Shown piece after piece: positions 1 through 43,201 of a stretch of 43,201 bases of DNA. The stretch spans positions 1-43,201 of the forward strand of contig CAMBPQ010000024.1 in the NCBI GenBank assembly GCA_945869735.1, read 5' to 3'. The notes under the pieces were generated by a model. The model saw only the letters and a program-made list of their open reading frames with translations. It did no database searches and was not told where the DNA came from. The stretch's first letter is position 1. Each line of letters starts with the position of its first letter. The DNA is from Planctomicrobium piriforme. GTDB lineage: Bacteria; Planctomycetota; Planctomycetia; Pirellulales; UBA1268. A program made the translations under genes and the position numbers.

Positions 1-184
1 CAAAGATGCCCCGGCTTCTGCGCGTGCCTCCGACCGGCTCCTCACGATCGGGAAGTTTCAGCATCAGGAGGATGCTGCCCGGCAGCCAAGGGACACCTCT
101 GGCTGTCGCTTCGGCTGCCTCACGCCTGCAACGGCCACGATGGCGTTGCAGGCGTGAAACAAGACCGGCTCCTCACGATCGGGA
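1..184. repeat. Interspersed repeat family B, copy 1 (rearranged, cut by window edge)
   Basis: This stretch downstream of the DUF971 gene holds fragments of a repeat also seen at 9025-9366 and 23401-23618. Positions 15-53 match the core of the other two copies, including GACCGGCTCCTCACGATCGG, which recurs here at 163-182. Positions 77-110 and 121-162 match the hairpin module of copy 2, but in a different order, so this copy is a mosaic. The hairpin at 121-156 has a perfect 13-bp stem (CACGCCTGCAACG at 121-133 against 144-156) and a 10-nt loop. Short open frames exist on both strands but none looks like a gene. The repeat may continue beyond the left edge. Confidence 0.75.
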
Positions 185-217
185 GACGTGTTGAACATCC
201 GTGCGGCGTGCCTCCCG

Positions 218-541
218 TCAGGGTGCCAGCTCGCGGAGATACTCCAGCGTGTAGATGCCGCTGGAATGGCCGTCGGAAAACTCGATCGAATAGGCGTATT
301 GGCCGACCGGCTGCATGCCGACGACCTTGAGTGGCGCGACTTCCTCCGCACTGAGCACCTGGAGAAGCTGCGGCTGCGCCGGGGCGGCACGCTTCTCACG
401 GCAGGTTGCGCACGGGCAGGCGTCGCGGAGGAGCCGCGGGGTGTAGACCGCCGCCACGCCGTCGCTCCAGGCGATCTCGATGGCGGACGGTGAATGCGGG
501 TCATCGACCCGACGGATCGCTGCAGGAACGGGTGTGGTCAT
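218..541 (-). CDS. DUF971 domain protein
   Basis: This 107-residue protein has the size and sequence character of stand-alone DUF971 proteins. The fold resembles the N-terminal domain of gamma-butyrobetaine hydroxylase, and members are often linked to Fe-S cluster or cofactor metabolism. Visible family features are an early W-x-D-G segment (IEIAWSDGVAAVY), the cysteine-bearing stretch RDACPCATCREKR near residues 39-51, and a C-terminal YSIEFSDGHSSGIYTLEYLREL. The CPCATC cysteines could bind a metal, which I infer only from their spacing. The start ATG (539-541) overlaps the TGA of the upstream phenylacetate-CoA ligase-like gene in an ATGA, so the two are probably translationally coupled. It is the last gene of the run before the repeat at the window edge. 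The biochemical role is unknown. Confidence 0.85.
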   Translation of the reverse strand: MTTPVPAAIRRVDDPHSPSAIEIAWSDGVAAVYTPRLLRDACPCATCREKRAAPAQPQLLQVLSAEEVAPLKVVGMQPVGQYAYSIEFSDGHSSGIYTLEYLRELAP

Positions 542-1842
542 GCTTCACCTTGGGAACGGTCGCGAAGGTCGACGATCCGGCGGCCCTTGCCCTCGAACCG
601 CGGCAGGCTGCTGATCGGCACCGTCGTCACGTCGACCCGCAGGCCGAGACGGACTTGTAGTTCGCGGGCCACGCGGCCCGGATCGTCGAGCCGATCCTCG
701 ATGGCGAGCGACAACTGGTCGAGGCTCTCACGCCTCGACACCGTGAGCTGGTGCTCGACCACCTCGGGGAACCCGCGGACGATCTCTTCGATCGCGTGCG
801 GGAAGACGTTGACGCCGCGGACCACCAGCATGTCGTCGGTCCGCCCGAGGATGCCACCGTCGAGCCGGACCCACGGGCAGGCACCGGCAGCCACGTCGCC
901 GGCGGCGGCCCAGGTTGGCCGCACGATGTCGCCGGTGCGATAGCGGATCACGGGCGCACCGGTGCGGCCGAGCGTGGTGAGCACGAGTTCGGCGAGTTCG
1001 CCTGGCACCGCCGGGCTTCCGGTCGCCAGCGAGAGGAACTCGGGGTGGAACCATTCCTCGATCACGTCGAGTCCGTCGCCGTGCGGGTCGCCCACGCCCC
1101 AGGGCCCTACTTCAGTGGCGCCGGCGTGATCGAGCACGTCGACGTCCCAGGCAGCGGCGATCCGCCCGCGGGTCGTGCGGACCGAGCCTCCCGGCTCACC
1201 CGCCACGATCACCAGCCGAAGGCCGAGCCCTGCTGTATCGATCTTGTTGTCCTCGGCAACCTCGGCGAGATGGAGCGCGTAACTCGGCGTCGCAAGCAGC
1301 ACGGTGGCTCCCAGGCTGCGGATCAGCTCGAGCCTCGCAAGACTCGTGAGTCCACCGGTCGGGATCGCCATCGCACCGCGGGCAAGGGCTGCGTCGAAGC
1401 CGCTCCAGAAGCCCACATAGGGACCGAAGGACGAGGCCACCAGCATGCGATCACCGGATGTCACACCGCCGCGATCGAGGATCGTCCGCCAGCAATCCAT
1501 CCACCACGCCCAGTCGGCCGCCGTGTCGAGCACGGGCAGCGGCCTGCCATGCGTGCCGCTGGTCTGGTGATACCGAACATACCGGGCCGGCTCCCAGGTG
1601 AGGTTGGCGGGACGTCCCGTCGATGCGGCGTCTTCGACCAGTTCATCCTTGTAGGTGAACGGCCAATCGGCGAGTTCGTCGAGCGACTTGATCGAAGCCG
1701 CGTCGACCACCCGGGCCAGCTTCGTCGCATAGAACGCGTTGTGCGGCAGAATCTCCCGGAGCAGACCACGGAGCCGGTCGAGCTTCAGCGACTCGACGGA
1801 CGCGCGGTCGGGGGAGCGATCGGAAGGGTGGGCACGTGACAT
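538..1842 (-). CDS. Phenylacetate-CoA ligase-like AMP-binding enzyme
   Basis: The 434-residue product is an adenylate-forming enzyme of the phenylacetate-CoA ligase (PaaK) type, which activates a carboxylic acid with ATP and transfers it to CoA. Visible motifs are the P-loop-like TSGTHG (a TSGTTG variant), the acceptor-site YRTGDI, and the C-terminal hinge GRTDDMLVVRGVNVFPHAIEEI followed by a small C-terminal domain, all in PaaK order. Length agrees with the family (about 430-440). I chose the ATG at 1842 because the product then begins just before the first conserved helix; the longer open frame upstream overlaps the PEGA gene. It lies 7 bp after the PEGA gene and overlaps the DUF971 gene by 4 bp. 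No phenylacetate degradation genes are in the window, so the substrate is unknown and coenzyme F390 synthetase-type activity is an alternative. Confidence 0.88.
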   Translation of the reverse strand: MSRAHPSDRSPDRASVESLKLDRLRGLLREILPHNAFYATKLARVVDAASIKSLDELADWPFTYKDELVEDAASTGRPANLTWEPARYVRYHQTSGTHGRPLPVLDTAADWAWWMDCWRTILDRGGVTSGDRMLVASSFGPYVGFWSGFDAALARGAMAIPTGGLTSLARLELIRSLGATVLLATPSYALHLAEVAEDNKIDTAGLGLRLVIVAGEPGGSVRTTRGRIAAAWDVDVLDHAGATEVGPWGVGDPHGDGLDVIEEWFHPEFLSLATGSPAVPGELAELVLTTLGRTGAPVIRYRTGDIVRPTWAAAGDVAAGACPWVRLDGGILGRTDDMLVVRGVNVFPHAIEEIVRGFPEVVEHQLTVSRRESLDQLSLAIEDRLDDPGRVARELQVRLGLRVDVTTVPISSLPRFEGKGRRIVDLRDRSQGEA

Positions 1843-1849
1843 ACCAGGA

Positions 1850-2506
1850 TTATGGCACGCCGAGCGACGGAATGCCCTGCGACGGCGCGTTCTGCAGCGG
1901 CGGCTGCAATCCCTGTAGCGACTGTGGCGGCGGAAGGACAAGCGGCAACTGGCTCGGCATGGGCTGCGGCGCGAAGGGCTGCGCCGGCAGGGGTGCCGGG
2001 AGCGGCTGCACCGGCAGAGGCGCCGAGAGCGGAGTGGCAGGCGGAAGGCTTCCGGCCGCGAGCCGCACCTGCTCTGCACGAGCGACCACCAGTTCCGGCG
2101 GTGTCGATGCTGCCGGCTGCATGGCGAGTTCGACGGCCCGCTCGTCGCGGACCTCCCATGGGATCAGGTTCTCGGTGACGAAGTCGAGCGGGAAGATCTC
2201 GTACCACGGCGTCGGGAACGGCTGCCGCACGGTGAGCGTCTCGTAGCCATCCTTGACGAGGCGGATCTTGCGGGTGCCGTAGTAGACGAAGTCGTGCGAG
2301 ACCGGCGTCGTACCGATCTGGTAATCGTCGACGTAGACGAGCGCACCGGGAGGATTGCTGCGGATCGTCATCCGCCGCTGGACACAGCCCGTGGCCACGA
2401 CGGCGACGACGGCCGCGACGGCCATGACGACCGCTGCCCGACGACGGCCACCCGGGATCAACACTCTAATAAAGAAGGCCCGTTCCATGGGGCGGACAGT
2501 AGACAC
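1850..2506 (-). CDS. PEGA-domain lipoprotein with proline/glutamine-rich tail
   Basis: The 218-residue product starts with a basic segment (GGRRRAAVV), a hydrophobic stretch and the lipobox-like VATGC, indicating a lipoprotein signal peptide. A PEGA-type domain follows: MTIRSNPPGALVYVDDYQIG, then TPVSHDF and GTRKIRLVKDGYETL, the usual small beta-sandwich pattern. From about residue 140 onward the chain is rich in Pro, Gln, Leu and Ala and is probably disordered or wall-associated. The start is uncertain: the GTG at 2506 gives the longest frame, while the ATG at 2488 (MERAFF) is equally plausible and no clear ribosome binding site separates them. It is the first gene of a minus-strand run with the ligase-like and DUF971 genes, and is divergent from the phosphatase gene at 2645. 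Its partner is unknown. Confidence 0.85.
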   Translation of the reverse strand: MSTVRPMERAFFIRVLIPGGRRRAAVVMAVAAVVAVVATGCVQRRMTIRSNPPGALVYVDDYQIGTTPVSHDFVYYGTRKIRLVKDGYETLTVRQPFPTPWYEIFPLDFVTENLIPWEVRDERAVELAMQPAASTPPELVVARAEQVRLAAGSLPPATPLSAPLPVQPLPAPLPAQPFAPQPMPSQLPLVLPPPQSLQGLQPPLQNAPSQGIPSLGVP

Positions 2507-2644
2507 CGCGGTCGCCTACCGCCAGACCAGCGGGCCTCGCGCAGTCTTCCCCGACCTCTCCAAGTCGCGACGTCCCCGCCGGCCGGCTAGACTCTCAGGC
2601 TTCCGCGTCCCATCCTCCCTCCACCGCAGTCCGGGGCCCGAAGC

Positions 2645-3976
2645 GTGGGATCAGGCACGAGCCTCGACTGCTGCGAACTCACCGACATTGGGCGGCGCCG
2701 CGCAAGTAACCAAGATTCCAAGGTGGTGCTTGCCCCGTGGAGCGTCGAGCAATACCGACGCCGGGGCTGGCTGTTCGTCGTTGCCGACGGCATGGGGGCG
2801 CATGCGGCCGGCGAGATGGCCAGCGCCCTGGCCGTCGAGCACGTGCCGCTTGTCTACGAGAAACTCGCCGCCCGTTCGCCGCCACGGGCCCTCGACGCCG
2901 CCCTTCGGCAGGCCCACGCCGTGATCCACGAACGCGGTGAGAATGCCGCCGACCTCAAGGGCATGGGCACCACCTGCACGGCCTTGGCCTTGGTGCCCCG
3001 CGGCGCCCTTGTCGGCCACGTCGGTGACAGCCGTGCCTATCGCGTCCGCGGCGGCAGGATCGACCAGTTGTCCCGCGACCACTCTCTGTCGTGGGAACTC
3101 GAGGGCCAACGCACGGCTGGCGTCGACGAGCCGATTCCGAAGAATATCATCACGCGGTCGCTCGGCCCTCAGCCCAGGGTCGATGTCGACGTCGAGGGAC
3201 CGTTCCCGGTGGACACCGGTGACGTGTTCGTGCTCTGCAGCGACGGCCTCTCCGGACAGGTGGCTGACGAAGAGATCGGCCTGCTCGCGGCTGGCCTGTC
3301 GCCGGACGCGGCGGCGGCCGCGCTCGTGGGGCTGACGCTCGTCCGCGGGGCGCCCGACAACGTCACCGTGATCGTCGCGAGGGCCGGCAGGAAGGAGGCG
3401 TCGCAGGTCGCCCCGGGCGATCCGCCCTGGCCGCTCACCGACGAAACCGCGAACAAAAAGCCCCAGCCCCTCCCCGTGAAGCTGCTGGCTGGGGCGGCAG
3501 CCAGCCTGCTGACAGCGCTGGTCTTCAACCCCTGGAGCGGCCTGATGGTGAATGACGGCGTCGTCGGCGGCCTCCTCGGGCCTGACCTGGCGTTCCCGTT
3601 GGCCCTCATCCTCTCGGTCACGATGGCCCTGCTCTTCATCAGCTGCCTGCTGGCAGCCGTGCTCTTCGTCTTCGCATCCTCCACCGGCCCTGTCCGCGTG
3701 CTGCTCCCAGGCGCAAAACTTGGGGGCGGTCCCTACCGCACCTACAACTGCGCTGCGTCTGCGCCGCTCCTCGAGGGCATCGTGTCGAGCGTCGAATCGG
3801 CCGCCCACGGTCTCTCGACGCGGGAACGCGACCAGCTGCTCGCCGCCGTCTCCGCGGCGCGGTCGCAGATCACGGCAGGCGACTTCCCCGCGGCGATCAC
3901 GGCGGCGGCCGACGCAATCGCTGCCTATCGCCGCTCGATCGATGCCGCCCGGGGCGATGACACCGCCCACGGTTGA
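2645..3976 (+). CDS. PP2C-type serine/threonine phosphatase with C-terminal membrane segments
   Basis: The 443-residue protein is a metal-dependent PP2C/PPM phosphatase that removes phosphate from Ser/Thr residues. Metal-site motifs appear in canonical order: RRRASNQD (Asp24), VADGMGAHAAGE (Asp48, Gly49), GTTCTAL, GHVGDSRAYR, LCSDGLSG and the C-terminal APDNVTVIV. After the catalytic domain (about residues 1-255) come two hydrophobic segments, around LLAGAAASLLTALVF and LALILSVTMALLFISCLLA, then a soluble C-terminal helical part. The enzyme is therefore probably anchored in the inner membrane with the catalytic domain in the cytoplasm. The start at 2645 is a GTG; the first conserved strand begins only seven residues later, so an upstream start is unlikely. 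The atypical kinase at 4194 is the next gene on the same strand, 217 bp on; a functional link is possible but unproven. Confidence 0.9.
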   Translation: MGSGTSLDCCELTDIGRRRASNQDSKVVLAPWSVEQYRRRGWLFVVADGMGAHAAGEMASALAVEHVPLVYEKLAARSPPRALDAALRQAHAVIHERGENAADLKGMGTTCTALALVPRGALVGHVGDSRAYRVRGGRIDQLSRDHSLSWELEGQRTAGVDEPIPKNIITRSLGPQPRVDVDVEGPFPVDTGDVFVLCSDGLSGQVADEEIGLLAAGLSPDAAAAALVGLTLVRGAPDNVTVIVARAGRKEASQVAPGDPPWPLTDETANKKPQPLPVKLLAGAAASLLTALVFNPWSGLMVNDGVVGGLLGPDLAFPLALILSVTMALLFISCLLAAVLFVFASSTGPVRVLLPGAKLGGGPYRTYNCAASAPLLEGIVSSVESAAHGLSTRERDQLLAAVSAARSQITAGDFPAAITAAADAIAAYRRSIDAARGDDTAHG

Positions 3977-4193
3977 TCCGGGCTCCTGCTCACGTGGAGC
4001 TTCGCCCACAACCACGCCTCAGGCTCATGGGTGATGCGTTCAAACGTCAAGGTCTGCCACGGGCCGTTGCCCCGCTTGCCCAGTCAGCGTCGGTACGGTG
4101 ACCGGCTGGCAAAACGGCTCCAGTGCCCTCGAGCACAAGGTCGATCGCCTTGGGACAGGAAAAGTCTCTTTCATCAATGCCAGGGGAGACACC

Positions 4194-5057
4194 ATGGGAT
4201 CCGCAGCTGCCTTGCAGACGCATTCCGAGGCCGCGACGTCCCGCCCCCGGCCGGCCATGTTTCGGGCGCTCGGCCATGCCGAGCCTCCGCTCGCGATTGA
4301 ACTCGGCGGCGAGACGTTCCGCCACGTCGAGACGCTCAAGCATGACTCGTGGGCCGCGACGGCGATCTACCGGTCGGCGACCCGCACCGCCAAGTGCAAG
4401 TTTAACCGCACGCAGGCAATCTCGGTGGTGCCGATGGATTGGCTGGGCCGGTTCCTTGCCGCCCGCGAGCGGTGGTTCATGGATCGCCTCGCCGGCATCG
4501 AGGGGACTCCCGTGTCTCTCGGTGACATCCGCGTCGAGGGAAAATCTCTTCCGACGGCCATCGCCCACAAATGGATCGGGGGCCACGCGCTGGCCGAAGG
4601 TGAGCAGGTCGACGACTGGTTCTTCCCGCGGCTGGCGGCGATTCTCGCGGAGGCCCACCGCCGCGGCGTGGCCCACGTCGACCTCCACAAGCGCGAAAAC
4701 ATCCTCGTCGACGAGGCGGGCCACCCGCATCTGATCGACTACCAGATCTCGTTTGGTCTGCCCGCGGACAGCCGGGTGGCGGCGGTCGTGTTTGGTGGCG
4801 TGCTCAGGCTCCTCCAACGGTGTGACGACTACCATCTGCTCAAGCACCGCGTGAAGCACCGGCCCGACCAGGTCGGCCTGAGCCTCGCCGACATGCAGCG
4901 GATGCGGCCCTGGTGGATCCGTGCCCACCGCTGCGTGGCGGTGCCCTTCCGGGCCTGCCGTCGCCAGCTGCTCACGGTGCTCGGCATCCGCTCCAAGACT
5001 GGCCACGCCTTCAGTGAGGCCTTCCCCGAGATCGCCCACCGCCGGGCGGCGGCCTGA
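4194..5057 (+). CDS. Atypical kinase-fold protein (LPS-kinase/RIO-like, VDLHKREN type)
   Basis: The 287-residue product has a divergent protein-kinase fold. A candidate ATP-binding lysine lies in TAKCKFNR (Lys67 or Lys69). The catalytic loop is HVDLHKREN (residues 161-169, Asp163 and Asn169) and the metal-binding segment is LIDYQISF (Asp182) instead of DFG. Asp and Asn in the loop are six positions apart; canonical HRDLKPEN has five. The C-terminal part is short and basic. Such a minimal kinase resembles WaaP/KdkA/InaA lipopolysaccharide kinases and RIO kinases more than Hanks-type kinases. I chose the ATG at 4194 because CAGGGGAGA lies a few bases upstream; an upstream ATG at 4098 would add an unconserved tail. 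The next gene is an LptF/G-type permease, which makes a lipid A-core sugar kinase a fair guess, but the substrate could also be a protein. Confidence 0.75.
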   Translation: MGSAAALQTHSEAATSRPRPAMFRALGHAEPPLAIELGGETFRHVETLKHDSWAATAIYRSATRTAKCKFNRTQAISVVPMDWLGRFLAARERWFMDRLAGIEGTPVSLGDIRVEGKSLPTAIAHKWIGGHALAEGEQVDDWFFPRLAAILAEAHRRGVAHVDLHKRENILVDEAGHPHLIDYQISFGLPADSRVAAVVFGGVLRLLQRCDDYHLLKHRVKHRPDQVGLSLADMQRMRPWWIRAHRCVAVPFRACRRQLLTVLGIRSKTGHAFSEAFPEIAHRRAAA

Positions 5058-5079
5058 GGTCTGAGGCTGCGGCAGACCT
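5057..5079 (+). terminator. Possible hairpin after the kinase gene
   Basis: A 7-bp inverted repeat (AGGTCTG at 5057-5063, CAGACCT at 5073-5079) starts on the last base of the kinase stop codon. It is followed only by TTGATC, not by a proper T-tract, so intrinsic termination would be weak at best. The next gene starts 63 bp later on the same strand. Confidence 0.25.
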
Positions 5080-5141
5080 TTGATCAGCGGCCCAAATCGG
5101 CCTGCCGCCGGGAGTACCGCCACCGCTACACTCCGGCGGCC

Positions 5142-6326
5142 ATGAAGATCATCTCGCGATACGTGCTCTGGGAGTTGCTCCAGGTCTTCCTGGTGGCACT
5201 CACGGCGCTCACGCTCTTCATGCTGGTCGTCGGCCTCGTTCGCGAGGCCCAGCAGCAGGGGCTTGGACTCATCCAGATCCTGATGCTGGTCCCCTACGTC
5301 CTCCCGGAGGCGATGCGGTTCGCCGTGCCGGGCACCATGCTCTTCGCGGTGGCCAGCGTCTTCGGCCGGATGTCGGCCTCCAACGAGGTGATCGCGCTCA
5401 AGGCGGCGGGTATTTCACCGGTGGCGATCATCTGGCCGGCGGCAGCGCTCGCGCTGGTGGTGAGTTTCGTATCGGTCTGGCTCAACGACGTCGCCGTGTC
5501 GTGGGGCCGAGACGGCGTCCGGCAGGTCGTGGTCAGCAGCGTCGAGCAGATCATCTATGGCAGACTTCGGCAGCAGCGGTCCTACAGCACCTCGCAGATG
5601 TCAATCAACGTCAAGGCGGTCGACGGGAAGCGGTTGATCCGGCCCACGCTCACCTTCCAGTCCAATGCCAACGGGCCGCCGGCCACGGTCTCGGCGGCCG
5701 AGGCCGAACTCAGCGCCGACGCGGCGAGGGGCACGCTCGTCGTCACCTTCCGCGACGGGACGCTCCACATGGGGGACTACACCGCCTCGTTCCCCGACTC
5801 GATCGTCCGCGAAGTGCCTCTCGACGCCGTCAGCCGCAAGAGCACGATATCGACGAGCCCCTCGGAGATCGCGATGGCTCAGTTCGCGACGGCCCGCATC
5901 GAAGAGGCGAGGAAGATCGACCGCATCGAGCAGCTTGCCGCCGGTAAGACGGCGATGAGCATGCTTACCGGACGGATGGAAATGACCTCGCCGGCGCACA
6001 CGGCCTACGAGCGGGAAATGCTCCGGCAAGAACGTGGTCGACTCAACCGGATCATCATGGAGCCCTGGCGACGGTGGGCCAACGGCTTCAGCTGCCTCTG
6101 CTTTCTGCTGGTCGGAGCGCCGATGGCGATCCGAATGCGTAACGCCGACTTCCTGACGAGCTTTTTTCTCTGTTTCCTGCCGATCCTGTTCGTCTACTAC
6201 CCGATCTTCATGCTCGGCGTCGACCAGGCGAAGCGGGGTTCGGTTCCGCCCATAGCGGTCTGGATGGGCAACGTGCTGATCACGCTCTGGGGCTGGTGGC
6301 TGCTTCGCAGAGTGGTCCGCCAGTGA
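5142..6326 (+). CDS. LptF/LptG family (YjgP/YjgQ) lipopolysaccharide export permease
   Basis: The 394-residue protein fits the LptF/LptG family, the inner-membrane permease half of the LptB2FG exporter that extracts LPS from the inner membrane. It starts with [16 protein letters not shown], a typical family N-terminus, and has an N-terminal pair of membrane segments with the conserved [18 protein letters not shown] loop. A large periplasmic beta-rich domain spans about residues 130-300, and two or three C-terminal membrane segments end in WWLLRR. The length is right for the family. Only one such gene is present here; its LptG/LptF partner and LptB must lie elsewhere, or one protein acts as a homodimer. 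Its LPS role is supported by lptD and lpxK in the same window. The kinase gene lies 84 bp upstream. Confidence 0.88.
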
Positions 6327-6414
6327 CCGCGTGGTGTTGCTCGCCGGGTCGAATCTGGCACAATCGGCAGATCGTCCCAGGAACCATCTGACTACCGCCA
6401 CGGAGCCACGTCGC

Positions 6415-7413
6415 ATGCCCCGTCCCGTCACCCTGTTCACCGGCCAGTGGGCCGACCTGCCGCTAGAAGATCTAGCCCGCAAAGCCCGTGACTTCGGCTA
6501 CCAGGGCCTCGAACTCGCCTGCTGGGGCGACCACTTCGATGTCACCCGCGCCCTCGAAGAGAGTGGCTACTGCGCGGCCAAGCGCGACACCCTCGAGCGG
6601 CACGACCTCTCCGTCTACGCCATTTCCAACCACCTCGTCGGCCAGGCCGTCTGCGACCGGATCGACGAGCGTCACAAGTCGATCCTGCCGCCGCACGTCT
6701 GGGGCGACGGCGACCCGGCCGGCGTCAACCGGCGTGCTGCAGAAGAAATGAAACGCACGGCGCGGGCAGCCCAGAAACTTGGCGTGTCGGTCGTCAACGG
6801 CTTTACAGGCTCTTCAATCTGGCACTTCCTCTACTCTTTTCCGCCAGTATCCGACTCGATGATCGACGCGGGCTTCGCGGAGTTCGCGGAGCGGTGGCAT
6901 CCGATTCTCGATGTGTTTGCGGAATGCGGCGTGCGGTTTGCGCTCGAGGTGCATCCGACCGAAATCGCCTTCGACATCTTCACGGCCCAGCGGGCCCTTG
7001 ACGCGCTTGGCCGCCGCGAGGAGTTTGGCTTCAACTTCGACCCCAGCCACCTCCACTGGCAGGGCGTCAGTTCCGTGGAGTTCATCCGCTCGTTCCATGA
7101 CCGCATCTACCACGTCCACGTCAAGGACGCGATCGTGACCTTGAATGGCCGCACCGGGATCCTCGGCAGCCACATCAACTTCGGCGATCCCCGCCGGGGC
7201 TGGGACTTCCGTTCGCCGGGCCGCGGCGGCGTCGATTTCGAGGAGATCATCCGGGCCCTCAACCAGGCCGGCTACGAGGGGCCGCTATCGGTGGAGTGGG
7301 AGGATTGTGGCATGGACCGCGAGCATGGTGCCGCCGAGGCAGCGCGGTTCGTGAAGAACCTCGACTTCTCACCGAGCAACCGGCAGTTCGACTCGGCGTT
7401 CGCGGAATCCTGA
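6415..7413 (+). CDS. Sugar phosphate isomerase/epimerase-like TIM-barrel protein
   Basis: The 332-residue protein belongs to the xylose isomerase-like/AP endonuclease 2 TIM-barrel superfamily. It opens with [32 protein letters not shown], whose first strand and helix carry the usual GYQGLEL. Metal and substrate positions appear in [36 protein letters not shown] and [15 protein letters not shown]. Such enzymes isomerise or epimerise sugars, inositols or related polyols through a divalent metal. The ATG at 6415 precedes the first barrel strand directly; the longer frame from 6331 adds an unconserved 28-residue tail. No sugar-specific partner lies next to it, so the substrate cannot be named. 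The family is highly expanded in planctomycetes. Confidence 0.88.
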
Positions 7414-7439
7414 GCGGCGGCGTGCCGCAGGAGGGCGTG

Positions 7440-9002
7440 ATGCGGTGTCATGGGTCACGGTCATCTGACCGGCAGTGGTTGCTGTGCGCCGTTGTCTGCT
7501 CAGCCGTCGTCGCGATCGCTGCCGCAGGACGCGCTGATCCGGCCGCACAGTCGTTGCCCGGGAGCCTCGCGGAACTCGACCACGCGTTCACCGCCGCGGC
7601 CGCCTTGCTTGCCACGAGTGCCGCGAACGGTGGGCACGCCGACTTGGCGAAGGCGATCACGGAATGGAATCTTCCCGCGGCCGGCGAGCGGCAGATCGTC
7701 GTCTCGATCGCAACGCGGTTGGAAAAGCCCTCGTCGGTCAACACCCCCGACGAGGAGACCATCTGGAGAGATTTCTGCGCGGCCCGTCGCACGCGGGCCG
7801 CCGGCTTGTTCGAGCACGCCGTCGCCGCGTCCCGGCTGCATGACCACGTGCCGACTCGTGACGAGCTTGCCAGGCCCGTCGACCCACATGCGCCGTGCGT
7901 GCCCCAGCGGTCGTGCGAGGCGATTCGGCTGCTCTTTCTCTGCCTGCGCGACGATCCGAACCACGAACGGGCCCGGATGGCCGGCGGCTGGGTGAAACGC
8001 GGCGGCGACTGGCTCTGGCCCGAGGCCGCGCGGCGGCTCGACAAGGGCGAGGCCTACGACCCGACCTTCGGCTGGCTACCCAAGGCGAAGCTGGAACGCC
8101 ACCGCGCTGGCGAGCGACTGAATCGTGGCCGCTGGATCACAGCCACCGAAGACGCGAAGACAACCCGGGACGTGAAGTACGGCCGCGAGTTTCTCTCCGA
8201 TCATTGGGAGATCGTCTCCGCAGCCACCGTCGATGACACGGCGGCGCTCGCCCTGCGTCTGGAGGAAACGGCCGACGTCTGGCGACAGGTCTTCGGTGCC
8301 TTCGCCTTTGAGCCAAAGGATCTGGAGAAGCGGCTCGCAGGCCGCGGCCGAACCGCTCCGCACACGCCTCACTCCGCGATCCTCTGTGCCGACCGCGGGC
8401 AATACCTGCAGGAGCTCGGGCCACTCGAGCCGCTCATCGGCAGGACCAACGGTATCTACTGGACGCCGACAAAGACGATCTGGTTCTTCATCGACAAGGC
8501 CGGCGACGCGGCGGAACCCGATCCGATCACGATCCACCACGAGGCCACGCACCAACTCTTTGCCGAATCGCGGCACGACACCGCGAAGGTGCGACAACCC
8601 CCGGGCGAGCGGTGTGGTTTTTGGGCGATCGAGGCGGCCGGTTGCTACCTGGAGACGATCCGATCGACGCCGTATGGCTGGACGGTGGGAGGCCGCGACG
8701 CCGGCCGCGTGCCCGCCGCGAAGGAGCGGCTCGACGAAGGCTTTTTCGTGCCGCTCGCCGAAATCTCTGGCCTCGGCCGCCAGGCGTTGCAGGCGGACGA
8801 GCGGCTGCCGCAGCTCTACAGCCAGTTCGCGGGTCTGGCCGACTTCTTTATGAACGGCAGCGGCGGCCGTCACCGCGAAGCGTTCGTGGAGTATCTCGTC
8901 CGCGTCTACTCGGGCACCGCCGACCCCGACACTCTTTCCCGCCTCTGTAAGCAAAGCTACGCGGACCTCGACGTCGAGTACCGCCGCCACCTCTCGCGAT
9001 GA
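7440..9002 (+). CDS. Secreted DUF1570-type putative metalloprotease
   Basis: The 520-residue product begins with a signal peptide (hydrophobic WLLCAVVCSAVVAIAAAG, then a likely cleavage near ADPAAQ) and should be exported. Around residues 366-371 it has HHEATH, an HExxH-type zinc motif (His367, Glu368, His371), in the context ITIHHEATHQLFAESR. This matches the C-terminal DUF1570 domain of many planctomycete proteins, seen as gluzincin-like peptidases. The N-terminal half is helical and contains GGWVKRGGDWLWPEAARRLDKGEAYD, a segment common in this protein class. The ATG at 7440-7442 follows the strong ribosome binding site AGGAGGG at the proper distance, which decides the start over the in-frame ATG at 7296. 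Peptidase activity is inferred from the motif only. A repeat-filled gap follows. Confidence 0.8.
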   Translation: MRCHGSRSSDRQWLLCAVVCSAVVAIAAAGRADPAAQSLPGSLAELDHAFTAAAALLATSAANGGHADLAKAITEWNLPAAGERQIVVSIATRLEKPSSVNTPDEETIWRDFCAARRTRAAGLFEHAVAASRLHDHVPTRDELARPVDPHAPCVPQRSCEAIRLLFLCLRDDPNHERARMAGGWVKRGGDWLWPEAARRLDKGEAYDPTFGWLPKAKLERHRAGERLNRGRWITATEDAKTTRDVKYGREFLSDHWEIVSAATVDDTAALALRLEETADVWRQVFGAFAFEPKDLEKRLAGRGRTAPHTPHSAILCADRGQYLQELGPLEPLIGRTNGIYWTPTKTIWFFIDKAGDAAEPDPITIHHEATHQLFAESRHDTAKVRQPPGERCGFWAIEAAGCYLETIRSTPYGWTVGGRDAGRVPAAKERLDEGFFVPLAEISGLGRQALQADERLPQLYSQFAGLADFFMNGSGGRHREAFVEYLVRVYSGTADPDTLSRLCKQSYADLDVEYRRHLSR

Positions 9003-9024
9003 ACTGGCTTTCCGTCTGCGTGAT

Positions 9025-9366
9025 AGCCAGAGGTATCGCTTGGCTGCCGGGCTTGTTTCACGCCTGCAACGCCATCCCGGCCGTTGCAGGCTGCCGGTCA
9101 GCACCGTATCGATGCCGCCCGTATTCCCCGCGCTCGCGCTTGGGGCTTCTTGACGGGAGGCACACGCTCCCGATCGTGAGGAGCCGGTCGGAGGCACGCG
9201 CAGACGCCGGGGAATCTTTTCGACTCACAAGCACCGCCCCGGCGGCCAAGCGAGCATCCCGTAGCAAAATCCCCCGGCGGCGAGCATGTCACCGACCGGT
9301 GAACCAATCCGGTATCAAATCAATGCCGCCCGTATTCCCCGCACTCGCGCTTGGGGCTTCTTGACG
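9025..9366 (-). repeat. Interspersed repeat family B, copy 2 (longest copy)
   Basis: The 497-bp gap between the DUF1570 gene and transketolase (9003-9499) is mostly this repeat. It holds a hairpin module (stem 9062-9071 with 9082-9091, 10 bp) and two 44-bp direct repeats (9112-9155 and 9323-9366) that differ at one base. Between them lies a core (9156-9322) containing the reverse complement of GACCGGCTCCTCACGATCGG at 9170-9189. The core and both flanking repeats recur in inverse orientation at 23401-23618. On the minus strand the direct repeat can be read as SPKRERG, a short peptide pattern I recall from many small hypothetical planctomycete ORFs, but no convincing gene is present. Confidence 0.85.
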
Positions 9367-9374
9367 ATAGGCGC

Positions 9375-9421
9375 GGCGGTACGGCTCAAGCCGTTGCGAT
9401 TCCTGGCGGGGAAGTACCGCC
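9375..9421. other. Nested inverted repeat upstream of transketolase
   Basis: GGCGGTAC (9375-9382) pairs with GTACCGCC (9414-9421), and the enclosed segment contains the small hairpin CGGCTCAAGCCG (9382-9393). It lies 78 bp before the transketolase start, just outside repeat copy 2. It could be a leader structure or a further repeat module; nothing here identifies a known riboswitch. Confidence 0.35.
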
Positions 9422-9499
9422 GGGGCGGGCCGCGTTTGACTGCTGTTTCCCGCCACTTCTACACTCCCCACGTCTATCCAACGCCCCGAAGGAGCCCTT

Positions 9500-11560
9500 A
9501 TGTCCACCGCCGCACCCCGCGCCCCTCACGCCACCGACCTCGACCGCCTCGCAATCGACACGATCCGTACGCTTTCGATGGACGCCGTCGAGGCGGCGAA
9601 GAGCGGCCACCCCGGCACGCCGATGGCGCTGGCACCCGTGGCGTTCACCGTTTGGAAGGACTTCCTCCGTTACGACCCGGCCGATCCCCAGTGGCCCAAT
9701 CGTGACCGCTTCGTGCTCTCCTGCGGGCACGCGTCGATGCTTCTCTATTCGCTGATCCACCTCGCGGGGATCCGTCGCGCGAACGGCACTCCCGCCGTGT
9801 CGCTCGACGAGATCAAGAAGTTTCGCCAACTCGACAGCGTCTGCGCCGGCCATCCCGAGCATCACATGACCGCCGGCATCGAAACGACCACCGGCCCGCT
9901 CGGCCAGGGCTGCGGCAACTCCGTCGGCATGGCGATGGCCTCGAAGTGGCTGGCTGCCCACTACAACAGGCCCGGCCACGTCGTCTTCGACTACGACACC
10001 TACGTGCTCTGTAGCGACGGCGATCTCATGGAGGGGGTGGCGTCGGAGGCAGCGTCGATCGCCGGGCATCTCGGCCTGGCGAATCTCTGCTGGATCTATG
10101 ACGACAACTCGATCACGATCGAGGGCGAGACGCATCTCGCCTTTACCGAGGACGTGGGTCGGCGATTCGAGGGTCTCGGGTGGCGGATCGAGCGGGTCGC
10201 CGATGCCAACGACACGGCCGCGCTGCGGAAAGCACTCGAAGCCTTCAAGAGTGAGCAGGGGAAGCCCACGCTCGTGATCGTGAAGAGCGTGATCGGCTAC
10301 GGGGCGCCCAAGAAGGCGGGCTCTCACGAGGCGCACGGCGCGCCCCTCGGTGCCGAGGAGATCAAGGGGGCCAAGCAGGCGTATGGCTGGCCCATCGACG
10401 AGTCGTTCCGCGTGCCAGCCGAGGTGCCGGCGCATTTTGCACGTTCGCTCGGTGTCCGCGGCGCGCAGGGCAACGACGCTTGGAAGAAGATCGTGGCGGA
10501 TCTCGCAAAGACCGATGCGGCCCTGTCGGCCGAACTCGGCGACTTCCTCGCCGATAGGCTTCCAGCCGGCTGGGATAAGCAGATTCCCTGCTTCCCCGCC
10601 GATGCCAAGGGGCTCGCGAGCCGTGTGTCGAGCGGCAAGGTGATCCAGGGGATCAGCGCCGGCGTGCCGTGGTTCCTCGGCGGCTCGGCCGACCTCGCAC
10701 CGTCGACGATGACGCTCGTGCCCGGCGCCGGTGACTACGGACACGGCTCCTACGGCGGCCGCAACTTCCACTTCGGCATCCGTGAGCATGGCATGGCATC
10801 CGCCTGCAACGGCATGGCGCTCTCGGGCCTGCGTCCCTACTGTGCCACGTTCTTCGTGTTCTTCGATTACCTGAAGCCCGCCCTGCGGCTCTCGGCGATC
10901 GGCAACCTGGGCGTGATCTACGTGCTCACGCACGACTCGATCGGCCTCGGCGAGGACGGCCCGACCCACCAGCCGATCGAACAGTTGGCCAGCGCCCGCG
11001 CGGTGCCTGGCCTGTCGGTCTTCCGCCCGGGCGACGCCAACGAGGTAGTCGAAACGTATCGCGTCGTGATGGCGCGCGTCGACCGGCCAGCCGTGATCGT
11101 GCTCTCGCGGCAGAACCTTCCCACGCTCGACCGCGCGGCTGGCTTCGGCTCGGCGGCGGGCACTGCCAAGGGGGCCTACGTTCTCAAGGAGGCCGCCAAT
11201 GGCAAGCCCGACTGCATCCTCATCGGCACCGGCAGCGAGGTGCAACTCTGCCTCGACGCCGCCGCAAAACTCGCCGGCGACGGCGTGCACGCCCGCGTCG
11301 TGAGCATGCCGAGTTGGGACCTCTTCGAGGAGCAGGACGCCGCCTACCGCGAGAGCGTGCTCCCGGCGGCCGTCACGGCCCGAGTGGCCTGCGAGGCTGC
11401 CTGCGGCTTTGGCTGGGAGCGGTGGCTCGGCAGCCGCGGGCTGTTCGTGGGCATGAAGGGCTTTGGCGCGTCGGGTCCCGCCCCGAAACTCTACGAGCAC
11501 TTCGGAATCACGACCGATGGTATCGTCGCCGCCGCGAAACGGTCACTCGCGAGTAAGTGA
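9500..11560 (+). CDS. tkt: Transketolase
   Basis: The 686-residue protein is a thiamine-diphosphate enzyme that moves two-carbon ketol units between pentose-phosphate and glycolytic sugars. Family marks include AAKSGHPGTPMALAPVA near the N-terminus, HASMLLYSLIHL, and TTGPLGQGCGNSVGMA. The thiamine-diphosphate motif begins GDGDLMEGVASEAASIAGHL (about residue 173), with the closing NSITIEG. The pyrimidine-binding domain has FHFGIREHGMASACNGMAL and THDSIGLGEDGPTHQPIEQL, with the catalytic His in the latter. The C-terminal domain ends normally, and length agrees with bacterial transketolases (about 660-690). It starts at the ATG at 9500, after AAGGAG. It stands alone between repeat-filled gaps and is probably monocistronic. 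Confidence 0.97.
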   Translation: MSTAAPRAPHATDLDRLAIDTIRTLSMDAVEAAKSGHPGTPMALAPVAFTVWKDFLRYDPADPQWPNRDRFVLSCGHASMLLYSLIHLAGIRRANGTPAVSLDEIKKFRQLDSVCAGHPEHHMTAGIETTTGPLGQGCGNSVGMAMASKWLAAHYNRPGHVVFDYDTYVLCSDGDLMEGVASEAASIAGHLGLANLCWIYDDNSITIEGETHLAFTEDVGRRFEGLGWRIERVADANDTAALRKALEAFKSEQGKPTLVIVKSVIGYGAPKKAGSHEAHGAPLGAEEIKGAKQAYGWPIDESFRVPAEVPAHFARSLGVRGAQGNDAWKKIVADLAKTDAALSAELGDFLADRLPAGWDKQIPCFPADAKGLASRVSSGKVIQGISAGVPWFLGGSADLAPSTMTLVPGAGDYGHGSYGGRNFHFGIREHGMASACNGMALSGLRPYCATFFVFFDYLKPALRLSAIGNLGVIYVLTHDSIGLGEDGPTHQPIEQLASARAVPGLSVFRPGDANEVVETYRVVMARVDRPAVIVLSRQNLPTLDRAAGFGSAAGTAKGAYVLKEAANGKPDCILIGTGSEVQLCLDAAAKLAGDGVHARVVSMPSWDLFEEQDAAYRESVLPAAVTARVACEAACGFGWERWLGSRGLFVGMKGFGASGPAPKLYEHFGITTDGIVAAAKRSLASK

Positions 11561-11565
11561 CGCTC

Positions 11566-11724
11566 GATCTCATTCGACTTACGTGGAACGCCGGCTCGCG
11601 GGCGGCAAAAGTCTCGTCGCTGAGGGCCGCGGCGGCCCGACGCTCCTCGAGCGTTCGCCGACCCCCTTGCCTACCTCCTCCAAGATGCCATCTCGCCGCT
11701 CCACCGAAGGCAGATGCGATCGAG
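11566..11724 (+). repeat. Interspersed repeat family A, copy 1
   Basis: A 159-bp repeat starts 6 bp after the transketolase stop. It matches 14005-14163 along its full and equal length and matches 11940-12074 in inverted orientation. Shared blocks are CATTCGACTTACGTGGAACG at the left end, GGCGGCAAAAGTCT, CGAGCGTTCGCCGACCCCCT in the middle, and CCATCTCGCCGCTCCACC at the right. The minus strand contains an open frame through it, but the frame runs into the neighbouring transposase remnant out of register and has no gene features. Confidence 0.88.
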
Positions 11725-11736
11725 TGCGCTTTCGGG

Positions 11737-11938
11737 TTACGTGGAGCGGTATCCGCAGTGCCTGAAACAGTTGCGGCACTCGTCCTCGGTGAACTTGTCG
11801 AGCGGGTCACCGCAGAGCGACCAGAGTGCATCGACGGTCCTTGTTGAGCTCCCGACGCTCTTGCTTCATACGGCGCACCCACGACTCACTTCCATCAAAC
11901 TTCGTCGCAACCTCGCGTGTGCTGCGACCTCTGTCGCA
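11737..11938 (-). pseudogene. IS630-type transposase remnant with internal deletion
   Basis: Two pieces of an IS630-family transposase are joined here on the minus strand in different frames. Piece one (about 11938-11840) reads RGRSTREVATKFDGSESWVR then RMKQERREL, the N-terminal helix-turn-helix of the family, lacking its first 20 or so residues. Piece two (11838-11737) reads [20 protein letters not shown] then [13 protein letters not shown] and a TAA stop, the usual transposase C-terminus. The central catalytic part with the DDE residues is missing. The remnant is flanked directly by inverted copies of repeat family A (11566-11724 and 11940-12074). It cannot encode a functional transposase. 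Confidence 0.78.
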
Positions 11939-11939
11939 C

Positions 11940-12074
11940 GCGGCGAGATGGCACCTGGGAGGAAGGGAGGCAAGGGGGTCGGCGAACGCTCGAGGAGCCT
12001 TGGGCGTATCCTCGACCCGGCGACGAGACTTTTGCCGCCCCCGAGCCGGCGTTCCACGTACGTTGAATGCGCTC
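11940..12074 (-). repeat. Interspersed repeat family A, copy 2 (inverted, shortened)
   Basis: This is the inverted counterpart of 11566-11724. Shared sequence runs from GCGGCGAGATGGCA through GGGGGTCGGCGAACGCTCG and TTTTGCCGCC to CCGGCGTTCCACGTA. About 24 bp at the end nearest the transposase remnant are missing relative to the other two copies. Together with copy 1 it forms long imperfect arms around the remnant, in the gap between the 3' ends of transketolase and the sigma-factor partner gene. Confidence 0.85.
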
Positions 12075-12126
12075 TAGCTCGGCGCCCCATGGCACGGCGA
12101 TCATGCCACCGGAGGTGGCGCAGGGA

Positions 12127-13104
12127 TCACGGCTGGTCGTGCGAGTCGCCGATGACAGCGTCTTCGGGATCCTTACCGGCGCGGATCTCACCGTCGTGAT
12201 TGCGGTAGATGTGGTCGTCACGGTGCAGCGCATCGTGCTCGAACTGCTCGACGTGGCCATCCTCGAAGAGAATGTGGTGGATGCCCTCGGGGTGGTTGTC
12301 GCTCTTCTCACCACTCTCGTTGGGAGCGTCGGCGAGAAGGGGATGGTGGGCCCGGCGCTGATTGCGATTGGGCTGGAGCACGCCGGACGCGTCGCGATGA
12401 CCGAGCGTGTAGCCGTAGTCGCCCCCCATCGACCGCACCATCTCGTCGAACTGCGGCGTGCCCACCGCCGCCCGGAGTTCCTCCAGCGACGGCACGCGGA
12501 AATTCTCCTGTTTCGAGAGTGCCGAATCGGGTGCGAGCACCGTGCCGTCGTCGGCCACGATTCGGTGCTCGGAGACGAGCGTCGGAGCGTAGAGGCCGGC
12601 CCGGGAGAGCGGACCCTCGCCCGGTGGCGTGGGATAGACCCCATGTGATTCGGCGTAGCCCTGCAACGAGCCCGCGATCTGCTGAAGGTTGCGCTGCACC
12701 CGGCGGGCCCGGGCATCGACGATCGATTCGAGGAGAAGCGGTGCCACCAGCACACATGCCGCCAGAGCCGAAGCGGCGATGATGGCACGATCGAGCCACT
12801 GGCGTGCCGACGACCCCTGCCAAACCGCATCGTCTGCCCGCCGGCCTTCCGCCAGCCGGGCCGTGGGCCGCGATTCGGGTGACGTCTGCGCGGCCACAAA
12901 CGCGAGCGTCCGACTCGCAAGACCGGGGGGCGCAGCGGCCGCAGTTCGCTCAAACTCCAGCGGCCGCAATGCCCGCCTGATACTGTCGAGATCGCGGCGA
13001 AGCGCCGGACCTTTGGCGGGATCGGCCAGCGCGGCTTCGACCTGGCGGGATTCGCCGTCCTCAAGGCCTCCGATCAGGAAGCCAACTAATTCTTCCTCAC
13101 GCAT
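12127..13104 (-). CDS. Putative anti-sigma membrane protein with DUF1559-like C-terminus
   Basis: The 325-residue protein follows the ECF sigma gene by 21 bp, the usual place for a sigma regulator. Residues 1-50 (MREEELVGFLIGGLEDGESR and on) resemble the short helical N-terminus of anti-sigma factors but lack the His-x3-Cys-x2-Cys zinc ligands. One membrane segment follows at about 107-126. The part outside the membrane begins RVQRNLQQIAGSLQGYAESH and carries HHILFEDGHVEQF near the end, a pattern typical of planctomycete DUF1559 (pseudopilin-like) proteins. The topology suggests a cytoplasmic sigma-binding end and an external sensor end. This function is inferred from context; binding to the sigma factor cannot be read from sequence. 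Confidence 0.72.
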   Translation of the reverse strand: MREEELVGFLIGGLEDGESRQVEAALADPAKGPALRRDLDSIRRALRPLEFERTAAAAPPGLASRTLAFVAAQTSPESRPTARLAEGRRADDAVWQGSSARQWLDRAIIAASALAACVLVAPLLLESIVDARARRVQRNLQQIAGSLQGYAESHGVYPTPPGEGPLSRAGLYAPTLVSEHRIVADDGTVLAPDSALSKQENFRVPSLEELRAAVGTPQFDEMVRSMGGDYGYTLGHRDASGVLQPNRNQRRAHHPLLADAPNESGEKSDNHPEGIHHILFEDGHVEQFEHDALHRDDHIYRNHDGEIRAGKDPEDAVIGDSHDQP

Positions 13105-13125
13105 GGTGGAGCCTCGTGCAAGCGA

Positions 13126-13839
13126 TCATGGTATCTCCTTCATCACTGAGTCGCCCTCACCACCGCTGACGGCATCGGGCATGGCACGCCCGCTGCGTCG
13201 CCATGAGTCGTTGAGTTTCAAAAGGGCCGAGTGGAGACGGCTCTTCACCGTGCCCACTGGGATGCCGAGCACATCGGCCGCCTCGCGATATTTCATGCCT
13301 TGGTGATAGACCAGCATCAGCGCACTCTTGAGCGATTCGGGGAGGTCGTCGACAGCCGAGCGGACCCAGTCCCGGGCCTCCTCGACCTGCATCTGCTCGT
13401 CGGCCGTCTGTCCGTTGCCCGCCAGCATCTCCACGAGCGTCCCCATGTCGTCCTCGCCACCCGTTCGGTGATCGAGGCTCACCATGCGATGCCTGCGGTT
13501 GCGCCGCTGGGCGTCGATGGCCTGATTGGTGGCGATCGTGTAGAGCCAGGGCCGAAACCTCCGGCCTTCCTCGAACTGCTCCCTCTTGAGGTGTACCTGC
13601 AGAAACGTTGCCTGAAACACGTCCTCCGCCATCTCGGCGCTACCGAGATAGCGACGGAGATAACTAAACAACTCCTGTTCATAACGATGCACCAGCGACT
13701 CGAACGCGGCCGAGTCGCCGTTCAACCGACAGCGGCGGAGGAGTTCCTCGTCGGAAAACCCGCCGCCCACGGCCCCACCCCCTTGAACGTGGGACGGACC
13801 CTCGAGGCGGCCACCGGTGCGTGAATCGTGCAGATCCAT
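13126..13839 (-). CDS. ECF RNA polymerase sigma factor
   Basis: The 237-residue protein has sigma-70 region 2 (AAFESLVHRYEQELFSYLRR then AEDVFQATFLQVH and FRPWLYTIATNQAIDAQRR) and region 4 (LPESLKSALMLVYHQGMKYR then EAADVLGIPVGTVKSRLHSA), without regions 1.1 and 3. This makes it an extracytoplasmic-function sigma factor. An unusual Gly-rich N-terminal extension of about 25 residues precedes region 2, and the true start could be one of the later in-frame GTG codons. The downstream neighbour (12127-13104) is probably its regulator. The region upstream (13840-14221) is shared with a divergent permease and contains a copy of repeat family A. The target promoters are unknown. Confidence 0.92.
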   Translation of the reverse strand: MDLHDSRTGGRLEGPSHVQGGGAVGGGFSDEELLRRCRLNGDSAAFESLVHRYEQELFSYLRRYLGSAEMAEDVFQATFLQVHLKREQFEEGRRFRPWLYTIATNQAIDAQRRNRRHRMVSLDHRTGGEDDMGTLVEMLAGNGQTADEQMQVEEARDWVRSAVDDLPESLKSALMLVYHQGMKYREAADVLGIPVGTVKSRLHSALLKLNDSWRRSGRAMPDAVSGGEGDSVMKEIP

Positions 13840-14004
13840 CAGTACTACGTCGGCGGGTGCAAGAAGGTTCGGTGTTCCCGGCAGGGCTTCCGGCCGTCGA
13901 CTCGACCCCGATGGGCGTCCGCAGCCTGATTCCGCCGGGATTAGCTGTTGGTTCTCGTGCTTGAGTATAGCTACGGTCGCAGACCGGGGGCCGTCTGGGG
14001 ACTA
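13840..14004. other. Divergent upstream region of the sigma factor and permease genes, no gene seen
   Basis: The 382-bp gap 13840-14221 separates divergent genes and must hold promoters for both. Its first 165 bp show no convincing reading frame. I could not identify a bipartite ECF promoter with confidence. The rest of the gap is repeat family A copy 3 and a short leader ending in GCAGGAGT, the ribosome binding site of the permease gene. Confidence 0.5.
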
Positions 14005-14163
14005 GATCGCATTCGACTTACGTGGAACGCCGGCTCGGGGGCGGCAAAAGTCTTGTCGCCGGGGCGAGGATAGGCCCAAGGCTCCCCGAGCGTTCGCCGA
14101 CCCCCTTGCCTCCCTCCTCCAAGCTGCCATCTCGCCGCTCCACCAAAGGCGGATGCGCTCGAG
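14005..14163 (+). repeat. Interspersed repeat family A, copy 3
   Basis: This 159-bp copy is collinear with 11566-11724 and also matches the inverted copy at 11940-12074. It ends 58 bp before the permease start, so unlike the other copies it lies in a 5' intergenic region and could affect the permease transcript. No transposase remnant is next to it. Confidence 0.88.
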
Positions 14164-14221
14164 CGGCCCGCTATGCACAATTTGACTTTTCTTCGTCTTG
14201 GACCGACATTCCGCAGGAGTC

Positions 14222-15826
14222 ATGGACCGACCTGCCCCCTACCGCTGGATAGCCCCGGGCGATCTCAACGCCTTTTTCGGGCTGTCGATCGACAACCTCG
14301 CCGTCCTCGTCCTGACGGTCTCGCTCCTTTCGACCGTCTTCGGGTATCCGGCGCAGTTCGCCCTCTCGCATCTGGTCCCGGGAACGGCGGCGGGGGTGGT
14401 GGTGGGCGACCTGATCTTCACCTGGATGGCCTTCCGGCTTGCGGCTCGGACCGGCAGGACCGACGTCACGGCGATGCCGCTGGGCCTCGACACGCCCAGC
14501 ACATTTGGGATGGTGTTTTTCGTGATCGGCCCGGCGTTCGCGGAAGCCATGGCCATCGGCATGGAGCAGGAGGCCGCCGCCCGTCATGCCTGGCACATCG
14601 GCATGTGCGCGATCGTGGCCAGCGGCATCTTCAAGTTGGCCTGTGCCCTCGTGGCGGGCCCGGTCCGCCGCCTGATGCCCCGTGCGGCGCTGCTCGGCAG
14701 CCTGACGGCGATCGCCCTGGCGCTGATCACGTTCATGCCGATGCTCGAAATCTTTACCTCGCCGATGGTGGGGCTCGTGGCACTAGGCATCATCCTCGCG
14801 AGCCTGACGTCACACATTCCCTTCCCGTTCAAGGTGCCCGGAGCGCTCGCGGCCGTCATCGTCGGCGGAACGATTCATCTCGTGGGCAGCCGGATGGGCT
14901 GGATCCCCGCGGACAGTGCCCATCTGGCAATCGATGCCTCGGCCGCTCTGTGGCCCGTCGAGTGGCTCGCGGCGCTGAAGGGTGAATGGCTCGAGGCGTG
15001 GAGCGACACGGCGAAATACCTGCCGATCGTGATCCCCTTCGCGCTCGGCACGGTCGTGGGTGGCATTGACTGCACGGAGAGCGCCGCTGCGGCGGGTGAT
15101 GAATACGACACGGGCCGCGTGATCGGCGTCGAGGCGATCGCGACGGTGATCGCCGGCGCCTGCGGCGGCGTGATCCAGACCACCCCGTACATCGGCCACC
15201 CGGCCTACAAGGCCATGGGAGGCCGCGCCGCCTACACGCTGGCCACAGCCGTATTCATCGGCTTCGCCGGGCTCACGGGGACCTTCGCCTATCTTTACGA
15301 GGCGATCCCCCAGCCGGCCCTCGTGCCCATCCTCGTCTTCGTCGGCCTCGAAATCACCGCCCAGAGTTTTCATGCGACTCCGCAGAAACACTACCCGGCC
15401 GTGGCGCTCGCCTGTGTGCCGGCACTCGCGGCCCTCACGAAGATCGAAACCGACAAACTACTGGCTGCCGGCGCAAAGCCCGATGCGGGGCTCGCGCGGG
15501 AACTCTTCTCGCTGCACATCCTCTCCGCGGGCTTTATCGTCACGAGTCTGCTCTGGGCGGGCATGCTCACGGCACTCCTCGACCGGCGACTGTTCCGCGC
15601 GGCCGGCTGGTGCCTGGCCGCGGCAGCACTCGCGGCCTGCGGCGTAGTCCACTCCCCGTTCAGCGACGGCCGGCTCTTCCTGCCCTGGGCCATCGGCGGG
15701 CTGCCGCCCGAGGCGGCGGGCCGCGGGCCACTCGATCTGGCAGCCGCCTACGCCCTGCTCGCGGCGCTGTTCGCCGGCTGGAGCGCGTGGCTCGGCATGC
15801 CGCGGCATGAAGACCCGCCGGCGTGA
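14222..15826 (+). CDS. NCS2-like (xanthine/uracil permease superfamily) membrane transporter
   Basis: The 534-residue protein has about 12 hydrophobic segments and fits the NCS2/AzgA-like nucleobase transporter superfamily. Family-like segments are the N-terminal GDLNAFFGLSIDNLAVLVL, the half-membrane strand-like TDVTAMPLGLDTPSTFGMVF, and the later GGIDCTESAAAAGDEYDTGR followed by GGVIQTTPYIGHPAYKAMGG. These correspond to the carrier-domain elements that line the substrate site. The substrate is not evident; this branch often shows no close tie to characterised purine or uracil carriers. The ATG at 14222 follows GCAGGAGT and is preferred over the in-frame ATG at 14198. The gene ends 10 bp before the lptD stop codon (tail to tail). 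Confidence 0.82.
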   Translation: MDRPAPYRWIAPGDLNAFFGLSIDNLAVLVLTVSLLSTVFGYPAQFALSHLVPGTAAGVVVGDLIFTWMAFRLAARTGRTDVTAMPLGLDTPSTFGMVFFVIGPAFAEAMAIGMEQEAAARHAWHIGMCAIVASGIFKLACALVAGPVRRLMPRAALLGSLTAIALALITFMPMLEIFTSPMVGLVALGIILASLTSHIPFPFKVPGALAAVIVGGTIHLVGSRMGWIPADSAHLAIDASAALWPVEWLAALKGEWLEAWSDTAKYLPIVIPFALGTVVGGIDCTESAAAAGDEYDTGRVIGVEAIATVIAGACGGVIQTTPYIGHPAYKAMGGRAAYTLATAVFIGFAGLTGTFAYLYEAIPQPALVPILVFVGLEITAQSFHATPQKHYPAVALACVPALAALTKIETDKLLAAGAKPDAGLARELFSLHILSAGFIVTSLLWAGMLTALLDRRLFRAAGWCLAAAALAACGVVHSPFSDGRLFLPWAIGGLPPEAAGRGPLDLAAAYALLAALFAGWSAWLGMPRHEDPPA

Positions 15827-15836
15827 GCCGTGAGGG

Positions 15837-18800
15837 CTACTCGAGCCCGTAGGCGCCGGCCACAGGGATGTCCATACCGCGGCGGCTGGCGAACTGCGTC
15901 CGTGACAGGAACCGCGGCTCAAGGTTGAACGTCATGCCGACGTTGTTGCGGCTGTAGTCGACGTTGAAGCCGAACGTCATCAGGAACGATTCGCCGATCC
16001 GCACGAGCTGGAAGTTCTGGCCGATGTTGCGGCCGGTGAGGTCGATCGCCGACCCAAACGAGCTCGCCCACTTGGGGCTCATGCGGTAGGTGTAGGAGCC
16101 CGTGAGCACCGCCGCGCTGATCGGGCCACCGAACTGATTGAAGCCGATGTAGAAACTGCCCCGGGGCGTGCGGTTCAAAAGCGTGCCGAGCGTGTAGAGC
16201 TGCTGCCCGTTGTTGAAGAAGTCGACGTCGGCGGTCGAGAGCACCGTCGTGCGGTCGCCGACGTGCCAGCGGAAATCGTACTGCCAGAGGCCCATCGCCT
16301 GGCCGAAGTTCTGGCTGTCGACCGGAAAGAGCTCGCCGTCGATGTCGAGTGTGATCCAGTCGATGATCCGCCGATTGCCGATCGGCCCGCGCTTTGTCTG
16401 CCACCGCTGGCGGGCGGCAAGGCGGAAGGCGGTCAGGTCGTTGACGATCTCCGTGGGGCCGGTCACCCAGCTTCCCATGCCGCGCCGCACCGCATAGCTC
16501 CGCGGGTCGTACTTGTTGTCGGGTCCGAAGATGAACGGGGCGGTCAGCGGAGCCGCGAGGCCCGCTCCCCGGGGCGCTCCGTAATCCCAGTAGGGAATGT
16601 TGCGGCGATACTGGTTGATGGCGTCGTCGTCGAGCTGGTCGTAGAGCGGAAACTGGTCGATGCTCTGGGTGGAGTCCGCGTAGGAGAACTCCGCTTCGAA
16701 GACCACCTTGTGGGCCAGCCCGTGCAGGTTCCAGAGCGAGCTCTCGACCGTGTTGTCGGCTGACCACATCGGCAGGCTCGAGCGGATACCGACCTGACCG
16801 TAGGCGCGGTCGATCGGTGAGCCGCTCAGGTCCTCGCCCCAGTGCGCGAGTTCGCCGAGGGCGTAGGGGATCACTTTCACGGCCCCTGCCTGAAACGGGA
16901 GGTCAAGTTCCTGCCGGGTCGCCACCCGCTCGCCCAGCACGTTGCTCTCGTAGGGGAGCAGCGTCCAGACGTTGCCCCCCTGGCCGACCGTCGGCGTCTG
17001 CGGCAGGCTCTGCCGGGCATAGGCAAGGTTCGAGTGCTCGTACCAGGTGACCGCGTCGCGGAGCAGCGGCTGCCCGAGATAATAGTGGTCGAGTCTCGGC
17101 CACCACTCGGTCTGCGTGAAGAACGGGTCGACCCGAATGCTCGACAGCAGGCGAAGTTCACGGTTTTCCACCGGTCGCCGCAGATCGAGCCACGTCCGCT
17201 GCTCGTAGCCTTCCTCCCACTCCGCCTCGTAATACTCCTCGAGGAAGTTCATGTCGCTGATCCAGCCGGCAGTGCCGCGGGCCTGCCAGCCGCCGAACAG
17301 GCTGTCGGTGGTGCCGCCAAGATCCTGGCGGTGCCGCCAGAAGCTGCGGCCGCGGAACGTCCGATCAGGGAAGCCCGGATAGTCGAGGCCGCGGCGGTAG
17401 AGACCGACGTTGTCACGGCCGACGTCGCCGATGAACCAGGCGTCGAGATCGCCGCTCGCCGGCGTGCCGAGCCCGAGGAAGGAGGGGCGGTTGTAGAGCA
17501 GTGACGTGCCGCCGCCGGGGCCGCGGTAGCTCAGGTAGTCGACGTCGAAATCCCAGTCGACGCCCTCGGGTGGCCGCTGCCAGCCAAACACCTGAAACGC
17601 ATCCCAGCCGGTGAGCAACTGCGTGCCGAAGATCTGGTCGTTCTTGAACTGCAGGTCGTTGATGTAAAAGGTCGGCTTCTTCGCGTTGGTGGCGAAGACC
17701 GGCCACCAGAACAGGGGCACGCCGCCAACCGTCACGCTGTTGCCACGGCTGGTGATGAACTGCTGGTGCTCAACGGCCGGCTCGCCGGTGGCGGGGTCGA
17801 TTGCTGGCTGGCCGAAAGGGCTCGCGAGCGGCACCTGCTCGTCGGTGAACTCGAGCTCTCGCGAGCGAAACTCCCAGGTCGGCACACCGAGCCGGCTCGA
17901 CGTGAGCCCCGTCTGCTGCGCGACGAACCGGCTACGATCGACCTGCCGGAGTACGTCGGCGCGGAGCCGCACGGCGCCCGAGTAGTTGTCGACCGGCGTC
18001 AGCACGGTCGCGCCGGTAATCACGCCGCTCGACCGCGGCACGTCGTAGAACATGTTTTCCGCCTCGACCACCCGCTGTCCCTGGCGGAAGACGACGTTGC
18101 CCTCCATGTAGAGCTCGAGCGGCACGTCGGCGGCCTCGGCGGCCGAGCCGTCGAGATCGGGCTGTGCCGAGCCGCGGGTCCAGATCACGAGGCGGTCGGT
18201 AGAGATGTCGAGCGGGCCGGCGGGATCGACACCGTCGATGACGAGATTCACGCCGGAGTTGATCACCGCAATCCACTCGTTGCCCGACGGGCTTGGCAGC
18301 CACTTGATCGCCAGCGGCACGCTCGACCTCGGGAAGGCGCGAAGCCGGCGGGCGGTCGCAGTCGCCGACACCTGTGGCGCGGTCGGCGTGCCGAACTCGC
18401 TGAACTGCGTCTGCTCGATCGGCGACTCCTCGAGGCCGACCTGCCGGACGGCCGATCCGCCGGCTGTCGGCTCGGATGGCTCGTCATAGATCGGCGGCGT
18501 GCCGGTCGTCGCCACCACGCTGGCAAAGTCGAGACGCGGATCGCGAAGCGTCCAGAAGCGGCCGGCCCAGCGCGGTCCACGCACCGTCGCCGGCTCACCC
18601 GCGCCGCTTGATCGTGACGTCACGTTCACGTCGCCCGCCATCCGGACAAGTACGCTGCGCACCCGCGGCTCGGCCTCCCCGTCGGCCGCATCGTCGTCAG
18701 CAGGCCGGGGCTGTTCGATCCACACGACTGCCTCGTGCGCCGCGGCCTCGGTCGAGCCCTGCACGATCGTCACACCTCCCGTGAGGTGCCAGACGTCGTA

Positions 18801-19136
18801 GGCGCCTTCGGTCCAGCGAGCCGCCTGGGTGGCCCGCACAGCCAGCGGTTCGGCAGGATCGGCGGCCGGCACCTCGATGCGACCAGCCTCGGCAATCGCA
18901 GCAGCGAGGCCGCGGGCCGGCAGCGAGGCCAGCGCGCCGGCGCTGGCTTCGGGCGCGACGATCGTGTCGGCGGCGAGGAGCCGCGTGGCCGCAACGATCG
19001 GCACGGCGACCATCGCCAACGCGAGAATCAGGACGAGCATTGACGCCCGCGGCTCGAGCGCGAAACCGCACCGCGGACCCGCGCGCTGGCGCGGGCCGTG
19101 ATGACGGGATGTCGACATGGTCGCGCGGTGCTGCAC
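15837..19136 (-). CDS. lptD: LPS-assembly outer-membrane protein LptD (OstA/Imp-like)
   Basis: The 1099-residue protein is a large LptD-type translocon that inserts lipopolysaccharide into the outer leaflet of the outer membrane. A hydrophobic export signal (MLVLILALAMVAVPIVAATR) lies near residues 33-52. An OstA/LptA-like beta-jellyroll region follows (for example YMEGNVVFRQGQRVVEAENM then FYDVPRSSGVITGATVL). A long C-terminal region, from about residue 440, is rich in alternating hydrophobic and aromatic residues, fitting a 26-strand beta-barrel (for example VTVGGVPLFWWPVF, SFYIGFNQFGGPI and YTYRMSPKWASSFG). It is longer than the 780-residue E. coli protein, mainly through the N-terminal region. 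The start could be the GTG at 19136 or the ATG at 19118. LptE is not visible. The LPS role is supported by the LptF/G-type and lpxK genes in the window. Confidence 0.85.
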   Translation of the reverse strand: MQHRATMSTSRHHGPRQRAGPRCGFALEPRASMLVLILALAMVAVPIVAATRLLAADTIVAPEASAGALASLPARGLAAAIAEAGRIEVPAADPAEPLAVRATQAARWTEGAYDVWHLTGGVTIVQGSTEAAAHEAVVWIEQPRPADDDAADGEAEPRVRSVLVRMAGDVNVTSRSSGAGEPATVRGPRWAGRFWTLRDPRLDFASVVATTGTPPIYDEPSEPTAGGSAVRQVGLEESPIEQTQFSEFGTPTAPQVSATATARRLRAFPRSSVPLAIKWLPSPSGNEWIAVINSGVNLVIDGVDPAGPLDISTDRLVIWTRGSAQPDLDGSAAEAADVPLELYMEGNVVFRQGQRVVEAENMFYDVPRSSGVITGATVLTPVDNYSGAVRLRADVLRQVDRSRFVAQQTGLTSSRLGVPTWEFRSRELEFTDEQVPLASPFGQPAIDPATGEPAVEHQQFITSRGNSVTVGGVPLFWWPVFATNAKKPTFYINDLQFKNDQIFGTQLLTGWDAFQVFGWQRPPEGVDWDFDVDYLSYRGPGGGTSLLYNRPSFLGLGTPASGDLDAWFIGDVGRDNVGLYRRGLDYPGFPDRTFRGRSFWRHRQDLGGTTDSLFGGWQARGTAGWISDMNFLEEYYEAEWEEGYEQRTWLDLRRPVENRELRLLSSIRVDPFFTQTEWWPRLDHYYLGQPLLRDAVTWYEHSNLAYARQSLPQTPTVGQGGNVWTLLPYESNVLGERVATRQELDLPFQAGAVKVIPYALGELAHWGEDLSGSPIDRAYGQVGIRSSLPMWSADNTVESSLWNLHGLAHKVVFEAEFSYADSTQSIDQFPLYDQLDDDAINQYRRNIPYWDYGAPRGAGLAAPLTAPFIFGPDNKYDPRSYAVRRGMGSWVTGPTEIVNDLTAFRLAARQRWQTKRGPIGNRRIIDWITLDIDGELFPVDSQNFGQAMGLWQYDFRWHVGDRTTVLSTADVDFFNNGQQLYTLGTLLNRTPRGSFYIGFNQFGGPISAAVLTGSYTYRMSPKWASSFGSAIDLTGRNIGQNFQLVRIGESFLMTFGFNVDYSRNNVGMTFNLEPRFLSRTQFASRRGMDIPVAGAYGLE

Positions 19137-19480
19137 TCGGGCTCTTCGCTCGGGGCCTGAAACGCTCTTGAAGCCGGAAAAACAGCGGGTTTATAGGAGC
19201 GGCCGCGCCAGCAGGTCAAGGCATCGCAACCGCGACTCGCCGTCTGCAAGTCATGGCAGGGCGGGAGGTTATCGCCGTGTCCACAGCTGGTCCTGAGGTG
19301 CGGACGCGATGGGCCAGCGCTGCGACGGGCGCGGCAGTGGGCGGGGAAGACAGAGCAGTCGTGGCGAACCACGCGATGAGCGACGGGGGGAAATGCCGTA
19401 CCGCCCCAGCAAAATCGGTAGGATAGGCTCATTCTCTCGGCCGTACCGCGCAACCAGCGCCCTTTAGCGAGTCGCCGACT
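19137..19480. other. 344-bp divergent intergenic region between lptD and the RND transporter, no gene seen
   Basis: This gap lies between the 5' ends of two divergent genes and must contain both promoters. I see no convincing reading frame, no copy of repeat families A or B, and no RNA gene. Translations through it are low-quality and lack ribosome binding sites. Confidence 0.6.
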
Positions 19481-21811
19481 TTGTCCGGTCCGCCGCACCC
19501 CAGCCTCCCTTCCCAACCTTCCGTGACCCCCTCGTTCGCCGACCGGATCGCCGGCGGCCTGATCGCCCACCGCGGCATTCTTGCCCTCGTCGCGCTCGTG
19601 CTCGCCGTGGTCTCCGTCGAGCGGTCGCGACGGTTGGAGTTCTCGCGGTCGATCGACACGATGTTCGACCGCAGCGATCCGGCGCTCGCGCCCTACGCCC
19701 GGATGACCCGCACGTTCGGCTCGAACGAGGTCGTGCTCGCCGCGTACGACGATCCCGATCTGTTCACCGCCGCCGGTATCTCGCGACTCCGCAGCCTCGC
19801 CACGGAACTCGAATCACTGGCGGGCGTCGCCTCCGTGACGAGTCTGGCCAGCACGCCCCTTGGCGACCGGATCATCGACCTCGATGACGGGCTGACGGCG
19901 GGCTGGGCGCGGCGGCTCGTCTCCCTTCTCGAAGGCTACGTCGTGGGCGCCGACCACCGCACCGCGTGCGTCGCCTGCGTGCTCGAACCCCATGCCACCA
20001 ACGTCGCCACTCCTCGGGCACAGGCCGTCTCCCGTGCCGGCACGATCGATCAGATGCGCGAGCGGATGGAGAGCGTGCCGATGGGAACCATCGCGGGCGA
20101 ACCCGCTATGCTCCGCGACGGCTTCGCAATGCTCGAGCGCGACGGCAACCTCCTCGGAACCGGTAGTGGTCTGCTCGCCGGCGCCGTGCTCCTGGCGTGC
20201 TTCCGCAGCCTGCGATGGCTCGTCGTGCCGCTCATCGTGGTGCTGCTCGCCCTGTGGAGCACCCGCGGCGTGCTCGCCGTCGCAGGTCTCAAACTGACCA
20301 TGGTATCGACCATGCTGTCGGCGATGATCACGGTCGTCGGCATCGCGACCGTCACGCACGTCATCGTCGAGTTTCGGCGGCAGCGGTCGCTCGGCCTCGA
20401 TGCAAAAGCCTCGTTGCGGGAGACAATCTCCGTCCTGTTCTGGCCCGTGGTCGGGGCGATTGTGACCGACGTCATCGGCTTCGGATCCCTGGTCGCCAGC
20501 AACGTCGGCCCGGTGCATGACTTCGGGATCATGACATCGATCGGCGCCGCGATGGTGCTCGTGGCGACCGGGCTTGTGCTGCCGTTTCTGGCACTCGCCG
20601 GCCGGTTCGACGCCGACCCACGGATGGCCTGGGGCGAGGGCTCGCTGGAACTTGGCCTCGACCGCCTGATGAAGCGAATCGTCAGGCACCCCAAGCCGAT
20701 CCTCGTGTTCTCGACGGTGCTCGCCGTCGTCGCCATCACCGGGATGCGCTGGCTGACTGTCGAAACCGATTTCACGAAGAACTTCCGTGATTCGAGCCCC
20801 ACCGTCGCGTCATACGAAATGGTCGAGTCGCGACTCGGCGGTGCGGGCGTGTGGGACGTGCTCGTGCCGGCCCGGGAGCCGATCGATGTGGCCCAACTCG
20901 ACGCGCTCGACTACCTCGCTGAGCGGCTGCGGACGGAGGTCACCGTCGCCGGCACCGATGGCCAGAAGGACTCCCGCCTGACGAAGGTGATGAGCATCGC
21001 TGACGTGCTCTCGGCGGCGCCGCTGCTACCCCGCAGACTCCAGGCACTCACGGTCAACACCATGCTCCGGCAGAACGGCGACCAGCAGCCGGCGTTCGTG
21101 CGGGCCCTCGTCGGCCGTGACCCAGAGGACGGCAGCACCTGGTTCCGCATCATGCTGCGGGCCCGCGAACGGCAACCGGCCGCCGTCAAGCAGTCGATCA
21201 TCGGCCAGGTTCGGCGGATCGCCGCGGAGCAATATCCAGCTGCGTCCGGCCACCCTGGTGCCGAGGTGACGGGGTTCTTCGTTCTGCTGTCGCAGCTGGT
21301 TGACCGCATGCTCTCCGACCAGTGGCTCACGTTTCTGCTTGCCGCTGCGGGCATCTTCGTGCTGCTCGCGTTCGCTTTCCGAAGCCCCCTGCTCGCCGCG
21401 ATCGCGTTGGTCCCCAACGGGCTGCCGATCTTCGTCGTGCTCGGCCTTCTCGGCTGGATGGGAGAGCGGATCAACATGGGCACCGCGATGATCGCGGCGG
21501 TGTCGATGGGACTTTCGGTCGACAGTTCGATTCACTACATCACCGTCTACCGCCGCCGGCTCGTGGCCGGCTCGCACGTGGCAGCGCTCAAAATGGCACA
21601 CCAGACGGCCGGCCGTGCGATGATCTTTTCGACACTCGCGCTTGCGACGGGCTTCCTCGCTCTCACCACAAGCGGCTTCATGCCGACGGTCTCGTTCGGC
21701 TGGCTGTCATGTCTCACGCTCCTCGGCGGCCTCGCGGGAAACCTGATCGTGCTGCCCGTGCTGCTGGTGCTCCTGTCGCCGTTGATCCGGGCGACCTCCC
21801 CAGCAGCTTGA
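19481..21811 (+). CDS. RND/MMPL family transporter
   Basis: The 776-residue protein has the two-fold RND architecture: an N-terminal membrane segment (GLIAHRGILALVALVLAVVS), a large extracytoplasmic loop, a five-segment membrane bundle, then a second copy of the same arrangement starting near ILVFSTVLAVVAITGMRWL. Membrane-bundle motifs such as GITVVG-like MITVVGIATVTHVIVEF and MGTAMIAAVSMGLSVDSSIH are typical of MMPL/hopanoid-type exporters. These proton-driven pumps export lipids or hydrophobic compounds; the substrate is unknown. The longest frame begins with a TTG at 19481; a GTG at 19523 is an equally possible start, and neither has a clear ribosome binding site. The gene ends 37 bp before leucyl aminopeptidase, with which it may be cotranscribed. 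No periplasmic adaptor or outer-membrane partner is adjacent. Confidence 0.88.
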   Translation: MSGPPHPSLPSQPSVTPSFADRIAGGLIAHRGILALVALVLAVVSVERSRRLEFSRSIDTMFDRSDPALAPYARMTRTFGSNEVVLAAYDDPDLFTAAGISRLRSLATELESLAGVASVTSLASTPLGDRIIDLDDGLTAGWARRLVSLLEGYVVGADHRTACVACVLEPHATNVATPRAQAVSRAGTIDQMRERMESVPMGTIAGEPAMLRDGFAMLERDGNLLGTGSGLLAGAVLLACFRSLRWLVVPLIVVLLALWSTRGVLAVAGLKLTMVSTMLSAMITVVGIATVTHVIVEFRRQRSLGLDAKASLRETISVLFWPVVGAIVTDVIGFGSLVASNVGPVHDFGIMTSIGAAMVLVATGLVLPFLALAGRFDADPRMAWGEGSLELGLDRLMKRIVRHPKPILVFSTVLAVVAITGMRWLTVETDFTKNFRDSSPTVASYEMVESRLGGAGVWDVLVPAREPIDVAQLDALDYLAERLRTEVTVAGTDGQKDSRLTKVMSIADVLSAAPLLPRRLQALTVNTMLRQNGDQQPAFVRALVGRDPEDGSTWFRIMLRARERQPAAVKQSIIGQVRRIAAEQYPAASGHPGAEVTGFFVLLSQLVDRMLSDQWLTFLLAAAGIFVLLAFAFRSPLLAAIALVPNGLPIFVVLGLLGWMGERINMGTAMIAAVSMGLSVDSSIHYITVYRRRLVAGSHVAALKMAHQTAGRAMIFSTLALATGFLALTTSGFMPTVSFGWLSCLTLLGGLAGNLIVLPVLLVLLSPLIRATSPAA

Positions 21812-21848
21812 AAATGGGTACAACACGGGCTCCTCCGGAGAGCCGAAA

Positions 21849-23363
21849 ATGACCCGCGAGTTTTTTCCGTCTGCCAGCAGCGTGGCCTGCGAACCATCCG
21901 CCCGCCCCCAGTCGATCGAAGCCGATGCGATCGTTGTGTTCCTCGCCGAAGGAGGCGTCGGCACCGGAGCCGCCGCGGAGATCGACGCCGCCACGGGTGG
22001 GCTCCTGGCGCGGCTCGCGGCGGCCGGCGAGATCACTGGCCGGCGTTACGAGTGCGTGCCGATCCTCGCTGCTCAGGGTCTGCGGGCCGGCCAGCTGATC
22101 GTCGTGGGCATCGGGAAGCGGGAACAGCTTGATGCCGGTGTGCTCTACCGGGCGGCTGCCGCCGCCGCCCGGCACCTCGCGGGCCGACCGCGAAGCCGGG
22201 TTGCCTTCGTGGCTGATGGCTCGTGGACCACACGTCAGGTCGAGCAGGCCGTGGCAGGAGCCGCGGTCGGCATGGTGGGTCAGGATTTCTATCGCGCAGA
22301 ACCGAAGCGCACTCGCTTCGGCACGACGATCTGGGTCTCGGCCCCGGTCGAGACCGTCGAGCGGGGGACGGTCATCGCCGATGGCGTCAATCTCGCCCGC
22401 AGGCTCGTAAACATGGCCCCCGACGATATCTATCCCCAGTCGTTCTCCGAGGAGTGCGCCACGATCGCCGGCCGCACTGGACTCGACATCGAGATCTGGG
22501 ACGAGGACCGTCTCGTCAGCGAGCGGTGTAACGGAATGCTCGCGGTGGGCCGGGGCAGTGTCCGGTCGCCACGATTGGTGATCCTGCGTTACCGCGGTGC
22601 TGGACGGACGGGCCGTCAGTCACCCGCGGCCGACGAGGCTCCCGACCTCGCGTTCGTCGGCAAAGGAGTCACGTTTGACTCGGGCGGTCTCTCGCTTAAG
22701 CCCTCCGACGGCATGCTCACGATGAAGTGCGACATGTCGGGGGCGGCGGCCGTGCTCGGCGCCATGGCCACGGTCGCAGCACTGCGGCTACCGATCAACA
22801 TCGTGGGCGGCATCGGCCTCGCCGAAAATATGACCGGACCCGCGGCCTACAAGCTCGGGGACGTGATCACCGCCCGCAACGGCACCACGATCGAGGTCCA
22901 CAACACCGACGCCGAGGGCCGCATCGTCCTGGCAGATGTGCTTGATGTGATCCGCGGCTTCAAGCCGGGTCGGATCATCGACCTGGCCACGCTCACCGGC
23001 GCCTGCGTTGTGGCCCTCGGCCAGGACGTTGCGGGCCTGTTCACGAACGACCAGCCCTGCTGCGATGCGCTCGCCGCCGCCGCCCGCGCCGTGGGCGAGC
23101 CGGTCTGGCAGCTGCCGATGTATCCCGACTACGACGAGCAGATCAAAAGCGAGGTCGCCGACATCAAGAACGTGGGCGACGGCCGCTGGGGCGGCGCGAT
23201 CACGGCCGCCAAGTTTCTCGAACGCTTTGTGGGCGGTATCCCATGGACCCATGTCGACATCGCGGGCCCCGCCTTCTCGGAGAAGAGCCGCCCGTGGACC
23301 GACGGCGGCGCAACGGGCTCGATGGTGCGGCCGCTGGTCGAACTCGCCCGCGGTGGCGACTGA
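21849..23363 (+). CDS. pepA: Leucyl aminopeptidase (M17 family)
   Basis: The 504-residue enzyme removes N-terminal residues from peptides using two divalent metal ions in the cytoplasm. The catalytic domain shows the M17 signature: Lys272 in VGKGVTFDSGGLSLKPSDGM, the metal ligands of MKCDMSGAAAVLG, and NTDAEGR at residues 352-358 with Asp354, Glu356 and Arg358. The N-terminal alpha/beta domain is less conserved, as usual. Length is normal for the family (about 480-510). It starts at the ATG at 21849 with an upstream CGGAGA. It lies 37 bp behind the RND transporter gene and is followed by repeat family B copy 3. Confidence 0.96.
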   Translation: MTREFFPSASSVACEPSARPQSIEADAIVVFLAEGGVGTGAAAEIDAATGGLLARLAAAGEITGRRYECVPILAAQGLRAGQLIVVGIGKREQLDAGVLYRAAAAAARHLAGRPRSRVAFVADGSWTTRQVEQAVAGAAVGMVGQDFYRAEPKRTRFGTTIWVSAPVETVERGTVIADGVNLARRLVNMAPDDIYPQSFSEECATIAGRTGLDIEIWDEDRLVSERCNGMLAVGRGSVRSPRLVILRYRGAGRTGRQSPAADEAPDLAFVGKGVTFDSGGLSLKPSDGMLTMKCDMSGAAAVLGAMATVAALRLPINIVGGIGLAENMTGPAAYKLGDVITARNGTTIEVHNTDAEGRIVLADVLDVIRGFKPGRIIDLATLTGACVVALGQDVAGLFTNDQPCCDALAAAARAVGEPVWQLPMYPDYDEQIKSEVADIKNVGDGRWGGAITAAKFLERFVGGIPWTHVDIAGPAFSEKSRPWTDGGATGSMVRPLVELARGGD

Positions 23364-23400
23364 CCCGCAGCGTGAACCGCTCGGCCGCTTTGCGCCATGT

Positions 23401-23618
23401 CCGCCACGAAGCCCCTAGCGCGCGGGGAATAATGGTGGACTCGAAGCGGTGCCGGAATGGTTCGCCGGCGGTGGCATGCTCGCCGCCGGGGGATTTTGCT
23501 ACAGGATGCCCGCCTGGCCGACGGGGTGTCGCTCGTGAGTCGCAAACATTCACCGGCGTCTGCGCGTGCCCCCGACCGGCTCCTCACGATCGGATGCCGT
23601 CAGGAAGCCCCAAACGCT
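23401..23618 (+). repeat. Interspersed repeat family B, copy 3
   Basis: This copy fills most of the 292-bp gap between the 3' ends of leucyl aminopeptidase and oligoendopeptidase F. It contains the full core of copy 2 in inverse orientation, including GCTCGCCGCCGGGGGATTTT and GACCGGCTCCTCACGATCGG (23574-23593). Degenerate versions of the flanking direct repeat lie at both ends (23405-23438 and 23597-23617). The hairpin module of copies 1 and 2 is absent. Reading frames through it match those through copy 2 and are not credible genes. Confidence 0.83.
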
Positions 23619-23655
23619 CTCACCATGGCCATGGGCCGCCCGGCACCGCGAACAC

Positions 23656-25464
23656 CTATAACAGCGTGCCGAGCTCGTCGACGAGTTCGCCGAATCGCGT
23701 CAGCGCCGTGGCGACGGGAGCGGGCTTCTCGAGGTCGACGCCGGCGTCCCGGAGCAGGTCCAGCGGCCACTTCGACGAGCCGGCCTGGAGGAAGCCGCGG
23801 TAGCGGTCGAGGGCCCCGGGCTCGCCGTCAGCCACCTTCTTCGCCAGCGTGATGGCGGCGGCCAGGCCCGTCGCGTATTTGTAGACGTAGAAGGCGTTGT
23901 AGAAGTGGGGGATCCGCAGGCACTCGAGTTCGAGCTGCTTGTCGACCACGAAACCGGGGCCGAAATAGGCGTCGAGGAGCCCGCGGTAGAGGCCGCGAAT
24001 CCGCTCGAGCGTGAGCGGCTCGCCCGCTTCGGCAGACGCGTGGCTCTTTCGCTCGAACTCGGCGAACATCGTCTGTCGGATGATCGTGTTCCGGATCGAA
24101 TCGATCTCGCGGGCGATGATCGCGGCCCGCTCCTTGGGCGACGTCGCCCGCTTCAGGAGCAGCCGGGCGAGGAGTTGCTCGTTGAACGTGCTGGCCACCT
24201 CAGCGACGAAGATCGTGTAGCTGGAATACTGGTAAGGCTGGGCCTCGGCCGAGAGCCGGGTGTGCATCGAGTGCCCCGCCTCGTGCGTGAGCGTGAAAAC
24301 ATGCTCGATCACGTTCTCCTGATAGTTCATGAGGATGTAGGGGTCGGAGTCGTAGGTGCCCGAGCTGAAGGCCCCCGACTGCTTGCCGGCGTTGGGATAG
24401 CGGTCGCACCAGCGGCCCCGAAGCCCCCGCTCCAGCCGTGCGGCATAGTCGGTGCCAAGCGGAGCGAGCGACTCGATGACGACATCGACCGCCTGGTCCC
24501 ACGTGTGCCGCTTTTCCAGTTCCGGCACGAGCGGCACGTAGCAGTCGTACTGGTGGATCTCGTCGAGGCCGAGGATCCGCTTTCGCAGGTCGTAGTAGCG
24601 GTGGACCGCCGGTAGGTGGGCATGCACCGCTGCAATCAACTGGTCGTAGACGGCGAGCGGCACGTGGTCAGCAAACAGGGCCGACTCGACGGCCGACGGA
24701 TACTTTCTCACTCGTGCTGCGTAGACGTCGCGCTCGTTCGAGCCCGAGAGTGTGGCCGCCAGCGTGTTGGCGTGGGCTTCGTACTGATCGTAAAACTGGT
24801 GAAAGACCGTCTTACGGACCGCCGGCGCCGTGTCGTGAAGAAGCGTCATAAAGGTCGCATTCGAGAGTTCAACCTGCTCCCCGCCGCCCGTCATGACGCT
24901 CCCAAACTTCAAATCAGCGTCGGTGAGCTGCCGAAACACCTTCGCGGCCGTGCCGGCGAAGGTGCCCTGCATCGCCAGCAGCTTCTCCTCGGGCTCCGAG
25001 AGCGTGTGGACCCGCGTGCGGACGATCCGCTCCAGTAGGAGCCGGTAGGGGGTGAGCACCGGCAGATCCATCCAGCCGGCGAGTGTGGCGGGGGGTATCG
25101 CCATGATCTCCGGACGGATGAAGCTCGCAGCCTCACCGGCTCTGGTGGCGACGTGTTGAAACCGGCCCACCATCCGCTGGGCCTCGGCGGCCCCCTGATC
25201 CTCGCTCGCCCGCAGGTGGGCGTAGGTCGCGAGCCGGTCCCCCTCAAGATCGAAAGCCAGATCGTGAGCGAGGCACTCTCCCAGCCGCTCTGCCGACGAG
25301 CCCAGCGTGCCGGCGTACGCCGCAAACTGCGGGATCCGTTCCTCCCAAACGGCGAGCGCCTCCTCCCATGCCGCAACGCTCCGGCACAGACTGGCAAGGT
25401 CCCACGTATCCGCGACGGCCACGTTTTTCCGGGCCGGCAGCGTCTTCACCGCAACGTCACTCAT
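23656..25464 (-). CDS. pepF: Oligoendopeptidase F (M3 family)
   Basis: The 602-residue zinc peptidase cleaves short oligopeptides in the cytoplasm. The zinc site is HEAGH at residues 394-398 (His394, Glu395, His398) in TLTHEAGHSMHTRLS, and the third ligand region is IFVAEVASTFNEQLL about 26 residues later, as in M3B enzymes. The N-terminal part (WDLASLCRSVAAWEEALAVW and on) matches the PepF helical domain, and the C-terminal part carries FYVYKYATGLAAAITLA, another family element. Length is as expected (about 600). The ATG at 25464 opens the conserved region after a short basic leader. It is the last gene of a seven-gene minus-strand run; the 280-bp gap before it makes an own promoter likely. 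Confidence 0.96.
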   Translation of the reverse strand: MSDVAVKTLPARKNVAVADTWDLASLCRSVAAWEEALAVWEERIPQFAAYAGTLGSSAERLGECLAHDLAFDLEGDRLATYAHLRASEDQGAAEAQRMVGRFQHVATRAGEAASFIRPEIMAIPPATLAGWMDLPVLTPYRLLLERIVRTRVHTLSEPEEKLLAMQGTFAGTAAKVFRQLTDADLKFGSVMTGGGEQVELSNATFMTLLHDTAPAVRKTVFHQFYDQYEAHANTLAATLSGSNERDVYAARVRKYPSAVESALFADHVPLAVYDQLIAAVHAHLPAVHRYYDLRKRILGLDEIHQYDCYVPLVPELEKRHTWDQAVDVVIESLAPLGTDYAARLERGLRGRWCDRYPNAGKQSGAFSSGTYDSDPYILMNYQENVIEHVFTLTHEAGHSMHTRLSAEAQPYQYSSYTIFVAEVASTFNEQLLARLLLKRATSPKERAAIIAREIDSIRNTIIRQTMFAEFERKSHASAEAGEPLTLERIRGLYRGLLDAYFGPGFVVDKQLELECLRIPHFYNAFYVYKYATGLAAAITLAKKVADGEPGALDRYRGFLQAGSSKWPLDLLRDAGVDLEKPAPVATALTRFGELVDELGTLL

Positions 25465-25744
25465 CTCGTTGTTCCTGCTTCAGGGTTTCTGGTGGGTCGG
25501 GACTGCCCCTGCCGTTCTCCGCATTTGGTATCGGGAAGAAGCTGATCGGATGGACATTCTGTGTCCCTCGCCAGACGAGGCGGAGGGATCGGCGTGAGCG
25601 TGACGAGCGTTGAGGATTTCGCTCGCTCGAGTGCAAACCCTGGCAAGAGGTCATGCGAAATACTCCCGCGAGGAACCTCATGCCGTCCCGCAGCCGGCCC
25701 GGACCTCTGCAGCGTCGCTCCGGCCACATCTCGACGGGCGTATG

Positions 25745-26779
25745 TCACAGCCTCCACACGGCCGTCCCCCAGGCGAGGCCACCGCCAAAGCCGCAGATCA
25801 CGATCGTACTGCCCGGACCAATCCGCCCCGTGCGCCACGCCTCTTCCATAGCCAGCGGGATCGAACCGCTCGACGTATTGCCGTAGCGGTCGAGATTCAT
25901 GAACACCTTCTCCTCCGGCAGGCCGAGCGAATCCCGCACGCCCTCCACGATCCGCGCATTCGCTTGGTGCAGCACGAACAGGTCGATGTGCTCCAGCGGC
26001 ACCCCGGAGCGATCAACGACGGCGCGGATGTTGTCCTCCGCGAGGCGGATCGCCCATTTAAACACCGCCCGGCCGTCCATCTGCATGAACTGCTCGCGCC
26101 GGGCGAGCCCCTCGACCGTCGGCGGCTGGCGTGAGCCGCTCATCGGGCAGGCGAGCAGCCCTGCTCCACGGCCGTCTGACCCCAGGGCGAAGGCGAGCAG
26201 GCCGTGCTCCCGACCGGAAGGATCCGGATCGCAGAGTGCGAGAAGCACAGCCCCCGCCCCATCGCCGAACAGCGGCCATGTCTTGATGTCATCCGGGTCG
26301 ACGACCCGGGAGTTGGTGTCGGCACCGATCACGAGCGGCAGACGGCTGGTGCCCGCGGCGACAAACTGCGCGGCGGTGATCACCGCATACGCGAAGCCGG
26401 CACAGGCCGCCGTAACATCCATCGCGGGCGCGTCGAGCCCGAGCTTGGCCTGCACGATGCAGGCGGTCGACGGGATGCACATGTCGGGCGTGAACGTGCC
26501 GAGCACGAGCAAGTCGATGTCGCCGATCGCGTGGCCGGAATGTGTGATCGCGGCAGCGGCTGCGGCTGCTGCCAGATCGCTGGTGGCCATGTCGGGGCTG
26601 GCATGACGCCGCTCCTGGATTCCCGAGCGGGCCACGATCCACTGCGGGTCGCAGCCGAGGCGGGCAAGGTCGGCGTTGGTGACCACATGCGGCGGCACCG
26701 CGGCGCCGATGCCGGCGAGGCGAAAACCCACGGCGCGACCGAATCGGGAGGGTCGCGGCGAGGTGAGAATCTCGGACAT
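25745..26779 (-). CDS. fabH: FabH-like 3-oxoacyl-ACP synthase III
   Basis: The 344-residue protein is a KAS III ketosynthase that condenses an acyl-CoA with malonyl-ACP to begin fatty acid synthesis. The catalytic triad is visible as Cys126 in TAACAGFAYAV, His271 in LHQANARI and Asn301 in YGNTSSGSIPLA. The family C-terminus GFGGGLAWGTAVWRL is also present. The ATG at 26779 precedes the first strand (FRLAGIGAAVPPHVVTNADL); the longer frame runs into the DUF4340 gene. There are no other fab genes nearby. It lies 28 bp downstream of the DUF4340 gene and may share its transcript. A related starter-unit or secondary lipid synthase of the same family is possible. Confidence 0.9.
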   Translation of the reverse strand: MSEILTSPRPSRFGRAVGFRLAGIGAAVPPHVVTNADLARLGCDPQWIVARSGIQERRHASPDMATSDLAAAAAAAAITHSGHAIGDIDLLVLGTFTPDMCIPSTACIVQAKLGLDAPAMDVTAACAGFAYAVITAAQFVAAGTSRLPLVIGADTNSRVVDPDDIKTWPLFGDGAGAVLLALCDPDPSGREHGLLAFALGSDGRGAGLLACPMSGSRQPPTVEGLARREQFMQMDGRAVFKWAIRLAEDNIRAVVDRSGVPLEHIDLFVLHQANARIVEGVRDSLGLPEEKVFMNLDRYGNTSSGSIPLAMEEAWRTGRIGPGSTIVICGFGGGLAWGTAVWRL

Positions 26780-26807
26780 CGGGGAGCGCCGGAGAATGCG
26801 GGGCGGA

Positions 26808-28490
26808 CTACTTCTTCGCGTCGGCCGCGGCTTCCTTCTTCTGGACGATGGCGGCCCGGCCGAGGTGGATCTTGGCGAACTCCTCATCGGAGACGACGTA
26901 GTACCAGTCGGCGAAGCGGTTGTTGAGTTCGCGAACCCGCTTCTGCGCGGTCTTCACCTGGTCGTCATACTGCTCCTGCTTGCGGCGGTTCTCCGCCTCG
27001 CCCCGCCGCCGCTCCTCGAGCGCGGCTTGGGCTTTGGCCTCCGCCTCTTCGGCTTTCTTCAACTCGTCGGCAGCCCCCGCAGCCTTCTCGTCCGACGCTT
27101 CTCCCTTCGGATCGTTTTTGTTCTCGTCCTTCGCCTCGTCCTTCTTGGCCGCGTCGCCCTCGGCCGCAGCCTCGGGCAGCGGATCGAGTACCGGCTTTTC
27201 GAGCAGACCCTCATTCAATCGCGCCGTCACGAAGAGATAGCGGCCCGTCGACTCCGCTTCCTTGGGCGTCGCCGTGACCTCGTCGCCGTCCTGCGGCCCC
27301 TTCACTTCGCCCGCCACGGTCGTGCCATTGCCGAACCGGAGCAGGTATTCCACGCCGTCTTTCATGCCGACGACGGTCTCGCCGTTGCTCGAGACGATGT
27401 CCCCCTGCTGGAAAGCGAAGAAGCCCCGCTGCGCCAGCGACGTCACGGCCTCGCGGTCACCGGTGAACTTCTCCTCGGCCTTGAGGTCGGTGCTGAGACC
27501 GGATGGCTTCCGGACCACATCCACAATCTTGAGGTCGCCCAGCGCGTTTCGGAGGTCGTTGAGCTTGCCGGATGCGAGCTCCTCGTCGTCCGCGAGCTTG
27601 TCAATCTTGAGCTGGTTCTTGTCGTCAAAGCTCTCGAGCTTCAGGAGCGACCACTTCGCATCTTTGTCGTCGTAGGTCAGCTCCGCGCGGGCGTTGCGGT
27701 CGAGGGATACCGACAGCCGCCCCGTCGCCTCGTCGGCGCCGAAGGAGCAGGTCGAGTCGTCGAGCGTGAGTTGCCGCACGTCCCAGGGCGAGAGTTTGAG
27801 CAAATCCTTTTCGATCCAGTCGTCAAACAGCGTGCTGAACTTGGACGTGTCGAGTTCGACGCGATAGACGCGGTCCTGCCCAGCCCGCCGCACGAACCGC
27901 AGCGATCGGCCGCCGGCTGCAGACACGCCCGCAGGACGCTTGTCCTCCTTGCCGACGATCAGCCGCGCAAGCTTGTTGCCTGAGGCGTCGCGAATCTCCA
28001 CGAGTTGGCCCACCCCCGTCATACCGACCTTAATCTTCTCGGGATCGGGCTCGATCACGCCAAACGTCTCGTGGTCTCCGGGCGAATCGCTGACCACGTC
28101 GAGCACCGGACGGTCGATGAGTTCCGTAGCCGCGGCGGCGAGCTGGTCCTTGGCGTCGGCCGGGTAGTTTTCGTGCGAGGGCAGCACCCAGACGCCCCCT
28201 GATCGCACCACCTTGAAGGGCTTGAGCGTCGCCGTCTCGTCGTCGAAGGAAACGATCTCGAGGCTCGCCGCTTTCGCGGCATCGGCCAGTTCTGGAAATA
28301 ACACCTTCGCCTGCTCCGCCTCACCGACAACGGCCCGCTGTCGCAGGCTCGGTTGCACGTTCAGCCAGCCACCGAGGAGCAGCAGCCCAACGCCCACGGC
28401 GAGAAAGCCCGCCGTCCGTCGCATCGCTGGCGACAGACCGTCCTCAGCCTGTCGCGTCCTGTGTCCTGTCGCATCATCGTGTTTGTTCAT
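26808..28490 (-). CDS. DUF4340 domain membrane-anchored protein
   Basis: The 560-residue protein has one N-terminal membrane segment (TAGFLAVGVGLLLLGGWLN, about residues 26-44) and a large extracytoplasmic part with DUF4340-type repeats, such as GGVWVLPSHENYPADAKDQL, VGKEDKRPAG and LSPWDVRQLTLDDST. The last 130 residues are rich in Lys, Glu, Ala and Asp with coiled-coil character. DUF4340 proteins are habitually encoded beside GldG-like ABC auxiliary proteins, and here the gene starts 17 bp after the GldF-GldG fusion. It is probably an accessory subunit of that complex. The ATG at 28490 is chosen because the membrane segment follows directly; the longer frame to 28628 overlaps the upstream gene. 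The substrate is unknown. Confidence 0.85.
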   Translation of the reverse strand: MNKHDDATGHRTRQAEDGLSPAMRRTAGFLAVGVGLLLLGGWLNVQPSLRQRAVVGEAEQAKVLFPELADAAKAASLEIVSFDDETATLKPFKVVRSGGVWVLPSHENYPADAKDQLAAAATELIDRPVLDVVSDSPGDHETFGVIEPDPEKIKVGMTGVGQLVEIRDASGNKLARLIVGKEDKRPAGVSAAGGRSLRFVRRAGQDRVYRVELDTSKFSTLFDDWIEKDLLKLSPWDVRQLTLDDSTCSFGADEATGRLSVSLDRNARAELTYDDKDAKWSLLKLESFDDKNQLKIDKLADDEELASGKLNDLRNALGDLKIVDVVRKPSGLSTDLKAEEKFTGDREAVTSLAQRGFFAFQQGDIVSSNGETVVGMKDGVEYLLRFGNGTTVAGEVKGPQDGDEVTATPKEAESTGRYLFVTARLNEGLLEKPVLDPLPEAAAEGDAAKKDEAKDENKNDPKGEASDEKAAGAADELKKAEEAEAKAQAALEERRRGEAENRRKQEQYDDQVKTAQKRVRELNNRFADWYYVVSDEEFAKIHLGRAAIVQKKEAAADAKK

Positions 28491-28507
28491 CGTTTGAATG
28501 CTCCCAT

Positions 28508-31258
28508 TTACCTGAGCCGTGATTTCGCCACGCCTTCGCGCTCGAGCGCACGGCGGCGAAAAAAGACGAAGAATGCCACCACCATCGGTGGAATCGGCGG
28601 CAGGATCACCGCCAGCCACTTTTGCCAATCCTGCTCCCGACGGATCGTCGACTCGAGCTTTCGCTCGACCGTCGCCACCTCAGCGTCCCGCTTGCGTCGG
28701 AGCTGCTCGATTTTCGTATCGAGTTTCCGCTGAGCGAGCCGCTGACTGCTGGCGAGTTGCTGGATCGCCTGCATGGCCGCCTGCGGGTTGGCGTCGCCTT
28801 GATCTTCCATCTCCTTGATTTTCTTTTCGAAGGCCCCAACCTCCTTCTGCATCGCATCGCTGGCGTCCCGCTCGGCCTTGTCAAACTCACCGATGAAAGA
28901 GGCCCGCTGCTTCTCGGCATCCTCGCGGGCACTGGCCACGGCATCCTCGATCCGCTCCAGCGTGCGGTGCTTCGGCTTCCGCTTGCGGACCTCGACGAAC
29001 CGTTCGTCCCCGGCCAGCCAATCGAGCACGTTGAGCGCGAAGGTGACGTTGTCGAAGTCGAAGTTGAACATGTCGTCACGGCGGTTGCGGAGCCCGAAGA
29101 AGACGCTGGACAAGAGGTCGATGTCGGCCACGACAACGGCCCGGATCGGCTTGGCCCCGACCGCCCCTTCCTGGCCTGCGGCCGCCGCCCCCTCGACAGC
29201 GACGGCGAGCGTCATCGTCTCGTCGCCGGGCTTCTCGAACACCCGCAGCATCCGCGTGTCGCCCCCCTGCATCGCCTGCTCGACGCGCGCGATCTCGATG
29301 GTGCCCGACTGCTTTCCCGTGCGGGCCAGCGGTGTCCACGACACGTCTGCCCCGGCCGCCTTCTCGAGTCCGCCGGGAAAAGGAAAGAGCACCTCCTGAA
29401 GTCCCTTCGTAATCGGCTGGTCGGCATTGAATCCCGCCCCCTTGTCGCCCTCGTCGGTGCCAAGCGCGGCGTCGACAAACACAAACTCGTCCTCGAGCGG
29501 GAGCTTCGGATGCGGGTTGTAACTCTGCCAGACGATGAACGGCGCCGTACCCATTGCCCCCATCGCCGGCCGGTCGCTGCCGGCGGCAAGCTTCACGCCG
29601 AGCGCGTCCCAGAGCGTGTTGAGGTCACCCTTCGGCTGCCCCTGCGGCCCGCCAAACATCGCCATCGGACCCGATGGACTGCGCCGCGGCTGCGAAGTGC
29701 CAGGCACGCCCTGCATCATGACTGGCAGCGGATCCTCAAAAATCGCGACGGGCTGGCCGGCCCTCACGGCCGCGACGAAGTTGGCCATCTGCTCGGGACC
29801 GAGCGACGACGGCTGCACTGCGAGGAGCACGTCAAACGTCTCGGTGAGCGGAGCGGAGGCGTCGACCTGCACGACGTCGTATTGCTTCTCGAGTTCCTCG
29901 ACGATGGCCTGCCGCGGTCGCTGCTGGCCGCCCATCATGTCGAAGCCGCCGTAAAGGTCGGCGTCGGTCGTGAGCACACCTAGCCGCTTCCGCTGCTGCT
30001 GGGCAGCGGTGCAGATTGAGCGGACGAGTTCATACTCCACGGGCGTGCCGCGATCGAAGAAGGGCACCACCACCTTCTCGAGCCCGCTGGTGAACGCACA
30101 CCCCAGAAAGATCTCCTGATCGTTGCGGTAGGTGCCCCGGACCCGTGACATCACCCGCTGCGGCTCGATGCCATACTGCTGGCTGGCGAGCGCGGCTTCC
30201 TCCGTCTTCGGCTCGGTCGGGATCACCTCGACATTCACCTTGCCGCGGCCAAGTCGCTCAACCTGCCGCAGCGTGTTGAGGAGATTGATCCTCGTCTGCG
30301 CGTAGTCCTCGGGTACCGTCGGGCTGACGTAGGCCTTGATGCCGATCGGTCTGGAGGTCTCCAGGGTCCGGAGAAGCCGGCGGGTGTCATTCGAGAGCGA
30401 ACTGATCTGTTCCTGCGAGAGGTCGGCCCGCACGTCGGCGGCCCGGAAGAGCAGCACCCCGCCCACCACAGCCGCAAGCAACGCCGCCGTCCGCGCCAGG
30501 TAGTGCAGCCCCATCGGACTTCCGTCGCGACGGCCCGTCCAGTGACGCCGGCCGATGAGCACCATGGTGAGATACAGACAGACCGCGACGACCCCGAGGA
30601 AATAGGCCGCCGATGAAAGACTCAGCACGCCGCGGCCGAAGTCGGAGAAGTTCTCCGCAATGCTCCACGACTTCACCCGCGCTGCGGCCGCCTGCCCCAT
30701 CACCGTGCCGGCCTGCTCGGCGAGCACCAGCGGCGCGTTGAACAACAGCCCGAGGATGAAACCCACCGTCAGGTTGGCCGTGAGAAAACTCGCCACCATC
30801 CCAAACGCGAGCATTGCCAGCCCGACGAACCAGTAGCCGAGGTAGTTGGTCAGAAACAATCCCGCGTCGGGCGTCCCCCAACTCAGCAGGATGATCAGAT
30901 TGCAAATGCAGGAGAAGCCAAGGGCCACGGTGTAGATGCCGACCGCCGCGAGGTATTTGCCGAACACTACCTCCCAGTCACTCGCGGGGATCGTGAGCAA
31001 AAGCTCGTCTGTGCCCTGCCGCCGCTCGTCAGCCCACACGCTCATCGTGATCGCGGGCACGAAGACCAGCAGGATGTAGGGCAGGTAGCGGTTGAGCTGG
31101 TCGAGGTTGGCGAGATTCGAGTTGAAGAACTCGGGCGGCCAGAAAGCCGCCAGCGAGCCGAGCAGCACGAATACGCAAATAAAGACATAGCCGGTGGGGT
31201 TCGCGAAATAGGCGACGAAGTTCCGTTTGAAGACGGCGTCTAAAACGTGCCATTTCAT
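28508..31258 (-). CDS. GldF-GldG-like fusion: ABC-2 permease joined to ABC auxiliary domain
   Basis: The 916-residue protein joins two parts that are separate in Bacteroidota gliding operons. Residues 1-245 form an ABC-2 permease with about six membrane segments, including MSVWADERRQGTDELLLTIP and ASDWEVVFGKYLAAVGIY. A seventh segment (ARTAALLAAVVGGVLLF) starts the GldG-like ABC auxiliary domain (about 255-760), with VRADLSQEQISSLSNDTRRL and a following SRPIGIKAYVSP. A coiled coil of about 110 residues (770-880) and a last membrane segment (WLAVILPPIPPMVVAFFVFF) end in a basic tail. It lies downstream of an ABC ATPase and directly upstream of the DUF4340 gene, and should form the membrane core of their complex. 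The start ATG at 31258 has GAGGGA upstream. Substrate and a link to motility are unknown. Confidence 0.88.
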   Translation of the reverse strand: MKWHVLDAVFKRNFVAYFANPTGYVFICVFVLLGSLAAFWPPEFFNSNLANLDQLNRYLPYILLVFVPAITMSVWADERRQGTDELLLTIPASDWEVVFGKYLAAVGIYTVALGFSCICNLIILLSWGTPDAGLFLTNYLGYWFVGLAMLAFGMVASFLTANLTVGFILGLLFNAPLVLAEQAGTVMGQAAAARVKSWSIAENFSDFGRGVLSLSSAAYFLGVVAVCLYLTMVLIGRRHWTGRRDGSPMGLHYLARTAALLAAVVGGVLLFRAADVRADLSQEQISSLSNDTRRLLRTLETSRPIGIKAYVSPTVPEDYAQTRINLLNTLRQVERLGRGKVNVEVIPTEPKTEEAALASQQYGIEPQRVMSRVRGTYRNDQEIFLGCAFTSGLEKVVVPFFDRGTPVEYELVRSICTAAQQQRKRLGVLTTDADLYGGFDMMGGQQRPRQAIVEELEKQYDVVQVDASAPLTETFDVLLAVQPSSLGPEQMANFVAAVRAGQPVAIFEDPLPVMMQGVPGTSQPRRSPSGPMAMFGGPQGQPKGDLNTLWDALGVKLAAGSDRPAMGAMGTAPFIVWQSYNPHPKLPLEDEFVFVDAALGTDEGDKGAGFNADQPITKGLQEVLFPFPGGLEKAAGADVSWTPLARTGKQSGTIEIARVEQAMQGGDTRMLRVFEKPGDETMTLAVAVEGAAAAGQEGAVGAKPIRAVVVADIDLLSSVFFGLRNRRDDMFNFDFDNVTFALNVLDWLAGDERFVEVRKRKPKHRTLERIEDAVASAREDAEKQRASFIGEFDKAERDASDAMQKEVGAFEKKIKEMEDQGDANPQAAMQAIQQLASSQRLAQRKLDTKIEQLRRKRDAEVATVERKLESTIRREQDWQKWLAVILPPIPPMVVAFFVFFRRRALEREGVAKSRLR

Positions 31259-31275
31259 GGTGTCGGTCCCTCGTT

Positions 31276-31291
31276 CAAAAACGTGTTTTTG
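31276..31291. other. Short perfect palindrome between ATPase and fusion genes
   Basis: CAAAAAC and GTTTTTG form a 7-bp inverted repeat with a 2-nt spacer, 17 bp upstream of the fusion start codon. It stands out as AT-rich in a GC-rich context. It could be an operator or a transcript stem; nothing here decides. Confidence 0.3.
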
Positions 31292-31354
31292 GAGTGAGTC
31301 GTGCGGTGGTGTGGAAACGGGAGAGAGCCAAGGGGAGCCAGCCTTGGCTCGGAA

Positions 31355-32101
31355 TCACGCTGAGCGGGTCAGTTCGTGAAACCGCTCGTCGAGGCTGCGG
31401 CCGTCGCGCCGCAGGTCGGCCGGCGTGCCATCGAAGCGGACCCGGCCCTCCGCGATCAGGATCACGCGGTCGGCCATCGCCTCGACCTCTTGCAGGATGT
31501 GGGTCGACAGCAGGATCGTTTTGCTCTGACCGAGCCGCCGGATCGTCTCGCGAACCTCACGAATCTGGTTGGGATCGAGGCCGCTGGTCGGCTCGTCGAG
31601 AATCAGCACGTCCGGCTCGTGGAGCAGCACCTGCGCCATCCCCACACGCTGTCTGTAGCCCTTCGAGAGTTTGCCGATCGCCTTGCCGATCACACTGCCC
31701 AGTTCGCACTGCTTCACAACCGCCTCGATCCGCTCCTTACGCCGCGCGCCCGTCATGCCCCGCGCGTCGGCGAAGAACTCGAGCAGGCCGCGGGGCGTCA
31801 TGTCGGGGTAGAGCGGACCGTTCTCCGGCAGGTAGCCGAGCCGCTCGGCCCCGGCGAGTCGGTCGGTCGACATATCGTGACCGGCGATCCGCGACGTGCC
31901 CGCGGTCGGGGCGAGGTAGCCCGTGAGGATCTTCATGGTCGTGCTCTTCCCGGCGCCGTTGGGGCCGAGGAAGGCGACGATCTCGCCGAGGGGCACGCGA
32001 AATGAGACGTCCTCAATGGCGATGAAGTCACCGTAATACTTGGTGAGTCCATCCGCCTCGATCATGGCCTCGCCAGCTGAAACAGATGCGGTCGCAGTCA
32101 T
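31355..32101 (-). CDS. ABC transporter ATP-binding protein (GldA/ABC-2 type)
   Basis: The 248-residue ATPase powers an ABC-2 transporter. Walker A is GPNGAGKST (residues 46-54), the signature is LSKGYRQRVGMAQ, Walker B is DVLILDEPTSGLDP, and the switch His lies in LLSTHILQEVEAMADRV. Close to the signature, the short chain and the GYRQRVGMAQ form suit the GldA/CcmA-type subfamily. It is encoded 96 bp upstream of the GldF-GldG-like fusion, its obvious partner. The GTG/ATG question does not arise: ATG at 32101 is followed by a 12-residue leader, and the ATG at 32065 (MIEADGL) is an alternative start. It is 129 bp downstream of nadB. Confidence 0.93.
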   Translation of the reverse strand: MTATASVSAGEAMIEADGLTKYYGDFIAIEDVSFRVPLGEIVAFLGPNGAGKSTTMKILTGYLAPTAGTSRIAGHDMSTDRLAGAERLGYLPENGPLYPDMTPRGLLEFFADARGMTGARRKERIEAVVKQCELGSVIGKAIGKLSKGYRQRVGMAQVLLHEPDVLILDEPTSGLDPNQIREVRETIRRLGQSKTILLSTHILQEVEAMADRVILIAEGRVRFDGTPADLRRDGRSLDERFHELTRSA

Positions 32102-32230
32102 GGCCGTCCGATTTTGGGGGAACTTTCTTGACGCCCGCCATTCTTTCCGACGTGGCCAATCCCCGCAAGGCAGCGCGGCTGACCGCCCAGTGCCCGGGAC
32201 ATCCGATCGCCCCTTGCCGCGCCCGCCCCG

Positions 32231-33895
32231 CTACGGCAGCGGCTCCACCCGGGGCGAGATCTCGTCCCGGCGCCACGCAATGTGCGACTTCCAGGCGTTG
32301 CAGGTGTCAGGATGGTCGGCGCGGTAGTGCACTCCGCGGGTCTCGGCCCGGTCGATCGCTCCGCGGATCATGAGGCGGGCCACCGCCAGCATATTCTGGA
32401 GTTGCCAGCCCTGCGGGTCGGAAAACTGCCGCGGCAGCACGTACCTGCACCAGCCCTCCACGGTTGTCAGCGCCTCCGCAAGCGACTCGCCTGTCCGCTC
32501 CACGCCCACGTGCCGCCACATCAGCGCGCGGAGTGAGTTGCGGATGTCGGCCAGATCAAGCACGGGGGAGTCGTTTCCACCGCCGTTATCCACGACGGCC
32601 CGAGGCTCCGAGATCGCCGGCACATGAAACTCATCGTCGGCCCGACCCTCCCTGAGCACCTCGTCGCTTGCCGCCTCGCCCGCCCGTGCACCGTAGACCA
32701 GCCCCTCCAGCAGGCTATTGCTGGCCAGTCGGTTCGCACCGTGAAGGCCGCTCGACGTCACTTCGCCAGCCGCGAACAGGCCAAGAACGCTCGTCTGTCC
32801 CATCGCATCGACCGACACACCCCCGATCATGTAGTGCGCGCCGGGCCGCACGGGAATCCGGTCCCGGGCGAGATCGAGGCCGAACTTCGCGCAAATAGCC
32901 GCCATCCCCGGAAACCGCTGGCGGACTATGGCTGGATCGAGGTGCGAGAGGTCGAGATACACGTTGGAGTGGTGCGTGCGATGCATGATCACCGTGGTCG
33001 CGCGGGAGACGACGTCGCGGGGCGCGAGTTCGGCCCGCGCGTCGAACTCGGGCATAAAACGCCTGCCGTCGCGGTCGACGAGGTATGCTCCCGCGCCCCG
33101 CACCGCCTCCGTGATCAGGCTCCGCGCACCACCGGCGATGTAGAGCACCGTCGGATGGAACTGCATGAACTCCATGTCACGAAGTTCGGCGCCGGCCCTC
33201 CACGCCAGCGCCATGCCGTCGCCGCTCGACCCGGGCGGATTCGTCGACTCGCGATAGAGTTGGCCGGCGCCCCCCGTGGCGAGAATCGTCCGCCGCGCCC
33301 AGACGAGCGTCTTGCCGTGTCGCGGGTTCCAGACGAGCGCTCCGCGGCACCGTCCTTCGTGCGTTACTAAGTCGATCGTAAACGTCTCGGGCCACACCGA
33401 GAGGTTGTCGAGTTTCTGCGTCTGCTCGATCACGGCCCGCATCACCTCGCGGCCCGTCGCATCGCCGAGCGCGTGCACGATGCGATGGTGGCTGTGCCCC
33501 CCTTCGCGGCCCAGTTCGAGCGCACCGTCGCGTTCGTCGAAACGCGTGCCCCAGGCAATGAGTTCGGCGATCCGCCCCGGCGCCTCGCGAACCACCGCAT
33601 CAACGACGTCGCCGTGGCACAGCCCGCAACCGGCAGTGAGCGTGTCGGCGACATGATTGTCGAAGCGGTCCTCGGGATCGACCACGCCAGCGATGCCACC
33701 CTGCGCCCACTGGCTCGACGAGCCCTGCAGGTCATCCTTCGTGACGACCGTCACGGAAAGCTGCGGATCAACGGCGAGCGCTGCGCGGAGGCCCGCGAGT
33801 CCACCGCCGAGAATGAGAACGTCGGTGAAACAGTGCGGCACCCGTTTGGGGCCGAACGACACCAGATACCGCGGGCCCTGAAAAGGTTGACTCAT
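32231..33895 (-). CDS. nadB: L-aspartate oxidase
   Basis: The 554-residue flavoprotein oxidises L-aspartate to iminoaspartate, the first step of de novo NAD synthesis. The N-terminal FAD site is VLILGGGLAGLRAALAV. The substrate loop SSSQWAQGGIAGVVDPEDRF, the REGGHSHHRIVHALGDATGR segment and the active-site region PGAHYMIGGVSVDAMGQTS are all in NadB order; the closing GEVTSSGLHGANRLASNSLL is a family hallmark. The C-terminal helical domain (LRALMWRHVGVERTGESLAE) is complete. Length fits the family (about 530-560). The start overlaps the stop of the upstream DUF4175-like gene in an ATGA, suggesting translational coupling. NadA and NadC are not in the window. Confidence 0.96.
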   Translation of the reverse strand: MSQPFQGPRYLVSFGPKRVPHCFTDVLILGGGLAGLRAALAVDPQLSVTVVTKDDLQGSSSQWAQGGIAGVVDPEDRFDNHVADTLTAGCGLCHGDVVDAVVREAPGRIAELIAWGTRFDERDGALELGREGGHSHHRIVHALGDATGREVMRAVIEQTQKLDNLSVWPETFTIDLVTHEGRCRGALVWNPRHGKTLVWARRTILATGGAGQLYRESTNPPGSSGDGMALAWRAGAELRDMEFMQFHPTVLYIAGGARSLITEAVRGAGAYLVDRDGRRFMPEFDARAELAPRDVVSRATTVIMHRTHHSNVYLDLSHLDPAIVRQRFPGMAAICAKFGLDLARDRIPVRPGAHYMIGGVSVDAMGQTSVLGLFAAGEVTSSGLHGANRLASNSLLEGLVYGARAGEAASDEVLREGRADDEFHVPAISEPRAVVDNGGGNDSPVLDLADIRNSLRALMWRHVGVERTGESLAEALTTVEGWCRYVLPRQFSDPQGWQLQNMLAVARLMIRGAIDRAETRGVHYRADHPDTCNAWKSHIAWRRDEISPRVEPLP

Positions 33896-36800
33896 TCGGC
33901 GGCTGCGCCCTGCATGAAGGCCTTGAACTGCTCGCGGTAGTCACTCGGGGGCCGGCTGCGGCGGCCCTCCGCCTGCCCGCCCTTCACGTCGCTGGGCACG
34001 TCACGGCTGCTCCGCACACCGCCCGGCCGCAGCCCCAGGCTCTTGATCGCCTGGTCAAACTCGCCCCGCTGTCGCGCATCGCCGTTTCGCGTCATCCGCC
34101 GCATGGCCTCCCACCGCGCGAGAAAATCGTTGGCCTGTAGAGGCGTCCAGCCGAGTTCGTCGAGCACCGTCGTATCGCCCGACTCGACCGACTGCCGCAG
34201 ATGCTCGATCGCGAGGTCAGCCGCATTCCGGGCGTTGGCGAGATCCTGCTCGCCCCACTCCATCTCGCGGTCGCGCCGCTCGACGCCGGCGTCGGCATCA
34301 CCACCCGCTCCCTTGTCGCTGCCACTGGCCCAACCGCCATCGCCAGACTGGCGGCCGGCCGCCGCCTGCGAGCCTTCACCCGGCTGCCCCTGCTGGCCGG
34401 CTTTGCCTGCGCCGCCCTCGACTTCACTGGCGGTTTGTCCCGGCTGCTGTCCTGGCTTGGCTGCAGTTTCATCGCCCTGACCCTGACCCTGACCCTGACC
34501 CTGACCCTGACCTTCGCCCTGCTTGCCTCCCTCTTTTGCCGGCTGCTCCCCAGCGCCCGCTTGCTGTTCCCCGGCGCCTGGCTTGCCGGAGCCTTGCTCA
34601 CCGGCGCCTGGCTGGCCACTGCCTTGTTTGCCACCGCCTTGCTCGCCAGCGCCCGGTTGCGGCTGACCGTTTTTCGCCGGCCCTGCGGCACCGTCTTGCT
34701 GACCTTCTCCCTTGGCACCGCCCGCCTGTTGTCCAGCCTTACCCTGTCCCTGGCCAGGCTGCTCACCCTTGCCCCCAGCTCCCTGCCCCGACGCTCCCGA
34801 CGAGCCTCCGCCCGACTTCGATCCGCCACTGCACGAGGAGCAGCCTTCTTTGCCACACGGCTTGCCATCTGCACCCGCACACTCCGAAGGCTTTTGGCCT
34901 GCGGCCTCCGTGCCTTCTTTGCCTTGCCCTTCTTTGCCTTGTCCGTGCTTAGTTTGTCCGTCCTGATTTTTTCCGTCTTTGCTTTGTCCGTCCTTGCCCT
35001 GGCTCTCCTTGGACTGTCCGCTGTTTTCCTTGCCGGGCTGTTGTTCCTCGGGCGACGCTCCCTGCTCGCTCTTCCCCGGCTCGCCGGCCCGCTCTTCACC
35101 CGGCCCCGGCCCTGGCTTCGACTGCTGACGATGCTGCAGGATGCGCTCCATCGCCGCACCATCATCGGTGCCGTCGGCGGCGACCGTGTCTTTGGGCGCT
35201 GCCTTACCCTGCTCACCACCCTGCCCGCGTTGCTGCGGGCTGGTTTCCTTTTGGCCAGGCTGTTGCGCGTCGCTGCCTGCTTGCTGGCCACCGCCCTTCT
35301 GCCCACTCTTCTGATCACCGCCGGGCTTCGTCTGGCCGTCACGGCCACCCCCCTGCTGCCCCGTGCCGGATGGTTTTTGCTGGCCTCCCTGGCCGCCATC
35401 TTTCTGATCGCCGGGCCGGCCTCCCTGTTGCTGCTGGCCACCACCCTGACCTTGTGGCTCGTTGCCTTCGCCGTCGCGGCCCTCCTGTTGCTGACGTGGC
35501 CCCTGCTGGTTGCCCGACTTTCCCTCCGCTCCGTCCTGCGGTTTGCCGCCGTCGCCCCCCCCCTGCTCCTTGCCCTCCTGGGGATCACCCTGTTTGCCGC
35601 CTTGCTTGGGATCCGGCTGCCGCTGCGACTTCGACTGCTGCTCGTCCTGGCGGCCGCCCGCGCCGCTCGTGCCCCCCTGCTGCTGGCTTCCCTCCTGCCG
35701 CTGCGACTGCCCCCCGGCAGAATCCTTGCCGCCGGAATCCTTGCCGCCGGCGTCTTTCCCGTCGCCGCCGTTCTCTCCTTGGCTGCCGTCCTTCGTATCG
35801 CCCGCGGCGTCGCCCTTCTGCGAGTCGTCGCCTCCGGCCCCCGATTCGCTCGCCCCGCCCGCGTCGGAGTCTTTCCCCTGCTGCTCGCCCTGCTCTCCTG
35901 GCGCGGCATCATCACCGGCTCCGGCGCCGCCCTTGCCGGGCTCGCCCTCTTGGCCCTCACCTTCTTTCGGAGGTGTTCCGCCGGCGTCGGGTTGCCCCTG
36001 CTCGCCGTCAGACTTTTGATCCTCGTCGCGCGGCGCAGGCGGCGGCTCCCGCGGCGGCGCGGCGGCGTCGATCTTCAGCGCCCGCCATTCCGTCACGGCG
36101 ATGTTCGGTGCCTCGGGCCGCGTGTCCTTGGCCACCGCCCGATACTCGAGCACGGCCCCAGGACCAGCCCCGAGCCGTTCCGGAATGAGCGTCGCCGCCC
36201 CGCGAAACACCTTTCGCCGCCGACCCACCAGCAGCTCTTCGCCCGGCTTCTCACCGCCCTGCGCGAGGCGGGTCTCGACGCTGACGCTCGCCAGACCGAA
36301 ATCGGGGTCTTCGCCGCGCACGCGGATCGTGACTGGCGCCGACGGCGGCACGCGGACCACCTTCTCGGCAGGCTCCTCGATCGACACGTCCGGCGTTATG
36401 TCCGGCTCGACGTCGATCCGATACTCCATCTTCTCCGTCGTCACGGGCTCGCGACTCGCCGCGGGCGCGGACTTCGGCTGGAACATCAGCCGGTAGGAGG
36501 CGTATTCGGCAGCCGAGCGGTCGGCGTTGAGGTGGAGCGTGAACGAGCCGCGGCCACGGGCGAGATCCTGCTGGCCGACCGTGAGCGGCACCTTCCGCTT
36601 GCCATCACAGCCCAGATCGATCCAGGCGCTCTCGAGCGGATGATTGCATTCCGCGACGATCGTCACCTTCGTGCCCTCGACGGCGCGGAGGTCGCCCTGC
36701 CACTCCACGGTCTCATCGGCCTGGCCCGTGTACTCGGGGTAGTCGTACCGCACCTCCCGCACGAGCAGCGCCGGCGCATCGACAACCACCACGCGGATCC

Positions 36801-37797
36801 GCGGGCTGCGGGCTTCGCCGGCTGAAATGACCAGTTCGATCGGCCGGTCGAGCCCGCGGGTCGCATCGGGCAACAGCACGGTATGCATGCCGTCCGCACC
36901 ACCGGGAGCCATGGGCATGCGCCACGCGGCCATCGCTGGCTCCGCGGTGCCGTCCTCGCGCACCGGCGTCACCACGAGCGCGGGGCGTTCGCCCGCCGTG
37001 AGACCGCGGACCTCGCTCGCGACGACGAGCTGGCGGCCGCGAATGAGCGTCGCGGTGCCCCCCTGTACGGGCAGTCTTCTCCCGGAAACATCGGCCGGTG
37101 CGGGCTCGCCGGGCATCCGCCAGGCCAGTGCCGGCGGCGCGATCCTCACCCGTGACGGTGGTGCGATCCCGAGCCACGGCGCGACAAGCCGGGCCGCCGA
37201 CACGACGAAGCTCTTCGGCGCGAGCACTTCGTAGATGCAGGCCAGGGCCATGAGTCCTGCAAGCACGTAGGCGAGCCGCAAGGCAGGTGTGCGATCGATG
37301 ACACCGTCCGCCGACACCGTCGACAACTGCCTCGCCGCCCGGCGACGCAGCGATTTCACGATCAGCGGCGTGGTGTCGTCGGCGTGCGCGCGAGCGAGAA
37401 CAGCGTTGACGACGTCGTTGTGAAGTTCGGGGTGCTCGCGCTCGAGGATGCGGGCGGCGTAGACCAGGTTCACGCGGTAGCGGACGAGGGGCACGATCCA
37501 GCGGACGACGGCCGCGGCCAACACCACCGCGCCAGCCGCGAACCATATCCACCGCGCCCCCGTGGGCAGTCCGCCCCGCACCAGCCAATGCTCGACGAGG
37601 ATTCCACTGCCGAGCCAGAGCATCACCCCCACGCCTGCCGCCAGCAGGAAGGTCGTGATCGCGACGCCCTTGTAGTCAGCCCCGGCGGCGGCAAGCCGCT
37701 TGGAGAGATAACGATCCGACTTCGACTCGGGATCGACGCCGTCGGACCAACCCGCCACGGCAAGCGGATCAGCCGGGCTCTGGGAGACCGTCGCCAT
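33892..37797 (-). CDS. DUF4175-like membrane protein with giant low-complexity domain
   Basis: The 1301-residue protein begins with two or three membrane segments (about residues 38-60, 66-90 and 175-195) and a region with LEREHPELHNDVVNAVLARA, typical of planctomycete DUF4175-like proteins. An extracytoplasmic beta-rich part follows to about residue 570 (for example VREVRYDYPEYTGQADETVE). Residues 575-1165 are a low-complexity region of Gln, Gly, Glu, Lys, Ala and Ser, with a (GQ)6 run encoded by six perfect hexanucleotides (34475-34510) and a C-x7-C-x4-C-x2-C cluster (residues 973-989). The last 130 residues are helical and ordinary (WGEQDLANARNAADLAIEHL). The ATG at 37797 follows GGAGGA and is preferred over the longer frame to 37851. 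It overlaps nadB by 4 bp. Function is unknown. Confidence 0.8.
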   Translation of the reverse strand: MATVSQSPADPLAVAGWSDGVDPESKSDRYLSKRLAAAGADYKGVAITTFLLAAGVGVMLWLGSGILVEHWLVRGGLPTGARWIWFAAGAVVLAAAVVRWIVPLVRYRVNLVYAARILEREHPELHNDVVNAVLARAHADDTTPLIVKSLRRRAARQLSTVSADGVIDRTPALRLAYVLAGLMALACIYEVLAPKSFVVSAARLVAPWLGIAPPSRVRIAPPALAWRMPGEPAPADVSGRRLPVQGGTATLIRGRQLVVASEVRGLTAGERPALVVTPVREDGTAEPAMAAWRMPMAPGGADGMHTVLLPDATRGLDRPIELVISAGEARSPRIRVVVVDAPALLVREVRYDYPEYTGQADETVEWQGDLRAVEGTKVTIVAECNHPLESAWIDLGCDGKRKVPLTVGQQDLARGRGSFTLHLNADRSAAEYASYRLMFQPKSAPAASREPVTTEKMEYRIDVEPDITPDVSIEEPAEKVVRVPPSAPVTIRVRGEDPDFGLASVSVETRLAQGGEKPGEELLVGRRRKVFRGAATLIPERLGAGPGAVLEYRAVAKDTRPEAPNIAVTEWRALKIDAAAPPREPPPAPRDEDQKSDGEQGQPDAGGTPPKEGEGQEGEPGKGGAGAGDDAAPGEQGEQQGKDSDAGGASESGAGGDDSQKGDAAGDTKDGSQGENGGDGKDAGGKDSGGKDSAGGQSQRQEGSQQQGGTSGAGGRQDEQQSKSQRQPDPKQGGKQGDPQEGKEQGGGDGGKPQDGAEGKSGNQQGPRQQQEGRDGEGNEPQGQGGGQQQQGGRPGDQKDGGQGGQQKPSGTGQQGGGRDGQTKPGGDQKSGQKGGGQQAGSDAQQPGQKETSPQQRGQGGEQGKAAPKDTVAADGTDDGAAMERILQHRQQSKPGPGPGEERAGEPGKSEQGASPEEQQPGKENSGQSKESQGKDGQSKDGKNQDGQTKHGQGKEGQGKEGTEAAGQKPSECAGADGKPCGKEGCSSCSGGSKSGGGSSGASGQGAGGKGEQPGQGQGKAGQQAGGAKGEGQQDGAAGPAKNGQPQPGAGEQGGGKQGSGQPGAGEQGSGKPGAGEQQAGAGEQPAKEGGKQGEGQGQGQGQGQGQGDETAAKPGQQPGQTASEVEGGAGKAGQQGQPGEGSQAAAGRQSGDGGWASGSDKGAGGDADAGVERRDREMEWGEQDLANARNAADLAIEHLRQSVESGDTTVLDELGWTPLQANDFLARWEAMRRMTRNGDARQRGEFDQAIKSLGLRPGGVRSSRDVPSDVKGGQAEGRRSRPPSDYREQFKAFMQGAAAE
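34475..34510 (-). repeat. Perfect hexanucleotide tandem repeat (six units)
   Basis: Six uninterrupted CCCTGA units on the plus strand encode six Gly-Gln pairs on the minus strand within the low-complexity domain. Unit length is a multiple of three, so slippage would change the protein length without breaking the frame. Confidence 0.9.
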
Positions 37798-37994
37798 GAG
37801 GTTCCTCCGGCAGTGGCAGCGGGGGATTGGAAGCTGCGAGACACTCCACAAGCACGACCTTGATTATATCGGCCCTGGACGGCCGGCATCTCGGAAAAAC
37901 ACCGCGGGCTTGGCACGGCACGGAAGGCTCCGCGACGATGAGGCCGCCGCCGGCCACGACCACTCGCCTCTGGCGGCCACGCAGGAAAGTCAGG
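37798..37994. promoter_or_regulatory. Divergent intergenic region between the DUF4175-like gene and lpxK
   Basis: This 197-bp region separates divergent genes and should contain both promoters. GGAGGA next to its left end is the ribosome binding site of the DUF4175-like gene, and CAGGAAAGTCAGG at the right end may serve lpxK. An in-frame ATG at 37827 would extend lpxK into the region, but the extension has no conserved features. No specific operator is recognisable. Confidence 0.5.
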
Positions 37995-39086
37995 ATGGCT
38001 CTGCTGCCCAACGCGGAAACCTTCAAGCAACTCGTCGACGGCTCGGCCCAGGGGCCGGGCCCGGCGACGGCGCGGCTGCTCCTCGCCGCGGCCAGCCTTC
38101 CCTATGCCGCCGCGGTGGCCGTACGAAACGCGGCGTTCGACGCCGGGCTTCTCCGGTCCGGCACGGCCAGTGTGCCGGTGATCTCGGTGGGCAACCTGAC
38201 GCTCGGCGGCACCGGCAAGACGCCGCTGGTGGCATGGGTCGCCCGACTCCTCGTCGACCGTGGACGAAAGCCGACGATCGTGAGCCGCGGCTACGCGGCT
38301 CGTCCGGGCGAGCAGAGTGACGAGGCCGCCGAGCTCGGCGTGGTGCTCCCCGGCGTGCCCCACGTGGCCGACCGCGACCGTCTCGCGGGAGCCCGGGCGG
38401 CGGCGGCGGCCGGCGCCGACGTGATCGTGCTCGATGACGGCTTTCAGCACCGCCGGCTGCACCGCGACGTCGACATCGTCGCGATCGACGCCACTGATCC
38501 GTTCGGCTGCAGTCGCCTCTTTCCGCGAGGCATGCTCCGCGAACCCCTTGGAGGTCTGGCCCGCGCGCACGCCGTCGTCCTTACCCGGGCAACGGCCATC
38601 ACCGAGGCACGACGGGCCGAGATCCGCACGGCATTCGACACCGCCTGCCGCGGCCACCTCCCGCCGGCATGGATGGAGGCGGAGCATCGGCCGATCGTCC
38701 TGCGATCGACCGACGGGTCGACCCGGCCGCTCGAACTCCTGCGGGGCGGCAGAGTGATGGCCTTCTCAGGGATCGGCAACCCCGCAGCGTTTCGCTCCAC
38801 GCTCCAGGCGCTCGGTGCCGACGTCGTCGAGTTCGTCGGCTTTCCCGACCATCATGCGTACGACGATCACGATCGGCGACGGCTGGGCGACCGGGCCGCG
38901 ATGGCCGGCGCAGCCTTCGCCGTCACCACGCTCAAGGATCTCGTGAAAGTTCGCCGTCAGGATCTCGGGGGCGTGCCGCTGGTGGCTGTCGAGATCGCGA
39001 TGCTTGCCCTTGCGGGCGGCGACGAGGTGGCCGCCGTGGTCGCCGCGGCCGCCCACACGACCTCCTCACGGGGGCAGTCGCGGTGA
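37995..39086 (+). CDS. lpxK: Tetraacyldisaccharide 4'-kinase
   Basis: The 363-residue kinase adds the 4'-phosphate to the lipid A precursor at the inner face of the cytoplasmic membrane. The P-loop lies in VGNLTLGGTGKTPLVAWVAR (about residues 65-84), and the hallmark DDGFQHRRLHRDVDIV starts near residue 147. Also present are FPRGMLREPLGGLARAHAVV and the late GRVMAFSGIGNPAAFRSTL-type segment. An N-terminal hydrophobic helix precedes the P-loop, as in the family, and length is normal. I chose the ATG at 37995; longer frames to 37938 and 37827 are open but lack conservation. The stop codon overlaps the GTG start of the next gene in GTGA, so the two are probably coupled. This is the strongest evidence that the organism makes lipid A. 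Confidence 0.95.
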   Translation: MALLPNAETFKQLVDGSAQGPGPATARLLLAAASLPYAAAVAVRNAAFDAGLLRSGTASVPVISVGNLTLGGTGKTPLVAWVARLLVDRGRKPTIVSRGYAARPGEQSDEAAELGVVLPGVPHVADRDRLAGARAAAAAGADVIVLDDGFQHRRLHRDVDIVAIDATDPFGCSRLFPRGMLREPLGGLARAHAVVLTRATAITEARRAEIRTAFDTACRGHLPPAWMEAEHRPIVLRSTDGSTRPLELLRGGRVMAFSGIGNPAAFRSTLQALGADVVEFVGFPDHHAYDDHDRRRLGDRAAMAGAAFAVTTLKDLVKVRRQDLGGVPLVAVEIAMLALAGGDEVAAVVAAAAHTTSSRGQSR

Positions 39087-40183
39087 CAGGTTCCATCGAC
39101 GTCTCGATCCTCGTCAACACCTTCCGCAAGCCGCGGCATCTGGCGCTCGTGCTGGAGTCGATCGTCCTTCAGAGGTGCAGCGGCACGAGCCTGGAGGTGA
39201 TCGTCTCCGATGACGGCTCGGCGGACGGCACGCAGCGCGTCGTCCACGACTTCGCGGCGACTTCAGGCATCCCCGTGCGGTTCACCAGTCAGCCGCACGC
39301 CGGCTTCCGACTGGCCCGCGTTCGCAACGAGGCGGCCCGGCTGGCCCGCGGCGACTACCTGCTCTTCCTCGACGGCGACTGCATGATCCCACGGCATCAC
39401 GTGGCGGCCCACCTCGCGCGACGCCGACGCGGCGTGGCCCTGCTCGGGTTTTGCGCACGGCTCCCCGAGAAGGTGAGCCGTGCGCTCGTGCCGGAGAACC
39501 TCGCGATCACGAATCTGCCAGCGCTGATCCCTCCCGGCGAGTACCGGATGCTCGCCACGCGCCGCCGCAAGGCGTGGTGGCACGCCGCCCTTCGGCATCC
39601 CACGAAGCCGCGGCTGGCCGGTGGTGATTTCGGTGTCTGGCGGGACGACTTCTGCGCCGTCAACGGCTTCGACGAACGCTTCGTGGGCTGGGGCCAGGAA
39701 GACGACGATCTGGGCCTGCGACTGCGGGCGGCCGGCATCCGCCTCGAATCGATCCTCGATCGCACCTGTTCGCTGCATGTCTGGCACGCGACCGACCCGA
39801 CCGCCACGCCGCGGTGGCGCGACGGCCCCAACGTGTCGTACTTCGAGCGCCGCGGCCGGCTGGCCTCGTGCCGACACGGACTCGTCTCGCGGCCTCCGTC
39901 GTCGCTCACGTGGGGCCTGCCTGCCGACATCGCCGCCACGCCCCTGGGCCGCGCGGTCGCGGCGCATCTCGCGGGCGCGATCGTCGTCGCCCCGGCGGCG
40001 CGGTGCGAGATCGACGTAGTCGTGCGGCCGGGCGCCGCGGCGTTCACCCGACCGGCAGAATGCCGGCTCGCGATCGTGGCAGCGGGTGCAGCGGCCGATG
40101 CTCGCCTGCGACGCGACGCCGATCAGGTCGTCGAGGTGACCGACGCCGCATCGATCGCCGTAGCACTCGACTCGGCAGGCTGA
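39083..40183 (+). CDS. Family 2 glycosyltransferase with galactosyltransferase-like C-terminus
   Basis: The 366-residue GT-A enzyme transfers a sugar from a nucleotide-activated donor. The N-terminal strand is VSILVNTFRKPRHLALVLES, the nucleotide site is VIVSDDGSADGT, and the DxD metal motif is in YLLFLDGDCMI. A second part, GGDFGVWRDDFCAVNGFDER with FVGWGQEDDDLGLRLRAAG, matches the C-terminal domain of galactosyltransferase-like GT2/GT7 enzymes, including the catalytic ED pair. The last 80 residues are less conserved. The GTG start at 39083 overlaps the lpxK stop (GTGA) and follows CACGGGGG; the longer frame from 38669 runs antisense-like through lpxK and is rejected. Coupling to lpxK suggests a role in lipid A-core or O-chain sugar addition, but donor and acceptor are unknown. 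Confidence 0.88.
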   Translation: MTGSIDVSILVNTFRKPRHLALVLESIVLQRCSGTSLEVIVSDDGSADGTQRVVHDFAATSGIPVRFTSQPHAGFRLARVRNEAARLARGDYLLFLDGDCMIPRHHVAAHLARRRRGVALLGFCARLPEKVSRALVPENLAITNLPALIPPGEYRMLATRRRKAWWHAALRHPTKPRLAGGDFGVWRDDFCAVNGFDERFVGWGQEDDDLGLRLRAAGIRLESILDRTCSLHVWHATDPTATPRWRDGPNVSYFERRGRLASCRHGLVSRPPSSLTWGLPADIAATPLGRAVAAHLAGAIVVAPAARCEIDVVVRPGAAAFTRPAECRLAIVAAGAAADARLRRDADQVVEVTDAASIAVALDSAG

Positions 40184-40234
40184 CGCCCAGGACGCCTCGC
40201 GCACCTTCGGCGATGGCGACGACGTGGCCCACGG

Positions 40235-40891
40235 TCACCGCAGCATGAACTCGGGCGGCGGCGGGCACGCCGGGTTGACCCACTGGATCACGGCCGCCCA
40301 GTTGGCGCTTTCAGGGTCATGCTGCAAGTAGCCGTGGATCGGCTTGACCACTTGCCAGCCGTCTTTCAGATGGGCCGACAGCACGGGATCTATCCGGGCG
40401 CCGGCGACGACCTCGCGAACATACTCGGCGGCGGGCAGGCCGCCGGCGACGGCACCGTATCCCGGCAAACGACTGCCGCCGACCATTCGCCAGAGGTTCT
40501 CCGCGACCACCAGGTCGCGGGTGGCGTCGGTCAGGGCGTGAGCGAGCCCGCGGTGCTGATGGTCGGGGCTCACGAACACATCGGCGCCGTAGAGCGTCGG
40601 GCCCGCCGGGTTGTGATCGCCGAACGACCCCTGGGCGGTGAGCACATCCCACGGATCGTCGATGTGGTAGTCGGCCATTCGTATCCGCAGCGTGAAATGC
40701 ACACCCACCGCCTGGCCGCTCGGGATGTGCTCGGCCACGAACTGCCCTTGTGGATAGACGGCATGATGCTCGGCCAGTTCTTCCGCGGTGTAGGGCTTGT
40801 CGTGCGGATAGACCACGCGGCAGATCTCGCTGATGACGCGATAGTCGGTCGGCCACATGCGGCGGATACGGTAGTCGTTCGGCAGGGACAT
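40235..40891 (-). CDS. GNAT-type N-acetyltransferase
   Basis: The 218-residue protein has a GNAT fold: MSLPNDYRIRRMWPTDYRVI opens the first strand and helix, and the acetyl-CoA motif A is YGADVFVSPDHQHRGLAHAL (with QHRGLA as the pyrophosphate loop). A short, less conserved C-terminal part ends in NPACPPPPEFMLR. The enzyme acetylates an amine with acetyl-CoA; the substrate is unknown. I start at the ATG at 40891, after CCGGAG. The open frame on this strand continues far upstream, but that is antisense to the methyltransferase gene and lacks conservation. It is divergent from the methyltransferase at 40985, with only 93 bp between starts, so the two may share control. Confidence 0.82.
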   Translation of the reverse strand: MSLPNDYRIRRMWPTDYRVISEICRVVYPHDKPYTAEELAEHHAVYPQGQFVAEHIPSGQAVGVHFTLRIRMADYHIDDPWDVLTAQGSFGDHNPAGPTLYGADVFVSPDHQHRGLAHALTDATRDLVVAENLWRMVGGSRLPGYGAVAGGLPAAEYVREVVAGARIDPVLSAHLKDGWQVVKPIHGYLQHDPESANWAAVIQWVNPACPPPPEFMLR

Positions 40892-40984
40892 GATGAAAAC
40901 TCCGGTGGGGGCGGGTATGCCGTGCTTGACCCGCGTCTCGAACTTCCCTGCAATGTAGCCGCCACCACGAGGAACCGAACCGCC

Positions 40985-42199
40985 ATGACCAGCAACCCGC
41001 TCGCCGACGTCGTCTCCGGCCAGTATGAGCGCTGGATGTATCCCCAGCCCATCCTCGACCTCCGCGGCTGGCTGGCCAACAACTGGCAGTGGTTTGACCC
41101 GAGCCATGCCTCCCGGATGTTCTGGCCCGACCGCGACTCCAGACCCGGCATGGACATCCTCGTCGCCGGGTGCGGCACGAATCAGGCTGCGGTATTGGCC
41201 TTCACAAACCCCGCAGCGAAGGTCGTGGCGATCGACGTCAGCCAGCCGTCGCTCGACCACCACGCGTATCTCAGAGACAGGTACGCGATGAAGAATCTCG
41301 AGCTTCATCGGCTCCCCATCGAAGAGATGCACTCGCTCGGTCGCGACTTCGACCTCATCATTTCCACCGGCGTGCTCCACCACATGGCGGAGCCGAAAGC
41401 CGGCATGAAGGCGCTGGCCGGCTGCCTGCGGCCCGACGGCGTGGCCGCGATCATGCTCTACGCGAAGTATGGACGGATCGGCGTCGAGATGCTGCAGGGG
41501 GTCTTCCGCGAGTTGGGCCTGCGGCAGAACGATCCCTCGGTGCTGATGGTCAAAGACGCGCTGGCCACGCTGCCGCAGGACCATCCCGTCAGGAGCTATG
41601 TCGCCGTCGCCCCTGATCTGCAGTTCGACGCCGGGCTCGTGGACACATTCCTGCACGGCCGCGAACGGAGCTACACGATCGACGACTGCCTCGACCTCAT
41701 CGCCTCCGCCGGACTCGTGTTTCAGGATCTGTTCCTGAAGAGCGCCTACTACCCGCCCGCGGCCTCGACGAGCGCGTTCCACGCCGCCGTGTCGGCGCTG
41801 CCTGCCCCGCAGCAGTGGTCGATCATGGAGCGGGTCAACATCCGCAACGGCTGCCACTTCTTCACGGCCTGCCGCGGCGACCGCCCGAAGGAAACCTACG
41901 TGATCGATTTCGAGTCGGCCGGGATCCTCGACGCCGTGCCTTCGCTGCGATACCGCTGCGGGCTCAGCGGCAACCAGCTCTCCCGGCACAACTGGGCGAT
42001 GCCCCTCGACGCGGTTCAGGTGGCGCTGCTCCAGCAGATGGACGGCCGCCGCACGATTCGCGAGATCATCGGCGCCGCTTCGCAGGGCGGGGTGCTCCCG
42101 CAGCGGAGCCAGGCCGACCTCGAGCAGCTCGGCAAAACGCTCTTCCAGTCGCTGTGGCAACTCGACTTCCTGGCGATGGGACTCACGCCGCGGGCGTAG
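40985..42199 (+). CDS. Class I SAM-dependent methyltransferase with extra C-terminal domain
   Basis: The 404-residue protein carries a Rossmann-type methyltransferase domain, with the SAM site DILVAGCGTNQAAVLAF (motif I), an acidic residue in KVVAIDVSQPSLDHH, and FDLIISTGVLHHMAEPKAGM (motif IV region). The conserved N-terminal MTSNPLADVVSGQYERWMYP before motif I is a feature of this branch. From about residue 325 a separate C-terminal domain (ALLQQMDGRRTIREIIGAAS and after) resembles PqqD-like or winged-helix add-ons that bind a peptide or act as a sensor. The ATG at 40985 has GAGGA upstream. The substrate is unknown. It is divergent from the GNAT gene and tail to tail with another methyltransferase, 18 bp away. 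Confidence 0.85.
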   Translation: MTSNPLADVVSGQYERWMYPQPILDLRGWLANNWQWFDPSHASRMFWPDRDSRPGMDILVAGCGTNQAAVLAFTNPAAKVVAIDVSQPSLDHHAYLRDRYAMKNLELHRLPIEEMHSLGRDFDLIISTGVLHHMAEPKAGMKALAGCLRPDGVAAIMLYAKYGRIGVEMLQGVFRELGLRQNDPSVLMVKDALATLPQDHPVRSYVAVAPDLQFDAGLVDTFLHGRERSYTIDDCLDLIASAGLVFQDLFLKSAYYPPAASTSAFHAAVSALPAPQQWSIMERVNIRNGCHFFTACRGDRPKETYVIDFESAGILDAVPSLRYRCGLSGNQLSRHNWAMPLDAVQVALLQQMDGRRTIREIIGAASQGGVLPQRSQADLEQLGKTLFQSLWQLDFLAMGLTPRA

Positions 42200-42217
42200 T
42201 GCCTGTCGCCGGCAGGC

Positions 42218-43165
42218 TCACGCCGTCTTCCGGTAGACGAGCCACCGCAGCTCGATCGGCGACGCCTCCCGCGGAACATCGAAAACGTCCTGTCCGCTCA
42301 CCCAGCTCCCATACCAGTTGGTCGGCGGCCAGGCCGTCGCGGGCAGGTGGGCCTGCTCGTAGTCGTAGACGGAGTCGTCCGACTCAAGCGCGAGCGGCAG
42401 TCCCGCCGTTGCCGCCGCGAGTTCATCCCGGGTGAAGATCGCCGAGTAGCACTGCTGGGCGAGTTCACAGGCGGCAGCGTCGGGAGCGTAGCCGTCGCGG
42501 GGCACGAACGTGTTCAAGACCAACAGCCCGCCGGGGGCGAGGCACTCGGCAGCCAGCGTGAACACGCCGCGGAGCTGTGCGGTGGTGCGAAAGTCGGAGA
42601 CCACTTCCGAGACCAGGATCAGCCGGTAGTCGCGGCGGAGATCATCGGCGGTGGAGAAGACGTCGCGTTGGATCACCCGCACGGCCAGCGATTCCCGCTC
42701 GGCCTCCTGGCGGATCATGTCGGCGAACTTCGGAGCCGGTTCGACCGCGTCCACCGGGTGGCCGCGCCGGGCCAGCGGCAGCGCATTGCGGCCGGTGCCC
42801 GCGCCCACGTCGAGGATCGGAAAGCTGGTGGGGTCGGCGGCCGCCGTGGCCAGCGCCCAGACGCGGGCATCAGGCTCGGTGCCGAAGAGCGGCGGCTGGC
42901 GGGTGGCCACCCAATGATCGTATGCCGACTCGAGGCTCGCCCACTGTGCCTTGACGTGGTAGTTCACCATCAGGCCGACGGGCGAATCGTAGGTGATGAC
43001 GATTTCCGACCGCGGGGAGGCTGCAAAGGCGGCGGCGAGTTGGCCTGCCAGCACGCCGCGGAGTTGGCCGAGTTGTTCGGCGTTGAACGACACGCCGATG
43101 CCCGTGAACACGCGGTCGCACATCGTCACGTAGTCGTCGAGCATGGCCGGCACGGCCGGCAGCAC
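42218..43165 (-). CDS. SAM-dependent methyltransferase, N-terminus possibly beyond the window
   Basis: The product, 315 residues from the GTG at 43165, is a class I methyltransferase. Motif I is ILDVGAGTGRNALPLARRG, the acidic residue is in VDAVEPAPKFADMI, and RLILVSEVVSDF marks motif IV. The N-terminal segment SGSLVLPAVPAMLDDYVTMC resembles the start of a family known to me from cyanobacteria and planctomycetes, and part of it lies upstream of the GTG. The frame is open to the right edge, so the true start may be outside the window; the ATG at 43144 is a shorter option. The C-terminal domain (YEQAHLPATAWPPTNWYGSW) is specific to this branch. The substrate is unknown, and the gene is convergent with the preceding methyltransferase. 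Confidence 0.83.
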   Translation of the reverse strand: MLPAVPAMLDDYVTMCDRVFTGIGVSFNAEQLGQLRGVLAGQLAAAFAASPRSEIVITYDSPVGLMVNYHVKAQWASLESAYDHWVATRQPPLFGTEPDARVWALATAAADPTSFPILDVGAGTGRNALPLARRGHPVDAVEPAPKFADMIRQEAERESLAVRVIQRDVFSTADDLRRDYRLILVSEVVSDFRTTAQLRGVFTLAAECLAPGGLLVLNTFVPRDGYAPDAAACELAQQCYSAIFTRDELAAATAGLPLALESDDSVYDYEQAHLPATAWPPTNWYGSWVSGQDVFDVPREASPIELRWLVYRKTA

Positions 43166-43201
43166 GAGCGAACCGCTGACAACAGCCCGTCGCTGGAGCC
43201 G

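Follow-up and report, generated by a model that had tools for sequence, protein, structure and literature searches.

The window, that is, the whole stretch of 43,201 nucleotides that was analysed, holds three copies of a 162-nt repeat which, judged by its sequence, is a MITE. Two of them (A and B) lie in inverted orientation between a transketolase gene and a convergent conserved gene and enclose the remnant of an IS630 transposase. The third (C), which is 87% identical to copy A, stands by itself. The features are:

9500-11560, plus strand: transketolase gene (Pfam), left neighbour
11563-11724, plus strand: full-length MITE copy A (consensus for comparison, CTAGAGCGCATTCG...CAGATGCGCTCTAG); begins 2 bases past the transketolase stop codon, with its right end directly against that of IS630
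11586-11674, minus strand: structured core of copy A (RNA strand), match to covariance model R1, 98.7 bits
11722-11723: GA dinucleotide common to the right ends of copy A and IS630, read from the sequence; compare the IS630 end TA-GAGCGCATTCGGG in L032
11724-11843, minus strand: right terminal repeat of IS630 with codons for the transposase C-terminus; identity to C22:427-544 is 93% over 11726-11843
11840-11843: CTTG/CAAG microhomology at the internal IS630 deletion, where the matches to C22 and C11 overlap by 4 bases
11840-11939, minus strand: IS630 helix-turn-helix codons, 96% identical to C11:15918-16017
11940-12077, minus strand: MITE copy B, without the right-terminal 25 nt (lost with the IS630 left end); CTAG at the outer end
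11966-12054, plus strand: structured core of copy B (RNA strand), R1 match, 96.2 bits
12127-13104, minus strand: right neighbour, a conserved gene to which Pfam gave no confident match
14002-14163, plus strand: MITE copy C, full length, between a sigma factor gene and a divergent gene
14025-14113, minus strand: structured core of copy C (RNA strand), R1 match, 90.9 bits

The remnant between copies A and B amounts to ~216 nt of a doubly deleted IS630 transposase gene. When a transposase from a sister species was used as a tblastn query, residues 272-308 and 13-53 matched it; the helix-turn-helix and the C-terminal end are kept and the DDE core is deleted, so that it represents the remnant of an IS630 family member, with a Pfam HTH_23 match (E=0.0016) that falls below the curated cut-off. 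The CTTG overlap of the C22 and C11 matches is the signature of a microhomology deletion. At the junction with copy B, the interior sequence CTCGCCGC of the repeat meets IS630 codons, and the undeleted IS630 left end (C26) has CTCGCAGC there, a near-match of 8 bases. The initial annotation had described a deleted IS630 between inverted repeat copies at 11566-12074, and this arrangement is confirmed, with an exact span (11563-12077) that is slightly wider. It had also taken the two transposase pieces to be out of frame with each other. They do lie in different frames, but this state is partly native, since related IS630 genes of sister species are themselves spread over two frames around an A-run, as if frameshifted. 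Outside the repeats, the expected TA duplication is preserved on the right (CTAG, 12074-12077), 49 bases short of the convergent gene, but the left outer end has TC (CTCG, 11563-11566). Between copy A and IS630, the GA at 11722-11723 probably represents a former TA target duplication, TA being expected at this position. Another decayed IS630 helix-turn-helix was seen in L033 (1501-1740), fused in frame after an N-terminus resembling an addiction-module antitoxin (MASVSLRDLGLDRLSIEERPQLADAIW...); this join lies near a TGCGAYAGAGGTCGCA palindrome, the same palindrome as at the window junction. The window also holds a second repeat family (1-53, 9046-9372 and 23469-23593), with a CGTCAAGAAGCCCCAAGCGCGAGCGCGGGG-type palindrome and the neighbours CTCACGATCGG and GCCTGCAACG, which is found at many related loci as well.

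The consensus of the 162-nt repeat, derived from 56 copies, has imperfect terminal inverted repeats, CTAGAGCGCATTCGACTTCCGTGGA and TCCACCAAAGGCAGATGCGCTCTAG, which match the ends of IS630 elements of the same genome and the same genus. An IS630 right end in the window's genome reads CTAGAGCGCATTCGGGTTACG (L032) and sister-species IS630 ends read CTAGAGCGCGTCTG and CTCGAGCGCATTCCGCCTACGTGTAGCGG; CTAGAGCGCRT is common to MITE and IS630 ends, and TACGTGTAGCG is shared by the sister MITE and the sister IS630 right end. Because the repeat carries IS630-type ends, the proposed link between it and IS630 is real, and its ability to exist independently is borne out by copy C, which has no IS630 nearby. 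As for an intact IS630 with the same ends, matching ends were found in sister species, where L169 spans ~1 kb from end to end, but the copies in the window's own genome are a handful of remnants, all decayed (C26, C22, C11, the window and a DDE_3 fragment at C5). The repeat is below 200 bp and has no coding capacity. A genome search with the repeat unit returned 42 places at E<=5e-29, the covariance model of its core at least 150, and 145 distinct copies were checked; this recurrence is far beyond chance. TA is present at both ends in 11 of the 12 copies listed from related MAGs, the remaining one having TC on the left, and has decayed to 62-67% among the 71 copies of the window's genome that retain both ends. 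In one sister MAG (records JAFMIU), nine copies have 0-2 mismatches over 162 nt and all different flanks, with CTAG on the left in nine out of nine and TAG or TAA on the right, which points to recent transposition into TA, mostly CTAG. Its ends, size and target site make the repeat an IS630/Tc1-mariner MITE, presumably moved in trans by IS630 transposase. A preference of IS630 for CTAG was reportedly described by Tenzen and Ohtsubo in 1991. The IS630 family (Tc1/mariner) has a transposase with a helix-turn-helix and a DDE domain, and its insertion into TA, with duplication of the latter, was established with ISY100 (PMC2170065). At several loci (L044, L048 and L050 on contigs C41, C10 and C8, and C46 in L329), two MITEs, the first of them truncated, are joined by the linker GTCAGGAAGCCCCAAGCGC...CTCCACGCCGCTGC in constant order, suggesting that this chimeric unit has been copied.

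How the window locus arose may be envisaged as follows. IS630 transposase acting in trans would put the MITE into TA, preferably CTAG. Since an insertion into CTAG is bordered by CTAG on both sides, the inserted ends would themselves become targets, and one IS630 and two MITEs could have come to lie end to end within the short spacer that separates the two convergent genes. One microhomology deletion would have removed the middle of the transposase gene, and another the IS630 left end plus 25 nt of copy B. As far as the sequence can tell, two such deletions after nested insertion at CTAG ends are enough to explain the site. The initial annotation had favoured either a non-autonomous composite element, in which an IS630 bounded by inverted repeats would move as one unit, or a repeat that collects around old insertion sites. 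The symmetric layout at 11563-12077 would suit the former, and IS630 transposase would recognise the ends. However, the unit has no second copy, only separate partial matches; the sole other inverted pair (C36) encloses unrelated DNA and no IS630; and close pairs are little commoner than chance, with 6 pairs within 600 bp against ~4.2 expected at random for 150 core positions, while a handful of IS630 remnants stand against at least 145 repeats. A composite element is therefore highly improbable. The second proposal holds for the two IS630 remnants that abut a MITE end (window and C26) and not otherwise: clustering of repeats around IS630 was rejected on the disparity between remnants and repeats, and strong clustering of the copies among themselves on the number of close pairs.

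The right-hand neighbour gene is present in all 21 of 21 sister species. Where the spacer at the transketolase junction could be recovered, it lacks the element in most sister species and is often very short, although a related element occupies it in G012 and a damaged one in G005. Because these spacers have diverged, an exact base-for-base empty site was not recovered. The site of copy C had no match among the sister species.

A search of relatives revealed that repeat positions 27-113, a core of ~88 nt, recur across genera, often without the ends. On the MITE minus strand the core consists of AGGCGAGGGGGTCGGCGAACGCTCGAGGAGC, a variable hairpin and GCGACGAGACTTTTGCCGCCCCCGAGCC, and folds as a long hairpin with internal loops, to which some copies add an optional extra hairpin. 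The consensus folding energy is -14.9 on this strand versus -6.7 on the opposite one. In an unguided MAFFT alignment of 50 sequences, both-side changes were found in 10 of 28 pairs, compared to 2.7 in shuffles; of 500 shuffles, none came up to the real alignment on any measure, and every measure was lower for slid structures. Thus, compensatory base changes exceed the shuffle control, in keeping with a structured RNA. As two apical registers were not aligned to each other, counts for the apical helix are rough, and the both-side changes of pair 42-48 are owed largely to this misregister, which affects neither the arms nor pair 29-62 (G-C in 45 sequences and C-G in 5). The apical stem may be replaced entirely with pairing kept, as in GGGCCG/CGGCCC, GTGGCCG/CGGCCAC, ATGGCCG/CGGCCAT, GGGACG/CGTCCC and the long TGAAAATGGCC/GGCCATTTTCA. 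Pair 19-71 is G.U in 48 of the 50 sequences and would be C.A on the other strand; read in this way from the alignment, the nearly invariant G.U marks which strand folds.

Known classes did not account for the core. Rfam covariance models (Rfam 15) gave no match over it in the window and nine diverse loci. REP elements are defined as 20-40 bp palindromes tagged GTAG or CGTC (PMC3733652), whereas the core is an 88-nt hairpin whose consensus foot lacks the GTAG/CGTC tag. An integron attC site, suggested by the bulged hairpin and its variable tip, was rejected by inspection, as there are no attC core boxes and no arrays; likewise, an intrinsic terminator was dismissed upon inspection, since the T-run lies within the 3′ arm and not past the hairpin. 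A 21-mer of the core had no exact match in viral contigs.

Using strict filters, R1 matches were found in 32 of 196 genomes of the order, all of them in the window's family, and in one of 294 genomes of a phylum sample, namely, the window's own. Core copies without MITE ends occupy the same spacer of co-directional genes in different genomes: between DUF1553-type and DUF1501-type genes (L081, L123, L223), ppc and pfkA (L088, L211), dnaK and clpB (L154, L210), a PVC-type cytochrome gene and a GFO/IDH/MocA gene (L139, L160), and a TIM-barrel isomerase-like gene and a GFO/IDH/MocA gene (L214, L233), with gene names taken from reading the proteins and not from profile searches. In most of these pairs the distance to both genes is near-equal, the flanks are ~50-74% alike in the better ones, and compensated changes or the optional hairpin set the copies apart. 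The dnaK-clpB element is found in three genera (g1, g9 and g12), mostly after a shared dnaK 3′ region, is missing from this spacer in many other genomes and is apparently truncated in G009, which suggests that it is old within the family and not essential there. The dnaK 3′ region of three genera also has conserved tandem hairpins (CGCGAAATCGGCCATCC-ATGGCCCGATTTCGC and others), separate from the element and located upstream of clpB in L354, L361, L363, L364, L375 and L378. A paralogous DUF1553/DUF1501-type gene pair in L175, ~36-38% identical to its counterpart in L123, likewise has the element in its spacer, which suggests that the element was copied with this operon type or prefers it. The names under which the CAMCYH and CAMAVC MAGs (L123, L164 and others) were deposited, Candidatus Kuenenia stuttgartiensis and Planctomicrobium piriforme, look wrong (compare G029 and G040 of the window's family).

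The orientation of the copies bears on whether the core acts as RNA or as DNA, i.e. as a protein binding site or a single-stranded hairpin. Single-stranded DNA also forms hairpins, G.T pairs included, and some REP elements are DNA binding sites (PMC2817692). On the other hand, among the 28 end-less copies in co-directional spacers of other genomes, the better-folding strand is sense to the upstream gene in 22 and antisense in 6 (a raw count that includes related genomes), and the apical stem and the optional hairpin vary in length and sequence with pairing kept, as in structured RNAs. We thus regard a DNA element as quite unlikely. In the window's own genome the sense bias is weak: out of 145 copies, 63 lie between convergent genes, 35 are sense and 24 antisense in co-directional spacers, and 9 lie between divergent genes.

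Several observations favour a purely selfish MITE, whose hairpin serves only transposition or tolerance at gene 3′ ends and whose copies do nothing for the host. By score cut-offs, 108 of the 145 copies have the left end, 85 the right, 71 both and 23 neither, so that 122 carry at least one IS630-type end, and the sister MAG testifies to recent movement. Spacers with the element are enriched among convergent gene pairs (with versus without: convergent 37/19, co-directional 39/118, divergent 5/26, at loci chosen for holding elements), and by analogy with BOX, RUP and SPRITE (PMC3049150), such enrichment is equally shown by tolerated parasites. Yet in the 71 own copies with both ends, the mean majority frequency reaches 0.97-0.98 in the arms, against 0.84-0.86 in the terminal repeats, 0.78 in the apical part and 0.62-0.67 at the TA. 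If copies simply decayed neutrally once inserted, arms and ends would suffer alike, and thus the arms appear to be constrained or homogenised; gene conversion among copies could mimic such constraint. In addition, end-less copies persist at the same operon spacers across genera with their pairing kept. Taken together, we find a purely selfish element unlikely.

We consider it probable that the repeat is an IS630-type MITE, nested at the window locus and spread by IS630, whose core is a candidate REP/ERIC-like RNA element of gene 3′ ends. Such a core would function within transcripts, both at 3′ ends and in the spacers of operons. It would most likely influence how stable the upstream message is or how it is processed, and this RNA function, rather than transposition, would keep the arms conserved. 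A more tentative scenario, possible but doubtful, starts from a structured RNA control element that belongs to a single planctomycete family and is maintained in operon spacers such as dnaK-clpB; it would have been captured by IS630 ends and, as a MITE, would then have reached well over 100 gene ends. Alternatively, the end-less copies may be domesticated MITEs.

The mobile part of the repeat is an additional IS630 MITE, closest to RUP, the 107-bp MITE of Streptococcus pneumoniae with IS630-Spn1-like ends; here, as for ERIC and NEMIS, the comparison is by described features and concerns how the elements work, not membership. Like the planctomycete repeat, RUP is short and non-coding, has ~100 copies, IS630-like ends and a TA target, and is found in or near IS elements and enriched between convergent genes (PMC2229807, PMC3049150). 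It belongs to another phylum, and an end-less, syntenic, covarying core is absent from its descriptions (PMC2229807, PMC3049150), whereas in the planctomycete repeat the core is better conserved than the ends. The enterobacterial ERIC/IRU (127 bp) shares terminal TA, a long stem-loop and intergenic location; it is co-transcribed and affects upstream mRNA in an orientation-dependent manner, and in Yersinia, the nearest tested parallel, it makes upstream transcripts less stable (PMC2229807). By comparison, the planctomycete repeat has an IS630 partner identified by its ends and an end-less form between housekeeping genes, and its role on mRNA is putative. Correia/NEMIS of Neisseria is likewise a MITE with terminal TA, has two size classes (~107 and 155 bp) set apart by an internal piece, and forms an RNA hairpin proposed as an RNase III substrate (PMC2229807); in the planctomycete repeat, the hairpin is internal and occurs without terminal repeats. 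No description of such an element in planctomycetes was found in the open-access literature. What is new is that a MITE is combined with a covarying core which, at conserved operon spacers, is also found without ends. The core itself is apparently a structured RNA candidate not described before: Rfam 15 lacks it, and in the genomes sampled it occurs in one Pirellulales family only.

Whether hairpin MITEs such as ERIC, NEMIS, RUP and BOX are parasites or host tools is a long-standing question. Because the same core occurs with and without transposon ends, in orthologous spacers as well as in recent insertions, this family makes it possible to measure selection on the RNA part separately from selection on the mobility part. 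If the core was indeed captured between IS630 ends, the transposase would distribute a ready-made RNA regulator across the genome.
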